From positions 157,637-221,636 of the forward strand of contig QHSX01000039.1 of assembly GCA_003221695.1 (NCBI GenBank): DNA of 64,000 bases, read 5' to 3'. This DNA is from Candidatus Rokuibacteriota bacterium. Its GTDB lineage: Bacteria > Methylomirabilota > Methylomirabilia > Rokubacteriales > CSP1-6. The notes beneath the pieces were generated by a model. It saw only the letters and a program-made list of their open reading frames with translations. It did no database searches and had not been told where the DNA came from. Both the position numbers and the translations under genes were made by a program. Below, piece by piece: positions 1 to 64,000 of this stretch (position 1 is its first letter; each line of letters begins with the position of its first letter).

Positions 1-966
1 GGGTCGGAGGCCCGCGCCCCTCGCCGGGCCACCCTCCGCCACCGACGTGACGAGCGCGCCGTGGGCGTCCGGGAGATTGAAGCTCTTCGCCAGGTCGGTC
101 GTCACACGCTGGATCGTCACCCCGAGATATCCGCGGACGACGTGGCCCGAGGCCGCGAGCTGCGTGAGGACGGGCTTGGCGAGATTGATGGGGATCGCGA
201 AGCCGATCCCGACCGAGCCCCCCGACCGCGAGACGATCGCGGCGTTGATCCCGACGGCCTGGCCCTGGGCGTTGATGAGTGGGCCGCCGCTGTTGCCCGG
301 GTTGATGGACGCGTCGGTCTGGATGAAGTCGTCGTACGGCCCCTCACCGATCACGCGCCCGGTCGCGCTGACGATGCCCGTGGTCACGGTCTGCTCGAGC
401 CCGAACGGATTGCCGATCGCCATCACCGGCTCGCCGATCTCCAGCCGCGTGGAGTCACCGAGCGGGATCACCGGCAGCCCCGTCGCCTCGACTTTCAGGA
501 GGGCGATGTCGGTCTTGGGGTCGCGTCCGAGAACCTTGGCCGAGAACTCGCGTCCGTCGGCGAGCGTCACCCGGATCTCGGTGGCGCCGTCGACGACGTG
601 GTTGTTGGTGACGACGAAGCCAGCGGAGTTGATCGCGAAGCCCGAGCCCAGGCTCCGGACCGTTCGGCGGGGCGCACCACGGAAGAACGGCGCGAAGAAC
701 TGGTTGAACGGGTCGTTCTGGCCGAACGGGCTCTCCGGCGGCCGCCAGCCCTCTTCGACCCGCTTGGTGCTGATGTTGACCACGGCAGGCTTGAGGGCAC
801 GCGCCAGCTCGACCCAGGGCGACGCGGCGGGCGCCGAGGCCCCGCTCGTCGCCGGGCGCTCGCTCCAGAGCGGCGCTTGCGGCTTCGTCAGCCCAACCCG
901 GGGAAGCCCAGCCACCAGCGCGGCCGCGAGCGCCAGCGCGGGGGTCCCTATGATCCAGCGTTTCAT
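1..966 (-). CDS. HtrA/DegP-like trypsin-like serine protease (3' end outside window)
   Basis: Minus-strand translation from ATG at 966 reads [17 protein letters not shown]...[26 protein letters not shown]...[11 protein letters not shown]...[30 protein letters not shown], with the typical NNHV / D-IA-L / NPGNSGGPL protease motifs. The plus-strand ORFs here are antisense. Confidence 0.9.
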
Positions 967-1682
967 CGGATGCTCCTTTCGTTGAGTGCCTGTCGTGCGA
1001 GCTCGCCGAGCGGGCCGGAGGGAGCCAGCCGCCGGACCTCGGTGTATTCGCGGGCCATGCCGTTCATGTCGCCGGCGCGCCGGAGCGCCGTCGCCAGAAG
1101 CAAGCGGATCTCCACGGAGCGCGGCTTGAGGCGCGCCGCCTGCCGCAGCCGCTCCGCGGCCGCCGCCGGCTGGCCCGCGTCGAGCAGGAGGCCGGCGAGA
1201 TCGACGTGGTAGCGCGCCTCGCCAGGGTCGAGGCGCGCCGCCTCCTCGAACTCCCGGCGCGCCGCCCGCCGAGCGCCCACCACCCTGAGCGTCTGGCCGA
1301 GCGCGTCGTGGACCCGCGCGTCACCCGGGGCCAGGCGAACGGCGTCGCGCAGCTGGTTCATCGCGCCCGTCGGCACGCCGAGCCGCGCGTATGCGAGGCC
1401 GAGGTAGTAGTGCGCGCGGGCGTCGCGCGGCGCCGCCGCGACGGCGCCGAGGAGGGTCCGGATCGCGGAGGCGTAGTCGCCGGCGTCGATCAGTCGCGCG
1501 GCCTCCGTCACGGACTGCCGGCCGCGCCAGGCCGGGAGCTCGCGGGCCAGCGCGATCGCGCCGCCCGTGGCCACGGCCAGCGACCCGAGCATCACGACGC
1601 CCCTGATGAGGTCCGCGCGCGAGCGCCCCGACCGCCACAGCACACCGAGCCGCGCGACGTCCGTCACCCGCATGTCGACCAT
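963..1682 (-). CDS. TPR-repeat protein with N-terminal TM segment
   Basis: Repeated A[12 protein letters not shown] / ALGQTL-like TPR units; overlaps the HtrA start by 4 nt. Confidence 0.8.
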
Positions 1683-1787
1683 GGCCTCACGGACCGGAGG
1701 CTACCCGAGGGACATGAGAGGCCGATGAGAGCGGCATGAGAAATTGTTCAGCTGCGCGACCGAACAGAGCTCCGGCCGAGGCGGCGC

Positions 1788-3200
1788 TCAGGCGATCGGC
1801 AGCCGGATCGTGAAGGTGCTACCCGCGCTGGGCACGCTCTCGGCGGCAAGCGTGCCGCCGTGGGTGGCGACGATGGAGCGCGCGATCGGCAACCCGAGCC
1901 CCGCGCCACCCGTGTCGCGGGCGCGGGCGGCGTCGAGCCGGACGAAGGGCTCGAAGATGCGCTCGACGTCGGCCGGGTCCATCCCGATGCCGGTGTCGGT
2001 CACGAGGACCTCGGCCCGGCCGTCGGCCAGGCGCAGCGCCAGCTCCACGCGGCCCCCGCGCGGCGTGTACTTCACCGCGTTCTCGACGAGCTTCAGCACC
2101 GCGCGGCGCAGGGCGACAGCGTCACCCGTCACCACCGCGGGCGTGCGCTCCTTGAGGACGACGGTCACGCCCCGCGCGTCGGCGACGGGCGCGGCGAGGT
2201 CGGCGACCTCGGTGAGCAGCGGCGCGAGCTCGACGCGCTCGCGTGACACCTGCGCCGGGACGGAGAGGCGCGAGAGGAGCAGCAGGTCCTCGGCGAGCCG
2301 GACGAGGCGCTCGACGTCGTCGAGGCTCGAGGCGAGGACGCGGCGGTACTCCTCACCGGACCGCTCGGCACGCAGCGCCACCTCGATCGTGCCCTTGAGC
2401 GCGGTCAGCGGGGTGCGCAGCTCGTGCGCCGCGTCGGCGGTGAAGCGACGCATCTGGACAAAGGCCTCCCCGAGCCGGGTGAGCATCGCGTTCAGCGTCT
2501 CGGCCAGGTGGTCCAACTCGTCTCCCGTTCCCCGTAGCGAGAGGCGAGCGTGGAGGTCCTCGCCGCTGATCCGGCGTGCGGTGCGGGACATCGCGTCCAC
2601 CGGCCGGAGCGCCGCGCGCGCGATCATCCCACCGCCGAGGGCCGCGAGCGCCAGGCCGAGCGGGATCAGGACGAGGAGCGTCTCGACATAGCGCCCGAGC
2701 GTCCGCTGGGCCCGGTGGAGCGGGATGCCGACCTGGACGAGCTGCACGAGCTGGCCGTCGCGCGTGATCGGCAGCGTCAGCAGGCGCACGGGCTCGCCCG
2801 TGGCGAGTCGGACGGTCTCGACCGTCGGCGCGCCCCGCGCGGCGTTGGACCTGGCCTGGGCGGAGAGCGGGAGCGTCTCCTCACGCAGATGGGGCGAGCG
2901 TGTGCCGGGCCGGCCCTCGGGGTCCACCAGCTGGAAGAACTTGTCGTAGAACTCCGGGCCGAGGATCTCCCGGAGCGCCGACTCGGGCCGGCCGCCGACG
3001 GCGGCGCCCGATCCCGACCAGCCGGTGTCGCGGACCACCTGCCCCACCGCCAGGAGGGAGGCGTCGAGGTCCTGGATCAAGCGGGAGCGGAGCAAGGAGT
3101 ACGAGAGCCCGCTGATCACGACGAGGATCGACAGGAGAATCCCCGTGTACCACAGCGTCAAGCGGGTGCGGATCGAGAGCGCCATACTGCGCCGGCTCAC
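1788..3200 (-). CDS. Two-component sensor histidine kinase (HAMP, HisKA, HATPase_c)
   Basis: FTADAAHELRTPLTALKG H-box; N box LVENAVKYT; DTGIGMDP; GAGLGLPIARSI. Confidence 0.93.
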   Translation of the reverse strand: MSRRSMALSIRTRLTLWYTGILLSILVVISGLSYSLLRSRLIQDLDASLLAVGQVVRDTGWSGSGAAVGGRPESALREILGPEFYDKFFQLVDPEGRPGTRSPHLREETLPLSAQARSNAARGAPTVETVRLATGEPVRLLTLPITRDGQLVQLVQVGIPLHRAQRTLGRYVETLLVLIPLGLALAALGGGMIARAALRPVDAMSRTARRISGEDLHARLSLRGTGDELDHLAETLNAMLTRLGEAFVQMRRFTADAAHELRTPLTALKGTIEVALRAERSGEEYRRVLASSLDDVERLVRLAEDLLLLSRLSVPAQVSRERVELAPLLTEVADLAAPVADARGVTVVLKERTPAVVTGDAVALRRAVLKLVENAVKYTPRGGRVELALRLADGRAEVLVTDTGIGMDPADVERIFEPFVRLDAARARDTGGAGLGLPIARSIVATHGGTLAAESVPSAGSTFTIRLPIA

Positions 3201-3874
3201 TCGGCCGCGCGGAGCGCGTACCCGGCGCCGCGGACCGTGTGGAGCAGGCGCCGTTCACCCGACGCGTCGATCTTCCGCCTGAGGTAACCGACATAGACGT
3301 CGATGACGTTGCTCTCGGAGTCGAAGTCGAGGCCCCACACGTGCTCGGCGATCATCGGTCGGGTCAGCACGCGCCCGGCGTTGCGCAAGAAGTACTCGAG
3401 GAGCGCGTACTCCCGCAGCGTGAGCTCGAGGCGCCGCCCGCCGCGCGTCGCCGTGCGCGTCGCCGGGTCGAGGGCGAGATCGTCGAGCCGGAGTGGCGCC
3501 ATCCCCTGCCCGGCTCCACGACGGAGGAGCGCGCGCACGCGCGCCAGGAACTCCTCGAACGCGAACGGCTTCGTCACGTAGTCGTCGGCGCCGAGGTCGA
3601 AGCCGGCCACCTTGTCGGCGACGCTGTCCCGGGCCGTCAGCACGAGCACCGGCGTGCCGACGCCGCGGGCGCGGAGGCCCCGGAGCACGCCGAAGCCGTC
3701 GCGCTTGGGCAGCATGAGGTCGAGCACGATGAGGTCGTACGGCGGGCCGGCCAGGATCAGGTCGAGCGCCTCGGCGCCGTCGGCGGCGGTCTCGACGGCG
3801 TGGCCTTCCTCCTCGAGCCCCTGGCGGATGAAGCTCGCAACCTTGCGCTCGTCCTCGACCACTAGGATCCGCAT
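3197..3874 (-). CDS. OmpR/PhoB-family response regulator
   Basis: MRILVVEDERKVASFI...LIVLDLMLPKRDG...GADDYVTKPF plus winged-helix C-terminus; overlaps the kinase by 4 nt. Confidence 0.94.
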   Translation of the reverse strand: MRILVVEDERKVASFIRQGLEEEGHAVETAADGAEALDLILAGPPYDLIVLDLMLPKRDGFGVLRGLRARGVGTPVLVLTARDSVADKVAGFDLGADDYVTKPFAFEEFLARVRALLRRGAGQGMAPLRLDDLALDPATRTATRGGRRLELTLREYALLEYFLRNAGRVLTRPMIAEHVWGLDFDSESNVIDVYVGYLRRKIDASGERRLLHTVRGAGYALRAAE

Positions 3875-3922
3875 GTCCGTGCGCGAGTGCGGCCGGCGCG
3901 GCGCTGCCGGACGGTCAGTGGG

Positions 3923-4600
3923 TCACCGGTCTCGCAGCTTGCGCGCGGCTTCGGCGCGCATCGTCTGCATCGCGCGCGTCTCCTGGTCGGAGTACCGCTC
4001 CTCCGTCCAGGGATCGGCGTGCATGTGGTATCCGTTCTGCTCCCAGAAGCCCGGCGGGTTGACGTCCAGGAACTCGAACGCCCGGAGCCACTTCGCGCTC
4101 TTCCAAAAGTAGAGCCGCGGCACGACCAGTCGCATCGGGCCGCCGTGGTCGGGCTCGAGGTCGCGTCCGTTGTGCTTGAGGGCGAGCAGGACGTCGTCCT
4201 GCACGAGATCCTCGAGCGCGATGTTGGTCGTGTAGTCCGGGTCGGCGTGCTGCATCACGTACCTGGCGTCCGGGAGCGGCCTCACCCGACTCACGATCTC
4301 CCGGATGGGCACGCCTTCCCAGACGTTGTCGAGCTTCGACCAGCGCGTCACGCAGTGGACGTCGGAGGTGATCGTGACGCGGGGGAGCTTGAGGAACTCC
4401 TCCCACGTCCACGCGGCCTCGCGCTCGACGAGCCCGAAGCAACGGAACGTCCAGCGCGCCGGATCGAACCTGGGCGTCAGGCCGTAGGTGAGGACGGGCC
4501 ACTTCGCCGTCAGCGTTTGCCCCGGGGGGATCCGTCCGGCAAGAGCCGCGTCCGGTTGCTTCATCCGTGACCTCCAGAGCTCGGCGAGTAGTTTCGCCAT
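3923..4600 (-). CDS. Sulfite-oxidase/YedY-like molybdopterin-dependent oxidoreductase
   Basis: VHCVTRWSKLDNVWEGVPIREIV, HADPDYTTNIALEDL, DHGGPMRLVVPRLYFWKSAKWLRAFEF, GYHMHADPWTEERY. ORF opens at 4705; ATG at 4600 chosen. Confidence 0.88.
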   Translation of the reverse strand: MAKLLAELWRSRMKQPDAALAGRIPPGQTLTAKWPVLTYGLTPRFDPARWTFRCFGLVEREAAWTWEEFLKLPRVTITSDVHCVTRWSKLDNVWEGVPIREIVSRVRPLPDARYVMQHADPDYTTNIALEDLVQDDVLLALKHNGRDLEPDHGGPMRLVVPRLYFWKSAKWLRAFEFLDVNPPGFWEQNGYHMHADPWTEERYSDQETRAMQTMRAEAARKLRDR

Positions 4601-4740
4601 GCCGTCGGCCCCCACTATACACCCCGCGCGACGCGCTCCCGCGGCTCCCAGAAGCTTTTCGGCGGGTGCGGCGTGCGCCGTATAATGGTTGCGATACGCC
4701 CTCACCGGAGAAGGGATCGGCGCACGAAAGGACGTCCCGG

Positions 4741-5508
4741 ATGAACGGAGAACGCAAGCTGGCGCTGTTCATCGACTTCGAGAACATCGCCCGCGGAGTC
4801 AAGGAAGCACAGTACAAGGCCTTCGAGATCAAGCTGGTGCTCGAGCGACTGCTGGAAAAGGGCAAGATCATCGTCCGGCGAGCGTACGCGGACTGGAACC
4901 GCTTCACCGAGTACAAGCGCCCGTTCCACGAGTGGGCGATCGAGCTGATCGACGTCCCGCAGAGCCGCTACAGCGGCAAGAACTCGGCCGACATCCGCAT
5001 GGTCGTGGACGCGCTCGACCTGGCCTATGGCAAGACCCACATCGACTCGTTCGCGCTGGTGTCGGGCGACTCGGACTTCTCGCCGCTCGTCTCCAAGCTG
5101 CGTGAGAACGACCGTTACGTGATCGGCCTCGGCGTGAAGTCGTCGTCGTCCGACCTGCTCGTCGCCAACTGCGACGAGTTCATCTTCTACGAGGACCTGA
5201 TCCGCGAGACGAAGAAGACCAGCCTCCTGCGCGGGCTACCCGAGAAGAAGGCGGAGGCGATGACCCAGCTCATCGATGCGATCCAGGCGCTCCAGCGCGA
5301 GAACAAGGAGACGCTCTGGGGGTCGATGGTCAAGCAGACGATGATCCGCAAGAACCCCGCGTTCAACGAGTCGTACTACGGCTTCTCGACCTTCTCGAAG
5401 CTCCTCGAGGAGGCGGCCAAACAGCGGATCGTGACGCTCGAGCGGGACGAGAAGAGCGGCACCTACGTCATCACGTCACTCGTCGAGGAGGGCGGCCGCG
5501 CCGCCTAA
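4741..5508 (+). CDS. NYN (LabA/DUF88-like) domain protein with C-terminal OST-HTH/LOTUS-like region
   Basis: MNGERKLALFIDFENIARGV...KNSADIRMVVDALDLAYGKTHIDSFALVSGDSDFSPLVSKLRENDRYVIGLG; C-terminal NPAFNESYYGFSTFSKLLEEA. Confidence 0.9.
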   Translation: MNGERKLALFIDFENIARGVKEAQYKAFEIKLVLERLLEKGKIIVRRAYADWNRFTEYKRPFHEWAIELIDVPQSRYSGKNSADIRMVVDALDLAYGKTHIDSFALVSGDSDFSPLVSKLRENDRYVIGLGVKSSSSDLLVANCDEFIFYEDLIRETKKTSLLRGLPEKKAEAMTQLIDAIQALQRENKETLWGSMVKQTMIRKNPAFNESYYGFSTFSKLLEEAAKQRIVTLERDEKSGTYVITSLVEEGGRAA

Positions 5509-5524
5509 CGGGGCGCCGCCGGGC

Positions 5525-5980
5525 CTAGGGCCACGGCGCGATCAGCTCGTCGATCGACAGGACGCCGGCCCCGCCGATCAGGGTCGACAGCGCCATCGCG
5601 ATCAGAGCCAGGTTGAATTCGTACCCGTGGCCCTGCGCGGGCGTGAGCGACCAGTTCAGGAAGAACCCGTGCCGCGCGTGCACCTTCTTGATCGCCACGA
5701 GCATGACCGCGATGAGCGCGAGCGCCACCGGGCGCGCCAGGAGCCCGATGATCATCGCGAGCCCGCCGAAGCACTCGATGCACGCCGCCGTCACGGTCGC
5801 CGCGGGCGGGATGTTCATCTGGCGGAAGCCGGCGATGGTCTGCGCGAGCCCGCGGCCGCCGAACCAGCCGAAGACCTTCTGCGCGCCGTGCGCGAAGAAG
5901 ATCACGCCCAGGATCAGCCGCACGACCAGGTGTGACCAGGAGGGATACGTCCCGAACACGAGGTCGATGAGCCCTTGCAT
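5525..5980 (-). CDS. DoxX family membrane protein
   Basis: MQGLIDLVFGTYPSWSHLVVRLILGVIFFAHGAQKVFGWFGGRGL..., typical DoxX N-terminus; ATG at 5980 chosen inside the longer ORF. Confidence 0.88.
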   Translation of the reverse strand: MQGLIDLVFGTYPSWSHLVVRLILGVIFFAHGAQKVFGWFGGRGLAQTIAGFRQMNIPPAATVTAACIECFGGLAMIIGLLARPVALALIAVMLVAIKKVHARHGFFLNWSLTPAQGHGYEFNLALIAMALSTLIGGAGVLSIDELIAPWP

Positions 5981-6064
5981 GGCGCCTCCTTGCGAGCGTA
6001 TCCTCGCCGCGTGACGCCCGTGACGAGCCGGGCCCGCCGGGCGCGGCGAGTGTACTACACTTGG

Positions 6065-6643
6065 ATGCGCGTCCTCCCGGGGCTCGTGCTCTTCGGTGCG
6101 TGGGCGGTGGGCGCGGCCGCGCAGGTCTCGCTGTCCGTCTCGCCCACCATGGTGAAGGGCCCGATCGACGCGCCGGTCACGATCGTCGAGTTCTCCGACT
6201 ATCAGTGACCCTTCTGCCGTCAGCTCCAGCGGTCGCTGGAGCAGGTGCTGAACGACTCCGGAGGTCGGGTCCGCCTCCTCTTCAAGGACCGCCCCCTCGC
6301 GATGCATCCGCGCGCGCGGGCCGCCCACGAGGCGGCGCGCTGCGCGGGGGCCCAGGGCCGGTACTGGGAATACCACGACCGTCTCTTCGCCGGGCAGCCG
6401 GCGTTCCGTGCGGAGGACCTTCTCGCCTATGCCGCTGCCCTCGGCCTCGACCGCGCGGCCTTCGCGCGATGCGTGCAGGAGCGACGCTTCGGTCCCGAGG
6501 TCGAGGCGGACGTGGCCGAGGCCGTGGCCCTCGGCGTCTTCGGCACGCCGACCTTGTTCGTCAACGGGCGGCGGGTCGAGGGGCTCGTCCCCGTCGCCGA
6601 GCTTCGCTCGATGATCGCGGATGCGTTGAAGGCGCCACGCTGA
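6065..6643 (+). CDS. Putative selenoprotein: secreted DsbA-family (Thioredoxin_4-like) oxidoreductase with in-frame TGA at 6206-6208 (Sec in a UPFC motif)
   Basis: MRVLPGLVLFGAWAVGAAAQVSLSVSPTMVKGPIDAPVTIVEFSDYQ[TGA]PFCRQLQRSLEQVLNDSGGRVRLLFKDRPLAMHPRARAAHEAARC...FGTPTLFVNGRRVEGLVPVAEL. Same frame on both sides of TGA; TGA sits at the first Cys of CxxC; hairpin follows; stop overlaps the next start (TGATG). Confidence 0.88.
6223..6242 (+). promoter_or_regulatory. Putative bacterial SECIS hairpin of the DsbA-like gene
   Basis: GCTCCAGC-GGTC-GCTGGAGC: perfect 8-bp stem with a GGTC tetraloop starting 22 nt after the TGA. Confidence 0.82.
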
Positions 6644-6951
6644 TGCCGTTCGTGAAGGTGGCCGAGGTCGGCGCCATCCCCGTCGGGAAGGGCACGCTCG
6701 TCGAGCGCGACGGGGTCACGCTCGCCGTGTTCAACGCGGGGGGCGGGCGGTTCTTCGCGACGAGCCCGCGCTGCCCGCACGACGAAGGGCCACTCGCCGA
6801 GGGGTGGCTCGAGGGAGACACGATCGTCTGCCCCTGGCACGGCTACGACTTCGAGCTCCCGACGGGCCGCTGCCGCGTGGACGAGGACCTCGCGGTCGCC
6901 GTCTATCGCGTCCGCGTCAACGGCACGGCGATCGAGGTGGACGTCCCGTGA
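6643..6951 (+). CDS. Rieske-type [2Fe-2S] ferredoxin
   Basis: CPHDEGPLAEG...IVCPWHGYDFELPTGRC, Rieske CxH...CxxH motif. Confidence 0.93.
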   Translation: MPFVKVAEVGAIPVGKGTLVERDGVTLAVFNAGGGRFFATSPRCPHDEGPLAEGWLEGDTIVCPWHGYDFELPTGRCRVDEDLAVAVYRVRVNGTAIEVDVP

Positions 6952-7274
6952 GCGAGCCGCCGCGGAGCCTGTACGTCACGGCCGACGGCCAGCCGTGGCT
7001 GGAGCGTCGCCCGGGCATCCACTGGAAGATCCTGTGGGAGGAGGGCGACCGGAAGGCCGTGCTGATGCGCTACGCTCCCGGCGCGACGATCCCGCGCCAC
7101 CGGCATGCAGGCGACGAACAGATCTTCGTGCTGGAGGGCGCCGTGTCGGACGACACCGGTACGTGCACTCGAGGAAACTACGCACGGCGACCGCCCGGCT
7201 GCGTCCACCGCGTGTGGAGCCCCGAGGGCGCCCTGGTCCTGGCGATCATGACGGGAGGGACGGAACCCGTCTGA
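6948..7274 (+). CDS. Cupin-domain protein
   Basis: GTG start; YAPGATIPRHRHAGDEQIFVLEGAVSDDTG...PPGCVHRVWSPEG. Confidence 0.85.
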   Translation: MSEPPRSLYVTADGQPWLERRPGIHWKILWEEGDRKAVLMRYAPGATIPRHRHAGDEQIFVLEGAVSDDTGTCTRGNYARRPPGCVHRVWSPEGALVLAIMTGGTEPV

Positions 7275-7349
7275 GGGATTTCCACAGAAGCGCGCACCCC
7301 AGGGTTGCGTAGCGTCAGCAAAATGACTAGTGTAGGGGGACTCGTACCC

Positions 7350-7703
7350 ATGACCGAACGCGCCGTGAAGCACGTCAGGAAGTTCTTGGGACAGCGCCTG
7401 CGCGCCCTCAGGAAGCAGCGAGCGCTCAGCCAGGAGCGACTCGGGGAGCGCTCCGGTCTCAGCGGAAAGTTCATCGGCGAGGTCGAACGGGGTGAGAAGT
7501 CGATCTCGCTCGACAGCCTCTACCACGTCGCCACCGCCCTCGAGGTCCCGCTCCGCGACCTCACCGACGTCGGGGACAAGGCCGCCACGGTGCCCAGCGA
7601 GGAGGCCGAGAAGATCTTCGCGCTCGTCTCCGCCCGCCGGCGCCCCGACGAGATCCGCAAGGCGTACAACGTCCTGCGCGCGATGTTCGGGCGCGCGTCC
7701 TAG
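7350..7703 (+). CDS. XRE-family HTH transcriptional regulator
   Basis: LGQRLRALRKQRALSQERLGERSGLSGKFIGEVERGEKSISLDSLYHVATAL. Confidence 0.9.
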   Translation: MTERAVKHVRKFLGQRLRALRKQRALSQERLGERSGLSGKFIGEVERGEKSISLDSLYHVATALEVPLRDLTDVGDKAATVPSEEAEKIFALVSARRRPDEIRKAYNVLRAMFGRAS

Positions 7704-7731
7704 CGTCGGCACTTCCCGGGGGGTAGTCACG

Positions 7732-8010
7732 ATGACGACGGAACATGTGTGGCTCGGCATCGGTCTGCTCGGCCAGGCGTTCTTCTCGGCGCGCTTCCTC
7801 GTCCAGTGGGTCGCGTCCGAGCGCGCGAAGGAGAGCGTCGTGCCCCGCCCCTTCTGGTTCCTCTCGGTGGGCGGCGGCATGACGCTGCTGGCGTACGCGA
7901 TCTACCGGCTCGACCCCGTGTTCATCCTCGGCCAGGGTGCCGGGCTCTTCGTGTACGCGCGGAATCTCTACTTCATCTACCGCCGCCCCGAGCGCCTCGC
8001 CCACGGCTGA
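7732..8010 (+). CDS. Lipid A biosynthesis N-terminal domain (LAB_N-like) membrane protein
   Basis: GLLGQAFFSARFLVQWVASERAKESVVPRPFWFLSVGGGMTLLAYAIYRLDPVFILGQGAGLFVYARNLYFIY. Confidence 0.88.
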   Translation: MTTEHVWLGIGLLGQAFFSARFLVQWVASERAKESVVPRPFWFLSVGGGMTLLAYAIYRLDPVFILGQGAGLFVYARNLYFIYRRPERLAHG

Positions 8011-8025
8011 CGCACCGCCTCGTGC

Positions 8026-8193
8026 TAGGATTGGGGTAACGGAGCCGGCCCGCGCCCGTGTCAGGCCACCCTCGACTGGATCCTGCCTCATGGCCCTCGC
8101 TACAGATGATAGGATTAGAGTAACGGAGCCGGCCCGTACCTTTCTCACGCCACCCACGACTGGCACCGGCCCCGCGGACCCCGCTACAAAGGA
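8026..8193 (+). repeat. 84-bp imperfect tandem duplication (8026-8109 and 8110-8193) in the leader of the aminotransferase gene
   Basis: TAGGATTGGGGTAACGGAGCCGGCCCG...GCCACCCTCGACTGG...CGCTACAGATGA versus TAGGATTAGAGTAACGGAGCCGGCCCG...GCCACCCACGACTGG...CGCTACAAAGGA. Confidence 0.85.
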
Positions 8194-8200
8194 GACGATC

Positions 8201-9421
8201 GTGTCCCTGACGATCAACTGGGCCCAGTGCCACACGCGTCCCGTCCTCATGATTCCCGGCCCGACCGAGCTCCCGTTCCCCGTCATCCAGGCGATGAACC
8301 AGCCGCCGTCCATCCAGTACGATCGGAGCTTCGACGAGGAGGTCCTCGAGCCGACGACGCTCGCCCTGCGCGACGTCTTCCAGACCAAGAACGAGGTGCT
8401 CATGATGCCGGGCTCGGGCCGGACGGCGCTGGAGGCGGGGGCGCTCTCGGTCATCGAGCCGGGTGACCGCGTGCTCGTGGTCGGCGCGGGCCAGTTCGGC
8501 ATCCTCATGCGCGAGATCATGAACCGGACCGGCGCCGACTGGACCGAGTTCCCCGTGGAGTGGGGAGCGCGCCTCGACATGTCGCGCCTCCAGCACGAGG
8601 CCGAGCGTCTACGCCCGAAGGCGATCACGCTGGTCCACAACGAGACGTCGACCGGTACGACCTACCCGGCCGTGGAGGTCGGGAAGGTCGCGCGCTCGGT
8701 TGGGGCGCTCTTTCTTCTCGATACCGTCTCTTCGATCGCGGGGCTCGACGTCCGCACGGACGAGTGGGGCGTGGACCTCAACATGACCGGTTCGCAGAAG
8801 TGCCTGGCCGCGCCCCTCGGCCTGGCGCTCGTCGCCGTGAGCCCGCGCGCGTGGGCGGCCATGGAGGGCCGGAGCAAGCCGGCCCGGAGTTACACGTACG
8901 ACCTCCTGCGCTGGAAGGAGTGGTGGGTCCCGGTCTCGCGCGGCGGCAAGGTGCCGGACGGCGCGCCCCGGCGCCAGCCGGTGTCCATGCCCACGCATCT
9001 CACCGCGGCGATGCGTGTCGCCGTGAGGCTGATCCTCGAGGAGGGGCTGACCCATCGGTTCCGCCGCCACGTCGTGGCGGCGGAGGCGCTCCGCCGTGGC
9101 CTCGCGGCGATGGGCATCGAGATGTTCCCCGACCCGTCGATTCTGTCGAACACCGTCTCGTGCGTCAGAGTGCCCAAGGGGATCGAGCCCGCCGCCGTCG
9201 TCGCGCAGATGCGCGACCGGTACGGGATCCTGATCGGCACGGGCCTCGACAAGATGCGCACGACCTCGCTCCGCATCGGGACCATGGGGGTCACGGCGAG
9301 CCCGCCGTACGTGCTGCCGACGCTCTCGGCGCTCGAGCTCGCGCTGCGCGACCTCGGGTACAAGTGCGAGCCCGGCGCGGGTGTCGCCGCCGCGCAGGCC
9401 GCGTTCGCCGACCTGACATAA
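8201..9421 (+). CDS. Class V aminotransferase (alanine/serine-glyoxylate aminotransferase-like)
   Basis: MIPGPTELPFPVIQAM...DEWGVDLNMTGSQKCLAAPLGLALVAVS; GTG start preceded by AAAGGA. Upstream in-frame extension of the ORF is probably leader. Confidence 0.9.
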   Translation: MSLTINWAQCHTRPVLMIPGPTELPFPVIQAMNQPPSIQYDRSFDEEVLEPTTLALRDVFQTKNEVLMMPGSGRTALEAGALSVIEPGDRVLVVGAGQFGILMREIMNRTGADWTEFPVEWGARLDMSRLQHEAERLRPKAITLVHNETSTGTTYPAVEVGKVARSVGALFLLDTVSSIAGLDVRTDEWGVDLNMTGSQKCLAAPLGLALVAVSPRAWAAMEGRSKPARSYTYDLLRWKEWWVPVSRGGKVPDGAPRRQPVSMPTHLTAAMRVAVRLILEEGLTHRFRRHVVAAEALRRGLAAMGIEMFPDPSILSNTVSCVRVPKGIEPAAVVAQMRDRYGILIGTGLDKMRTTSLRIGTMGVTASPPYVLPTLSALELALRDLGYKCEPGAGVAAAQAAFADLT

Positions 9422-9423
9422 CC

Positions 9424-10374
9424 GTGGCGCCCGAGCCGCTCGTCGTCGTCCCCGACGACTTCCCGAGCGTCTTCGAGGGTACCCCGGCCCACGAGCGATT
9501 GAAGAAGCTCGGCGAGACCCGCGTCTACACCGCGCGCGGCGCCGAGGACGAGGCCGAGCTGATCCGCCGCATCGGCGGCGCCCGCATCATCGTCAACATC
9601 CGCGCCCATGCGCGCTTCACCGACGCGGTGTTCGCCGCGTGCCGCGACATCGAGCTCGTCTCGATCTGGGGCACCGGCACGGACAACGTCGACCTCGACG
9701 CCGCCGGCCGCCGCGGCGTGACCGTGTGCAACACGCCCGGCGTGAACGCCTTCGCCGTCGCCGAGCACACGCTGGCGCTCATGCTCGCCGCGGCACGAAA
9801 AATTCCGAAGACCGACCACGAGATGCGCGGGGGCGCCTGGCCGCGCGAGATGCTCACGCAGCTCCTCGGCAAGACGCTCGGCGTGTTCGGCACCGGTAAG
9901 ATCGGGATGCGCGTCGCCGAGCTGGGCCGTGCCATCGGGATGGAGGTCCGGACGTGGAGCGCCCGCGGCGGGACGGCCGCCGCCAAGGACGCGGTCCTCC
10001 GGGCCGCCGACGTCGTGAGCCTGCACCTGCGCCTCGTGCCCAACACGCGGGCGTTCCTCTCGCGCCGCGAGTTCGCCCTCATGAAGCGGACGACGATCCT
10101 GGTCAACACGGGCCGGGGCGCGCTCGTCGAGCGGGACGCGCTCCTCGACGCCCTCACCCACGGCAAGCTCGCGGCCGCGGGCCTCGACGTCTTCCACGAC
10201 GAGCCGCTCAAACCTGGCGATCCGCTGCTGGCGCTCCCGAACGTCGTGCTCTCGCCCCACAACGCGGGCCAGACGCCCGAGGTGATCCGCGACGGGCTGC
10301 TGCGCGCCGTCGAGAACGTCGAGAACTTCCTCGCCGGGCGGCCGACCGACGTCGTCGTCGCCCCCGTCAGGTAG
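9424..10374 (+). CDS. D-2-hydroxyacid dehydrogenase (NAD-binding)
   Basis: GTKTLGVFGTGKIGMRVAELGRAIGMEV-type Rossmann segment (sequence GKTLGVFGTGKIGMRVAELGRAIGMEV), VSLHLRLVPNTRAFLSRREFALMKRTTILVNTGRGALVERDAL, DVFHDEPL, LSPHNAGQT. Confidence 0.93.
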   Translation: MAPEPLVVVPDDFPSVFEGTPAHERLKKLGETRVYTARGAEDEAELIRRIGGARIIVNIRAHARFTDAVFAACRDIELVSIWGTGTDNVDLDAAGRRGVTVCNTPGVNAFAVAEHTLALMLAAARKIPKTDHEMRGGAWPREMLTQLLGKTLGVFGTGKIGMRVAELGRAIGMEVRTWSARGGTAAAKDAVLRAADVVSLHLRLVPNTRAFLSRREFALMKRTTILVNTGRGALVERDALLDALTHGKLAAAGLDVFHDEPLKPGDPLLALPNVVLSPHNAGQTPEVIRDGLLRAVENVENFLAGRPTDVVVAPVR

Positions 10375-10383
10375 GCGCCGCCG

Positions 10384-12156
10384 GTGGCCGTCGTCGCCCT
10401 CGAGATCGCACGGCGTGCGGCCGTGCTCGACGGCCACGCGTTCGGTGGCGCGGGGGCCTACGAGAAGCTCGCAGGCGTCGTTCGGTTCGCCGTGGATCGG
10501 GCTCACCCCTCCAATCACCTCATCACGGACCTCGGCCTCGCCCCGTCGAGCGTCCGCGACCGCGTCGAGCTCTGGGCCGACTTCTACCTGCTCCGGCCGG
10601 CGGACCCGGGGCGCGGGAACCGCCGCCTCCTCCTCGACGTCCCGAACCGCGGCCGCAAGGTGGCGCTCTCCATGTTCAACAGCGCGCCCCGCGTGCCGGA
10701 CCCGTCCACGCCGGAGGATTTCGGCAACGGCTTCCTCATGCGCCAGGGCTACACGGTCGCCTGGTGCGGCTGGCAGCACGACGTCCCGCGCCACGACGGG
10801 CTCATGGCCCTCACCGTGCCCGCGGCGCGGGGCGACGGCGGTGCGATCACCGGGCCGGTGCGCTGCGAGTGGCGGCCAAACACGCGCGTCACGACCCTGC
10901 CGCTCGCCGACCGCTACCACATTCCGCATCCGACCGTGGACCTCAACGACCCCGGCGCCCGCCTGACCGTGCGCGAGCGCCGCGACGCCGCGGCCGTCGA
11001 GGTGGAGCGCGGCAAGTGGCGGTTCCCCGACGCTTCCAGCGTCACGCTCGCGGGCGGCTTCGAGCCCGGCAAGATCTACGAGCTCGTGTACCGCTCGGCG
11101 AGCCCGCCGCTCGTGGGTCTGGGCTTCCTCGCGGTGCGCGACGCCGCGGCGTGGCTCCGGTTCGCTCCCGCGGCCGACGGGAATCCCTGCGCGGGCGCGC
11201 TCGACCGCGCGTACGCCTTCGGCGTCTCGCAGAGCGGGCGTTTTCTCCGCCACCTCCTGCACCTCGGCCTGAACGAGGACGAGACGGAACGCCGCGTCTT
11301 CGACGCCGTCCTGCCCCACGTGGCGGGCGCGCGGCGCGGTGAGTTCAACCACCGGTTCGGTCAGCCCTCGCCGAACGCGACGCACGCGGTCGGCAGCCTG
11401 TTCCCGTTCACCGACACCGTCGAGACCGATCCGCTGACGGGCGAGCGCGGCGCGCTCCTGGCGCGGCTCGAGGCGCGCGGCACGCTTCCAAAGATCTTCA
11501 CGATCAACACGTCGGCCGAGTACTGGCGCGGCGACGCCTCGCTCGTCCACACCGACATCGCCGGCAAGCGCGACGTCGAGCCGCACCCCTCCGCCCGCGT
11601 CTACCTCTTCGCTTCCACCCAGCACACGCCCGGAAGCCTCCCGCCGCCCGACGCCGACCCGAACACGGGCGACCGGGGGCGCGAGCCGTTCAACGTCGTG
11701 GACTACGCACCGCTCCTGCGCGCAGCGCTCGTGAGCCTGGATCGGTGGGTCACCGAGGGCGTCGAGCCGCCCGCGAGCAACGTGCCGCGTCTGGCGGATG
11801 GGACCGCGGTGCTCGCCGAGGCGACCGCGGGCGTGTTCACGAAGATCCCCGGCGTCCGCTTCCCGGATCGGATCGACCGGCCGGTGCGCCTCGACTTCGG
11901 CCCCGAGCTGGCGCGCGGCATCGTCACCGAGCTGCCGCCCAAGGTCGGCGCCCCGTTCGTCACGTTCGTGTCCGCCGTGGACGCCGACGGCAACGAGATC
12001 GCGGGCGTGCGGCCGGTCGAGCTGCTGGCGCCGCTCGCGACCTTCACCGGCTGGAACCTGCGCCATCCCGCGCAGGGCGCGCCCGGCGATCTCATGAGCA
12101 TGATGGGCTCGACGCTCCCATTCCCGCGCGCGCGCCGAGCGGCTCGCGGCCGGTGA
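10384..12156 (+). CDS. Alpha/beta hydrolase domain protein (Abhydrolase_10-like), possibly frameshifted at its 3' end
   Basis: FGGAGAYEKLAGVVRFAVD...AYAFGVSQSGRFLRHLLHLGLNEDETERRVFDAVLPHVAGARRGEFNHRFGQPS; expected C-terminus continues in another frame downstream. Confidence 0.82.
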   Translation: MAVVALEIARRAAVLDGHAFGGAGAYEKLAGVVRFAVDRAHPSNHLITDLGLAPSSVRDRVELWADFYLLRPADPGRGNRRLLLDVPNRGRKVALSMFNSAPRVPDPSTPEDFGNGFLMRQGYTVAWCGWQHDVPRHDGLMALTVPAARGDGGAITGPVRCEWRPNTRVTTLPLADRYHIPHPTVDLNDPGARLTVRERRDAAAVEVERGKWRFPDASSVTLAGGFEPGKIYELVYRSASPPLVGLGFLAVRDAAAWLRFAPAADGNPCAGALDRAYAFGVSQSGRFLRHLLHLGLNEDETERRVFDAVLPHVAGARRGEFNHRFGQPSPNATHAVGSLFPFTDTVETDPLTGERGALLARLEARGTLPKIFTINTSAEYWRGDASLVHTDIAGKRDVEPHPSARVYLFASTQHTPGSLPPPDADPNTGDRGREPFNVVDYAPLLRAALVSLDRWVTEGVEPPASNVPRLADGTAVLAEATAGVFTKIPGVRFPDRIDRPVRLDFGPELARGIVTELPPKVGAPFVTFVSAVDADGNEIAGVRPVELLAPLATFTGWNLRHPAQGAPGDLMSMMGSTLPFPRARRAARGR

Positions 12157-12280
12157 TCCCCGACGCTCGATCGAGGAGCGCTACCCGTCGCGCGCGGCGT
12201 ACCTCGAGCGGGCCCGGGCGGCGGCGCTGGCGCTCGTGGCGGCGCACCGCCTGCTCGCCGAGGACCTCGAGTTAGACAGC

Positions 12281-12916
12281 ATGCGGTTCAGCCTCACGTT
12301 GGTAGTGATTCCGGTAGTGATAGTCGTGGCGGTGCCGAGCGTTCCTACGGATGCTGCGGGTACGCGCTGGTCTTCGGTCCCTGATATCAATCAGCAGGTC
12401 ACCCTTTCTCACGCCGAGACGGCGCCGCGCTGTTCGGCTACAACGCCGCCATTGACTACGCGCTCGCTTGGGCCAGTGCGCCCGGGGCAGTCGTTGCGCG
12501 ACCTTGAGAAGGTTTGCCCCACCCTGCGTTACGGGTGGTACTGGAGCGAAGGGTCTCCCAATCCAGTAGTCTTGCTTCGCCTCGGCGAAGCTGCCGTGAT
12601 GGTCGAGTTCTCGGACGCGACCCCTACGAGCACGGTCTATCGAATCACAACCGCTTTCCCGGTCCGAACAACCGATGGCTTTGGTCCAGGGTCCCAACTC
12701 TCGGCCATGATGCGCGCCTGGGGCAAGGCGCACTTCGGGATTGGCGAGTGTGCACTCTACGTTTGGTTCGCGACGCGCCCGGGATTGTCGTTCAGCGTCG
12801 ACGTTCCGGAAACGCTCGACTGCCTTACTCGGGGTCGAATAGAGTCTACTGGTGATGCCTCCCTCTTGCCGCAGGACACTAGGGTTGGACCTGTTCTGTT
12901 GTTCACAGCCAACTGA
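12281..12916 (+). CDS. Hypothetical secreted protein (cassette-borne)
   Basis: N-terminal signal-like MRFSLTLVVIPVVIVVAVPSVPTDAAG; no family recognised; visibly lower GC than its neighbours. Confidence 0.55.
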   Translation: MRFSLTLVVIPVVIVVAVPSVPTDAAGTRWSSVPDINQQVTLSHAETAPRCSATTPPLTTRSLGPVRPGQSLRDLEKVCPTLRYGWYWSEGSPNPVVLLRLGEAAVMVEFSDATPTSTVYRITTAFPVRTTDGFGPGSQLSAMMRAWGKAHFGIGECALYVWFATRPGLSFSVDVPETLDCLTRGRIESTGDASLLPQDTRVGPVLLFTAN

Positions 12917-12922
12917 CGTCCT

Positions 12923-13019
12923 GTCTAACATCAGGCTGAACCCGACGCCAGACGAACAGGGCTGGTTCCCAGGGACGATGCTCGCCGGCGTCCGGCGCGG
13001 GTTAGCCTGAGCGTTATCC
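12923..13019. other. attC-like imperfect palindrome
   Basis: GTCTAAC-A-TCAGGCT(g)AACCCG...CGGGTTAGCCTGA-GC-GTTATCC; inner arms GACGCC/GGCGTC; one bulged base in the L''-like box. Orientation uncertain. Confidence 0.5.
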
Positions 13020-13334
13020 GCCTATGCGGTGGAGTTGACCAGGCTTGAGCGCCGGAAGGGCGTCGAGGATTGCTGGCACGAGCGGCTGGAGGTGCACCAT
13101 GCGGTTGGAGGGCGCACGGACAAGCAGCACGCCGACAGCCGCTGAGGTCAGATTCTGCTGGAACTCGATGCCCCGGTCCATCGTGACCAGCGCGTCGTAC
13201 TCGCCTCCCATGCGCCGGAGAAGCTCGCCGTTCGTAATGCCCGTCCAGCCACGGCCGGCCACCGTATCGACACGGTGGCCTTGGAGCGCAGCGGCAAGGT
13301 CTATCGGGAGCTGCTCGTCAAGCAGAACGCGCAC
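13014..13334 (-). CDS. DUF5615-like (PIN-fold) putative toxin
   Basis: MRVLLDEQLPIDLAAALQGHRVDTVAGRGWTGITNGELLRRMGGEYDALVTMDRGIEFQQNL; its stop codon lies inside the attC-like GTTATCC. Confidence 0.78.
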   Translation of the reverse strand: MRVLLDEQLPIDLAAALQGHRVDTVAGRGWTGITNGELLRRMGGEYDALVTMDRGIEFQQNLTSAAVGVLLVRAPSNRMVHLQPLVPAILDALPALKPGQLHRIGG

Positions 13335-13542
13335 TAGCCAGCAGCGTAGCGCGCGCGAGGTCGAGTGCCGCGATCGCCTGGTCGCGTCTCACGGAGGGGA
13401 ACTGGCGAAGAAACTCATCCACGGTCTCGCCGCCTTCGAGGTAATCGAACAGCGACTGTATCGGAACGCGTGTGCCAACGAACACAGGCGTGCCCCCCAG
13501 GATGTCGTGGTCACTGTGCACGATATCGCTTAGCTGGGTCAT
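13318..13542 (-). CDS. DUF433 family putative antitoxin
   Basis: MTQLSDIVHSDHDILGGTPVFVGTRVPIQSLFDYLEGGETVDEFLRQFPSVRRDQAIAALDLA, typical DUF433; overlaps the toxin gene. Confidence 0.85.
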   Translation of the reverse strand: MTQLSDIVHSDHDILGGTPVFVGTRVPIQSLFDYLEGGETVDEFLRQFPSVRRDQAIAALDLARATLLASARSA

Positions 13543-13643
13543 AGTGGTTGCCCCAGTATACACGCGGAGCAACGGGGCGTATAACTCCGGGCTACGGCCA
13601 GCGGCGTCTCGGCGTTACATTCTCCGCTGGCAGGGGGGGCTCG

Positions 13644-14675
13644 ATGAGTGACCGACGCGAAAGCTCGAGTCGACGCGGCTTCGTGGGTGGACTGGCCCTG
13701 GCCGGGACCGCGAGCCTTCTCGGGCTGCGTCCTGAGCCCGCCGCCGCCGAGCCGCCGCCGGAGACCTTCACGCTCAGGATCCAGCGACCGGTGAAGACGC
13801 TCCCCGGTGTGTGCGTCGCTCCGCAGCTCGTCGCCGACGAGCTGCTGAAGCTGGAGGGTTTCACTGATGTGCGATACGTGGCGACGGACACCCCACAGCG
13901 TTCCGCTGGACTCGCGGGGGGAGAGATCGACCTTTCGATGGGCTTCGTCGGCGTCTGGATCAAACAGGTGGACGCCGGCCATCCCATCGTCATGCTGACG
14001 GGCATCCACGTCGGCTGCTACGAGCTCTTCGCCTCCGAGCGAATCCGTACGATCGGCGATCTTCGAGACAAGACGATTGGCGTGACCGAGCTCGGTTCGG
14101 GCCGCCACCTATTTCTCGTCAGTCTTCTGTCCTATGTGGGTCTGAACCCGAACAAGGACATCACGTTGGTCACGAAGCCGCAGGCCGAATCGGTGAAGCT
14201 CTTCACGGAGGGAAAGCTCGACGCGTATCAGGCGTTCTCCGAGGAGGTGCCGGAGCTTCGGAAGCGCAAGATCGGACACGTTATCATGAATAGCACCGAG
14301 GAGCGCCCGTGGTCGCAGTACTTCTGCTGCGTCCTGGCTGGCAACCGCGAGTTCGTCCGTGCGCACCCGGTCGCGACCAAACGTGCGGTGCGGGCCATCC
14401 TGAAGTCATCGAGTCTGTGCGCCCTCGAGCCGGACCGCGTCGCGCGCTCCATCGTGGACCGAGGCTTCACCACCGCTCCATACGAGTATGTCCGCAGCAC
14501 CATCAAGAGCCTGCCCTACGCGAAGTGGCGCGAGTACGACCCCGCGGATACGGTCCGCTTTTACACGCTCCGTCTTCACGAGGTAGGAATGGTTAAGGGG
14601 ACGCCGCAGAAGATCCTTGCCCAGGGCACCGACTGGCGTTTCCTCAACGAGTTGAAGAAAGAGCTGAAGGGATAG
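13644..14675 (+). CDS. ABC transporter substrate-binding protein (NMT1/SsuA-like), Tat-type signal
   Basis: SSRRGFVGGLALAGTASLLGL signal; FTLRIQRP...GEIDLSMGFVGVWIKQVDAGHPIVMLTG...IRTIGDLRDKTIGVTELGSG. Confidence 0.8.
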   Translation: MSDRRESSSRRGFVGGLALAGTASLLGLRPEPAAAEPPPETFTLRIQRPVKTLPGVCVAPQLVADELLKLEGFTDVRYVATDTPQRSAGLAGGEIDLSMGFVGVWIKQVDAGHPIVMLTGIHVGCYELFASERIRTIGDLRDKTIGVTELGSGRHLFLVSLLSYVGLNPNKDITLVTKPQAESVKLFTEGKLDAYQAFSEEVPELRKRKIGHVIMNSTEERPWSQYFCCVLAGNREFVRAHPVATKRAVRAILKSSSLCALEPDRVARSIVDRGFTTAPYEYVRSTIKSLPYAKWREYDPADTVRFYTLRLHEVGMVKGTPQKILAQGTDWRFLNELKKELKG

Positions 14676-14717
14676 CAAGGTCCGACGAGGACTTGGCGTA
14701 GCGAAGGCGATGGGGGC

Positions 14718-14775
14718 CGATAACTTCAGGATCCAGCGGACGGCCTCCGGCCCCGGCTGCTCCTGCGCGTTAGAC
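14718..14775. other. Second, weaker attC-like site (58 bp)
   Basis: CGATAAC-TTC-AGGATCCAGC...GCTGCTCCT-GCGC-GTTAGAC; TAAC/GTTA, AGGA/TCCT and CAGC/GCTG complementary. Confidence 0.35.
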
Positions 14776-14780
14776 CGCTT

Positions 14781-14799
14781 GAGCCCGTCGGCCGGGCTC
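14781..14799. other. Perfect 7-bp hairpin GAGCCCG-tcggc-CGGGCTC
   Basis: Direct reading of the intergenic sequence. Confidence 0.6.
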
Positions 14800-14828
14800 A
14801 GAGCCTGACCCTCACTCGGCGCGCGAAC

Positions 14829-14907
14829 CGGTTGCGCCGGTTCACTCAGGCTCGCCTCGGGCGTCGGACGCCCTACGGCCTCGCACTTCCGCGCCGGCGC
14901 TCGAACA
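14829..14907 (-). repeat. Interspersed palindromic repeat, copy A (REP/MITE-like)
   Basis: Reverse complement contains AGGGCGTCCGACGCCCGAGGCGAGCCTGAG, identical to 60433-60482. Confidence 0.75.
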
Positions 14908-14913
14908 GGGCGC

Positions 14914-15786
14914 TTACCTAGCGCCGCGCGCGTACCACTCGTAGATCTCCGCGCCCGTCGTCAGCCACACGCCCTTGTGCTTCCGGATGTAGTCGTACGC
15001 CGCCTCAAAGTACTTGATGCGGTGCGGGACGCCGTGGATGTACGGGTGGACCGCGATCGCCATCACGCGCGGGTTCCGCGCGCCCTCCAGATAGAGCCGG
15101 TCGAACTGGTCACGCACGCGCTCCTGCCAGTAGCTCGACTCGTGGTGCTGGATGACCATCGTCGGAATGTCGTTCAGCTCGAGCGTGTACGGCACCGACA
15201 CGAGCCTGCCCGCCGTCGTCCGGATCTCGTAGGGCTGGTCGTCGTTGACCCAGTCCGAGACGTAGGCGATCCCCTCCTCGGCGAGGATGTCGAGCGTCTC
15301 CCACGTCTCCGTGAGGCCGGGGCCGAGCCAGCCCTGCGGCGGCTTGCCGGTGAAGTCGCGGAGGAGCTGGATGGACTCGCGGACGGCGGCGCGCTGGTCG
15401 GGGAGGAGGTGCATCGCACCCTGCTTGACGCCGTGGCCCATGAACTCCCAGCCCGCGTCCAGCATCGCCCGCGCCACCGGCTCGTAGGAGCGGACCACGT
15501 TGGCGTTGATGGACGTGGTCGCGCGGATCTTACGCTTGGCGAGCGCCTCGAACATGCGCCAGAAGCCGACGCGCATGCCGTAGTCGTGCCAGGCCCAGTT
15601 GGGGACGTCGGGCACGGTCGTGACCCCCTGCGGGGCCGTGAGATACTGGCGGGCCGTCGGCTTCTCGATGTCCCACTCCTCCACGTTGACGATGGTCCAC
15701 ACGGCGATGCGCGCGCCCTTGGGGAGCCTCCAGGGGCGCCGCGCGGTGATGGGCGAGTAGTCGAAGCGCTCGGACGGCAGTCTCAC
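14914..15786 (-). CDS. Polysaccharide deacetylase family protein (PuuE-like)
   Basis: VRLPSERFDYSPITARRPWRLPKGARIAVWTIVNVEEWD...NANVVRSYEPVARAMLDAGWEFMGHGVKQGAMH...AIAVHPYIHGVPHRI; GTG start with GGAGG upstream. Confidence 0.87.
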   Translation of the reverse strand: MRLPSERFDYSPITARRPWRLPKGARIAVWTIVNVEEWDIEKPTARQYLTAPQGVTTVPDVPNWAWHDYGMRVGFWRMFEALAKRKIRATTSINANVVRSYEPVARAMLDAGWEFMGHGVKQGAMHLLPDQRAAVRESIQLLRDFTGKPPQGWLGPGLTETWETLDILAEEGIAYVSDWVNDDQPYEIRTTAGRLVSVPYTLELNDIPTMVIQHHESSYWQERVRDQFDRLYLEGARNPRVMAIAVHPYIHGVPHRIKYFEAAYDYIRKHKGVWLTTGAEIYEWYARGAR

Positions 15787-15847
15787 GCGAGCCTCCTCGG
15801 TCGCACAGGTGCAATTGCCGGGTGGGCCTATAGTACAATCACGGGCC

Positions 15848-16849
15848 GTGGCGCAGCCTCCGGCGGTCGACATTCACGCCCACTTCTTCCCCGAGAGCTT
15901 TCTCCGCGTCATCGAGGAGCGCGGCGAGCCCTTCGGCGCGCGCGTGGACCGGGCGAGCCCCAAGGGCCCCGCGATCGTTGCGGGCGGGATGACCGGACCG
16001 CCGCTCGACGCGACCTACTGGGACCTCGACCGCCGCGTCCGCGCGATGGACAGGGCGGGCGTCCAGGTCCACGCCCTCTCGCTGACGACGCCGATGGTGC
16101 ACTGGGCCCGGGGCGATGTCGCCCGGCGCGCGGCCGAGGCGGTCAACGACGCCATGGCGGAGGCCCACCTCGCCTATCCCGACCGGTTCATCGGCTGCGC
16201 GACGCTCCCGATGCACGAGCCTCCCCTCGCCCAGGGCGAGCTCGAGCGCGTCGCGACCCTGAAGGGCATCCGTGCCGTCTACCTCGGGACCAACGTGAAC
16301 GGGCGCGAGCTCTCGGCCCCGGAGTTCGCGCCGGTCTTCGCGCGTTTGGAAGCGCTGGGGCTCCCGGTGCTGCTGCACCCGATCTCGGTCGTCGGCGCCG
16401 AGCGCCTCAGGCCCTTCTATCTGCACAACCTCCTCGGGAATCCGTTCGACACGGCGATCGCGGCCGCGCATCTCGTCTTCGGTGGGGTCCTCGATCGCCA
16501 CCCGAAGCTCCAGGTCTGCCTGCCCCACGCGGGCGGCGCACTCCCGTACCTCGTCGGACGACTCGGCCACGGCCAGCGCGTGCGGCCCGAGGCGCGCGAG
16601 CGGGCGCGCCGCCCCTTCGAGCGCTACCTCCGGCGCTTCACCTACGACACGATCAGCCACTCGGGGGACGCCCTCCGGTACCTCATCGCGACCGTCGGCG
16701 CCGATCGCGTCATGCTCGGCAGTGACTTCTGCTTCGACATGGGCTACGAGCGTCCGCGCGACATCATCACCAAGCACGCGCGGCTCGGGAAGACGGACCA
16801 GGCGCGGGTCCTCGGGGGAAACGCCCTCCGGCTCCTCCGGCTCTCGTGA
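15848..16849 (+). CDS. Amidohydrolase 2 / ACMSD-like metal-dependent hydrolase
   Basis: VDIHAHFFPESFLRVIEERG...LPHAGGALPYLVGRLGHG...RVMLGSDFCFDMGYERP. Confidence 0.9.
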   Translation: MAQPPAVDIHAHFFPESFLRVIEERGEPFGARVDRASPKGPAIVAGGMTGPPLDATYWDLDRRVRAMDRAGVQVHALSLTTPMVHWARGDVARRAAEAVNDAMAEAHLAYPDRFIGCATLPMHEPPLAQGELERVATLKGIRAVYLGTNVNGRELSAPEFAPVFARLEALGLPVLLHPISVVGAERLRPFYLHNLLGNPFDTAIAAAHLVFGGVLDRHPKLQVCLPHAGGALPYLVGRLGHGQRVRPEARERARRPFERYLRRFTYDTISHSGDALRYLIATVGADRVMLGSDFCFDMGYERPRDIITKHARLGKTDQARVLGGNALRLLRLS

Positions 16850-17706
16850 CCGCCGAGTTCTGGATCATCCAGACCTTCAACGGCCTCTCGTACGGCGCGC
16901 TCCTGTTCCTGCTCGCGAGCGGGCTCTCGCTGATCTTCGGTGTCATGCGCATCGTCAACCTCGCCCACGGGTCGTACTTCATGCTCGGCGGCTACGTCGG
17001 GCTCTCCGTCGTGTGGCGGACGGGCAGCTTCACGGCTGCGCTCGTCGCGGGCGCCGTGGCGATCGCGTTGATCGGTATCGGCATGGAGCGGCTCTTCCTC
17101 CGGCGGCTCTCCGGCCAGACGCTCGGCCAGGTGCTGATGACGATCGGCTTCGCCCTCATGTTCCAGGACCTGGCGCTCCTGATCTGGGGCGGCGATCCGT
17201 ACACGATCCCGCTGCCGGCCGCGCTCCAGGGGATCGTCACCGCGGGAGCGCTCCGCTTCCCCACCTACCGGATCTTCATCATCGTGGTCGCGACCCTGGT
17301 CGGCGCCGCGCTCTGGATCGTTCTCGACCGGACACGCGTGGGCGCGATGATCCGCGCCGCGGTGGACGATCGCGAGATGGCGCAGGGCGTCGGCATCCAC
17401 GTCCCGGTCGTGTCGCTCGGCGTGTTCGCCCTCGGGGCGGCGCTCGCGGCGCTCGGCGGCGTGATCGGCGGCGGGTTCCTCGGCGTCTATCCCGGCGCCG
17501 ACTTCGAGGTCCTCCCGTACGCATTCGTGGTCGTCATCGTCGGTGGGCTCGGCAGCCTGCCCGGGGCCATGGTCGGGAGCCTCCTCGTCGGGCTGCTCGA
17601 CAACTTCGGCAAGGCGCTCTTCCCCGAGCTCTCCTACTTCACGCTCTTCGCGCCGATGGCGCTGATCCTGGCGCTACGGCCCACGGGCCTCTTCGGCCGC
17701 GCTTGA
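16846..17706 (+). CDS. Branched-chain amino acid ABC transporter permease (LivH-type)
   Basis: QTFNGLSYGALLFLLASGLSLIFGVMRIVNLAHGSYFMLGGYVG. Confidence 0.93.
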   Translation: MTAEFWIIQTFNGLSYGALLFLLASGLSLIFGVMRIVNLAHGSYFMLGGYVGLSVVWRTGSFTAALVAGAVAIALIGIGMERLFLRRLSGQTLGQVLMTIGFALMFQDLALLIWGGDPYTIPLPAALQGIVTAGALRFPTYRIFIIVVATLVGAALWIVLDRTRVGAMIRAAVDDREMAQGVGIHVPVVSLGVFALGAALAALGGVIGGGFLGVYPGADFEVLPYAFVVVIVGGLGSLPGAMVGSLLVGLLDNFGKALFPELSYFTLFAPMALILALRPTGLFGRA

Positions 17707-17744
17707 GGAGCGGAGCTCCGGGTACCTCGCTCGGGCCACCCACG

Positions 17745-18710
17745 GTGAGCTCCGGACTCGCGGCACCCGCTCCAACACTCGACCGCAAGGTCGTCGCCGG
17801 GTTCGCGGCCCTGACCCTCGCCGGCGTTCTCGCGCCGGCGCTCCCGGCCTACCCCCTCACGCTGCTCACGCAGGCGGCGATCGTCGCCGTCCTGGCGATG
17901 AGTCTGGACATCCTCCTCGGCTACACGGGCCTTCCCTCGCTCGGCCACGCCGCCTACTTCGGGATCGCCGCGTACACGGTCGCCATCCTCGCGACCGAGC
18001 GCCAGATGGGCCTCGCGGGATGCCTCGTGGCCGCGCTCCTGCTCGCGACGGCGACGGCCGCCCTCTTCGGCGTCCTCGCGATCCGCGCGACCGGGACGTA
18101 CTTCCTCATGATCACGCTCGCGCTCGGCATGGTCGTCTGGGGCCTCGCCTTCCGCTGGGTCTCGATGACCAAGGGGGACAACGGCATCGCCGGCGTGCCC
18201 CGGCCCGGGCTCGGGCTCGGGTGGAGCCTCGCTGAGCCGCTACCGTTCTTCTACTTCGCGCTCCTGGCGGCGGCGCTCGCCTGGGCGGCGATGGGCGTGC
18301 TCGTGCGCTCGCCGTTCGGGCTCGGGCTCAAAGGCATCCGCGAGAGCGAGTCGCGCATGCGGGCGCTCGGCTACAACGTGTGGCTTCACAAGTATCTCGC
18401 CTTCGTGATCTCGGGCTTCTTCGCCGGGTTCGCGGGCGTTCTCTGGGCGTACTACAACGGCTTCGTGGGGCCCGCGGACGTCCAGCTCGTGACGTCGGTT
18501 GAGACGCTCCTGATGGCGGCGCTCGGCGGCCCGGGCACGCTCGCCGGTTCGGCGCTCGGCGCCGTGGCCATCGTGTTTCTAAAAAATTTCGTCAGCGTGT
18601 ACACGAAACGCTGGCTCTTGATCCTGGGCGCCGTCTACATCGGCGTCATCCTGTGGGCGCCCCGGGGGGTGCTGGGCGCGTTCACCCGGGAGCCCCGCGG
18701 TGCGCGGTGA
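17745..18710 (+). CDS. Branched-chain amino acid ABC transporter permease (LivM-type)
   Basis: MSLDILLGYTGLPSLGHAAYFGIAAYTVAIL...IRATGTYFLMITLALGMVVWG. Confidence 0.93.
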   Translation: MSSGLAAPAPTLDRKVVAGFAALTLAGVLAPALPAYPLTLLTQAAIVAVLAMSLDILLGYTGLPSLGHAAYFGIAAYTVAILATERQMGLAGCLVAALLLATATAALFGVLAIRATGTYFLMITLALGMVVWGLAFRWVSMTKGDNGIAGVPRPGLGLGWSLAEPLPFFYFALLAAALAWAAMGVLVRSPFGLGLKGIRESESRMRALGYNVWLHKYLAFVISGFFAGFAGVLWAYYNGFVGPADVQLVTSVETLLMAALGGPGTLAGSALGAVAIVFLKNFVSVYTKRWLLILGAVYIGVILWAPRGVLGAFTREPRGAR

Positions 18711-18748
18711 GGGCGCCGCCGTATGAGACGCGCAGAGGAGACTCGCCG

Positions 18749-20005
18749 ATGAAGATGAAGGTGATCCTCGTCCGCACGCTCGCCGCCGGTCTCAACGTGG
18801 CGCTCGCCACGACGCTCGCCGTTCCGCCGACGGCGCATGCCCAGGGCGGGCCCATCAAGATTGGTCTCCTGGCGCCGCTCACCGGCGCCGCGTCGGCGCT
18901 CGGCAAGGACATGCTGAACGGGACCGAGCTCTATCTGGATGGCATCGGCTTCCAGGCGGCCGGGCGGAAGGTCGAGCTGATCGTGGAGGACACGGAGGGA
19001 AACACGGCGACCGCGCTCACCAAGGCGCGAAAGCTCGTCGAACAGGACAAGGTGCACGTCCTGACCGGTGGGCTGCTCGCCTCGACGGGCTACGCGCTCC
19101 ATCCCCTCGCCGAGGCCCAGCGGATCCCGACGACGTACCCGGTCATGTCCTCCGACGACCTCACCCAGCGGAAGCCGGCGAAGTGGGTCGTGCGGACCGG
19201 CTGGAACTCGAGCCAGTCCATGCACGTCTTCGGCGAGTGGGTGGCCAAGACGCTCAAGTACAAGAGGATCGTCACGATCGGCCTCGACTACGCGTTCGGC
19301 TGGGAATCGGTCGGCGGCTTCCAGCGCACCTTCGAGGACAACGGCGGCCAAGTCATCCAGAAGATCTGGACGCCGCTCAACACCAACGACTTCGCGCCGT
19401 TCGTCACGCAGATCAAGCGGGAGGCCGACGCCGTCTTCGCGGTCTTCTTCGGGCGCGCGGCCCTGCAATTCGTGAAGCAGTACGAGACGGCCGGCCTCAA
19501 GGGTCGGGTGCCGCTGCTCGGGAACGGCACGACGACGGACGAGTCCGTGCTGCCGCAGATGGGCGACGAGGCCCTCGGGATCATGACCGCGCTCCACTAC
19601 TCGGCGGCGCTCGACAACCCGGCCAACCAAAAGTTCGCGAAGGCCTTCGAGGCCAAGGCCGGTAAGATCCCCTCCTACTACGCCGAGACCTGCTACACCA
19701 ACGCGCGGTGGATCGTCGAGGCCGTGAAGGCGATCGGCGGCCGGGTCGAGGACCGCGAGGCGCTGCTCGCCGCGCTCCGTCGGGTGGAGCTCCGCGACTT
19801 TCCGCGCGGCCCGGTGTCCATCGACCGCTGGGGCAATCCCGTCCAGAACATCTACGTCCGCAGGGTCGACAAGGTCGGCGGCAAGCTGCAGAATTCCGTG
19901 ATCGCGACGTTCCCCGCCGTGAGCCAGTTCTGGAAGTACGACCCCGACGAGTATCTGAAACAGCCGCTCTACACGCGCGACCATCCACCGTGCCCACACT
20001 GTTGA
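18749..20005 (+). CDS. Branched-chain amino acid-type ABC transporter substrate-binding protein, ends PPCPHC
   Basis: GPIKIGLLAPLTGAASALGKDMLNGTELYLD...; within the liv operon. Confidence 0.92.
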   Translation: MKMKVILVRTLAAGLNVALATTLAVPPTAHAQGGPIKIGLLAPLTGAASALGKDMLNGTELYLDGIGFQAAGRKVELIVEDTEGNTATALTKARKLVEQDKVHVLTGGLLASTGYALHPLAEAQRIPTTYPVMSSDDLTQRKPAKWVVRTGWNSSQSMHVFGEWVAKTLKYKRIVTIGLDYAFGWESVGGFQRTFEDNGGQVIQKIWTPLNTNDFAPFVTQIKREADAVFAVFFGRAALQFVKQYETAGLKGRVPLLGNGTTTDESVLPQMGDEALGIMTALHYSAALDNPANQKFAKAFEAKAGKIPSYYAETCYTNARWIVEAVKAIGGRVEDREALLAALRRVELRDFPRGPVSIDRWGNPVQNIYVRRVDKVGGKLQNSVIATFPAVSQFWKYDPDEYLKQPLYTRDHPPCPHC

Positions 20006-20095
20006 TGGCCGTGCGAGCCGAGCGGCGCCCGCCGCGGGGCCGGGGGAGGCCCCCGAGACCCGTGCTTCTGGGCGTTGTGGCTGCGGCGAGCGGAT

Positions 20096-20896
20096 ATGGA
20101 CCAGACCCGCGTCATGAGAGCTAGCGTGGTCGAGGAGGCCTCCCCCGGCCCCGCGACGGGGTACGCGCTCGAGCTCCGGTCCGTCTCGAAGGCGTTCGGT
20201 GGCCTCCGCGCGGTGGACGACGTCGCCCTCGCCGTGCGCGCGGGCGAGCGCCGCGCGCTCATCGGTCCCAACGGCGCGGGCAAGACGACGCTCTTCAACG
20301 TGATCTCGGGCGAGCTCCCCGCTTCGTCGGGAACGATCATGCTCTTCGGCCGCGACGTGACGCGCGCGGCGGTCCACCGGCGCGCGGCGCTCGGGCTCGC
20401 GCGGACGTTCCAGATCACCAACGTTTTCCCGAGCCTCACCGTGCTCGAGAACTGTCTGCTCGCCGTCCAGGCGCTCTCGCCCGTCAAGCTCGCGATGCAC
20501 CGTCCGCTCGGTCGCTACGCCGACCTCCACGCGCACGCGCGGACAACGCTCGAGGCGGTCGGCCTCGGCGGCCGCGCGGGCGCCATCGTGCAGCACCTCT
20601 CACACGGCGAGCAACGCCAGCTCGAGATCGCGCTCGCCCTCGCGGGCCGCCCGCGCGTCCTCCTGCTCGACGAGCCCACCGCCGGCCTCTCCCCCGCGGA
20701 GTCCCAGCTGATGGCGGGCCTCATCAAGCGCCTGGACCCCGCGATGACGGTGCTCATGATCGAGCACGACATGGACATCGCGCTCGAGATCGTCCAGCAC
20801 GTCACCGTGCTCCACTACGGGCGCGTGATCGCCGACGGCACGCGCGAGGCCGTGAAGGCGAATCCGCTGGTGCGCGAGATCTACCTCGGCGCGTGA
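20096..20896 (+). CDS. ABC transporter ATP-binding protein (LivG-type)
   Basis: LIGPNGAGKTTLFNVISGELPASSG...LSHGEQRQLEIALALAGRPRVLLLDEPTAGLSPAE. Confidence 0.94.
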   Translation: MDQTRVMRASVVEEASPGPATGYALELRSVSKAFGGLRAVDDVALAVRAGERRALIGPNGAGKTTLFNVISGELPASSGTIMLFGRDVTRAAVHRRAALGLARTFQITNVFPSLTVLENCLLAVQALSPVKLAMHRPLGRYADLHAHARTTLEAVGLGGRAGAIVQHLSHGEQRQLEIALALAGRPRVLLLDEPTAGLSPAESQLMAGLIKRLDPAMTVLMIEHDMDIALEIVQHVTVLHYGRVIADGTREAVKANPLVREIYLGA

Positions 20897-20903
20897 ACCG
20901 ACG

Positions 20904-21599
20904 ATGCTCGAGCTGAGCGACCTCCACACGTACTACGGCGAGAGCCACGTCCTCCAGGGCCTCACGCTCTCCGTCCGGCCGGGCGAGATCGTCACGATCC
21001 TCGGCCGGAACGGAATGGGCAAGACCACACTCATGCGCTCGATCATCGGCTTCACGCCGCCGCGGCGCGGCCGGGTGTGCTTCAAGGGCGACGACGTCAC
21101 GCGCTGGCCGCCCTTCCGCATGGTCGAGCACGGCATGGCGCTCGTGCCCCAGGGCCGACGGGTCTTCGCGTCGCTGACGGTTCGCGAGAATCTCGAGGTG
21201 GCCCGCCAGTCCCGGACGGGTCAGTGGACGCTCCCGCGCGTTCTGGAGCTGTTTCCGCGCCTCGGCGACCGCGCCACGAACCGTGCGAACAAGCTCTCGG
21301 GCGGCGAGCAGCAGATGCTCGCCATCGGGCGCGCGCTGATGAGCGACCCCGATCTGCTCCTGATGGACGAGCCGACCGAGGGGCTCGCGCCCCTGCTGGT
21401 TCGCGAGGTCGGCCGCGTGATCGCCGGGCTCAAGCGCGAGGGGCTCTCGATCCTGCTCGTCGAGCAGAACCTGCCGCTCGCGCTCTCCGTGGCCGACCGG
21501 GTCCACATCCTGAGCCGCGGCCAGATCGTGCACTCGTCGGGTCCGGCGGAGCTGATGGCGAACGAAACGGTCAAGGCCCGCTATCTCGGCGTCGCCTAG
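20904..21599 (+). CDS. ABC transporter ATP-binding protein (LivF-type)
   Basis: ILGRNGMGKTTLMRSIIG...LSGGEQQMLAIGRALMSDPDLLLMDEPTEGLAP. Confidence 0.95.
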   Translation: MLELSDLHTYYGESHVLQGLTLSVRPGEIVTILGRNGMGKTTLMRSIIGFTPPRRGRVCFKGDDVTRWPPFRMVEHGMALVPQGRRVFASLTVRENLEVARQSRTGQWTLPRVLELFPRLGDRATNRANKLSGGEQQMLAIGRALMSDPDLLLMDEPTEGLAPLLVREVGRVIAGLKREGLSILLVEQNLPLALSVADRVHILSRGQIVHSSGPAELMANETVKARYLGVA

Positions 21600-21610
21600 A
21601 AAGGCGGAGG

Positions 21611-21627
21611 GGGCCTCGACGGCCCCG
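21611..21627. terminator. GC hairpin after livF-type gene (GGGGCC-tcgac-GGCCCC); no U-tract
   Basis: Direct reading. Confidence 0.35.
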
Positions 21628-21781
21628 GGTGCGATCCCCATGTTAACCGTGAAGTTCTCCAGGGTCATCGGGGATTGACAGACGTTCAGGGCGTGATCGG
21701 CCGGAGGCAGGCGCGCGACGGGCCGCGGGACCGCAGACCCCGGCCCTTCCGTTGGTAGTGGGTCAGTTTTGAGATGCCCGA

Positions 21782-21970
21782 TCAGTACGTCGACATGCCA
21801 GAGCGGATTCGCTCTACAAGGTAAAGCACGAAATAGAGCGTGCCCCATGCGATCAGCGCCGCAGCGCCGGCGACCGTTACGCGCCTTTTTTGCCCAAGTT
21901 CGCTGACCACCGATGGCAGCATAGCGTACCGCGAGCTCGTCGCACTCCAGGCCCGATTCATTTCAGCCAC
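21782..21970 (-). CDS. Small single-TM hypothetical protein
   Basis: GTG start; VTVAGAAALIAWGTLYFVLYLVERI TM segment; start overlaps the stop of the upstream small ORF. Confidence 0.35.
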   Translation of the reverse strand: MAEMNRAWSATSSRYAMLPSVVSELGQKRRVTVAGAAALIAWGTLYFVLYLVERIRSGMSTY

Positions 21971-22223
21971 GCCCCGCCGCCGCTCGATGCTGCGCGCTGA
22001 TCTGGCGAGCCTGCCTCCTGATCCTGCGAGCCCTGATGGCCTCTCGGCTGAGGAGGCTAATCAACCTCAGAACCTTGTCCGTCGTGAGGTCCGAGTAGCG
22101 ATTGGCTGGCGACCTTTCCCAATTCCGATAGATTGACGGCCCGGCAGGGATCGCCCCGAGCCATGTGAGGCTAACCTTGCCCTCGAAGACGCTGATGTGG
22201 ATGTTGTTCACGCGATTCGTCAT
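21963..22223 (-). CDS. Small hypothetical protein
   Basis: MTNRVNNIHISVFEGKVSLTWLGAIPAGPSIYRNWERSPANRYSDLTTDKVLRLISLL; no family recognised. Confidence 0.35.
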   Translation of the reverse strand: MTNRVNNIHISVFEGKVSLTWLGAIPAGPSIYRNWERSPANRYSDLTTDKVLRLISLLSREAIRARRIRRQARQISAQHRAAAGRG

Positions 22224-22362
22224 CCCTCACTCCGTGCCGCCGAGTCTCGCACGCTAGGAGTGTCGATTGGAAGGGCCCCGCCGCTCTCATTTCGCGCCGA
22301 CGGTCAAACCGACGACCGCCCGGCGGGGGATCTCGGGGCCGCGCCCGTGCTACGCTGCCGGC

Positions 22363-22905
22363 GTGAGCGCCTTCGACTGGCGAGCGTTTCTCGAGGCCGT
22401 CTGGTCCAGCTGGTGGCACCTGATGACTTCCGCCGCCGGCGTTGCGATGACGGTCATCGGGATCCGGAGAGGACGGGAGACGAGCGGGAAGATTTTCCTG
22501 GGCGTCGGGCTGTTCTTCCTGTTAGTCGCCCTCGGCGGAATCTGGAGCGATGAGCACAACCTCCGGACCGCCCTCGAACACCGGCTAGACGGCCGGGACT
22601 TCGCGATCCGCAAGGCGGGGGAGTACGGGCCGCTGGTTCAAGAGGGATGGAAGCGGCAGGTCGAGTGGATCGAGGGGCAGAAGCACCCGACGGCGCCGCA
22701 AGAGGCGGAGGGTTGGCGGACGAGGGTCCGTCAGAGACTCGACGACGACTTCGGGGTCGACGCCGCCAACCGGTTCAACATCGGCGCGGCGCAATTTCCG
22801 GCGAGCCCGCTGTTCGACCACATCCGCCGCGTCCAAGAACTCAGCCTGATCGTTCAGGAGATCCGGCGCGGCGACCTGCGCCCGCTCTCGAAACCCCGAC
22901 AGTGA
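22363..22905 (+). CDS. Hypothetical membrane protein
   Basis: GTG start VSAFDWRAFLEAVWSSWWHLMTSAAGVAMTVIG...IFLGVGLFFLLVALGGIW; two TM segments. Confidence 0.5.
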   Translation: MSAFDWRAFLEAVWSSWWHLMTSAAGVAMTVIGIRRGRETSGKIFLGVGLFFLLVALGGIWSDEHNLRTALEHRLDGRDFAIRKAGEYGPLVQEGWKRQVEWIEGQKHPTAPQEAEGWRTRVRQRLDDDFGVDAANRFNIGAAQFPASPLFDHIRRVQELSLIVQEIRRGDLRPLSKPRQ

Positions 22906-22934
22906 GGAGCGCGAGAGGAGCCGAGCGAACGAAG

Positions 22935-23102
22935 ATGATCCAGATCCTGCCCTCGGGGAAGCCCGAGGGCTTGCCGTTCGCGCTCATCGGGCTCGACGAC
23001 GAGGGCCGCGTGTGGTACGGCACCTTCGAGTACGGGGGAAAGACGCCCGACGGCGGCCCCGCGGCGGTCCTCTGGCGCCGCGTCGAAGGCGACTACCGCT
23101 GA
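22935..23102 (+). CDS. Small hypothetical protein (55 aa)
   Basis: MIQILPSGKPEGLPFALIGLDDEGRVWYGTFEYGGKTPDGGPAAVLWRRVEGDYR. Confidence 0.5.
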   Translation: MIQILPSGKPEGLPFALIGLDDEGRVWYGTFEYGGKTPDGGPAAVLWRRVEGDYR

Positions 23103-23140
23103 CTGGCCAAGCCGCACTCCCGGCCCTCGCGGCGCTGGTC

Positions 23141-23494
23141 CTCGTGGCCCTCAGGTGGGCGGTCCTCGTCGGCGCTTTCCTGGTCGCGCTCTACCTGCTC
23201 GTGCGCTTCGTGAAGTGGGCGTGGACGGACGAGCCCGACGCCCCGCGGCGGGAGGAGTCGCCGAAGTTGCCGCGGACCGCTGGGCAGTGGGGGGAGTTGC
23301 TGGACGCCGCCACCGGGCACACCAACGACGGAAGGCCGATCTGCCAAAGGTGCGGCGTGCCGATCCCGGTAGGCGAGGGAATCCGCCTCAACGACGAGGA
23401 GAAGAAGGCGCTCGCTCGGAGCCGACGGGTCGAGTCCCTGCCCGGCGCCTTCAGGCACGCGAGCGAGGACGACTGCCGCCCCAGATCGAACTGA
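23141..23494 (+). CDS. Hypothetical TM protein with a CxxC pair (start uncertain)
   Basis: LRWAVLVGAFLVALYLLVRFVKWAW...GRPICQRCGVPIPVGEGIRLNDEEKKALARS. Confidence 0.4.
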   Translation, partial: LVALRWAVLVGAFLVALYLLVRFVKWAWTDEPDAPRREESPKLPRTAGQWGELLDAATGHTNDGRPICQRCGVPIPVGEGIRLNDEEKKALARSRRVESLPGAFRHASEDDCRPRSN

Positions 23495-23498
23495 GGCG

Positions 23499-23864
23499 TT
23501 AGGGTAGGGACAACCGCAGAGGCGGATAGTACGAGAGCCGGTAGCGCATCGAGCCGACCGTGACGGTTTCCCGGGTGTCGGCGATCGACGCGTTAGTCCC
23601 GGTGGGCGTCGCCGAGCTGGCCTGCTCAACCTGAACCGAGACCGCGACCCCGTGCTCGCGGGGCGCGTCGTCCTGATCCGGCGCGAGCGCCCGCGGGCGC
23701 GCCCACTCGGACTCCTGGCTGGTCCTCCACTTCCCCGCCTCGGACCCGGCCGTCACGACCTGTTGGATGGTCGGTCCCGCGGCGCCGCACACCCCCAAGA
23801 TCCCCAGCCCCACGACGATCGGCTTCACGGTGCTCTCGTTCATCAGCGTCTCTCCCTTTTCCAC
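23499..23864 (-). CDS. Hypothetical protein with N-terminal hydrophobic segment
   Basis: MEKGETLMNESTVKPIVVGLGILGVCGAAGPTIQQVVTAG; no family recognised. Confidence 0.35.
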   Translation of the reverse strand: MEKGETLMNESTVKPIVVGLGILGVCGAAGPTIQQVVTAGSEAGKWRTSQESEWARPRALAPDQDDAPREHGVAVSVQVEQASSATPTGTNASIADTRETVTVGSMRYRLSYYPPLRLSLP

Positions 23865-24031
23865 CCCTTAACACGAGCACAACATCGTCCGGGCGGTCAT
23901 TGGGGCAGCGACAGGATCACGGTGACGCCGCTCACCCGGGGCTGGAGGATCAAAGGGGCGGCCCTCCCCGAGCGAATCCTTGGCGATCAGGCCAACATGA
24001 GTCCTCAGCTCCCTCCGAAACCTCCCCCAGG

Positions 24032-24066
24032 ATTCGAGTGCGCCGGCAAAGCCGGCGCTCGAACGG
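24032..24066. repeat. Interspersed palindromic repeat, short copy (outer arms only)
   Basis: ATTCGAGTGCGCCGGC-AAA-GCCGGCGCTCGAACGG; shares the GCCGGCGCTCGAA end with copies at 14.8 and 60.4 kb. Confidence 0.5.
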
Positions 24067-24082
24067 CGGCGATTCCGCGGCG

Positions 24083-25084
24083 CTACCTGGTGCTGACGAT
24101 CCGATCCCAGAGCTCCGCGTACTGCTTCTGGTACAGCGGCCACACCTTCTCCTCGGCGACCTTGCGGAAGGCGGCCACGTCGCTCGCGTTGACCTTCATG
24201 CCCTTCGCCTCGAGGATCTCCCTGGCCCTCTCGAGGTTGTCGACGCTCTCGGTCGCCTCGCGCACCTTCGCCTGCGCCTCTCGCGAGACCTCCGTCAACA
24301 GCTTCTGCGCCTCGGGCGTCAGGCTCTTCCACATGTCGAGGTTCATCACGACCAGCGACGGCCCGTAGTTGTGGAAGGTCATCGAGGCATACCTGGACAC
24401 CTCGTAGATCTTGAGCGCGTTGATGTTCACGATCGGCAGGTCCGCGCCGTCGATCACGCCCTGCTGCGCGGCCGGGACGACCTCGGACCAGGACATGGGC
24501 ACCGCGTTCGCGCCGAGGCCGTTCACGGTGTCGGCGAAGACCTTGCCCTGTTGCACGCGCAGCTTGAGGCCCTTGAGGTCGTCGGGCTTCGCGATGGGCC
24601 GCTTGTTGTTCCAGAAGTGACGGAAGCCATAGTCGAAGAAGAGGAGGATCTTGAGCCGGTACTTCCGCTGGAACTGCTCGTCGAGGCTCCTTCCAATCTC
24701 GCCGTTGAACATCTTGTAGGCGTGCGCGTAGTCGCGGACCAGGTACGGCACGAGGAACACGCCCAGCTCGGGGAACACGGTGGACGCCGCACCCGAGGGG
24801 CTGCCGATCGCGACGTTTCCCGACTTCACCGCGTCCATGATCTCGAGCTCCTTGTTGAGGAGCGTGCCGCCGTGGAACACCACGGTCAGCGTCGCGTGCG
24901 AGCGCCGCGTGACCTCCTCGGCCATCCACTTGAACGCGACCGCGCCGGACTCGGGCGGCGCGAGGATGTAGGCGAAATCGAGCTTCTGGGGCTTCGCCTG
25001 GGCGAGGACCGGGGTCCCGCTGCCGGCGGCGACCAGGCTCACCACGAACGCCACGACCACACCCCCAAGGACGACCCGGACCAT
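24083..25084 (-). CDS. TRAP transporter substrate-binding protein (DctP-like)
   Basis: AFKWMAEEVTRRSHATLTVVFHGGTLLNKELEIMDAVKSGNVAIG...GLKLRVQQGKVFADTVNGLGANAVPMSWSEVVPAAQQGVIDGAD. Confidence 0.92.
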   Translation of the reverse strand: MVRVVLGGVVVAFVVSLVAAGSGTPVLAQAKPQKLDFAYILAPPESGAVAFKWMAEEVTRRSHATLTVVFHGGTLLNKELEIMDAVKSGNVAIGSPSGAASTVFPELGVFLVPYLVRDYAHAYKMFNGEIGRSLDEQFQRKYRLKILLFFDYGFRHFWNNKRPIAKPDDLKGLKLRVQQGKVFADTVNGLGANAVPMSWSEVVPAAQQGVIDGADLPIVNINALKIYEVSRYASMTFHNYGPSLVVMNLDMWKSLTPEAQKLLTEVSREAQAKVREATESVDNLERAREILEAKGMKVNASDVAAFRKVAEEKVWPLYQKQYAELWDRIVSTR

Positions 25085-25197
25085 AGACCCTCCTCTCACC
25101 GGGCGCGCCGGCGCCGTCTATCCCGCCCCTTTTGGCGCACGATGTCAAGCAGCTCGCGGCTTGACAACGCGCGGCGTGCGCCCGTACGATCCGCGCG

Positions 25198-25719
25198 TTG
25201 ACGCGCCTCCGCTGGATCGCCAGGGTCCCCGAGCTCGTCGTCACCGTCCTCATGCTCATCGCGATGATCGACATGCTGGCGGGCGTCTTCCTCCGTTACG
25301 TGATGACGCAGCTGACCGCGCGCTTCGACTTGCCGCGTGTCGATTTCTTCTGGGTGGAGGAAGTCGGCGAGTACGCGCTCAGCTGGATGACCTTCATCGG
25401 CGCCGCGCTCGGGATCCCGCGCGGCACGCACTTCGCAGTCCACCTGCTGATCGACCGATTCCCGGCGAGCGTGCGCCGGTGGGTCCTCGGGGCCCACTAC
25501 GCGACGATCGCGGCGTTCGGCCTGGTCGTCGCGGTCTTCGGCTGGCAGGTTGCCGAGCTGAACAGCCAATCCGTCTCCCCCGCCCTCGGTCTGAACCTCC
25601 GCTGGATCTACCTGTCGGCGGTCGTTGGCGGCGTGCTCATGAGCGTCTACAGCCTCGTCGCACTGCGGAACGCCTGGCGGGGCCACGCGCCGGGGTTCGG
25701 CGTGGTCGAGGACGTCTGA
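25198..25719 (+). CDS. TRAP transporter small permease (DctQ-like)
   Basis: FFWVEEVGEYALSWMTFIGAALGIPRGTHFAVHLLIDRFP. Confidence 0.88.
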   Translation: MTRLRWIARVPELVVTVLMLIAMIDMLAGVFLRYVMTQLTARFDLPRVDFFWVEEVGEYALSWMTFIGAALGIPRGTHFAVHLLIDRFPASVRRWVLGAHYATIAAFGLVVAVFGWQVAELNSQSVSPALGLNLRWIYLSAVVGGVLMSVYSLVALRNAWRGHAPGFGVVEDV

Positions 25720-25722
25720 GCC

Positions 25723-27006
25723 GTGTTCTTCGCCGCCGTCGCGATCCTCTTCGCCGGGCTCGTGGCGCTCTCGATGCCGATCGTCTTCGCCCTGGGCGTC
25801 TCCGGCCTCCTCGGGCTCGTCCTCGGCAACTTCTCCCTCCAGAAGCTTCCGTCGAGCCTCGTCGCGGGCTCGCAGAGCTGGGTCCTCCTCGCGATCCCGA
25901 CGTTTGTTTTCGCCGGCAGCCTGATGGAGCGCTGCGGGATGTCCTATGCGCTCGTGAACCTGGCGCGCGTGCTGGTCGGCTGGCTGCGCGGCGGGCTCGG
26001 CGTGTCGGTCGTCGTCGCCGAGTACTTCTTCTCGGGGATCTCGGGCTCGACCATCGCCGACGTGTCGGCGATCGGCGCGATGCTCACTCCGCCCTTGCTC
26101 CGCGCCGGCTACAAGCCCGAGCAGGCCGCCTCGCTCGTCGCCTCGGCGACCGCGATGGGCATCCTCGTCCCACCGGCGATCTTCATGATCGTCCTCGGGC
26201 AGATCACCGACACGTCGGTCGTGGGCATCTTCCTCGCCGGGTTCATCCCGGCGGCCGTCACCGCCCTCTGCCTCTTCGTCGTGATCATCGTCCAGGCGCA
26301 CCGGCTCAGCTGGCCGAAGGACGGGCGTCCGAGCTGGCGCGCGTTCTGGGCGGCGCTCCGCGAGTCGCTGGTGCCCATGGTGGTGCCGGTCGTCATCGTT
26401 GCGGGCTTCTACTTTGGCGCATTCACCGCTACCGAAGCCGGCGCGCTCGTCGCCTTCTACGCGATCGTCGCCGCCTTCCTCTATTACCGCAACGTCACGC
26501 TTCGCGAGATGCTGGGGCTCGTCTACGAGAGCGCGCTCCTGACCGCCGCGGTGATGTTCCTCCTCGCGGTGGCGAGCGTGTACCAGTTCCTCTTGGGGAT
26601 GCTCGGCGTGCCCGCGATGCTCGGCGAGATCCTCCAGCCGCTCGAGAGCACGCCGTGGCTCTTCCTCGTCGCCATCACGCTGCTCGTGATGATGTTCGGC
26701 ATGGTGATGGAGGGCCTGCCGGCCGCCGTCGTGCTGATCCCGGTCGTCTTCCCGACGGCCAAGCGGATCGGCATCCATCCGATCCACTTCGACATCGTGC
26801 TGACCGCCGCCGTGGGGATCGGCCTCTTCCTGCCCCCGATGGGCGTCGGGCTCCTGATGGCGATCCGCTTCGCGCGGGTCTCCGTCGGCCGGCACTTCGG
26901 GGCCTACTGGCCTTACCTGACCGCGCTGTTCGCCGGCCTGCTCCTCCTCATCGTGTTCCCGGAGATCACGCTCGTGCTGCCCCGGCGCGCCGGCCTCATC
27001 CGGTGA
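25723..27006 (+). CDS. TRAP transporter large permease (DctM-like)
   Basis: LLAIPTFVFAGSLMERCGMSYALVNLARVLVGWLRGGLGVSVVVAEYFFSGISGSTIADVSAIGAM. Confidence 0.94.
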   Translation: MFFAAVAILFAGLVALSMPIVFALGVSGLLGLVLGNFSLQKLPSSLVAGSQSWVLLAIPTFVFAGSLMERCGMSYALVNLARVLVGWLRGGLGVSVVVAEYFFSGISGSTIADVSAIGAMLTPPLLRAGYKPEQAASLVASATAMGILVPPAIFMIVLGQITDTSVVGIFLAGFIPAAVTALCLFVVIIVQAHRLSWPKDGRPSWRAFWAALRESLVPMVVPVVIVAGFYFGAFTATEAGALVAFYAIVAAFLYYRNVTLREMLGLVYESALLTAAVMFLLAVASVYQFLLGMLGVPAMLGEILQPLESTPWLFLVAITLLVMMFGMVMEGLPAAVVLIPVVFPTAKRIGIHPIHFDIVLTAAVGIGLFLPPMGVGLLMAIRFARVSVGRHFGAYWPYLTALFAGLLLLIVFPEITLVLPRRAGLIR

Positions 27007-27509
27007 CCCCTCGCGTGCACGCGGAGATCGAGACCTATGCGCGCGAGCTCGGCTGGATCCTCGACCAGGTCTGCACCGCGCTTGACGGCCTCACGGAGAC
27101 GCAGCTCAACTGGCGCCCCGCGACGGGGGCCGCGAACAGCGCGTACGCGGTCGCCAGCCACGTGGTGGGCGCCACGCGCGTGTATGCGCTCGGCTTCGGG
27201 TGCGGCCGCGAGGTCGAGCGCGACCGGACGGCGGAGTTCACCGCCTCCGGCACCGACGTCGGCTCGCTCGTCGCCGCCATCCGAGGGCTCGCGCGCGAGA
27301 TCACGGCGGCGCTCGCCGCCCTCTCGCCCGCGGAGCTCGACCGACGGTTCGTGCCGCCGCAGGCGCTCTGGGGCACGGGGCCGCCGCACGAGATCTCCCG
27401 CCGCGACGCCCTGGTGGAGAGCATCCGCCACGCCGCGCTCCATCTGGGCGAGCTCCGGCTCACGCGCGATCTCGCCGTCAGATCCGCCCGAGCCCCTCGA
27501 GGGCCTTGA
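27003..27509 (+). CDS. DinB-like family protein
   Basis: LDGLTETQLNWRPATGAANSAYAVASHVVGATRVY...LVESIRHAALHLGELRLTRDL; GTG start overlapping the dctM stop. Confidence 0.75.
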   Translation: MTPRVHAEIETYARELGWILDQVCTALDGLTETQLNWRPATGAANSAYAVASHVVGATRVYALGFGCGREVERDRTAEFTASGTDVGSLVAAIRGLAREITAALAALSPAELDRRFVPPQALWGTGPPHEISRRDALVESIRHAALHLGELRLTRDLAVRSARAPRGP

Positions 27510-28353
27510 CGACCACGCTGAGATCCGCGCCACCGTGGCCCGCCGCCAGCGCGGCCGCGTAGAGGCGCTCGGCGACGTCGGTCAGCGGGAGCGGGGCGCC
27601 GACCTCCCGGGCGGCCTCCTGGATGAGGTGCAGGTCCTTCATGAAGAGGTCGAGCTTCATCTGGGGCGGGAACTCTCCCCGCGCGATCAGCGGGCCGCGC
27701 ACCTCGAGCATGCGCGAGGTTGCCGCGCTTCGGCTCAGCACGTCGAGCACGAGTTCGAGGTCGAGCCCGGCCCGCCGAGCCATCAGGAGCGCCTCGCCCG
27801 CGGCCGCGCTGTGGAGCGCGACCAGCAGGTTCGCCACGAGCTTGAGGACCATCGCCTGGCCGGCCTGACCGATGAAGACGGCGCGCGGCAGGATCGTCTC
27901 GAGCACCGGGCGCCAGCGGTCGAACACGCGGCGCTCGCCGCCGACGAAGACGATCCCCTCGCCGTGCGCCACCATGGCGCTCGTCCCGCTGATCGGAGCG
28001 TCCAGGAACGCGAGGCCCTTCGCCGCGACCTCACGCGCCAAGCGCTCGGTCAGCGCGGGCGAAATGGTGCTCATCTGGATGATGGTTCGCCCCGGCGGGC
28101 TCAACGCCACGAGACCGCGCGGACCGAGCACGACCTCGTCGACCGACGCGAGGGACGGCAGCACGACGCACACCGCCTCGGCCGCCTTCGCGACCGCGTC
28201 GGCGGTCGGCGCCGCGCGACCGCCCAGCTCCACGAGCGCTTGCACCTTCTCGGCGACGACGTCGTAGCCGACGACGACGTGGCCGCCGGCCCGCAGGCGC
28301 GCCGCCACCGCCCCACCGAGGAGGCCGAGGCCGACGACCCCGACCGTCGCCAT
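27478..28353 (-). CDS. NAD-binding beta-hydroxyacid dehydrogenase (3-hydroxyisobutyrate dehydrogenase-like)
   Basis: VGVVGLGLLGGAVAARLRAGGHVVVGYD; FLDAPISGTSAMVAHGEGIVFVGG; K-LVANLLVALHSAAAGEALLMARRAGLD. Confidence 0.92.
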   Translation of the reverse strand: MATVGVVGLGLLGGAVAARLRAGGHVVVGYDVVAEKVQALVELGGRAAPTADAVAKAAEAVCVVLPSLASVDEVVLGPRGLVALSPPGRTIIQMSTISPALTERLAREVAAKGLAFLDAPISGTSAMVAHGEGIVFVGGERRVFDRWRPVLETILPRAVFIGQAGQAMVLKLVANLLVALHSAAAGEALLMARRAGLDLELVLDVLSRSAATSRMLEVRGPLIARGEFPPQMKLDLFMKDLHLIQEAAREVGAPLPLTDVAERLYAAALAAGHGGADLSVVVKALEGLGRI

Positions 28354-28437
28354 CAGCGCGGCGCGATCAGGTTCACAGACTCGCCTCGCGGCGCGCGTCG
28401 CCGGGCCTCCGCGGCCGCCGCTCGGCTCGCCCGGCCG

Positions 28438-29682
28438 TCAGCAGCGCGTGCACGGTGGGTAGTCGCGCGAGTACACGGGATTTTTCAGGTACTCCTCGGG
28501 CCTGTACGTCCAGAACTGAGAGACGTTCGGAAAGGTATGGATCACCGTGTTCTGGAGGCGGCCACCCACCCTCTCGACCTTGCGCACGTAGATGTTCTGG
28601 ATCGGGTTGCCGAAGTCGTCGAACCTGACGGCACCGCGGGGCGCGTCGGAGAGATCGGCGCGGCGAAACGCTCCGAGGAACTTGTCGACGGTCTCGATGT
28701 CGCCCCCGGTGGCCTCGAGCGCCGCCCTCAGCGCGACGCCCGCCACGTACGTGCCCTCCGAGTAGTACGAGGGCACCTGCTTGAACCTGGCCTCGTAGGC
28801 GGCGACGAATTTCTTGTTGGCGGGGGTCTGGAGCGCCGCCGAGTATTGATGGGCGGTGATTACCCCCAGCACCTCGTCGCCCATCGTCCGGAGCACGTGC
28901 TCGTCGGTGAACGTCCCGTTGCCGATGAGCGGCAGCCGCTCTCTGAGCCCGGCCTCGGCGTACTGCTTGCTGAAGCGCAGGGCGTCGGCGCCGGAGAAGA
29001 CGCACCACACGGCGTCCACGTCGCGGCGGAGCTGGGCGACGTACGGGGCGAAGTCGGGCGTGTTGAGCGGCGGCCAGAGCTTCTGCACCACCTGGCCCCC
29101 CGCCTCCTCGAACGTGCGGTGGAAGCCCGCCGCCACCTCCCAGCCGAAGGCGAAGTCGTAGCCGATCATCGCGATCTTCCGATACTTGAGGTTGTCGTAG
29201 ACCCACTTGCCGAACGGGTGCATGGGCTGGGCGCTCGTCCATCCGGTGCGCACGATGTAGGGGCTGCGCTTGCGCTGGGTGATGTCTTCTGAGGAGACGA
29301 TCGGGAAGATCGTCGGGACCTTCTTGCCGTCCAGGTAGGGCGCGATGGCGTACCCGACGGCGGCGCTGAGCGGGCCCAGGATCACGTGCACGCCCTGCCC
29401 CTCGACGAGGCCGCGGGCCTTGGTGAGGCCGGTGGCGGGCTTGCCCTCGTCGTCCTCGACGATGAGCTTGATCTCCCGTCCGGCCAGCCGGTATTTCTGC
29501 TCCTCGAAGTAGAGCTCGAGGCCGTTGATCATATCCCGGCCGTTGGCGGAGAGCGGCCCGGTCGTGGGCACCAGCAGCGCGACTTTGATCGGCCCGCGCT
29601 GCGCCCACGTCGGGCGCTCGCCGGCGAGCGGAAGCGCGAGCGCGGCCAGCGCGACGACCACCATCCCGAGTCTGGTTCGCAT
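28438..29682 (-). CDS. Branched-chain amino acid-type ABC substrate-binding protein, ends PPCTRC
   Basis: RGPIKVALLVPTTGPLSANGRDMINGLELYFEEQKY. Confidence 0.91.
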   Translation of the reverse strand: MRTRLGMVVVALAALALPLAGERPTWAQRGPIKVALLVPTTGPLSANGRDMINGLELYFEEQKYRLAGREIKLIVEDDEGKPATGLTKARGLVEGQGVHVILGPLSAAVGYAIAPYLDGKKVPTIFPIVSSEDITQRKRSPYIVRTGWTSAQPMHPFGKWVYDNLKYRKIAMIGYDFAFGWEVAAGFHRTFEEAGGQVVQKLWPPLNTPDFAPYVAQLRRDVDAVWCVFSGADALRFSKQYAEAGLRERLPLIGNGTFTDEHVLRTMGDEVLGVITAHQYSAALQTPANKKFVAAYEARFKQVPSYYSEGTYVAGVALRAALEATGGDIETVDKFLGAFRRADLSDAPRGAVRFDDFGNPIQNIYVRKVERVGGRLQNTVIHTFPNVSQFWTYRPEEYLKNPVYSRDYPPCTRC

Positions 29683-29786
29683 CGTGGTCTCCTCGTCTCC
29701 CCAGGAACGCGAGAGACATAGCACAGGTGCTCCGGCCAATGCTAGCCTAGGGCCTCCGAGGCGGCCCAACTCGGGAGGAGGCGGGC

Positions 29787-31010
29787 ATGATCGTTCGTGC
29801 TCTCGCGCTCTCGGCGCTCTCCGTCCTCGCCGCGGCGCCGGCCACGGCGCAGGAGGGGATCCGCGTCGGCTTCGTCACGATCCTGACCGGGCCGCTCGCG
29901 GCGCCCGGCAAAGAGATGGAGAACGGCATCGAGCTGTTCCTCCAGCAGCAGAAGCGCACGCTCGCCGGCCGGCGCGTCGAGCTGACGGTCGTCGACAGCG
30001 GTGGCCAGCCCGCCGGCACGCTCGCGCGAGCCCGCGAGCTGGTCGAGCAGCGCCGAGTCCACGTCGTCCTCGGCCCCCTGGCCGCCTTCGAGGCCTACGC
30101 GCTCGCGCCGTACGTGAACGCCCAGCACATTCCGACGATCTCGCCGAGCGCCGCCGCCGACGACCTGACCCAGCGCAAGGCGACCCAGTTCTTCGTGCGC
30201 GCGACCTCGACCTCGAGCCAACCGACCATGCCCTTCGGCGCCTACGCCGCGAAGACGCTCGGGTACCGGAAAATCGCGACCATCGCGGACGACTTCGCCT
30301 TCGGCCACGAGGTGGTGGCGGGCTTCCACAAGGCCTTCGAGGACGCGGGCGGCCAGATCGTCCAGAAGCTCTGGCCCCCGCTCGGCGCGGCGGACCAGGC
30401 GCCCTACATCGGCCAGCTCCGCCGCGACATCGACGCCGTCTTCATCGGCTTCGCCGGCGTCGCCGCGCTCCGCTTCCTCAAGCAGTTCGAGAACGCCGGG
30501 CTCAGGGGCACGATCCCGCTCCTGGCGAACCAGACCGCCGTGGACGAGGCGTTGCTGCGGAACATGGGTGACGAGGCGCTCGGCGTCGTCTCGACGATGC
30601 ACTACAGCGCCGCGCTCGACACGCCGGCGAACCGCGCCTTCGTCGGCGCCTACCAGAAGGCCTTCGGCACCGACCCGGGCTACTACTCGGTCGGCGCCTA
30701 CACGGCGGGGCTCTTCTTGAAGCACGCCCTCGAGAAGATCGGCGGCAAGGTCGAGGACACCGACGCCTTCCTCAAGGCGCTCCGCGGCGTGTCCATCGCC
30801 GACGCCCCGGGCGGGCCCATCCGCCTCGACCGGTACGGCCAGCCGATCCACAACATCTACATCCGTCGCGTCGAGAAGAAGGACGGGCGGTTGCAGAATA
30901 CCGTGATCCACACGATCGAGAACGTCAGCCAGTTCTGGACCTCTCCCGAGGACGAGTTCCTCAAGCAGCCGCCCTACTCGCGCGCCTGGCCGCCGTGCAC
31001 GCACTGCTAA
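29787..31010 (+). CDS. Branched-chain amino acid-type ABC substrate-binding protein, ends PPCTHC
   Basis: IRVGFVTILTGPLAAPGKEMENGIELFLQQQKRTLAGRRVEL. Confidence 0.91.
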   Translation: MIVRALALSALSVLAAAPATAQEGIRVGFVTILTGPLAAPGKEMENGIELFLQQQKRTLAGRRVELTVVDSGGQPAGTLARARELVEQRRVHVVLGPLAAFEAYALAPYVNAQHIPTISPSAAADDLTQRKATQFFVRATSTSSQPTMPFGAYAAKTLGYRKIATIADDFAFGHEVVAGFHKAFEDAGGQIVQKLWPPLGAADQAPYIGQLRRDIDAVFIGFAGVAALRFLKQFENAGLRGTIPLLANQTAVDEALLRNMGDEALGVVSTMHYSAALDTPANRAFVGAYQKAFGTDPGYYSVGAYTAGLFLKHALEKIGGKVEDTDAFLKALRGVSIADAPGGPIRLDRYGQPIHNIYIRRVEKKDGRLQNTVIHTIENVSQFWTSPEDEFLKQPPYSRAWPPCTHC

Positions 31011-31029
31011 CCGCCGGACGCGTCCGCGG

Positions 31030-32418
31030 ATGAGCCAGGATCTCCGGAGTTTCGTCGCCGCGTACGGGCGCGCCCACCCGGACGAGGTGGTCCGCGTCGC
31101 CGAGCCCGTCTCGATCGCGTACGACGTGATGGCGCTGGTCCTCGAATACGAGCGGCGGCGCCGCTTCCCGATCCTGATGTTCGACACGGTCGCCGGGTAC
31201 GACATCCCGATCGTCACGAACGTCGTCGCCAGCCGCCGCGCGCTCGCGTTCGCCCTGGGCGTCCCCGAGCGGGCCCTCGCCGCCGAGTACGCGCGGCGGC
31301 TCAAGGAGTACGTCAAGCCCGTCCTGGTCGCCGACCCGCCCTTCCGCCACCGGGTGCTCACCGGGAGCGACGTGGATCTGCAGGCGCTGCCCGTCCCCCG
31401 CTACTTCCCGGGCGACGCGGGCCGGTACCTGACCGCGGGCATGCTCGTGGCGCGCGATCCCGAGACCGGGGTCGAGACGGAGGGCTATCACCGCTTCCAG
31501 GTGACGGGGCGTGACCGCATGGGGGTGAGCCTCCACTCGCGGCGTCGGATGTTCGAGTATCAGCGGCGGGCCGAGGCGAAGGGCAAGCCGCTCGCGTGCG
31601 CGGTCGTGCTCGGGCTCCACCCCCTCGTCTCGATGGGCTCCCTCGCCTACCCCCCGCCCGACGTCGGCAAGTTCGAGGTCGTCGGCGGGCTGCTCGGCGA
31701 GCCGCTCCGCATCGCCCCGTGTGCGACGCTCGACCTGCACGTGCCGGCGACTGCGGAGATCGTGATCGAGGGCGAGATCCTCCCGGGCGCGCGTGAGCCC
31801 GAGGGCCCGTTCGGCGAGTTCACCGGGTACGTCTCGCGCCGCTCCACCGAGCACGTCTTCGTCGCGAAGGCGCTCGCGCTGCGCGAGCGCCCGTGGTTCC
31901 AGTCGATCGCTTCGGGTCGCGCGGGCGACCACATCACGACGCTCGGCCTCGTCCGCGAGGCCGAGATCCTGAACGCGCTGTCGCGGGCGATCCCGAACGT
32001 GACGGGTGTGCACGTGCCGTTGTCCGGAACCTCCGCGTTCACCGCCTACGTCTCCATCGCGCAGAGCCGCCCCGGCGAGGCCAAGCACGTGATCCCGATC
32101 GTGCTCGGCGTCGACCACTATCTGAAGCTGGTCATCGTGGTCGACGATGACATCGACGTGTTCGACGAATCAGACGTGTTGTGGGCGGTTGCGACACGCA
32201 TGCAGGCCGACCGTGATCTCGTCGTGATTGGAGGGAGCCTCGGCGCGCTCCTCGACCCCAGCGCCGACGAGCGCGGCGTGACCGCCAAGCTCGGCATCGA
32301 CGCGACGCGACCGTTCGGCGCGCCGTTCGCCGAGAAGCTCGTGATGGCGCCCGACCGCATGGCCTGGGCCCGGGCCCTCGTGGACCGGCTGGGCCGCCAG
32401 GAGGACCCGCGCCCATGA
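31030..32418 (+). CDS. UbiD family (de)carboxylase
   Basis: EGPFGEFTGYVSRRSTEHVFVAKALALRERPWFQSIASGRAGDH; AEIVIEGEILPGAREPEGPFGE. Confidence 0.92.
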   Translation: MSQDLRSFVAAYGRAHPDEVVRVAEPVSIAYDVMALVLEYERRRRFPILMFDTVAGYDIPIVTNVVASRRALAFALGVPERALAAEYARRLKEYVKPVLVADPPFRHRVLTGSDVDLQALPVPRYFPGDAGRYLTAGMLVARDPETGVETEGYHRFQVTGRDRMGVSLHSRRRMFEYQRRAEAKGKPLACAVVLGLHPLVSMGSLAYPPPDVGKFEVVGGLLGEPLRIAPCATLDLHVPATAEIVIEGEILPGAREPEGPFGEFTGYVSRRSTEHVFVAKALALRERPWFQSIASGRAGDHITTLGLVREAEILNALSRAIPNVTGVHVPLSGTSAFTAYVSIAQSRPGEAKHVIPIVLGVDHYLKLVIVVDDDIDVFDESDVLWAVATRMQADRDLVVIGGSLGALLDPSADERGVTAKLGIDATRPFGAPFAEKLVMAPDRMAWARALVDRLGRQEDPRP

Positions 32419-33080
32419 AGCGCTACATCGACCTCTCCGTGACCGTGGACGACGCCACGCTCAGCCCGCCCTCCACCAACATGCGGCTCGAGATCACGCC
32501 GCACCGCCGCGGCCCCGGCTTCTGGCAGGTCTCGAGCGTGCGGCAGAGCCTGCACACGGGCGCCCACATCGATTCACCCCTCCACGTCTTCAAGGACGGG
32601 ATCACCACGGCGGAGATCACCCTCGACCAGGTGATGGGCGAGGCGAGCGTCGTCGACCTCTCCTTCGTCGGCCCGAACCACGGGATCACGATCGACGATC
32701 TCCGGCGTGGCGGCGCCGACGACGTGCGGCGGGGCGACATCGTGCTGCTCCGCACCGACTGGACCGACCGGATGTACGGGCGGTGGCCCGACTACTTCAC
32801 CCAGTCGCCCTGGTGCCCGCCCGAGTCGGCGGAGTGGCTCGTCGCCCGGGGGGCGAAGACCATCGGCTTCGACTTCTTCGAGGAGTACTGCGCGCGTCTC
32901 CCCGACTTCACCTCTGAAGACTTCCCGATGCACCGCGTGATCCTCGGCGCCGGGGTGGTCATCCTGGAGGGTCTGACGAACCTCGGCGCGCTCCCGCGAC
33001 GGCGGGTCGAGTTCGCGGCGCCGTTCTACAAGATCGCGGGCGCGGAGGGCGCGCCGGCCCGGTTCTTCGCTGTAGTATGA
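32415..33080 (+). CDS. Cyclase / kynurenine formamidase-like metal hydrolase
   Basis: YIDLSVTVDD...LHTGAHIDSPLHVFKDG; GADDVRRGDIVLLRTDW; overlaps UbiD stop. Confidence 0.88.
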   Translation: MKRYIDLSVTVDDATLSPPSTNMRLEITPHRRGPGFWQVSSVRQSLHTGAHIDSPLHVFKDGITTAEITLDQVMGEASVVDLSFVGPNHGITIDDLRRGGADDVRRGDIVLLRTDWTDRMYGRWPDYFTQSPWCPPESAEWLVARGAKTIGFDFFEEYCARLPDFTSEDFPMHRVILGAGVVILEGLTNLGALPRRRVEFAAPFYKIAGAEGAPARFFAVV

Positions 33081-33129
33081 TGACCCTGCGTCGCATCGAC
33101 GTGGAGCCGCGTGCACCGGAGGCCGAACA

Positions 33130-33624
33130 ATGGATCTGCTCGAGGCGAAGGGCCGGATCGCCGAGGCCCTCGTCGAATCCATCTTTCGCCGTGCGCGTTA
33201 CGAGGTACGCCCGTACCGCCAGGAGGCGCTGCCGCTCCGATTCGGCCGTGAGGACTTCTCGCCCGACTTCTCCGTGTCGCCGGCGCCGGGGCGCGCCTCC
33301 GACGGCGAGTTCCTCGTCGAGGTCAAGTACCGGCCGTCCATCGAGCAGTTCGTGTCCGTCGAGAATCAGCGGGGCGAGCGCTCGGCGTTCCTCATGGCTC
33401 GACGCCACTGGCCCGCGCTCTATTTCGTGATCGTCACCGAGCGCCCCGAGACGGGGCGCTCGTGCTTCCAGGCCCTCTCCCTCGCGGCGCTCCGTCCCGG
33501 CGAGCCGATCCGCACGGTGGACATCGCCGAGCTCAAGGAGCTCCGGATCTTCCGCCACAACATCGAGGACCACGAGCAGCTCATCCGGCGGATCTTCACC
33601 CTCCTCTCCGGCGCGACGGTGTAA
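33130..33624 (+). CDS. Hypothetical protein with PD-(D/E)XK nuclease-like motif
   Basis: EDFSPDFSVSPAPGRASDGEFLVEVKYRPS reads as D-x(n)-E-x-K core. Confidence 0.5.
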   Translation: MDLLEAKGRIAEALVESIFRRARYEVRPYRQEALPLRFGREDFSPDFSVSPAPGRASDGEFLVEVKYRPSIEQFVSVENQRGERSAFLMARRHWPALYFVIVTERPETGRSCFQALSLAALRPGEPIRTVDIAELKELRIFRHNIEDHEQLIRRIFTLLSGATV

Positions 33625-33630
33625 CGCGCC

Positions 33631-34360
33631 TCAGCCGAGCGCGCGGATCATCAGCCACACGCCGATCGCGCCCAGGAACACGAGGACGACGCGATTGAAC
33701 GCCCGCGCGTCGAGGCGGTCCTGCACCCGGAGACCGAGCGCGAACGCGCCCACGCCGACCGCCGCGAGCGCGAGCGATGCGCCGAAGCGTCGCCCGTCGA
33801 GGAGGCCGACGGCCACGAGCGAGACCAGCTGGACGAGCTTGTAAGCGAGGAACGTGACGGCGATCGAGCGGACGAACTCGTCCTTCTCCATCCCGAGCGC
33901 GTAGAAGTAGAGGATCAGCGGCAGGCTCGGCACGTTGGTGACGCCGCCCACGACCCCCGCGACGAGACCAACGGGCGCCGCGAGCCATCGCTCCCACGAC
34001 GGCGCCACCCGCGGCGACACGGCCAGCGCGTTGAGGGTCACGAAGAGCACCACGAAGCCGCCGAGCGCGAGCGTCACGGTCTGAGCATCGAGCTCCGCGA
34101 GCGCCGCCGTGCCGAGGACCGTCCCGGCACCACCGAAGAGGAGCAGCGGCGCGAGGCGCCGAACCGTCGCCGCGAGCCCGCCCCGTCGGCGCGCCTGGAT
34201 GCCGTCCATCACGAGGTTCGGGACGACCAGGACCGCGACCGCCGTCTTCACGTCGAGGAAGAGCGCCAGGAGCGGCGTGCCGAGCGTGGGGAAGCCGAAG
34301 CCGATGGCCCCCTTGACGAACGCGGCGACGAGGACCGCGAGGGTCGGGCCTAGGAGGGGG
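33631..34360 (-). CDS. TauE/SafE-like membrane transporter (5' end approximate)
   Basis: LAVLVAAFVKGAIGFGFPTLGTPLLALFLDVKTAVAVLVVPNLVMD...GVVGGVTNVPSLPLILYFYALGMEK. Confidence 0.82.
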
Positions 34361-37256
34361 GCGATAGCGCGGCCCGGAGGACTTCGGCGGGGTGGAGCGC
34401 GCGGCGCCCCGCGAGATGCGCGATCTGCTGCCGGCACGAGACGCCGGGCGCCACGATCACGGTGTCCGCGGCCGCCGCCTTCACGGCGGGGGCCAGGCGG
34501 CGATTGCCGAGCGCGACGGAGATGTCGTAGTGCTCGCGCTCGAAGCCGAACGAGCCCGCCATCCCGCAGCACCCGGAATCGACCTCTTCCACCCGGAAGC
34601 CCGCCCACCGGAGGGCCGCGACCGTCGGCGCCGTGCCGACGAGCGCCTTCTGGTGGCAGTGCCCATGCAGGAGCGCCGTCCGGCCGCTGCCGCTGAAGCG
34701 GAGCTCGAGACCACGCGCGCGCTCGCGCGCGAGGAACTCCTCGAGCAGGAAGGCATGGCGCGCCACGGTCCGCGCGTCGTCGGTGCCGAGGAGGTCCACC
34801 GACTCGTCGCGCAGCGTGAGGAGGCACGAAGGCTCGAGCCCCACGATCGGCACGCCCCGCCGCGCGTAGGAGGCGAGCCGGCCCACGTTCCACGCCGCGT
34901 GCGCACGCGCCTCGGCGAGCATGCCCTTCGAGATGAGCGGCCGGCCGCAGCACTTCTTGTCCACGAGCACCACACGGTATCCGGCAGCCTCGAGCAACTC
35001 GACCGCGGCCCGGCCGATCTCGGGCGTGTTGTAGGTCACGAACGTGTCGTGGAAGAGCACGACCTCGCCGCGCGGGGCCGCGGCCGGAGGCGCATGGTGC
35101 CGGAACCACTCGGTGAACGTCGCCGCGGCGAGCTTCGGCAGCGGCCGGCGGCGGTCGATCCCGGCGACCCTCTCGAGGAGCCAACGGGTCACGGCGAGGC
35201 CCGACGTCCAGTTGAAGAGGGCCGGCAGGTGCGCACCCAGCCGGTTCAGCCGCTCGATCCGCCCGAAGACGCGGTTCCGCAGCGGGAGCCCGTTCGCCGC
35301 GTAGTAGTGGTGCAGGAACTCGTACTTGAGCTTCGCCATGTCCACGTTCGCCGGGCATTCGGCCTTGCACCCCTTGCACTCGAGGCAGAGGTCCATGACC
35401 TCATGGAGGCGCGTCCCCGTGAACTCCGACGGCGGGAGCCGGCCCGAGAGCACCGCCCGGAGCGCGTTGGCGCGTCCGCGTGTCGAGTGCTCCTCGTCCT
35501 TCGTCGCCATGTACGAGGGACACATGGTGCCCTCGAGCGTCTTGCGGCACACGCCGACGCCGTTACACAGCTCCACGGCGGCGGCGAAGCCGCCCTGGCC
35601 GGAGAAATCGAGGAGCGTGGTCGGCTCCCAGGTCGTGTAACCGACGCCGTAACGGAGGTTCTCGAGGATCCCGGGCGCGTCGACGATGTTGCCCGGGTTC
35701 AACCGGTTCTCGGAGTCGAACGCGCGCTTCAGCTCGCGGAACGCCCCCATGAGCCGCCGCCCGTACATCCGCTCGAGGAACGGACTCCGCGCCCGGCCGT
35801 CGCCGTGCTCGCTCGAGATCGTGCCGCCGAAGTCGAGCACGAGGCCCGTGATCTCGTCGGCGATCGCGCGCACCTGCTCGAGCCCGCGCGGGATCTTGAG
35901 GTCGATCACCGGGCGGATGTGCAGGCACCCGACCGAGCAGTGACCGTAGTAGGCGCCGATGGCGTCGTGCTTGGCGAAGATCTCGCGGAAGCGCGGCACG
36001 AACTCCGCCAGGTGCTCGGGGGCCACCGCGGTGTCCTCGACGAAGGCGATCGGCTTCTTGTCGCCCTTCATCCCGAGCAGGAGCCCGAGCCCCGCCTTGC
36101 GGAGCTTCCAGATCGACTGCTGCTCGGCGGGATCGAAGGCGAGCGTCGCCGCATAGCCGAAGCGCGCGCGCGCGCGCCGCGCCTCGAGGTCGGCGACCTT
36201 GGCGCGGACCTCCGCCTCGCTGTCGCCGGCGTACTCGACGATGAGGATCGCGGCGGGATCGCCCTGGACGAAGCCCATGCGCTGGGCCTGCTCGATGTTG
36301 TCGCGTGCGAGGTCGAGGATCATCTTGTCGGTCAGCTCGACCGCGTACGGGCCCGTCTCGAGGATGGACTGCGAGGACTCCAGCGCCTCCTGGAGGTCGC
36401 GGTAGTGGATGACGTCAAGTGCGGTCGTCTTGGGTCGTCGCATCAGACGCACCTTGGCGTCCACGATCGTCAGGAGCGTGCCCTCCGAACCGACGACCAG
36501 GCGCGCCATGTTGACGCCCCGCGCGGCGCCGTCGCCCGCGACGGACCCCGGCTTGATCCCGACGCCCACGAGCTCGTTCAGGTTGTAACCGGCCACGCGT
36601 CGCCAGTGGTGGGGGTACCGCGCGCGGATCTCGTCGGCGTACGCGTCGCGGATCCGCGCGACCTCGCGGTAGATCCGCCCCTCGAGGCCTCCACGCTGGC
36701 CCCGGCGCGCGAGCTCCTCGGGGGTGACGTCGCCGAAGACGACGCGCGTCCCGTCGGCCAGGAGCGCCGTGACCTCGATGACGTGGTCGACCGTCAGCCC
36801 GTAGACGATCGAGTGCGAGCCGCCCGAGTTATTGCCGAGCATCCCGCCGAGCGTCGCGCGGTTCGAGGTCGAGGTGTCCGGCCCGAACAGCAATCCCATC
36901 GGCCGCACGTGACGATTCAGCTCGTCCTGGACGAGCCCCGGCTCGACCTTCGCCCACTGCCCTTCGGCGTCGACCTCGAGCACCCGGTTCATGTGGCGGG
37001 AGAAGTCGAGGACGAGCGCGCGATTGACGGTCTGGCCGGTGAGCGAGGTCCCGCCGCCGCGCGGGAGGAGCGCCACCTGCTGCCGTCGCGCGACCTCCAC
37101 GGCCGCCTGGACGTCGTCGGCGTCGCGCGGGATCACGACACCGATCGGCTCGACCTGGTACATGGACGCGTCGGTGGAGTAGAGCAGACGGGAGATCCGA
37201 TCGAAGCGAACGTCGCCGGCGACGACCTTGCGAAGTTCGTGCTCGAGGTCGTTCAC
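34350..37256 (-). CDS. FAD-linked oxidase fused to 4Fe-4S / CCG-domain (GlcD-GlcF/GlpC-like, 968 aa)
   Basis: VEPIGVVIPRDADDVQAAVEVARRQQVALLPRGGGTSLTGQTVN FAD-binding; CLECKGCKAECPANVDMAKLKYEFLHHYY Fe-S; CCG-like KCCGRPLISKGML and SGCCGMAGSFGFE. Confidence 0.92.
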   Translation of the reverse strand: MNDLEHELRKVVAGDVRFDRISRLLYSTDASMYQVEPIGVVIPRDADDVQAAVEVARRQQVALLPRGGGTSLTGQTVNRALVLDFSRHMNRVLEVDAEGQWAKVEPGLVQDELNRHVRPMGLLFGPDTSTSNRATLGGMLGNNSGGSHSIVYGLTVDHVIEVTALLADGTRVVFGDVTPEELARRGQRGGLEGRIYREVARIRDAYADEIRARYPHHWRRVAGYNLNELVGVGIKPGSVAGDGAARGVNMARLVVGSEGTLLTIVDAKVRLMRRPKTTALDVIHYRDLQEALESSQSILETGPYAVELTDKMILDLARDNIEQAQRMGFVQGDPAAILIVEYAGDSEAEVRAKVADLEARRARARFGYAATLAFDPAEQQSIWKLRKAGLGLLLGMKGDKKPIAFVEDTAVAPEHLAEFVPRFREIFAKHDAIGAYYGHCSVGCLHIRPVIDLKIPRGLEQVRAIADEITGLVLDFGGTISSEHGDGRARSPFLERMYGRRLMGAFRELKRAFDSENRLNPGNIVDAPGILENLRYGVGYTTWEPTTLLDFSGQGGFAAAVELCNGVGVCRKTLEGTMCPSYMATKDEEHSTRGRANALRAVLSGRLPPSEFTGTRLHEVMDLCLECKGCKAECPANVDMAKLKYEFLHHYYAANGLPLRNRVFGRIERLNRLGAHLPALFNWTSGLAVTRWLLERVAGIDRRRPLPKLAAATFTEWFRHHAPPAAAPRGEVVLFHDTFVTYNTPEIGRAAVELLEAAGYRVVLVDKKCCGRPLISKGMLAEARAHAAWNVGRLASYARRGVPIVGLEPSCLLTLRDESVDLLGTDDARTVARHAFLLEEFLARERARGLELRFSGSGRTALLHGHCHQKALVGTAPTVAALRWAGFRVEEVDSGCCGMAGSFGFEREHYDISVALGNRRLAPAVKAAAADTVIVAPGVSCRQQIAHLAGRRALHPAEVLRAALSPPS

Positions 37257-37274
37257 GCGAGCTATTATACGCTC

Positions 37275-37763
37275 GTGGTTGTGCGCACCCTCCCGGTCCT
37301 CCTGCTCCTCGTGTGCGTCGTCGCGCCGCTCGCCGCCGCGCCCGCGGCGCCGGGCTTCACCGTGCGCCTCCTCGGCAGCCAGCGCTCGCTCGACTCCCGC
37401 GACCTGATCGGCAAGAAGGTCCTGGTGCTCCGCTTCCAGGCGTCGTGGTGCAAGCCGTGCGTGAGAGAGTCACCGGCGCTGGCGCGCGTCGCGGAGCGCT
37501 ACCGGACGCGCGGCGTCGAGGTCCTGGCGATCCACGTCCAGGACACCGTCGTGGACGCGCAGCGCTTCGTGCTCGAGCACAAGGTCGCCTACCCCGTCGC
37601 GCTCGACCCGCGGCTCACGATCGCGAACCACTTCGGCTTCAAGGGAACGCCCTACACCGTCGTCGTCGACCGCCGCGGCGAGATGGTCGCGCAGATCCAC
37701 GGCGAGTCCGTCGTGCGACGCCTGCCGCGCCTCCTCGACGGCCTCCTGGGGAAGGCCCCCTAG
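37275..37763 (+). CDS. TlpA/ResA-like secreted thioredoxin-fold protein
   Basis: LGSQRSLDSRDLIGKKVLVLRFQASWCKPCVRESPALARVAERYRTRGVEVLAIHV...GFKGTPYTVVVDRRG; WCKPC active site. GTG start at 37275 or 37281. Confidence 0.88.
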   Translation: MVVRTLPVLLLLVCVVAPLAAAPAAPGFTVRLLGSQRSLDSRDLIGKKVLVLRFQASWCKPCVRESPALARVAERYRTRGVEVLAIHVQDTVVDAQRFVLEHKVAYPVALDPRLTIANHFGFKGTPYTVVVDRRGEMVAQIHGESVVRRLPRLLDGLLGKAP

Positions 37764-37770
37764 CTCGGAG

Positions 37771-38763
37771 TTAGCCCGCCGACGGTAGGGGGCGCTCTGT
37801 CTCGTAGATCGCGAGGGCCGCGGCGCCGCGCATGCTCGTCCGCTTGTCGCCGGGCACGATCGTCACCCGCGTTTGCGCGAGAGCCGCGCGAAACGCGTAC
37901 TCGGCGGCCCGCTCGAGAATCTGCGCCTCGAGCGGCACGAGCGACTCGGCGACGCCGCCGGTCAGCACGATGACCTCCGGGTTCAGACCGTTCACGATCG
38001 TGCCGAGCATCGCGCCGAGGGCGCGGCACGCCTCGTCGACGACCGCGGACGCCACGGCGTCGCCCTCCCGCGCCGCCCGAAAGACGAGCGGCGCCGTGAT
38101 CGCGCGCGGGTCGCCGCCCGCCGCGGCGAGGAGCGGCGCGTCCGGCAGCCCGGCGACGCGCGCCCGCGCCGCCTCGGCGACCCCACGCCCGCTCGCGTAG
38201 AGGGCGAGGCAGCCGCGGCCGCCGCACCAGCACGGCGGGCCGTCGAACTTCACGGGCGTGTGGCCCAGCTCGCCGCCGAACCCCGCCGCGCCGCGCACGA
38301 GCCGGCCGTCGAGCACGATTCCGGCGCCGAAGCCGGTGCCGGGCGCCAGCACGACGAGCGAGCGGGCGCCCCGGCCCGCGCCGAACATCCACTCGCCGAG
38401 CGCGAGCGCGTTGACGTCGTTGTCCACGAAGGCCGGCCGGCGGAAACGCTCCGCGAGCTCGGCGGCGAGCGGGTGGCCGGCGAGCTCGGGCACGTGAGGC
38501 ACGTGCTCGCCGACCCGTCCGAGGGTCGCGTCGACGGGCCCGGGCACGCCGACCCCGATGGCCGCGACCGCGTGCCCGCTCCGCTCCGCGTGCCCGAGGA
38601 CGGAGGCGAGCAGCTCGATGATCGTCGTGAGCGCGTGGCCCTCGCCGTCACGGTGGGTCAGCACGCGCTGCTCGACGAGCACCTCACCCTCACGCGTGAC
38701 CGCGCCCGCGGCCGTCGTCGTGCCGCCGACGTCCACGCCGAGCAGGAGCGCGTCCCGCGTCAT
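37771..38763 (-). CDS. ROK family sugar kinase/regulator
   Basis: LLGVDVGGTTTAAGAVTREGEVL; ELGHTPVKFDGPPCWCGGRGCLALYASG zinc-binding ROK signature. Confidence 0.93.
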   Translation of the reverse strand: MTRDALLLGVDVGGTTTAAGAVTREGEVLVEQRVLTHRDGEGHALTTIIELLASVLGHAERSGHAVAAIGVGVPGPVDATLGRVGEHVPHVPELAGHPLAAELAERFRRPAFVDNDVNALALGEWMFGAGRGARSLVVLAPGTGFGAGIVLDGRLVRGAAGFGGELGHTPVKFDGPPCWCGGRGCLALYASGRGVAEAARARVAGLPDAPLLAAAGGDPRAITAPLVFRAAREGDAVASAVVDEACRALGAMLGTIVNGLNPEVIVLTGGVAESLVPLEAQILERAAEYAFRAALAQTRVTIVPGDKRTSMRGAAALAIYETERPLPSAG

Positions 38764-38769
38764 CGCCGG

Positions 38770-39513
38770 TCAGAGACGACCGAAGTCGCAGAGCGTGATG
38801 CCGAGCGCCATGGCGGCGGAACGCGCCGCCGCCGTGCCGACGCCGACGAGCTCGGTCTCGCGCTGGCGCGCGTATCGGCTGAACGCGAGCGCCTCGTCGA
38901 ACACGCCGGGGTGCGCCATGAACTCCGAGGCGCCCGGTGGAAGGTCGCGCAGCCGCGCCAGGGTCGTCGCGAGGGTCCAGTAGGCGCCGGGGCCCGATTC
39001 ACCGAAGAAGTGGTCGGGCGTCCGCAGGCCGGCCGCGCGCGCACGGGCCCGCGCGCCTCCGTTCTGGCTCCGCACCGGGACGCCGAGGCGTTTCGCCGCG
39101 GCGAGCACGACACCCGTCACCGGCTCGTGGAGGCCCACGTGGTGGTGCGTGTCGAGGTGCGTCGGTCCGCGTCTCACGAGCGTCAGGAACTTATCGATCT
39201 GCGCCCCCACCTCACGCTCGACGTCTTTCACCGCGGCGCGCTGCGCCGCGCGGCGCGCGTCACGGACGAAGCGTCCCGACGCGTCCACCAGGGACCGCGC
39301 GTTCGTGAGCGGACGGCCGAGCGTCAGGTTGACGTGGAGCCCCATTCCGAGGCCCGCGTCGCGTGCCGCGGCGAGCGCGCCGCGGTCAACGTCCGCCGTC
39401 ACGAGCACGGTCGTGCTCGTGACGATCCCGTGGCGGTGCGCGGTGAGGATGCCGGCGGAGACGCCCCGCGTGAGGCCGAAGTCGTCGGCGTTCACGATCA
39501 GACGCCGCGTCAT
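38770..39513 (-). CDS. ChbG/HpnK (YdjC) family carbohydrate deacetylase
   Basis: LIVNADDFGLTRGVSAGILTAHRHGIVTSTTVLV...THLDTHHHVGLHEPV. Confidence 0.92.
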   Translation of the reverse strand: MTRRLIVNADDFGLTRGVSAGILTAHRHGIVTSTTVLVTADVDRGALAAARDAGLGMGLHVNLTLGRPLTNARSLVDASGRFVRDARRAAQRAAVKDVEREVGAQIDKFLTLVRRGPTHLDTHHHVGLHEPVTGVVLAAAKRLGVPVRSQNGGARARARAAGLRTPDHFFGESGPGAYWTLATTLARLRDLPPGASEFMAHPGVFDEALAFSRYARQRETELVGVGTAAARSAAMALGITLCDFGRL

Positions 39514-40223
39514 CGGTCTCGTGAGACCCCACGCGCGCCCTGGATCACGAACCGCTCGACCGTCGCCGGCACGCCCGTCCCCAGAGTCGCCTCGGGGTCG
39601 AGGGCACGGATGTGGTCGAGCCGCTCGTAGGCGATCCGCGGGAACTCCTGCGTCTCGCTCGCGACGATGGACGGCGTGAGGCCAGCCGCCTCGAGCTTGG
39701 CGAACGCCGGCTTCTTGCCGAGGAAGGCGAAGATCGTGAAGACGAGCCGGCCGCCGGCCACGAGGTGGCCCGGCGCGCCGTGGATCACGCGGTCGAGGAT
39801 CTCCCAGCCGTCCACCCCGCCGTTGTCGGCGGCGGCCACGGGATCGTTCCGCGCGCGGCCGGGCGGCGTGGGCATCTGCGGCGGGTTCGTGCAGATCAGA
39901 TCGAATCGCTCGCCCTCGACGGGCGCGTAGCAGTCGCCGAGCCGCGCGTCCACGTCCACCCCGTTCACCTGGGCATTCGCGCGGATCAGCGCGACGGCCT
40001 CGGGGACGATGTCGGTGGCCACCACCCGGGCGCCGCCCTTGGCCAGGAGGACCGCCGCGAGACCGAGCCCGCTCCCGATCTCGAGCACGCGCTCGCCTGG
40101 GCGAGCGGCGAGGTGTCGGCAGAAGAACAACGAGCCCGCCTTCGGCGGCTGGACCCCATCCGCGACCCGGAACACGGCGCCGCGCCAGGCGAAGAGGAGC
40201 AGCCCCGCGTCGTTACCGGCCAA
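39510..40223 (-). CDS. HemK-like class I SAM-dependent methyltransferase
   Basis: ERVLEIGSGLGLAAVLLAKGGARVVATDI...FDLICTNPPQMPTPPGRAR (NPP motif). Confidence 0.9.
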   Translation of the reverse strand: MAGNDAGLLLFAWRGAVFRVADGVQPPKAGSLFFCRHLAARPGERVLEIGSGLGLAAVLLAKGGARVVATDIVPEAVALIRANAQVNGVDVDARLGDCYAPVEGERFDLICTNPPQMPTPPGRARNDPVAAADNGGVDGWEILDRVIHGAPGHLVAGGRLVFTIFAFLGKKPAFAKLEAAGLTPSIVASETQEFPRIAYERLDHIRALDPEATLGTGVPATVERFVIQGARGVSRDR

Positions 40224-40524
40224 GAACCTTCCGGAAGTAGAGGCGGAGGGCTTCCTTGAGCTGGGCGCGCGCGCCGGCGGAGGTCTTCGCGTCCTCGAGC
40301 TGCTCGAGGTCGAGCTGGAGTGGAACGCCTTCCTTCTTCACCCCGTCGAGCTCCGCCGTCAGTCCGCACCGCTCGTCGGATTCGGTGAAGACGAGCTTCG
40401 CCCGCTTGAACGTGCCGTCCTCCTGGGCGATCTGCCCGACGGTCTCGACGATGACACGCTTGATCTCCTCGGCCTCCGCCGCCGGCACCGTGGAGAACGC
40501 CGCGGTCAGATTAACTTCCGCCAT
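40213..40524 (-). CDS. Conserved-looking hypothetical protein (103 aa), overlapping the AhpD-like selenoprotein gene
   Basis: MAEVNLTAAFSTVPAAEAEEIKRVIVETVGQIAQEDGTFKRAKLVFTESDERCGLTAELDGVKKEGVPLQLDLEQLEDAKTS...; start lies 14 nt inside the upstream gene. Confidence 0.6.
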   Translation of the reverse strand: MAEVNLTAAFSTVPAAEAEEIKRVIVETVGQIAQEDGTFKRAKLVFTESDERCGLTAELDGVKKEGVPLQLDLEQLEDAKTSAGARAQLKEALRLYFRKVLGR

Positions 40525-40771
40525 CGGTCCACACCTTCAGGATGTCCGCATGCGTCTTCGCCGCGTTCGCGCGAATGGCGAAGCTGATCGCCTCCCGCAG
40601 CTCGTCCTCGCTGGCCCCCGATGCCCTGGCACCTGCCAGGTCGCGCTTCGCTCAGTGGGTGTTTCCCACCGCGAGGTTCGCCGCGAGGTAGCACAGAAAC
40701 GCCGTCTTGGGGTCGAGCGCCCCCTTCTTGTATTTCCAGCTCGCGATCACCTTTTCCTCGAGCGTCGCCAT
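40511..40771 (-). CDS. Putative selenoprotein: short AhpD/carboxymuconolactone-decarboxylase-like protein with in-frame TGA (plus-strand TCA at 40652-40654)
   Basis: MATLEEKVIASWKYKKGALDPKTAFLCYLAANLAVGNTH[TGA]AKRDLAGARASGASEDELREAISFAIRANAAKTHADILKVWTDGGS; one frame from ATG 40771 to TAA 40511; TGA at the catalytic-Cys position of the C-x7-A-x3-G-A-S-x-x-E-L pattern; hairpin follows. Confidence 0.82.
40625..40640 (-). promoter_or_regulatory. Putative bacterial SECIS hairpin of the AhpD-like gene
   Basis: On minus strand CCTGGC-AGGT-GCCAGG, loop starts 17 nt after TGA. Confidence 0.75.
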
Positions 40772-40797
40772 CGTCGTCCCCTCCTCCCGCGTGGGCG

Positions 40798-42519
40798 CTA
40801 GTGCCCGGCGGCCGCCGCCGGCCGCAGGTGGTCGAGTCCCGCCTCGAGCCCCTTCTTCCCGACCCGGATCCCGACGGGCTTCGCGAAGTTCAGCGTCGCG
40901 TAGGTCTCCTCTCGCGGAACGACCGTGTGCCCGAACCGTCGGAGCCCCTCGAGCGCCTTGTCGCCGACGCGCGCGTCCACGAGCAGCTCGTCCCCTTCGG
41001 TGTGCAGGCGCGGAGCCTCGATCGCCGCCTGGAGCGAGCCGCGCGCGTCCACGAGGGTCGCGATCACCTGTGGGATCGCCGAGACGATCCGACGACCGCC
41101 GGGCGCGCCGAGCGTGAGGCACGGCTCGCCCCTCAGGAAGGCGAGCAGAGGCACCATGTTGACGAGCGCGCGCTTGCCGGGCCCGATCGAGTTCGGCTTG
41201 CCGGGCTCGGGGTCGAACCAGATCATGCCGTTGTTGAGCAGGATCCCGGTGCCCCTGACGACCACCCGCGAACCGAAGAGCGACACGGCCGTGTGAGTCA
41301 GCGAGACCATGTTGCGTGCCTTGTCGACGACGCCGATGTGCGTCGTGCACTCGTCGCGCCCTCCGCGGCCGCGTGCCCGTGAGGCGGGGGCGCGGGGGGC
41401 CGCCGGGCGAGTGTCGTTCCGAGCGGAGGCGGCCCCCCGCGTCCCCGCCCCGGTGCGTCCGGGACGGCGGAGGTCGGCGGCGATGGCCTGCGCGTACGGC
41501 TTCGACGCCAATTGGTCCCACGGTGCTTTGACGATGGCCGAATCGCCCAGGTGAAGGAACCGGTCGCGAAAGGCCCGTCGGATCGCTTCGGCGCGGAAGT
41601 GCAGACCGGCGGTCGTCTGCCAGCCGACGTCATGGGGCGCGAAGTGGTCGAGGATGTTGAGGATCTCGAGCGCGGTGATCCCGCCCGTCGCGCCCGGGGC
41701 CAGGGCGAGATCGAGGCCGCGGTAGCGACCCGTGAGCGGCGGGCTCACGCGCACCTCGTACGCGGCGAGGTCGCCTTTCGTCAGCAGACCGTCGCCCGCG
41801 GCCATCTCGTCGTGGATCGCCTGGGCGAGGGCGCCTCGGTAGAAGGCGTCCGGCCCCTCACGCGCGATCAGGGCGAGGCTCCGCGCCAAGTCCGGGTATG
41901 CCACGCGCTCGCCCGGCTCGAGCGAGGGCGGGCGGTGGATCGCGCGGCCGTTCCGCAAATAGACGCGTGCCGCCTCGGGGAAGGCGCCCAGCTCCTCGAT
42001 GTAGCGCGCGGTCGTCAGCGCCTGATACCAATCGGGGACGAAGCCGTCGCGCGCCAGCGCGATCGCCGGCGTCAGCACGTCGGCGAGCTCCATCGTCCCG
42101 TACCGCTCGAGCGCCAGGGCGAGCCCGGCGACCGACCCGGGCACGGCCACCGACCGATGGCCATACTCGTTCGCTGCGTTCTCGACGCGCGGCCACGCGA
42201 AGAGGCCCTCCGACACCCCACCGATCAGCCGGAACATGGTTGCGTCCGCGCGCGCCGGGGCCTGGCCGTTGAAGTCGATCGCCACGGTCTCGCCGCGCGT
42301 CGCGAGATGCACGAGCATCGTGCCAGAGCCGGCGAGCGTGGACATGAAGGGCTCGACGACGGTCATCGCGAACGCGGTCGCCACGGCCGCGTCCACGGCG
42401 TTGCCGCCCTCCTCGAGGATCGCGGCGCCCACGCGGGCGCCGAGCGGATGCTCGGCGACCACCAGGCCCCGCGAGGCCAGCGGTGTCTGCTTCGTCACGA
42501 CCAGCTGGGACTGGATCAT
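40798..42519 (-). CDS. Gamma-glutamyltransferase family protein
   Basis: MIQSQLVVTKQTPLASRGLVVAEHPLGARVGAAILEEGGNAVDAAVATAFAMTVVEP...CTTHIGVVDKARNMVSLTHT...LTLGAPGGRRIVSAIPQVI. Confidence 0.92.
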   Translation of the reverse strand: MIQSQLVVTKQTPLASRGLVVAEHPLGARVGAAILEEGGNAVDAAVATAFAMTVVEPFMSTLAGSGTMLVHLATRGETVAIDFNGQAPARADATMFRLIGGVSEGLFAWPRVENAANEYGHRSVAVPGSVAGLALALERYGTMELADVLTPAIALARDGFVPDWYQALTTARYIEELGAFPEAARVYLRNGRAIHRPPSLEPGERVAYPDLARSLALIAREGPDAFYRGALAQAIHDEMAAGDGLLTKGDLAAYEVRVSPPLTGRYRGLDLALAPGATGGITALEILNILDHFAPHDVGWQTTAGLHFRAEAIRRAFRDRFLHLGDSAIVKAPWDQLASKPYAQAIAADLRRPGRTGAGTRGAASARNDTRPAAPRAPASRARGRGGRDECTTHIGVVDKARNMVSLTHTAVSLFGSRVVVRGTGILLNNGMIWFDPEPGKPNSIGPGKRALVNMVPLLAFLRGEPCLTLGAPGGRRIVSAIPQVIATLVDARGSLQAAIEAPRLHTEGDELLVDARVGDKALEGLRRFGHTVVPREETYATLNFAKPVGIRVGKKGLEAGLDHLRPAAAAGH

Positions 42520-42536
42520 CGCGCGCCCGGGCTCCG

Positions 42537-43034
42537 TCAGAGGCGTTCGAGGTACTGCGTGATGTCGACGACGCGGGGCCCGCTGAAGTAGAGCCGCCAG
42601 CCGAGGGGATAGACCCACGCCTCGGTCACCTGGCCCTCCTTGATCAGCGGCCAGTAGGCCCGCGCGAGCTTCTCGATCTCGGCGGGATCGGTCGCCGCGC
42701 CCACCGGCAGCCCCAGCAGGAGCTGGACCTGCTCCTTCGACATGCCCACCGCCACCTGACGGAGAAAGGTGAAGTTCGACACTTCGGGCGAGTTCGAAAT
42801 CTCCGGATGCGCGCTGAGATACGTCGAGATCCGCCGTTCCATCTGGCTGTCCCACTGGTATCGCTCGTCGAAGGTCGGCTCCCGGCCCGTCCGCAATATG
42901 ACGCCGGCCGTCCAGATCTCGAGCGCCGTGGGACCCTGGAGCGTCCGCTGCTCTCCCGCGGTCGACCGACACGCGGCGAGCGCGAACAGGAGAAGGACGA
43001 GCGAGAGGGCCCGGACTCCCACCCTTGGAATCAT
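42537..43034 (-). CDS. Putative lipoprotein
   Basis: MIPRVGVRALSLVLLLFALAACRSTAGE lipobox; VGMSKEQVQLLLGLP (BamE/SmpA-like local pattern). Confidence 0.65.
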   Translation of the reverse strand: MIPRVGVRALSLVLLLFALAACRSTAGEQRTLQGPTALEIWTAGVILRTGREPTFDERYQWDSQMERRISTYLSAHPEISNSPEVSNFTFLRQVAVGMSKEQVQLLLGLPVGAATDPAEIEKLARAYWPLIKEGQVTEAWVYPLGWRLYFSGPRVVDITQYLERL

Positions 43035-45643
43035 ATCAGGGCCGACTCGAGCACGATCCCGCGATCGACGATACGCGCGGCCTGGGCAAGGAGCCGGGCC
43101 GTCTCGGGCGGGACCTCCGGGCCCTCGGCCAGCTGGCGCAGGAGGTCGATGAGTCGGCGCATCGCGCGAATCAGGTCGCCCTCGTGGCCGCCGAACGACT
43201 CCTCGACGATGGCTCCCCAGTCGTCCTCCCCGTCGGCCCAGCGGTACACGGCGGGCATGAACCCCGCGTGCACGGCCAGAGGCATGCGGAGATGGCGCGC
43301 CCGCTGGGCCTCGTAGATCGTGTTCGCCAGGCTCGTGAGCTGGTCGAGCTTGCGCCGGAGCCGGGGCCGCTTCCGGAGGAAATCTCGCGCGATCGCCGTG
43401 TCGCCCGAGCGCGCCTCCTCGATCAGCGCCGAGGCGACCGCCGCGGCCTCGGCGGCGGTGAGGCCGGCGAAGACGTCGCGGAAGACGCTCTCGGCGACGA
43501 GCAGCTCGTTGTCGTGCCGGAGGCCGGCGATGAGCCGCCCGCGCGGCTCGAGCCGGCGGTCGCGCACGGCGCCGAACTGCTCGAGCACCTCGACCACGCG
43601 GAGGAACTCGTGCCAGTACGCGTCCCTCTGCTGCTCGAGCGCGCGCTGCCGGACGCCGAGACGCTCCGTGAGCGCCTCGAGCTCGCGCCACTCGCGGTCA
43701 CACCGAGGCTGCGCACCCCAGGGACAGCGGTGGCACTCGATCGCGGAGAGCGCGGCCTCCGGCCCCTGCGCCCGCTCGCGCTCGACCAACTCGGCGACCG
43801 ACAGTCGTCCGAGCTCGGCGGCAAGATGGCGGAGCCCGCGGCCGTCGCGGCCCCGCCCCTCGGAGGCCCGATCGAGGTCGCGCGGCACGTGGAGCGGCGG
43901 CGTGGCCCAGAAGATCCGCTTGACGACTCCGCTCTTCACGCGCACGACGGCGCCGTGGGGCAGGAGCGCGTCGATGAGCACCCGGCGGCCGCGGATCGAG
44001 TGCGTGCCGAGGATCAGCGCCAGGCCGGGCCCCCCCTTGCGCCGGACGAGCGCGAGCCGGCCGGTCTCCGCCTCCGCGACGTTCCGCTCACCCCGACGCC
44101 CGCCGCGGCCGAGCGCCTGGCGCCGCGCCTCCACCTCCTGGCGCGCCCGCCGGTAACGCCCGATACGCGCGAAGTCGCCGCACGGCGCCGCGTAGCGCTT
44201 GACCTCGGCGAGGGCTGCCTCGAGGGAGCGGACCTCGCCCTCCAGCTCCCGGATGCGCTTGAGATTCTGGTACTGGCCGAACGACGACTCGATCCGCCGC
44301 CTGAGGGCCTCGGGCGGCGCGCCGGTCCCGAGGAGGAGCGCGGCGGAGCCGTAGCCGAGCTTGAACCGGCTCTCGATCGGCTCCGGCGAGCCGTCCACGA
44401 CCCGCAGGATCTCGTCGACGCCGTCGCGCGCGTCGAGGGCGATCACACACTTGCCCTCGGGATCGATCCCGCGGCGGCCCGCGCGCCCCGCCATCTGCGT
44501 CAGCTCGTTGTGCGAGAGCGCGCGGAACCCATGGTCGGTGCGCTTGGTGACGCCCTGGAGCACGACGCTGCGCGCCGGCATGTGGATGCCGAGCGACATC
44601 GTCTCGGTCGCGAAGACGACCTTGCAGAGCCCACGCTCGAAGAGGAGCTCGATGAGCCGCTTGAGGCTCGGCAGGATCCCCGCGTGGTGGAGGCCGACCC
44701 CGAGCCTGAGCGTCTGGAACACGGTCTGGTTCAGCGCGGACTCGGCGACGGTCGGGCTCTCCTCGACGAGCTCGTTGATCGCGCGATCGACGTCGTCCTG
44801 CTGCGTGGCGCTGAGGAGGCCGCGGCCCTCGGCGAGCACGTCGTCCATCGCGCGCTCGCAGCCGGCGCGGCTGAAGATGAAGTAGATCGCGGGGAGCCAG
44901 CCCCGCGCCTCGAGGTCGGCGATGAGGACGACGGGATCCACCACCCGGCGCGTGTACCAGCGGCCGCGCGCGTCGGGCCCGCGCGACTCGTCGCCGACCA
45001 GCCGGGCGCGCCCGGCCCGCACCTCGGCGATCTCGTGGATCTCACCCGCGAGGTCCGCGACCGCGTACGAGAGGGGCACGGGGCGGTGCGGGTGGAAGAT
45101 CGGCACGATCGGCCGGTGCACGATCGAGATCCAGTCGGCGATCTCCTTGACGTTCGCCACGGTCGCCGAGAGACCGACGAGCAGGACGTCCTTCGGCGCG
45201 TTGACGATGATCTCCTCCCAGACCGTGCCGCGCCCCTCGTCGCCCATGTAGTGACACTCGTCCAGCACGATGTAGCCGAGGTCGTCGAGCCCCGATCCGT
45301 AGAGCGCATTTCTGAGGATTTCCGTCGTCATGACGAGCACCCGGCCGTGCGGGTTCACCTTCACGTCGCCCGTCAGGATGCCCACCGTCTCGGCGCCGAG
45401 GGTCCGGGTGAAGTCGTTGAACTTCTGGTTCGAGAGCGCCTTGAGCGGCGTCGTGTAGGCGATGCGCTTGCCGGTGGCGAGCGCCATCTGGATGGCGAAC
45501 TCGGCGACGAGCGTCTTCCCCGCGCCGGTGGGCGCCGACACGATGACGGACTGTCCGGCCTCGATCGCCCGGATCGCTTCGAGCTGGAAGTCGTCGAGCG
45601 GGAACGGGTACCGTGCGCGAAACTGCTCGAGCAGCTCCATCAT
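43031..45643 (-). CDS. Ski2-like DEAD/DEAH box RNA helicase (Dob10/HelY-like)
   Basis: VIVSAPTGAGKTLVAEFAIQMAL; LDECHYMGDEGRGTVWEE; LSATVAN; THRTDHGFRALSHNELTQMAGRAGRRGIDPEG-like motif VI region (sequence TKRTDHGFRALSHNELTQMAGRAGRRGIDPEG). Confidence 0.93.
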   Translation of the reverse strand: MMELLEQFRARYPFPLDDFQLEAIRAIEAGQSVIVSAPTGAGKTLVAEFAIQMALATGKRIAYTTPLKALSNQKFNDFTRTLGAETVGILTGDVKVNPHGRVLVMTTEILRNALYGSGLDDLGYIVLDECHYMGDEGRGTVWEEIIVNAPKDVLLVGLSATVANVKEIADWISIVHRPIVPIFHPHRPVPLSYAVADLAGEIHEIAEVRAGRARLVGDESRGPDARGRWYTRRVVDPVVLIADLEARGWLPAIYFIFSRAGCERAMDDVLAEGRGLLSATQQDDVDRAINELVEESPTVAESALNQTVFQTLRLGVGLHHAGILPSLKRLIELLFERGLCKVVFATETMSLGIHMPARSVVLQGVTKRTDHGFRALSHNELTQMAGRAGRRGIDPEGKCVIALDARDGVDEILRVVDGSPEPIESRFKLGYGSAALLLGTGAPPEALRRRIESSFGQYQNLKRIRELEGEVRSLEAALAEVKRYAAPCGDFARIGRYRRARQEVEARRQALGRGGRRGERNVAEAETGRLALVRRKGGPGLALILGTHSIRGRRVLIDALLPHGAVVRVKSGVVKRIFWATPPLHVPRDLDRASEGRGRDGRGLRHLAAELGRLSVAELVERERAQGPEAALSAIECHRCPWGAQPRCDREWRELEALTERLGVRQRALEQQRDAYWHEFLRVVEVLEQFGAVRDRRLEPRGRLIAGLRHDNELLVAESVFRDVFAGLTAAEAAAVASALIEEARSGDTAIARDFLRKRPRLRRKLDQLTSLANTIYEAQRARHLRMPLAVHAGFMPAVYRWADGEDDWGAIVEESFGGHEGDLIRAMRRLIDLLRQLAEGPEVPPETARLLAQAARIVDRGIVLESALI

Positions 45644-45716
45644 CGGACACAGTACCACGGGTGGTCGGCTCGGCCCGCGATGGCCCGCCGCCGGGCTATA
45701 CTCGGGGGGACGCGCC

Positions 45717-46253
45717 ATGATCGTCTTCCACGTCGCCCTCACCGCCGCCGAGGACTACCTGACCCGGCGCGAGGCCTTCTGGCGGAGCCACATCGAGCGG
45801 GCGCAGGGATTGCGCGCTGGTTCCATCCTGATCGGCGGCGGACCCGCGCCGGACGGGAAGACCGCCGACATCTTCTATCGCCTCCAGCAACCGGCGCAGC
45901 TCAAGCACGCGATCGAGGAGGACCCCTACTGGACGGGCGGCGTCTGGACCCGGTACGAGCCGCGGAGCTTCGCCCAGTTCGTCGAGCCGTGGGAGATGGT
46001 CCCCGTCGTCCTCGACGGCTCGCGCAAGGTCACCCTCGTGGAGGGTTTCGTGGTCGACCACGACATGGCGCAGTTCGCCCTCATCGAGATGCGCGGGACC
46101 GGGCGCGTGGCGTTCGGCGGCTTCTTCGAAGGCGGCCAGACCCTCGCGCTGGCGAAGACTCCCGACCCGGCGGAAGCGCTCGGCTGGTTCGCGGAGAGCG
46201 GGTTCTGGAAGCCGGGGGCGCTCGCGGCGCGCCCCCTGCTCCACGTGCTCTAG
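45717..46253 (+). CDS. YCII-related domain protein
   Basis: YLTRREAFWRSHIERAQGLRAGSILIGGGPAPDGKTADIFYRLQ; two repeats of EEDPYWTGGVW-like / AESGFWKPG. Confidence 0.65.
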   Translation: MIVFHVALTAAEDYLTRREAFWRSHIERAQGLRAGSILIGGGPAPDGKTADIFYRLQQPAQLKHAIEEDPYWTGGVWTRYEPRSFAQFVEPWEMVPVVLDGSRKVTLVEGFVVDHDMAQFALIEMRGTGRVAFGGFFEGGQTLALAKTPDPAEALGWFAESGFWKPGALAARPLLHVL

Positions 46254-46274
46254 CGTGCCCGTGAGAACACGCGC

Positions 46275-46964
46275 GTGAGCGCGCTCCGCCCCGTCGTCGG
46301 GCTCATCACCATCGGCCAGTCGCCGCGCGTCGACGTCGTCCCCGACATGGCCGAGCTCATCGGTCCCGGCGTCGAGATTCGCGAGGCCGGGGCGCTCGAC
46401 GGGCTGGGCCGTCCCCAGATCGACGCCCTCGCGCCCGGCCCGGGTGACGACATCTTCGTGACGCGCCTCGCGGACGGCGCACCCGTGTTCGTCGCCAAGC
46501 GCCACATCACGCCGCGCGTCGTGGCGAAGGTCGCCGAGCTCGAGCGCGGAGGCGCCACCCTGACCGCGCTCCTCTGCACGGGAACCTTCGAGCGCCTCGC
46601 CGCGTCGCGGACGCTCCTCCAGCCCCAGCAGGTGCTGCTCGGCGTGCTGCGCGGCATGCGGTGGCCTGGACGCCTCGGCGTCCTCACGCCCTCGGTTCCG
46701 CACGTGCCCCAGACCCAGGCGCGCTGGCGGGCCGACGGCTTCGACCCGGTCGTCGTCCCGCTCTCGCCCTACGACGAGGAAGACCCGGCCGCGCTCGTCC
46801 GCGCCGCCGACCTCCTGCGGGCCGCGGGCGCCGGGCTCGTCGTGCTGGACTGTATCGGATTCAGGCGGAAGACCAAGAGCGAGCTCCAGGGTCTGACGGG
46901 CGCGCCCGTGCTCCTCGCGAGCCTCCTGGTCGCGCGCGTCATCGCCGAAATCTGCGGCGCCTGA
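46275..46964 (+). CDS. AroM family protein
   Basis: VVGLITIGQSPRVDVVPDMAELIGPGVEIREAGALDGL; LDCIGFRRKTKSELQGLTGAPVLLASLLVARVIAE. Confidence 0.88.
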   Translation: MSALRPVVGLITIGQSPRVDVVPDMAELIGPGVEIREAGALDGLGRPQIDALAPGPGDDIFVTRLADGAPVFVAKRHITPRVVAKVAELERGGATLTALLCTGTFERLAASRTLLQPQQVLLGVLRGMRWPGRLGVLTPSVPHVPQTQARWRADGFDPVVVPLSPYDEEDPAALVRAADLLRAAGAGLVVLDCIGFRRKTKSELQGLTGAPVLLASLLVARVIAEICGA

Positions 46965-46985
46965 GCCGCGAGAAGGAGCCACACC

Positions 46986-47405
46986 ATGAGCAGCGACAAG
47001 ATCGACACGGTCCGGTCGTCGAGCAGCGGCACGCTCGGGCGCGCGGTCAGCCACACGCGCGGCCAGCGCCTCATCCTCGACTCCTCCACGCATCCCCGGC
47101 CGGACGCCCTCACCAACAGCGAGGCGTTTCTCGCCGGCGTCGGGTCCTGCGGTGTGACGCTCATCGAGCTCTACGCGCAGGACAAGGGCGTGCCGCTCAA
47201 GCGCACGAACGTCACGATCGAGGGCGTCCGGACGGCCGCCGAGCCGAACCGCTTCGCGAGCGTGCACATGCGCTTCGAGCTGGTGGGCGTGACCCAGGCG
47301 CAGGCCGAGGACCTCGTCCAGACGTACCGCAACCGCTGACCCCTCTACCGCACGGTCGCGGCCGCGACCGAAGTGAAGATGGACGTGACGGCGGCGCGGG
47401 AGTAG
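46986..47405 (+). CDS. Putative selenoprotein: OsmC-like protein with in-frame TGA at 47337-47339 (Sec in UPLY)
   Basis: MSSDKIDTVRSSSSGTLGRAVSHTRGQRLILDSSTHPRPDALTNSEAFLAGVGSCGVTLIELYAQDKGVPLKRTNVTIEGVRTAAEPNRFASVHMRFELVGVTQAQAEDLVQTYRNR[TGA]PLYRTVAAATEVKMDVTAARE; TGA at the second conserved OsmC Cys (CP); hairpin follows; stops at TAG 47403-47405. Confidence 0.85.
47353..47370 (+). promoter_or_regulatory. Putative bacterial SECIS hairpin of the OsmC-like gene
   Basis: CGGTCGC-GGCC-GCGACCG: perfect 7-bp stem, GGCC loop starts 20 nt after the TGA. Confidence 0.72.
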
Positions 47406-47413
47406 GCACCTCC

Positions 47414-48325
47414 TCAGCCCCGGCTCTTCGGGTCGAGGACGTCTCGGAGGCCGTCACCGAGGAGGTTGAACCCGAGAACGGTCAGGTAGATGCCGAGACC
47501 AGGGAACGCCGAATACCACCACCAGGTCGGCAGGTAGTTCCGGCCGATGCTGATCATCGCGCCCCACTCGGGGTACGGCGGCTGGGCACCGAGCCCGATG
47601 AAGCCGAGCCCCGCGGCGGCGAGGATCGCCGTCCCCATGTCCATGCTCGCTTTGACGACGAGGGGCGACACGCAGTTCGGCAGGATGTGGACGAAGACGA
47701 TCCTGAGCCGGCCGGTGCCGACGGCGTGGGCGGCCTCGACGAACGTCTCCTCCTTGAGCGCGAGCGTCTTGCCGTGCACGAGCCGGACGTACCCCGGCCA
47801 CCAGACGAGCGAGAGCGCGAGCATCGCGTTGACGATCCCCGGCCCGAGCGCGCCCACCACGGCGAGCGCCAGCACGAGGGCCGGCACGGAGAGGAAGACG
47901 TCGGTCCCGCGCATGATGACCTCGCCGAGGGCGCCGCCTGCGTAGCCCGCGAGGACGCCGAGCGGCACCCCGATCGCCGCTGCGACCACCGTGATGATGA
48001 GTCCGATCTGGAGCGAGACGCGCGCCCCGAGGACCACGCGCGTGAAGACGTCGTTGCCGACTTCGTCGGTGCCGAACCAGTGGGCCGCGCTCGGGGCGCC
48101 GAGCTTCCGGTCGAGGTGGACAGCGCCGCGCGCGTCCTCAGGGTACGGGACGATCCACGGCCCGATCGCCGCGAGCGCCAGGAAGGCGAGGACGAGCACC
48201 AGCCCGGTGATCGACGACGCGCTCCGCCCGAAGATCCGGGCGTAGCGCCAGAGCTGGCGCGTCGCGCCTCGACGCCCTTCGAGCCAGCCCGCGAGCGGGC
48301 GGAGGGGGAGCGCGCGCGTCGTCAT
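47414..48325 (-). CDS. Dipeptide/oligopeptide ABC transporter permease (DppC-like)
   Basis: HWFGTDEVGNDVFTRVVLGARVSLQIGLIITVVAAAIGVPLGVLAGYAGG. Confidence 0.93.
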   Translation of the reverse strand: MTTRALPLRPLAGWLEGRRGATRQLWRYARIFGRSASSITGLVLVLAFLALAAIGPWIVPYPEDARGAVHLDRKLGAPSAAHWFGTDEVGNDVFTRVVLGARVSLQIGLIITVVAAAIGVPLGVLAGYAGGALGEVIMRGTDVFLSVPALVLALAVVGALGPGIVNAMLALSLVWWPGYVRLVHGKTLALKEETFVEAAHAVGTGRLRIVFVHILPNCVSPLVVKASMDMGTAILAAAGLGFIGLGAQPPYPEWGAMISIGRNYLPTWWWYSAFPGLGIYLTVLGFNLLGDGLRDVLDPKSRG

Positions 48326-49296
48326 CGGGGGCCCGGCCGGCGAATCCGGGGATCCAGCCAGCCGTAGGCAAGGTCCACGAGGAGGTTGGCCAGCATGAAG
48401 TTGAGGCCGATCAGGAGCGTCACGCCCATGATCGGCTGGAAGTCCGACGAGACGGCGGCGTTCACGGCATACAGCCCGATGCCCGGCCAGTCGAAGACGG
48501 TCTCGACGAGGACGGTGCCGCCGAGCATCCAGCCGTAGCGGAGCCCGATCATCGTGAGCGTGGGGATCATCGCGTTCCGGAGCGCATAACGGGTGACGAT
48601 CCGGAAGCCGGAGAAGCCCTGGGCCCGCGCGCTCTGGATGTAGTCCTGCGTGAGCGTCTCGATCATCTCGGCGCGGTTCACGCGCATGATCGACGCGAGG
48701 GCGGGAAAGCAGAGCGTGACCACGGGCAGGAGCGCGTGCCTGAGCGCAGTGACGAACGTCCCCCATTCCCCGCGCAGGAGCGCGTCGACGAACAGGAGGT
48801 GCGTGACCGGCGCGGGCGGCGCAGCCGTCAGCGGCAGTCGGCCGCCCAGCGGCAGCACGCCGAGATGGAGCGCGATCAGGAGCTGGAGCATCAACCCGAG
48901 CCAGAACGCCGGGAGGGCGACGCCGGAGACCGCGACCACCCGCGCCAGGTGGTCCACCCAGGTGTCTTTGCGGACGGCCGAGAGCATTCCGAGGGGGATG
49001 CCGAGCAGGACGGCCAGCCCGAGCGAGAGCGTGACCAGCTCGAAGGTGTTGGGAAAGTAGCGCACGAGGTCGTCGAGCACGGCGTGGTGGCTTCGGAGCG
49101 ATTCACCGAGGTCGCCCGAGAGGACACCCCTGAGGTAGCGGCCGAACTGGACGGGTAACGGCTGGTCGAGCCCGTACTTGGTCCGGAGCGTCCGGACCAT
49201 CGTCTCGTTCGCGTCGGGCCCCGCCGCGAGCCGCGCCGGGTCCCCTGGAACGATGTGTGAGATCGCGAACGTCAGACAAAGGAGCCCGAACAGCAT
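48322..49296 (-). CDS. Dipeptide/oligopeptide ABC transporter permease (DppB-like)
   Basis: FAISHIVPGDPARLAAGPDAN...YGLDQPLPVQFGRYLRGVLSGDLGESLRSHHAV. Start may be slightly upstream. Confidence 0.92.
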   Translation of the reverse strand: MLFGLLCLTFAISHIVPGDPARLAAGPDANETMVRTLRTKYGLDQPLPVQFGRYLRGVLSGDLGESLRSHHAVLDDLVRYFPNTFELVTLSLGLAVLLGIPLGMLSAVRKDTWVDHLARVVAVSGVALPAFWLGLMLQLLIALHLGVLPLGGRLPLTAAPPAPVTHLLFVDALLRGEWGTFVTALRHALLPVVTLCFPALASIMRVNRAEMIETLTQDYIQSARAQGFSGFRIVTRYALRNAMIPTLTMIGLRYGWMLGGTVLVETVFDWPGIGLYAVNAAVSSDFQPIMGVTLLIGLNFMLANLLVDLAYGWLDPRIRRPGPR

Positions 49297-49351
49297 CAGG
49301 CCCAGGAAGGCCAGCCGGCTCGCGATGTACTGCTTCAGGGCGCGCTCGACT

Positions 49352-50941
49352 CTACTGAGCCGCGACGGCGAGCGGGTAGAGATCGACTTCCCCGGTGAAG
49401 CGGACCGGGCTGAAGACGAACCCCTTCACGTAGTCGCGCATGCCCCACCGCCGATTGGCGAGCATCCCGAAGATCTCCGGCGCGTCGGCCGCGATCCTCT
49501 TCTGGATCTCGGCGTAAAGCGGCGCGCGCTCTTCCCATCTGGCGACCGTGCGCGCCCGTTCGATCAGCGCCCACACGCCATCGTTCGCGTAGAACGCCGA
49601 GCCGTAGTATTTGCCCCAGGAGTTCTTGTGGTACTGGTACGCGACCGCGTCGGGGTCGGTCGAGACCGGCGTGGTGAACACCGCCATCATCTCGGGCGAC
49701 GTGTCGACCTTCGCGCCGCGCGCGACCATGTTGGGCCACGTGAGCGGGACCAACTTCAGCCTGAGGCCGAGCCTCGCCAGGTTGTCGATGAGGACGAGTC
49801 CCATCTTGCGCTCTTCCTCGAGCCCCTGGACGTAAACGTACTCGAGCTCGATCCCGCCCTGCGGATAGGCGGACTTCGCGAGGAACTCCTTCGCCCGGGC
49901 GAGGTCCTGGCGGTAGAAGCCCGGCACGCCGATGTGGCCGCGCGTCGCGTTCGGGAACGGGCTCGTCTGGAGCACCGCGTTGCCGTTGTAGATCTTGAGC
50001 AGCGCCTCGTAGTCGAACGCGTAGGCGAGCGCCTTCCGGAGGTTCGGGTCCTTCGTCGGCGCCTTCTGCGTGTTCAGCTTGATCCCGAACGTCGTCATGC
50101 CGGGATGGTTGGGCACGACGATGCCCGGCATCCTCGCGACTTGGTCGAAGTCGTCGGCCGACAGCCCCTCGACGATGTCGGCTTCGCCCCGCAGCAGCGC
50201 CGCGCGCTGCGCCGCCGCCTCGCGGACGATTTTCAAAATCACGCCGCCCACATGGTCCTTCGACGGCCACCCCTTCCAGTAGCCGTCCACCGCCTCGATC
50301 TCGTAGAGGACACCCTGCTCCCAGCGTTTGATCCGGAACGGCCCGCTGCCCGCCTCGTGGTCGGTGAGCCACTTCTGGCCGAGGTCGCCGCTCTGCTCCT
50401 GGGTCAGGACCTGCTTGGGGTTCATCACGTACCACCACGGGACGAACGAGAGGAACGGCGCGTACGGCTGGGTCAGCGTGAACTGGATCGTGTAGTCGTC
50501 GAGGACCTTGATGGCGTCCTCCTTGAGGAAGTCCGACAGCATCCACGCCGGGCCCGCGTTCAGCCTGAGCGTCCGCACGAACGACCAGCGCACGGCCTCC
50601 GCCGTCACGGGATCGCCGGTGTGAAACCGCGCGTTCCGCACGAGGTGAAAGGTCCAGGTCCGCGCGTCGGGCGAGCTCTCCCAGCGCTCGGCGAGCCAGG
50701 GGACGATCTCCGGCGGGTTGCCGACGTACTTCACCAGGGCGTCGTAGAGCGCCTGCTGCATCATGCGGATCGACCAGTCGTATTTCACGCTCGGGTCGAT
50801 CGTTGGCACCTCCTGGCGGCCGGCGAACACGAGGATCTTCCGGTCCCCCGCGCGCTCGAAGGCGGCGACGGGTGGGGCGACGGCGAGCGCCGCCAGCACG
50901 GCGGTCACGAGCAGGCTCACGCGTACGCGCATGATCATCAT
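49352..50941 (-). CDS. Peptide-type ABC transporter substrate-binding protein (SBP_bac_5)
   Basis: LYDALVKYVGNPPEIVPWLAERWESSPDARTWTFHLVRNARFHTGDPVTAEAVRWSF. Confidence 0.92.
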   Translation of the reverse strand: MMIMRVRVSLLVTAVLAALAVAPPVAAFERAGDRKILVFAGRQEVPTIDPSVKYDWSIRMMQQALYDALVKYVGNPPEIVPWLAERWESSPDARTWTFHLVRNARFHTGDPVTAEAVRWSFVRTLRLNAGPAWMLSDFLKEDAIKVLDDYTIQFTLTQPYAPFLSFVPWWYVMNPKQVLTQEQSGDLGQKWLTDHEAGSGPFRIKRWEQGVLYEIEAVDGYWKGWPSKDHVGGVILKIVREAAAQRAALLRGEADIVEGLSADDFDQVARMPGIVVPNHPGMTTFGIKLNTQKAPTKDPNLRKALAYAFDYEALLKIYNGNAVLQTSPFPNATRGHIGVPGFYRQDLARAKEFLAKSAYPQGGIELEYVYVQGLEEERKMGLVLIDNLARLGLRLKLVPLTWPNMVARGAKVDTSPEMMAVFTTPVSTDPDAVAYQYHKNSWGKYYGSAFYANDGVWALIERARTVARWEERAPLYAEIQKRIAADAPEIFGMLANRRWGMRDYVKGFVFSPVRFTGEVDLYPLAVAAQ

Positions 50942-51048
50942 TCGAGCCTCCGCCTGCGGCGACCTGCGGGTGCGCCGCGGTGGCGGCAGGATAGCATACG
51001 CACGCGATGGCCTCGCCTCGTCCCGGAGGTGGAGGACCTTCCGCTCGC

Positions 51049-51732
51049 CTATCTGCCCGGCGACTCGGGCGCGGGGGGCGCCGAAGCCGACCTTCTCAGG
51101 TCCAGCATCTCTGGCAGGGTCTCGGACTGCTCCGTCAGCTCCAACCGCATGATCTGGCTCATCCGGCCGACGATCTCCTCGATCGCCTTCGCGGCGGCCA
51201 GCGCCGGGGCGAGGTGGGCGGCGGCGAGACCGCCGTCGACGCGCGGCGTGAGCAACTGGAGGTTGCCCTTCAGCACGTTCAGCGAGTTGTTGATCTCGTG
51301 CGCCGCGGCGTTCGCGAGCGCCGCGACCGAGCGGAGCGCCGCGGTCTCTCGCAAGAGATCGTCCGCGCGTCGACGCGCGGTGATGTCGACGATGTAGCCC
51401 TCGAGACCGCTCGAGGCGTCCGTACCCGTTCGCGCGACGCTCATCAGCACCCACACGACACTCCGGTTGGGGCGATGCAGCGCGACCTCGAGGTTGGCGA
51501 CGCTCCGTGCCACGCGGAGCCCCGCGCGCAGCAGGTCCCACCGCTCCGGCTCGACGTAGAACTCCCTCAGGTGCCTCCCGAGCAGCGCGGCGGGCCCCGC
51601 GTGGCCGAGGGTGCGGGCGAACGATTCGTTGGCCTCGAGGATCACGCCCTCGCCGGTCGTTCTGAACATGCCGGCGAGGTTCTGGCCGAAGCGCTGGCGC
51701 TTGAGGCGGCGGACCTGCCGGGTCGGCTTCAT
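51049..51732 (-). CDS. PAS domain protein with HisKA-like segment but no recognisable HATPase domain
   Basis: LAGMFRTTGEGVILEANESFARTLGH...GYIVDITARRRADDLLRETAALRSVAALANAAAHEINNSLNVLKGNLQLL, ends ~60 aa later. Confidence 0.75.
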   Translation of the reverse strand: MKPTRQVRRLKRQRFGQNLAGMFRTTGEGVILEANESFARTLGHAGPAALLGRHLREFYVEPERWDLLRAGLRVARSVANLEVALHRPNRSVVWVLMSVARTGTDASSGLEGYIVDITARRRADDLLRETAALRSVAALANAAAHEINNSLNVLKGNLQLLTPRVDGGLAAAHLAPALAAAKAIEEIVGRMSQIMRLELTEQSETLPEMLDLRRSASAPPAPESPGR

Positions 51733-52745
51733 CGGGGACGCGGGCCGCAGAGCTCCAGCGCCACGCGCCCGAGCTCCGACAGGGGGAGCACGTGATCCAC
51801 GGCGCCGAGCGCGATCGCCTCACGCGGCATGCCGAACACGACGCAGGTCGCCTCGTCCTGGGCGAGCGTCCGGGCGCCGGCGCGCTTCATCGCCGACAGC
51901 CCGCGCGCACCGTCGGCGCCCATGCCCGTCAGAATCACGCCGACGGCCTTCTCCCCGGCGGCGGCGGCGGTCGAGGTGAACAGGACGTCGATCGACGGCC
52001 GGTGGCCGTTGACGGGGAGCCCGTTCTCCAGCGCGACGCGATAGCGCCGACCGTCGCGACGGACGCGCATGTGGAGATTGCCGGGCGCGATGAGGGCGTG
52101 GCCCGGGCTGACGAGGTCGCCGTCCTTCGCCTCCCGAACACGGACGGGACAGAGCCCGTTGCAGCGCTCGGCGAAGGCGTGCGTGAACCGCTCGGGCATG
52201 TGCTGGACGATGACGAGCCCGGGCGCGTCGGGCCGCATCGCCATGAGGAACTGCTGGATGGCGTCGGTCCCACCGGTGGACGCCCCCACCGCGATCACGG
52301 ACGCGGCGGACGGCTCGGCGGTCGCCGCGTCCGGCTCCGTCCGCCCCCGGGCGGCGGCCTTCACCGCGCCGAGCATCTCGGAGACCACGTCCGGCATCCG
52401 TCGCACCAGCTCCCGCGAGGGCATCCGCACGACCCCCGCCGCGCCCAGATCGAGGGCGAGCAGCGTCATCTCGCGCCCCTTCCGTGTGGGCGGGGACACG
52501 AGGACGACGGGCGTCCGCGAGGCGCGCATCAGCCGCTCCAGTGAGGCGAGGCCCCGGCGGGACAGGATCGCCGCGTCGAGCGTGACCACGTCGGGCCGGA
52601 GCCGCGCCATCGCCTCGTGCGCGTCCTGGACGCCCGCCACGGCGCCGGCCACCTCGAGCTCGCGGTCCGCCGCGAGGATCGCGCTGAGCACCCGTCGGGT
52701 CACCGCCGAACCCTCGACGATGAGGACGCGGACCCTCCGCCTCAT
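51729..52745 (-). CDS. cheB: CheB methylesterase with degenerate receiver domain
   Basis: SVIAVGASTGGTDAIQQFLMAMRPDAPGLVIVQHMPERFTHAFAERCN...VGVILTGMGADGARGLSAMKRAGA. Confidence 0.93.
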   Translation of the reverse strand: MRRRVRVLIVEGSAVTRRVLSAILAADRELEVAGAVAGVQDAHEAMARLRPDVVTLDAAILSRRGLASLERLMRASRTPVVLVSPPTRKGREMTLLALDLGAAGVVRMPSRELVRRMPDVVSEMLGAVKAAARGRTEPDAATAEPSAASVIAVGASTGGTDAIQQFLMAMRPDAPGLVIVQHMPERFTHAFAERCNGLCPVRVREAKDGDLVSPGHALIAPGNLHMRVRRDGRRYRVALENGLPVNGHRPSIDVLFTSTAAAAGEKAVGVILTGMGADGARGLSAMKRAGARTLAQDEATCVVFGMPREAIALGAVDHVLPLSELGRVALELCGPRPR

Positions 52746-53326
52746 GGCTCGAAGAGCAGCACGTCGCCGAACGGGGGCGGCGCCTGCGCGAGCGCGCGCG
52801 CGTGCGCCAGCTCCGCGGCCCGGAGCCGTCGGCGGCCACCGTCCCGGAGCCGTCGGACGTAGACCTTGCCCGTATCGGTATGGAAGTAGAGTTGTCGGCC
52901 CAGCTCCCCACCGAGGTCGCGGCCGACGACGGGAATGTCCTCGGCTCGCAGGAACTCGTCGATGAACCGGATGTTTCGCTGGGCGACGCTGTCGCCGTTT
53001 CGACCGATCTCGAGGACGTTCCCACCACCGAAGACCTTCGCCCGGACACGGCGGCGGTCGCCGCCCGCCTTCTGCAGGGCGCCCATGAGGCAGTCCATCG
53101 CGTGCACGCCGAATCGCGTGTAGTCGAGCGGGTCCTCCTGATCGTGGGCTGGCGCCGGGAGCATGAAGTGATTCATCCCTCCCACGCGCGTGGCCGGATC
53201 GATGAGACAGACGGCGACGCACGAGCCGAGCAGCGTGCGGATGATCGTGGGCTCGCCCGTCGCGTACACCCCGCCCACGTGAATCGCGACCTCCGCCTTG
53301 CCGCCGCCGGACCGTTCGCCGCTCAC
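52742..53326 (-). CDS. cheD: CheD-like receptor deamidase
   Basis: IIRTLLGSCVAVCLIDPATRVGGMNHFMLPA; AKVFGGGNVL; IGRNGDSVAQRNIRFIDEFLRAEDIPVVGRDLGG. GTG start. Confidence 0.93.
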   Translation of the reverse strand: MSGERSGGGKAEVAIHVGGVYATGEPTIIRTLLGSCVAVCLIDPATRVGGMNHFMLPAPAHDQEDPLDYTRFGVHAMDCLMGALQKAGGDRRRVRAKVFGGGNVLEIGRNGDSVAQRNIRFIDEFLRAEDIPVVGRDLGGELGRQLYFHTDTGKVYVRRLRDGGRRRLRAAELAHARALAQAPPPFGDVLLFEP

Positions 53327-54204
53327 GCGCGCGCCCCGTGCGGGACCTTCCGGTAGACGGTCTTGCCGACGGGCCGGAGCCCCGTGCCCATGCCGAGGAG
53401 CGACTCCGAGTGGCCGAGAAAGAGGCAGCCGCCGGGCTGGAGGTAGTCGACGAGCCGGCCGACGACATCCTGCTGGAGAGCGCGGTCGAAGTAGATCAGC
53501 ACGTTCCGGCAGAAGATGGCGTCGAACGCGATCCGGATCGGCCACGACTCGTCGCGGAGGTTGATGCGCCGGAAGGTCACGAGGCGCGCCGCCTCAGGCC
53601 CCACGCGTACGAGCCCCGCGCTGGCCCCGCGTCCCCGGCGGAAGAACCGCTCCCGGAGCGTGGCCGGGACGCTGGCCGCCCGGTCTGCTGGGTACACGCC
53701 GCGCTCCGCGCGCGCCAGCATCTCCGTGTCGATGTCCGACGCCAGGATTCGCACGTCCCAGTCGGCGGCGTCCGGTAGGCCCGCGAGCACCGTGAACGCG
53801 ATGCTATACGCCTCCTCGCCGCTCGAGCATCCCGCGCTCCAGACACGGAGGCGCCTGGGCCCGTCGCCCGCCGTGCGGCGCGCGACGAGCTCGGTGCGCA
53901 GGAGGGTGAAGTGATGCGCTTCGCGGAAGAAGTCGGTCTTGTTGGTCGTGAGGGCATTGACCATCCGGACCAGCTCGTCGCCCTCGGGGTCGCGCTCGGT
54001 GAGGTGGTTGTGGTATTGCCGAAGCCGCACGTAGCCGTAGTACCGCAGACGCTTCCGCAGCCGGGCGCAGACGAGCGGCCGCTTGGTCTCGTTCAGGGCG
54101 ATTCCGGTCTGTCGGTGGACGAACGTCGCGAACTCACGGAACTCGCGGTCCGTGGCGATCACGTCGGCGACGGCGGAGGGCTCAGGGATCGCGATCGGCC
54201 CCAT
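53323..54204 (-). CDS. cheR: CheR methyltransferase
   Basis: LVRMVNALTTNKTDFFREAHHF; LRVWSAGCSSGEEAYSIAF; IFCRNVLIYFD. Confidence 0.94.
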   Translation of the reverse strand: MGPIAIPEPSAVADVIATDREFREFATFVHRQTGIALNETKRPLVCARLRKRLRYYGYVRLRQYHNHLTERDPEGDELVRMVNALTTNKTDFFREAHHFTLLRTELVARRTAGDGPRRLRVWSAGCSSGEEAYSIAFTVLAGLPDAADWDVRILASDIDTEMLARAERGVYPADRAASVPATLRERFFRRGRGASAGLVRVGPEAARLVTFRRINLRDESWPIRIAFDAIFCRNVLIYFDRALQQDVVGRLVDYLQPGGCLFLGHSESLLGMGTGLRPVGKTVYRKVPHGARA

Positions 54205-54658
54205 CGAGGAGACGCTCGACGTCCAGCAAGATGACCAGCTTCTCGCCGGCCTTCGCCATGCCACTGATCAGCCGAGCCTCGATCGGGGCGCCGAAGTCCG
54301 GCGGGGGCTGGACGTCCGTCCTGGCCAGCGTGAGCACGTCGGAGACGGCATCCGCCAGGAGGCCGACGACCTTGCCTGCGATGCTGACGACGATGACCAC
54401 CGCGAATCGGTTGTACGTGGTCTCCGGCATCCCGAGCGTCAGGCGGAGGTCCACCACCGCGATGATCTGTCCTCGGAGGTTCATGACACCTCGGACGGCG
54501 CGGGGCGTGTTCGGAAGCGGCGTGATCGCCGAGTAGCTCCTGATCTCCTGGACCTTCAGGATCTCCAAGCCGTACTCTTCGTCGCCCAGGCGGAACGTCA
54601 GGTACTGTGCGCCCGCCGCGGCGCCGATCTGAGCCGAGAGCATCCCGAGGCGCTCCAC
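54182..54658 (-). CDS. cheW: CheW coupling protein
   Basis: YLTFRLGDEEYGLEILKVQEIRSYSAITPLPNTPRAVRGVMNLRGQIIAVVDLRLTLGM. Confidence 0.94.
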   Translation of the reverse strand: MERLGMLSAQIGAAAGAQYLTFRLGDEEYGLEILKVQEIRSYSAITPLPNTPRAVRGVMNLRGQIIAVVDLRLTLGMPETTYNRFAVVIVVSIAGKVVGLLADAVSDVLTLARTDVQPPPDFGAPIEARLISGMAKAGEKLVILLDVERLLDGADRDP

Positions 54659-54660
54659 GC

Positions 54661-56409
54661 TCAGAACTCCTCGAAGTCGTCGGCGTCTCGCGTCGGGGCG
54701 CCGTTGCCGGACGACGTGCGCGTCAGCCGCGCCTCCAGCGTCCGCGTGCGCCCGCCCGCACCCCTCGCCGCCCGCGGGAGCGCCGGCGCCGCCTCGAGCA
54801 CCGCGTCCGGCCCCGCCTCCGCCGGCGTCCGGTCCAGGCCCGCCTCGGTGAGCTTGAACCGCCACACCAGCGCGCGCAGCTGCTTGGCGTGCACGGCCAG
54901 GGCGAGCGCCGTGGAGGAGAGCTCTTCCGTCTGCGCGGCGCTCGACTGAACGAGCCGGTCCATCTGGACGACCGCCTTGTTGACCTGCTCGATGCCCTGC
55001 GACTGCTCCTGACTGGCGCCGGCGATCTCGGCGATGATCTCGGTGACGCGCTTGACCGAGGCCACGATCTCGTGGAACGTCTGGCCGGACTGGTTCACGA
55101 GCGCGGAGCCGGTCTTCACCTTCTGCACCGAGTCGTGGATCAGCGCCTTGATCTCTTTGGCGGCGGCGGCCGACCGCTGCGCGAGATTCCGGACCTCCGC
55201 GGCGACCACGGCGAACCCGCGGCCCTGCTCGCCGGCGCGTGCCGCCTCGACCGCCGCGTTCAGCGCCAGGAGGTTCGTCTGGAACGCGATCTCGTCGATG
55301 ACCGTGATGATCTCCGCGATCCGCTCCGACGACTGGGTGATGTCCTGCATCGAGGCGACCGCGGAGGTGACCACCTGCCCGCCTCGCTCGGCGGTGTCCC
55401 GCGACGCCACCGCGAGCTGATTCGCCTGGCGCGCGTTGTCGGCGTTCTGCTTGACGGTGCCGGTCAGCTCCTCCATGCTCGCCGCCGTCTCCTCCAGCGA
55501 GGACGCCTGGTCCTGGGCGGCGGCGGAGATCTGCTCCGCCCCGGTCGAGAGTTGCTGGGCCGCGAGGGCGGCGCGCTCGGCCGACTCCCGCGTCTGCCCG
55601 ATGATCACGCGCAGCTTGTCGACGAAGATGTTGAACCAGCGCGCGAGCTCGCCGAGCTCGTCACGGCTCCTGACCTCGAGCCGTTGAGTCAGATCGCCTT
55701 CGCCCTCGGCGATGTCCCGGAGCAGCGTCACGGTCTGGCCCAGGGGGCGCGCGATAGCGCGGGCCAGGACGACGCTGAGGACCAGCGCCAGCGCCATGGC
55801 GCCAAGGACGGCGCTCACGACCCACCACAACATCCTGGCCGCGCGCGTCTCCTCCGTTCGGGCGTGACTCTCGACCTGCGCGATCCGGATCGCCGTCAGC
55901 TCGCTCAGGATCTTGCGCGCGTTCTCGAACTTGACGGCCCCCTCGCCCATCGAGAGGTCGATGGCGTCTCGGCGGGCCGAGGGGGTGTCCTCGGACAGGA
56001 CCCGCACGGCGTCACGCGACGCCTGCTCCCATTCGCGAACCGCCGCGTTGAAGGCGGGCCACAGCCCCCGCTCCGCGTCGCTGGCCGGAATCGCCGTGTA
56101 CTCGCGCCAGCGCTCGAGCACCTGCGCGAGCTCGCCCGCGTGCACCTTGACGTGTTGCTTCGTCTCGGGCGTCGCCAGGCTCATGAACATCAAGCTGCGC
56201 TCGGCGACCAGCGCCTGCTGCATGTCGCGCTCCGCCTGGAGGAGATCGTTCATCGCGGGCAGGCTCTGCGTGGCCACCACCTGAAAGGCGGTGTTGACGC
56301 GCGAGATCGCCCAAATGCCGAGGCCTCCGGCGAACCCGGTGGTCAGCGCCAGCCCGACGCACGTCGCGATCACCTTGGCCCGAATCGAGAGCGCCCGCCG
56401 GTCGTTCAT
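54661..56409 (-). CDS. Methyl-accepting chemotaxis protein
   Basis: [54 protein letters not shown] signalling hairpin; HAMP region. Confidence 0.96.
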
Positions 56410-56435
56410 GGTGCCCTCCCGCGATCTCAGGGCGG

Positions 56436-57020
56436 TCACTTCTTCGCCTGCTTCTCGAGCTGCGACAGGCTGACCCCGACCACCAGCGCCCCGATCGGCG
56501 AACCGTCCGCGAGCACCGGGACCGAGATCTGGATCTGGTAGGTCTGCGCCGACTCATCGAACTCCGGACGCCCCTGCCACGCGCCGCGTGTCGTAAACGG
56601 GACGTCGAACTTGGCCGCGCCCTTGTGGATGTACGAGGTCGTCTTTTCCGCGAACGCCACCTTTTCGCCCTGCGCGGCGCTCAGAAACGCCTCGGTGATC
56701 AGCCCCCCGCTGCCCTCCATCTTGGTTCGCAGAAACTGCCCGGCCGCGTTCGACTGGAACGCTCGGACGAGCGGATCGCTGCGCCGGAGGACCTTCCACT
56801 TGACGTTGTCCATGCCGACCACCGGTCCTTTGGTGTTCTGTTCGACGACGGCCTTGACGATCACGGCGTCGGCCGCCCAGCCGGCGACGACTCGCTTCTG
56901 CCGGTCGAGCTCGGCCTGGATGCTCGGCGTGATCTCGAACTCCGCCTGGGCGACCGCCGTCATCACCAGGATCGCGGCGGCGGCAAGGTAACAGGTGCGC
57001 AGGTCGACTCTCATCATCAT
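56436..57020 (-). CDS. Secreted single-Cache-like sensor protein
   Basis: Signal peptide; [55 protein letters not shown]...[24 protein letters not shown]. Confidence 0.75.
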
Positions 57021-58750
57021 CGTCGTCCTCCTCCGTCAGGCTGTGAATGGTCCGCCGAGTGCGCCACGGACACCACGGGTTGGGACGTGACGATCCGCGG
57101 CGCCCCGCCCGGCCGGGCGCGGCTCAACGCGACCAACCCCGGGACGTCCAGGATCAGCGCCACGCCCCCGTCGCTCAGAATCGTGGCGCCCGCCACACCG
57201 GTGACCTTCTGAAAGTTGGCCTCGAGGCTCTTGATCACGACCTGCTGCTGGCCGCCGAGCTCGTCGACGAGGAGCGCCACGTTGCGCCCCCCGTGCTCCA
57301 CGATGACCGCGATCCCCTGCGAGGGATCCTCCGTCGCCGGCGCGACGTCGAACACGCGGTGCAGCCGGATCATGGGCACCGCCTCGCCGCGGATCACCAC
57401 CACCTCCGCGTCGGTGAAGACGCGACGAACCTGCCCGGGCCCCGGCCGTAGCGACTCGACGATCGAGGCGAGGGGAAGAATATAGATGTGTGATCCCACC
57501 CGGAGCGACTGGCCGTCGAGGATGACCAGCGTGAGGGGCAGTCGGACATCGAACGTGGTGCCGCGCCCGCGCTCCGTGTGGACCGTGATGGAGCCGCCGA
57601 GCGTCTCGACGTTGCGGCGGACGACGTCCAGCCCGACCCCGCGGCCCGAGACCTGACTCACCGTGTCGGCGGTCGAGAACCCGGGGTGGAAGATCAAACC
57701 GAAGACCTCGTCGTCGCTCGGGCGAGCGTCCGCCGTCAGGAGCCCGAGCTCTTCGGCCTTCCGCGCGATCCGGTCGCGATCGAGCCCGCGACCGTCGTCG
57801 GCGACCTCGAGATGGATGTTGCCGCTCTCCTGGTAGGCCCGCAGGCGCAGCTGGCCGACGGTGGGCTTGCCCGCGGCGCGGCGTGTTTCCGGCGGCTCGA
57901 TGCCGTGATCGACCGCGTTGCGGAGCAGGTGCGTCAGCGGATCGGTGATCTGCTCGATGACGCTCTTGTCCATCTCCGTGTCTTCTCCCGAAGCTTCGAG
58001 GACCACCTGCTTGCCCTGGGCGTGCGCCAGATCGCGGACGAGGCGCGGGAACCGGCCGAACACCGTGCGGATCGGCAGCATGCGCACGGCCATCACCCGC
58101 TCCTGCAACTCCCGGGCATGCCGATCCATCTGTGCGACGGCCTCCTCAAGCTCTCTGGCGCGGTCCGGCTCGAGGTGCGCGACGAGCCGAGCGATCATGG
58201 ACTGGGTGATGACGAGCTCGCCGACCAGATTGACCAGGCTGTCGACCTTCTCGATCGGCACGCGAACTGTCGTCGCCTCGACCGCGTGGTCGGGATCGAA
58301 GAGCCCTGCGCCGCCGCCCGCCGAGATCGTGCCGGGCGTGTTCCCGCTCGCGCGGGCTCCGGGATCGGCGGTGAGCGCCCGTAACGTGGCCAGCAGGGAT
58401 TCCAGGTGTTCGGGCTCCGCGCCGTTCCCCTCCCGTGCCCGCTCGAGGAGCCGGCGCAGGACGTCGACGGACGCGAGCAGCGTATCGACGAGGCCGGGCG
58501 TGATTGCCTGCGCGCCCTTCCGCATCCGCGTCAGGACGTCCTCGAGGGAGTGGGCGAACCCGGCCACGCGGTCGAGCCCCAGCATGGCGCTCGTGCCCTT
58601 CAGCGTGTGCACGTTTCGGAAGATGCGGTTGACCAGGCCCGAGTCCGGCTCGCCCGGCGTCGCCTCGAGGCGCAGGAGCGCCGCCTCCGAGTCGGCCACG
58701 AGATCGGCAGCCTCCTCGAAGAACATGCGGAGGGTCGCGTCTTGGCTCAT
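57017..58750 (-). CDS. cheA: CheA histidine kinase
   Basis: NIFRNVHTLKGTSAMLGLD-type HPt (RIFRNVHTLKGTSAMLGL); HLLRNAVDHGIEPPETR; GRGVGLDVVRRNVETLGGSI. Confidence 0.95.
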   Translation of the reverse strand: MSQDATLRMFFEEAADLVADSEAALLRLEATPGEPDSGLVNRIFRNVHTLKGTSAMLGLDRVAGFAHSLEDVLTRMRKGAQAITPGLVDTLLASVDVLRRLLERAREGNGAEPEHLESLLATLRALTADPGARASGNTPGTISAGGGAGLFDPDHAVEATTVRVPIEKVDSLVNLVGELVITQSMIARLVAHLEPDRARELEEAVAQMDRHARELQERVMAVRMLPIRTVFGRFPRLVRDLAHAQGKQVVLEASGEDTEMDKSVIEQITDPLTHLLRNAVDHGIEPPETRRAAGKPTVGQLRLRAYQESGNIHLEVADDGRGLDRDRIARKAEELGLLTADARPSDDEVFGLIFHPGFSTADTVSQVSGRGVGLDVVRRNVETLGGSITVHTERGRGTTFDVRLPLTLVILDGQSLRVGSHIYILPLASIVESLRPGPGQVRRVFTDAEVVVIRGEAVPMIRLHRVFDVAPATEDPSQGIAVIVEHGGRNVALLVDELGGQQQVVIKSLEANFQKVTGVAGATILSDGGVALILDVPGLVALSRARPGGAPRIVTSQPVVSVAHSADHSQPDGGGRR

Positions 58751-59127
58751 CCCGGCCGTCCCCTCCCGAGCACGCGCGCGACGATGTGGAGCAGCTGGTC
58801 CGGATGAAAGGGCTTGCCGATCCAACCCGTTGCGCCGGCGGCCTGCGCGGTCGCCTTCACCTCGTCGCCGGACTCGGTCGTCAGGATCAGCACCGGCGTG
58901 CGGTGGAGTGCGGGGAGCTTTCGGATCTCGCGCAGCAGGGTGATCCCGTCCATCTCGGGCATGTTGATGTCGGTGATCACCAGGTCCGGCGAGAGCGAGT
59001 GGAGGAGGTCGAGCGCCTCACGGCCGTCGGCGCTCTCGCGGACCTCGTAGCCGTCACCCTCGAGCACGTTTCGAACGAGGGTTCGCATCGTCCGTGAGTC
59101 CTCGACGACGAAGACGGTCGACTTCAC
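58747..59127 (-). CDS. CheY-like response regulator
   Basis: VFVVEDSRTMRTLVRNVLEGDGYEV...LVITDINMPEMDGITLLREIRK...GATGWIGKPFHPDQLL. Confidence 0.93.
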   Translation of the reverse strand: MKSTVFVVEDSRTMRTLVRNVLEGDGYEVRESADGREALDLLHSLSPDLVITDINMPEMDGITLLREIRKLPALHRTPVLILTTESGDEVKATAQAAGATGWIGKPFHPDQLLHIVARVLGRGRPG

Positions 59128-59786
59128 AGGTTCTTGGAGGGGTCGGGCCGACCCTGGCGCTCCTGGACGAGTTGGTCGGCGAGTTTCTGGCGCCAGGGGG
59201 CGAGCACCGACGGGGCGCCCACCTTCGCGGCGGTCCTGAGGGGAGCCGCGTCGGCGTCGGCCGGCAGACCAATGAATCGCAGCAGCCGCTCCAGTTGGGC
59301 GCGCGCCCCCTGGACCGCGTGGATCGTGGCGGTGAGGTGCTGCGCCGTCAGGTCCTGAAACTCCATCGCCGAGACGATCGCGTCGACGTGCGCGGACAGG
59401 GCCTCGCACGACTCGCTCGCCTCAGCCCAGGCCCGCTCGGCCGGACCGGCGCGGTGCGTGACCGATTCGAGCTGCGAGAGGGCCTGCCGGAGTTTGTCCC
59501 GTGTCACGTGGAGCGCGTCCGTCTCGTCGAGCACCCTCTGAGCCGCGGTTTCTGTCGCCTGCACGAGGGCCGTCAGCGTCGTGGCGACCGACGGCAGCGC
59601 GTGGTTGGCCGCCGGCTGGACGGAGGCGACGGTGGCCCGCACGACGACCTTCAAGACCTCGAGCAACTCCCCGAGGGGCGCCGCGAAGGGGGTGCCGCTC
59701 GGGCCGGCCGCTACGACGAGTCGTTCGGCGGCCTGGATCGCGTCCTGCACACGCTTGACGGCGGTGGCGCCCGGCGGGGTGGTCAC
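59124..59786 (-). CDS. CheZ-like phosphatase
   Basis: VDAIVSAMEFQDLTAQHLTATIHAVQ resembles the CheZ QDLTGQ motif; position in che operon. Confidence 0.65.
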   Translation of the reverse strand: MTTPPGATAVKRVQDAIQAAERLVVAAGPSGTPFAAPLGELLEVLKVVVRATVASVQPAANHALPSVATTLTALVQATETAAQRVLDETDALHVTRDKLRQALSQLESVTHRAGPAERAWAEASESCEALSAHVDAIVSAMEFQDLTAQHLTATIHAVQGARAQLERLLRFIGLPADADAAPLRTAAKVGAPSVLAPWRQKLADQLVQERQGRPDPSKNL

Positions 59787-60163
59787 GGCTTCGTCGCCAC
59801 GTCCCCCGCGAGCTCTTGGATCTTCTCCCTGAGCGTCTGGGGCGTGAACGGCTTGACGATGTACCCGTTGACCCCTGCCTCGATCGCTTGGACGATGTCT
59901 TCCTTTTGGGCGATGCCCGTGACCATGAGCACGGGCAGCTTGCCGTGGGTCGGGCTCGATCGGATGGCCCGCACGAGGTCGGGCCCGCTCATGGTGGGCA
60001 TCGCCCAGTCCGTAATGACGAGATCAATGGCTTCGCCGGCGAGCTTGGCAAGTGCCTGCTCGCCGTCGTGCGCCTCGACGATGGCGTGGAATCCCATCGT
60101 CGTCAGATGGCTCTTGATGATTCGCCGCATCGTGGCCGAGTCGTCGATTACAAGGATTCTCAT
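59783..60163 (-). CDS. CheY-like response regulator
   Basis: MRILVIDDSATMRRIIKSHLTTMGF...DLVITDWAMPTMSGPDLVRAIRS...VNGYIVKPFTPQTLREKI. Confidence 0.95.
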   Translation of the reverse strand: MRILVIDDSATMRRIIKSHLTTMGFHAIVEAHDGEQALAKLAGEAIDLVITDWAMPTMSGPDLVRAIRSSPTHGKLPVLMVTGIAQKEDIVQAIEAGVNGYIVKPFTPQTLREKIQELAGDVATKP

Positions 60164-60353
60164 AGGGTGGCCTCGCTCGCGAGGAAGGTGCAAGAGTCGA
60201 ACCAGAGGCCCAAACCTGACCAACAGTGCGCAAACCGCGTGAATCGTTAAGCTTTCGAAGGTGCGAGGGCGCTGTCAGTCAGGCCGGTTGATCAGCTTCT
60301 GGCCGGTGTCGGTGCCACGTGGATGTCGGCGAATGCCAGCCGGACTATTCGAC

Positions 60354-60383
60354 ATCGGGGGGAGCGGCGCCGCTCCCCCCGAT
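60354..60383. repeat. 30-bp perfect palindrome
   Basis: ATCGGGGGGAGCGGC|GCCGCTCCCCCCGAT. Confidence 0.9.
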
Positions 60384-60422
60384 CCCCCCACCGGTCGCCC
60401 GCGGCGGCCGTGCGGCAGAGCG

Positions 60423-60501
60423 GGTTGCGCCGGCGTGGGAGTGCGACGCCGCAGGGCGTCCGACGCCCGAGGCGAGCCTGAGAGAGCCGGCGCTCGAATA
60501 G
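60423..60501 (+). repeat. Interspersed palindromic repeat, copy B (REP/MITE-like)
   Basis: GGTTGCGCCGGCGTGGGAGTGCGACGCCGCAGGGCGTCCGACGCCCGAGGCGAGCCTGAGAGAGCCGGCGCTCGAATAG; inner hairpin GGGCGT-CCG-ACGCCC. Confidence 0.75.
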
Positions 60502-60520
60502 CGTTGAGTCGGACGCGCTC

Positions 60521-61687
60521 CTATTCCACGCCGGCGACGGCGAGCACCCGGCGCATGCGGCGGGCGGCGCGGTCGGGGTCCCGCAGGAGACCCGCCCGGT
60601 CCATCAGGACGAACTGCTCGGCGAGGTGGACGACCGAGCGGGCGCTCTCCATCCCGCCCACCATCTTGAAGTGCGACTGGTGGCCGTTGAGGTACGCGGC
60701 GAACACGACGCCGGTCTTGTAGAAGCGCGTGGGCGCGCCGAAAACATGGCGCGAGAGCGGAAGGGTCGGCGCCAGGATCACGCCGTAGCGGGCGAGGTCG
60801 CCTCCGTCCAGGGCGTGAAGCGCAGCGGACGCGGCCGGGGCGATCACGTCGAAGATCCCGAGGAGCGCGTCACTGCACCGCTCGCCGTCACCGCGGATCG
60901 TCGTCGGGTAGTCGAAGTCGTCGCCGGTGTACATCCGGACGGACCGCGGGAAGCGGCGCCGCATCGCGATCTCGCGCGCCTGGTCCAGGAGCGAGATCTT
61001 GACGCCGTCGATCTTCGGCGCGTACTCGCCGACGATGGCGAGCAGCGTCTCGGTCGCCCGGTCCAGGTCGTGCGAACCCCAGTATCCGGCCAGCGCCGGA
61101 TCGAACATGTCGCCGAGCCAGTGGATGATCGCGGGCTCCCTCACCTGGGCCAGGATGCGCCCGTAGACCTTCACGTAGTCGTCTCCCCCCTTGGCGTACG
61201 CCGCGAGCGCGCGGCTCGCCATGAGGATGATCCGTCCGCCGACCGACTCGATGAAGGCGCACTGCTCCTCGTACGCCGCCTCGACGTCCGCGAGCGTCAC
61301 GCGAGGCCCAGGCTCGAGGTGGTCGGTCCCCGCTCCGCTCGCGATCACGGCGCCGGGAATTCCTCGCGCCTCCGCCACCGCGCGCCGGATCAGCTCCTTG
61401 GCCGTGGCCCAGTCGAACCCCATCCCGCGCTGCGAGGTGTCCATGGCCTCGGCGACGGCGAGGCCGAGCGACCAGATGTAGCGCCGGTAGGCGAGCGTCG
61501 CGTCCCAGTCGAGGGCGGCTTCGAGCGTGGGGTTGATCGCGGCCAGCGGGTCGGCGACGACGTGCACCGCCGCGTAGGCGATGCGGCTCCGGATCGGTCC
61601 CCCGGGAGGCGTGACCGGAGTCGCTCCGGCCAAGCGGTACGACGTCAGCGTTCCGTCGGCGCGCGGCAGGCGCAGCGTGTCGGCCAT
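60521..61687 (-). CDS. DUF993-like (dihydrodipicolinate-synthase-like) protein
   Basis: YRRYIWSLGLAVAEAMDTSQRGMGFDWATAKELIRRA...VKISLLDQAREIAMRRRFPRSVRMYTGDDFDYP...HQSHFKMVGGMESARS. Confidence 0.75.
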   Translation of the reverse strand: MADTLRLPRADGTLTSYRLAGATPVTPPGGPIRSRIAYAAVHVVADPLAAINPTLEAALDWDATLAYRRYIWSLGLAVAEAMDTSQRGMGFDWATAKELIRRAVAEARGIPGAVIASGAGTDHLEPGPRVTLADVEAAYEEQCAFIESVGGRIILMASRALAAYAKGGDDYVKVYGRILAQVREPAIIHWLGDMFDPALAGYWGSHDLDRATETLLAIVGEYAPKIDGVKISLLDQAREIAMRRRFPRSVRMYTGDDFDYPTTIRGDGERCSDALLGIFDVIAPAASAALHALDGGDLARYGVILAPTLPLSRHVFGAPTRFYKTGVVFAAYLNGHQSHFKMVGGMESARSVVHLAEQFVLMDRAGLLRDPDRAARRMRRVLAVAGVE

Positions 61688-61808
61688 GGCATCTCCTCCT
61701 GCAAGCAGAGTCTAGCAGACCCTTGTATTGACAGGCCGGTCCCCCTTGCGTATCGTTAGCGCACTTTTCACGGGGTCCCGCCGCTCGAGATCCGCAAGGA
61801 GGCCGCGC

Positions 61809-63188
61809 ATGGCGACCAAGGCCGGCGACAACACCAAGTTCCTCCTCGACGAGAAGGACATCCCGACGAAGTGGTACAACATCCAGGCCGACTTCAAGAC
61901 GCCGCTGCCCCCGCCGCTCCATCCCGGCACAGGCCAGCCGATCGGGCCCCAGGACCTGGCGCCGCTCTTTCCGATGGAGCTCATCAAGCAGGAGGTGAGC
62001 CAGGAGCGGTGGATCGAGATCCCCGACGCGATCCGGGATGTCTATCGGCTGTGGCGGCCGACGCCGCTCTACCGCGCCCGACGCCTCGAGAAGGCGCTCG
62101 ATACGCCCGCACGCATCTACTACAAGTACGAGGGCGTGAGCCCGGCGGGCAGCCACAAGCCGAACACGGCCGTCGCCCAGGCGTACTACAACAAGAAGGA
62201 GAAGGTCGCGCGGCTCACGACGGAGACGGGCGCCGGCCAGTGGGGCTCGGCCCTCGCGATCGCGTGCAGCTTCTTCGGCCTGCAGTGCAAGGTGTACATG
62301 GTCAAGGTCTCCTACCAGCAGAAGCCGTACCGGCGCGTGCTGATGGAGACGTACGGCGCGCAGGTCGTCGCGAGCCCGAGCGCCGACACACAGTCGGGCA
62401 AGAAAGTCCTCGAGGCGGACCCGAACTCGCCCGGCAGCCTCGGGATCGCGATCAGTGAGGCGGTCGAGGACGCGGCGACGCGCGAGGACACGAAGTACTC
62501 GCTCGGCAGCGTGCTCAACCACGTCCTCATGCACCAGACCGTCGTCGGCCTCGAGGTGCGAAAGCAGCTCGAGAAGGCGGACGCGGAGGCCGACATCCTC
62601 GTCGGCTGCATCGGCGGCGGCTCGAACTTCGCGGGCTTCTCGTTCCCGTTCCTCGCCGACAAGCTCGCCGGCAAGGCCAAGAAGCTCCGCGTCGTCGCGG
62701 TCGAGCCGAGCGCCTGCCCGAGCCTCACGAAGGGCAAGTACGTCTACGATTTCGGCGACACGGTCGGCCTCACGCCGCTGGTCAAGATGTACACGCTCGG
62801 CCACACCTTCATCCCGCCGTCGCTCCACGCGGGCGGTCTTCGCTACCACGGCATGGCGCCCTTGATCTGCAAGCTCTACGACGAGAAGGTCATCGAGGCG
62901 ATCGCCGTGCCGCAAGTCGCCACCTTCCACGCCGCCGTGCAGTTCGCGCGGGCGGAGGGCATCCTGCCCGCGCCCGAGGCGGCCCACGCCGTGCGCGGGG
63001 TCATCGACGAGGCGCTCCGGTGCAAGAACGAAGGCAAGCGAAAGACGATCGTCTTCAACCTGTGCGGCCACGGTCATCTCGACCTCTCGGCCTACGAGGC
63101 GTTCCTCGCGGGCAAGCTTCAGGACTACGAGTACCCGGCCGAGAAGGTCCAAGAGGCGCTCAAGCACCTCCCGAAGGTGAAGGCGTAG
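61809..63188 (+). CDS. TrpB-like pyridoxal-phosphate-dependent enzyme (TrpB2 type)
   Basis: [77 protein letters not shown]...[16 protein letters not shown]. Confidence 0.94.
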
Positions 63189-63200
63189 AGCGCGCCACGC

Positions 63201-64000
63201 ATGGCTGTCAGCCGCCGCGCGTTTCTGCGGGCCGGCGCCGCCGCAGCGGCCGCGCTCGGTCCGGCGCCGCTCTCTGCGCAGGGCAAGGGCCGGGTCCGCC
63301 TCGCCTATCTCCAGCTCGGCTGGGCGGCGACCGAGATCATCCACAAGGAGGACCTCCTCGGCAAGCGCGGCTGGCAGGCCGAGTACTCGATCGTCCCGGG
63401 CGCGCCCGGGCCGTTGCTCAATCAGCTCGCCTCGAAGAACGTGGACGCGATCGACATGTCCTTCGCGCTCGCCGCCAAGGCATTCGAGGACGGCGTGCCG
63501 CTCAGGGTGACGGGCGTCGCGACGGCGGTGCTCGGCGCCATCGTCGCGCGCAAGGATGCCGGCCTCGCCCGGGTCGAGGACCTCAAGGGGCGGAAGATCG
63601 CGGCCATCGTCGGAACCTCCACGTTCTTCGATATCAAGGCGCTGACGCTGAAGGGCTACGGACTCGACTTGCAAAAGGACACACAGATCGTCACCGCCAC
63701 CGCGCCGCCCGACATGGTGACGCTACTGGCCAAGAAGGACGTCGACGCGATCATCGCGTGGCAGCCCATCACCGACGCGGTCGTCTTCCGTGGCGAGGGC
63801 GTGTACCTCGCCAAGCAGATCGACCTCTGGCGCAAGGCCACTGGCCGCCCGACGGGGTTCCCGGTCCACGTGTGCTACCTCGTCCACGGCGAGTTCCTCC
63901 AGAAACACCCGGCGATCGCGCGCGACCTCAACGAGGCGCAGAGGGACGCGGTGGACGTCTGGTACAACAAGCCCGCGCGCGCGATGGAGATCGTCCAGGA
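63201..64000 (+). CDS. NMT1/SsuA-like ABC substrate-binding protein, Tat-type signal (truncated by window end)
   Basis: VSRRAFLRAGAAAAAALG signal; VRLAYLQLGWAATEIIHKEDLLGKRGWQAEYSIVPGAPGPLLNQLASKNVDAIDMSFALAAKAFEDG. Confidence 0.88.
   Translation, partial: MAVSRRAFLRAGAAAAAALGPAPLSAQGKGRVRLAYLQLGWAATEIIHKEDLLGKRGWQAEYSIVPGAPGPLLNQLASKNVDAIDMSFALAAKAFEDGVPLRVTGVATAVLGAIVARKDAGLARVEDLKGRKIAAIVGTSTFFDIKALTLKGYGLDLQKDTQIVTATAPPDMVTLLAKKDVDAIIAWQPITDAVVFRGEGVYLAKQIDLWRKATGRPTGFPVHVCYLVHGEFLQKHPAIARDLNEAQRDAVDVWYNKPARAMEIVQ

Follow-up and report, generated by a model that had tools for sequence, protein, structure and literature searches.

A predicted exported selenoprotein of the DsbA/Thioredoxin_4 family, conserved across a rokubacterial family

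Known DsbA-like selenoproteins and the rokubacterial gene

DsbA-like selenoproteins with a UxxC active site have been described since 2005-2006. Nine such sequences were found in the Sargasso Sea (PMC1088965) and 63 and 18 in the GOS data (PMC2398784), others are from Anaeromyxobacter and Desulfotomaculum (PMC1794560), and the group is included in a 2026 catalogue (PMC13188914). The preliminary description of the locus studied here had remarked that DsbA-like homologues containing selenocysteine (Sec) were already known, correctly in view of these surveys, and the novelty of the rokubacterial gene (hereafter Sec-DsbA) is limited, since its kind is known. Our literature search found no paper on selenoproteins of Rokubacteria, a group of which we know no cultured member. 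In the catalogue, 63 selenoprotein genes are predicted for one Methylomirabilota MAG (PMC13188914), and the Sec-DsbA gene may already be among these. What is new here, and well supported by sequence comparison, is that a group of orthologues with a SECIS of its own extends through a whole family of Rokubacteria.

The gene lies in a stretch of 64,000 nucleotides (the window) from contig C35 of a 4.6-Mb draft genome with an estimated completeness of 100%. The features discussed below are as follows.

5525..5980, minus strand: DoxX-family membrane protein, divergent neighbour (PF07681, 1.2e-19)
5999..6004, plus strand: TATCCT, a -10-like hexamer in leaderless geometry, 6 nt before GTG 6011; presumed function
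6011..6643, plus strand: Sec-DsbA gene, 210 aa with Sec66; Pfam match; likely GTG start, placed by conservation; stop TGA 6641-6643
6011..6121, plus strand: putative signal peptide, ending in VLPGLVLFGAWAVGAAA before Q; translation inspected by eye
6206..6208, plus strand: predicted Sec UGA codon, first residue of UPFC; TGA kept in the family, TGC/TGT in Cys homologues
6223..6242, plus strand: bacterial SECIS-like hairpin GCTCCAGC-GGTC-GCTGGAGC, with an 8-bp stem and a GGUC loop; assessed by folding, covariation and a codon-preserving null
6643..6951, plus strand: Rieske [2Fe-2S] protein (PF00355, 2.1e-16); its ATG at 6643 overlaps the Sec-DsbA stop
6948..7274, plus strand: cupin (ChrR-type) gene following the Rieske gene (PF12973, 1.7e-21)

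Translation of the window showed the TGA at 6206-6208 to be the sole stop in its frame before the TGA at 6641-6643, so that the sequence reads as it had been described, with a single interruption. The start codon had been placed at ATG 6065, a codon absent from the closest relatives; an in-frame GTG lying 18 codons further upstream, at 6011, is conserved instead. In about 30 relatives, TAT(C/T)CT or a close variant lies 6-9 nt ahead of an in-frame start codon, which is GTG in almost every case. GTG 6011 is therefore the likely start, giving a product of 210 aa with Sec66, and its spacing from TATCCT suggests a leaderless transcript. GTG 6050 was not preferred as a start, because some relatives have GTC or GTT at this position. 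The N-terminal codons between 6030 and 6060 include a stretch conserved at the nucleotide level in many relatives (CGRTCGSCGCGAGTSTAC), which may be coding or regulatory. The N-terminus of the 210-aa product, inspected by eye, is rich in arginine and continues with a hydrophobic stretch up to AAA followed by Q; it is a putative signal peptide, and the protein would be exported.

The read-through product matched the Pfam families Thioredoxin_4 (1.3e-29) and DSBA (8.1e-24; 84.9 bits against a cut-off of 25.6), with alignments extending from before the TGA to well past it. The TGA falls at the first cysteine position of the active site of these families (DYQ-U-PFC), at which the best-matching solved DsbA-like proteins have cysteine. 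Across 51 homologues, three positions are invariant (numbering of the aligned segment): Sec/Cys37, Cys40 and the proline of GTPT, which we take as the cis-proline. The AlphaFold model of the protein is confident (pLDDT 94.8, pTM 0.89), and its predicted strands and helices follow one another as expected for a thioredoxin fold carrying a helical insertion like that of DsbA. The family assignment is thus based on sequence profiles and on this model. A search of the GTDB genomes with the pattern F-x-D-(Y/F)-(Q/E)-U-P-(F/Y)-C yielded at least 80 loci, from Desulfobacterota, Chloroflexi, Acidobacteria, Nitrospirae, Planctomycetota, Myxococcota and other groups among those listed. All 80 loci listed match the window protein, all but three at about 1e-14 or better; the three (L111, L115 and L171) are cut-short or brief loci with E values of 8e-7 to 2e-8.

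The overlap of the Sec-DsbA stop with the start of a Rieske gene had also been claimed, and both the ATG at 6643 and the identity of the Rieske protein (PF00355) bear this out. A Rieske motif downstream and a divergent DoxX gene are found beside Sec-DsbA in many relatives. No Rfam match was obtained for positions 5500-7300, and a PHROGs search gave no match. Two further TGA codons of the window were considered as selenoprotein candidates and rejected: that at 20003 (CPHC-U) is an ordinary stop that separates the gene of an ABC binding protein from an ATPase gene in the same frame, and the candidate at 41380 had no Pfam match.

Conservation and probable decoding of the TGA

A search of the phylum identified TGA at exactly the same codon in the orthologues of 47 of the 57 family genomes, and cysteine in place of Sec in three (G005, G083 and G086). 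The Sec orthologues and these three Cys forms grouped together as one clade (SH-aLRT of 100), separated from the Sec homologues of other phyla, and the branch lengths within the Sec clade are substantial. The Cys homologues align at the Sec position and homology continues through the TGA, both of which had been expected. G083 and G086 belong to the same genus as the Sec-bearing G021, G084 and G085, and these genomes, together with G005, provide natural matched Cys/Sec pairs for asking what benefit selenium confers. The coexistence of the two orthologue forms in one genus is seen on comparing L074 and L075 with L060, L076 and L077, and the Cys forms lack the hairpin. Two homologues, L105 and L138, come from records titled Klebsiella pneumoniae and Nitrospirae and group elsewhere than these titles would suggest, L138 being 83% identical to the window protein; they are probably misassigned or contaminated MAGs.

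This distribution bears on whether the TGA is merely a decayed cysteine codon, in a pseudogene or through a sequencing error. TGA is one base away from TGC and TGT, and it serves as an ordinary stop elsewhere in the same genome, for example at 20003. However, the same TGA recurs in 47 genomes of the family that were assembled separately, the region downstream of it is under purifying selection (dN/dS of 0.39-0.43 in three congeneric pairs), the hairpin is conserved and the Sec machinery is complete. No decay was observed in the relatives, the lone further stop within a match (L053) lying at the natural C-terminal end. We consider a pseudogene or sequencing error extremely improbable.

The TGA might instead be a real stop, with GTG 6245 as the start of a second, independent gene. 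The ORF of 132 aa that begins there is the expected automated call, but it lacks the active site, and both the homology and the hairpin cross the TGA in every Sec relative, making two separate genes very improbable. Standard annotation would cut the Sec-DsbA gene at the TGA, and the active site would be lost in dozens of genomes.

The hairpin has the geometry previously attributed to it: it starts 14 nt past the TGA, its loop starts after 22 nt, and its stem has 8 bp. The bacterial SECIS model allows a loop of 3-9 nt, a stem of 4-16 bp, G in the first two loop positions, a spacing of 16-37 nt and an MFE of -7.5 or lower (PMC13188914 Fig. 2A), and the hairpin lies within it for loop (4 nt), stem (8 bp), GG, spacing (22 nt) and energy. 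Its folding as a single sequence is unexceptional (z = -0.88), and a loose filter for motif plus hairpin is passed by 20 TGA sites of the window, 6206 included and 20003 the most striking of the rest, so that we rejected hairpin strength as stand-alone evidence. As the hairpin alone does not exceed chance, it is conservation, of the TGA and of the hairpin, that decides the case.

Comparison between relatives was more informative. In 33 aligned sequences, both sides change in four of the eight stem pairs, with 12 compensated cells observed against 6.0 in shuffles (0/500). The covariation score was 0.129, compared with 0.068 in shuffles (0/500), and sliding the partner strand by 1-3 columns reduced pairing from 86% to 17-44%. 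The other four pairs never vary, and the covariation therefore rests on the outer four. Since the stem is also coding, randomisation of synonymous codons was used as the null. The complete set of six inner pairs is present in 76% of the natural sequences and in 7% of these codon-preserving randomisations, and a folding energy of -7.5 kcal/mol or lower was obtained for the 20-nt stem in all 46 unique Sec sequences, 26% of the randomisations and none of nine Cys homologues. The codons of the stem are fixed (CAG and CTG in 46/46 each, arginine always CGG and serine always TCG), whereas nearby codons vary. These comparisons indicate that the hairpin is maintained by selection and that the encoded amino acids do not explain it. 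The loop is GGUC in the majority of the Sec sequences (27 of 46), and AGGU, GGGC or GGAC in the others.

The presence of selA, selB, selC and selD in the parent genome had been proposed as a check, and all four were found. The tRNA-Sec scored 69.8 bits, over the Rfam cut-off (RF01852), with the anticodon tca according to ARAGORN; selA (588 bits) and selB (374 bits) overlap and lie about 1 kb downstream of it. The selD gene (342 bits; L031:2440-3762, minus strand; G000:C35:113035-113976) has an in-frame TGA itself (CAG-U-ASK), and SelD is likely to be a second selenoprotein of this genome. Of 60 genomes of the class, that of the window among them, 56 yielded selB, and the Sec trait is therefore probably an ancient one in this lineage.

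Because the TGA is conserved, the SECIS-type hairpin shows paired changes and the Sec machinery is present, the UGA very probably encodes Sec, and we regard Sec-DsbA as almost certainly a genuine selenoprotein. Each computational check named in the preliminary description came out in favour of that reading. An exported, disulfide-handling Sec protein kept across a whole rokubacterial family would point to a lasting requirement for selenium among these inhabitants of soil and groundwater.

Probable function and other rokubacterial candidates

Our overall reading, to which we assign a probability of roughly 0.93, is that the gene encodes an exported DsbA/Thioredoxin_4-family selenoprotein with hairpin-directed Sec66 and, most likely, a reducing or repair role. 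Comparative evidence suggests that SelB carrying Sec-tRNA(Sec) would bind the hairpin just 3' of the UGA, and that Sec would be inserted at residue 66 as the nucleophile of U-P-F-C. The protein would then be exported, as its N-terminus suggests. By analogy with the family, Sec66 would attack disulfides, sulfenic acids or peroxides in the envelope, and Cys69 would resolve the selenenylsulfide; the protein would work in a reducing or repair direction, in the manner of DsbG/DsbC, and not as a DsbB-dependent oxidase.

No DsbB or VKOR was detected by HMM searches at E <= 0.001 in the draft genome of the window. The searches, which were positive in control genomes, found no VKOR in the window's genus (four genomes) and no DsbB in 40 genomes. 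The label 'DsbA-family' thus stands for the fold family, which Pfam supports, and not for the classical DsbA pathway, because neither DsbB nor VKOR was detectable in the genome. A CcdA/DsbD-type membrane protein (DsbD_TM) is encoded beside a TlpA/ResA-like gene (C35:117521-118171). This channel and potential partner, and the lack of detectable DsbB and VKOR, moderately favour a reductive or repair role, although we put the chance of the reductive direction itself at about even. A function in reduction or linked to peroxide is more likely than oxidation of the classical DsbA kind.

The selenoprotein could instead be a periplasmic oxidase, a true DsbA. In relatives, VKOR would restore its oxidised state, and in the window's genus oxygen, peroxide or a partner not yet recognised would do so. 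Its UPFC/UPYC/UPHC motif resembles the CPxC of DsbA, Sec-VKOR candidates (see below) and Sec-DsbA are found together in three genomes, and a search of family genomes found VKOR in about half, many of them with the Sec protein, so that an oxidative role is possible in those relatives. The failure to find VKOR in any of that genus's four genomes or DsbB in any of the 40 genomes, together with the presence of CcdA/DsbD_TM, argues against an oxidase, which we retain as a tentative alternative.

Selenocysteine at the nucleophile position favours peroxide chemistry, and the protein might therefore be a selenium-dependent reductase of peroxides or sulfenic acids that shields exported proteins. A redox or antioxidant role is assumed for most selenoproteins of prokaryotes (PMC13188914), which is in keeping with such a function, but no peroxidase-specific motif was found, and fold and motif are of the thiol oxidoreductase type. 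We consider a dedicated reductase of this kind unlikely, and a reducing or repair role remains the preferred reading.

Three rokubacterial genera were found to have VKOR-family proteins (PF07884, about 39 bits) whose genes contain a single in-frame TGA, at a codon common to all three. In these homologues (G018, G020 and G010), the TGA takes the place of the second cysteine of CxxC, giving CPLU, and a conserved GCGGC-GGTC-GCCGC hairpin lies about 26 nt past it. The candidates are as follows.

L215, G018:C31:30842-31144: Sec-VKOR candidate
L216, G020:C107:4538-4837: Sec-VKOR candidate
L217, G010:C355:965-1360: Sec-VKOR candidate

VKOR is not named in the text of the 2026 catalogue (PMC13188914). 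Sec-VKOR (CPLU) is possibly a new selenoprotein family and, if Sec were confirmed, would be one not found in that catalogue (PMC13188914). Rokubacteria may have a selenium-based thiol pathway in the envelope, in which the carrier resembles DsbA and contains Sec (UPxC) and its quinone-linked membrane partner VKOR is likewise a selenoprotein in some genera (CPLU). The window's genus, which lacks the VKOR partner, would then employ Sec-DsbA in reduction or in a function linked to peroxide; we regard this proposal as doubtful for the moment. A second, separate DsbA/Thioredoxin_4 clade with Sec was also observed, consisting of L083 (G028:C61), L084 (G007:C142) and possibly L093 (G057:C130). Its members have UPFC or UPYC and a different downstream sequence, and are related to Sec forms from Acidobacteria; the member in the window genome (L086) has cysteine.

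Comparison with described systems

The best NCBIfam match of the window protein is NF041057 (E value 7.9e-27, aligned across the active site), with 94.4 bits, below the curated cut-off of 190 for membership. This family comprises Rcas_1661 family thioredoxin-like (seleno)lipoproteins, described as DsbG-like selenoproteins, whereas no lipobox was seen in the window protein. By sequence profile, Sec-DsbA shares its family and a CPxC-type site with E. coli DsbA and DsbG, with the structures 4pwo and 3eu3 (BdbD) and with ScsC-type proteins. It differs from E. coli DsbA/DsbG and from the solved DsbA-like proteins, which have cysteine, in the predicted Sec, and the DsbB partner was not found here.

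The hairpin shares with the SECIS of E. coli fdhF its GGUC tetraloop and its position directly 3' of the UGA. The fdhF loop had been given as GGUC in the preliminary description, and the fdhF segment, found in 5396 of 5426 E. coli genomes, does fold with this loop. The stems of the two hairpins are unrelated, that of Sec-DsbA being a continuous 8-bp helix with no bulge, and the loop starts 22 nt past the UGA, compared with 18 nt in fdhF; the loop varies in the relatives.

The closest described system is form 1 of the DsbA-like selenoproteins (PF01323), which is characterised by a PF01323 match together with UxxC, and both were found here (UPFC). Sec-DsbA agrees with this form in fold family, in having Sec first in UxxC, in a bacterial SECIS right after the UGA and in the existence of Cys homologues. 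It differs from form 1 in general in belonging to an orthologue group that is confined to Rokubacteria in our tree (SH-aLRT of 100) and has a stem sequence of its own.
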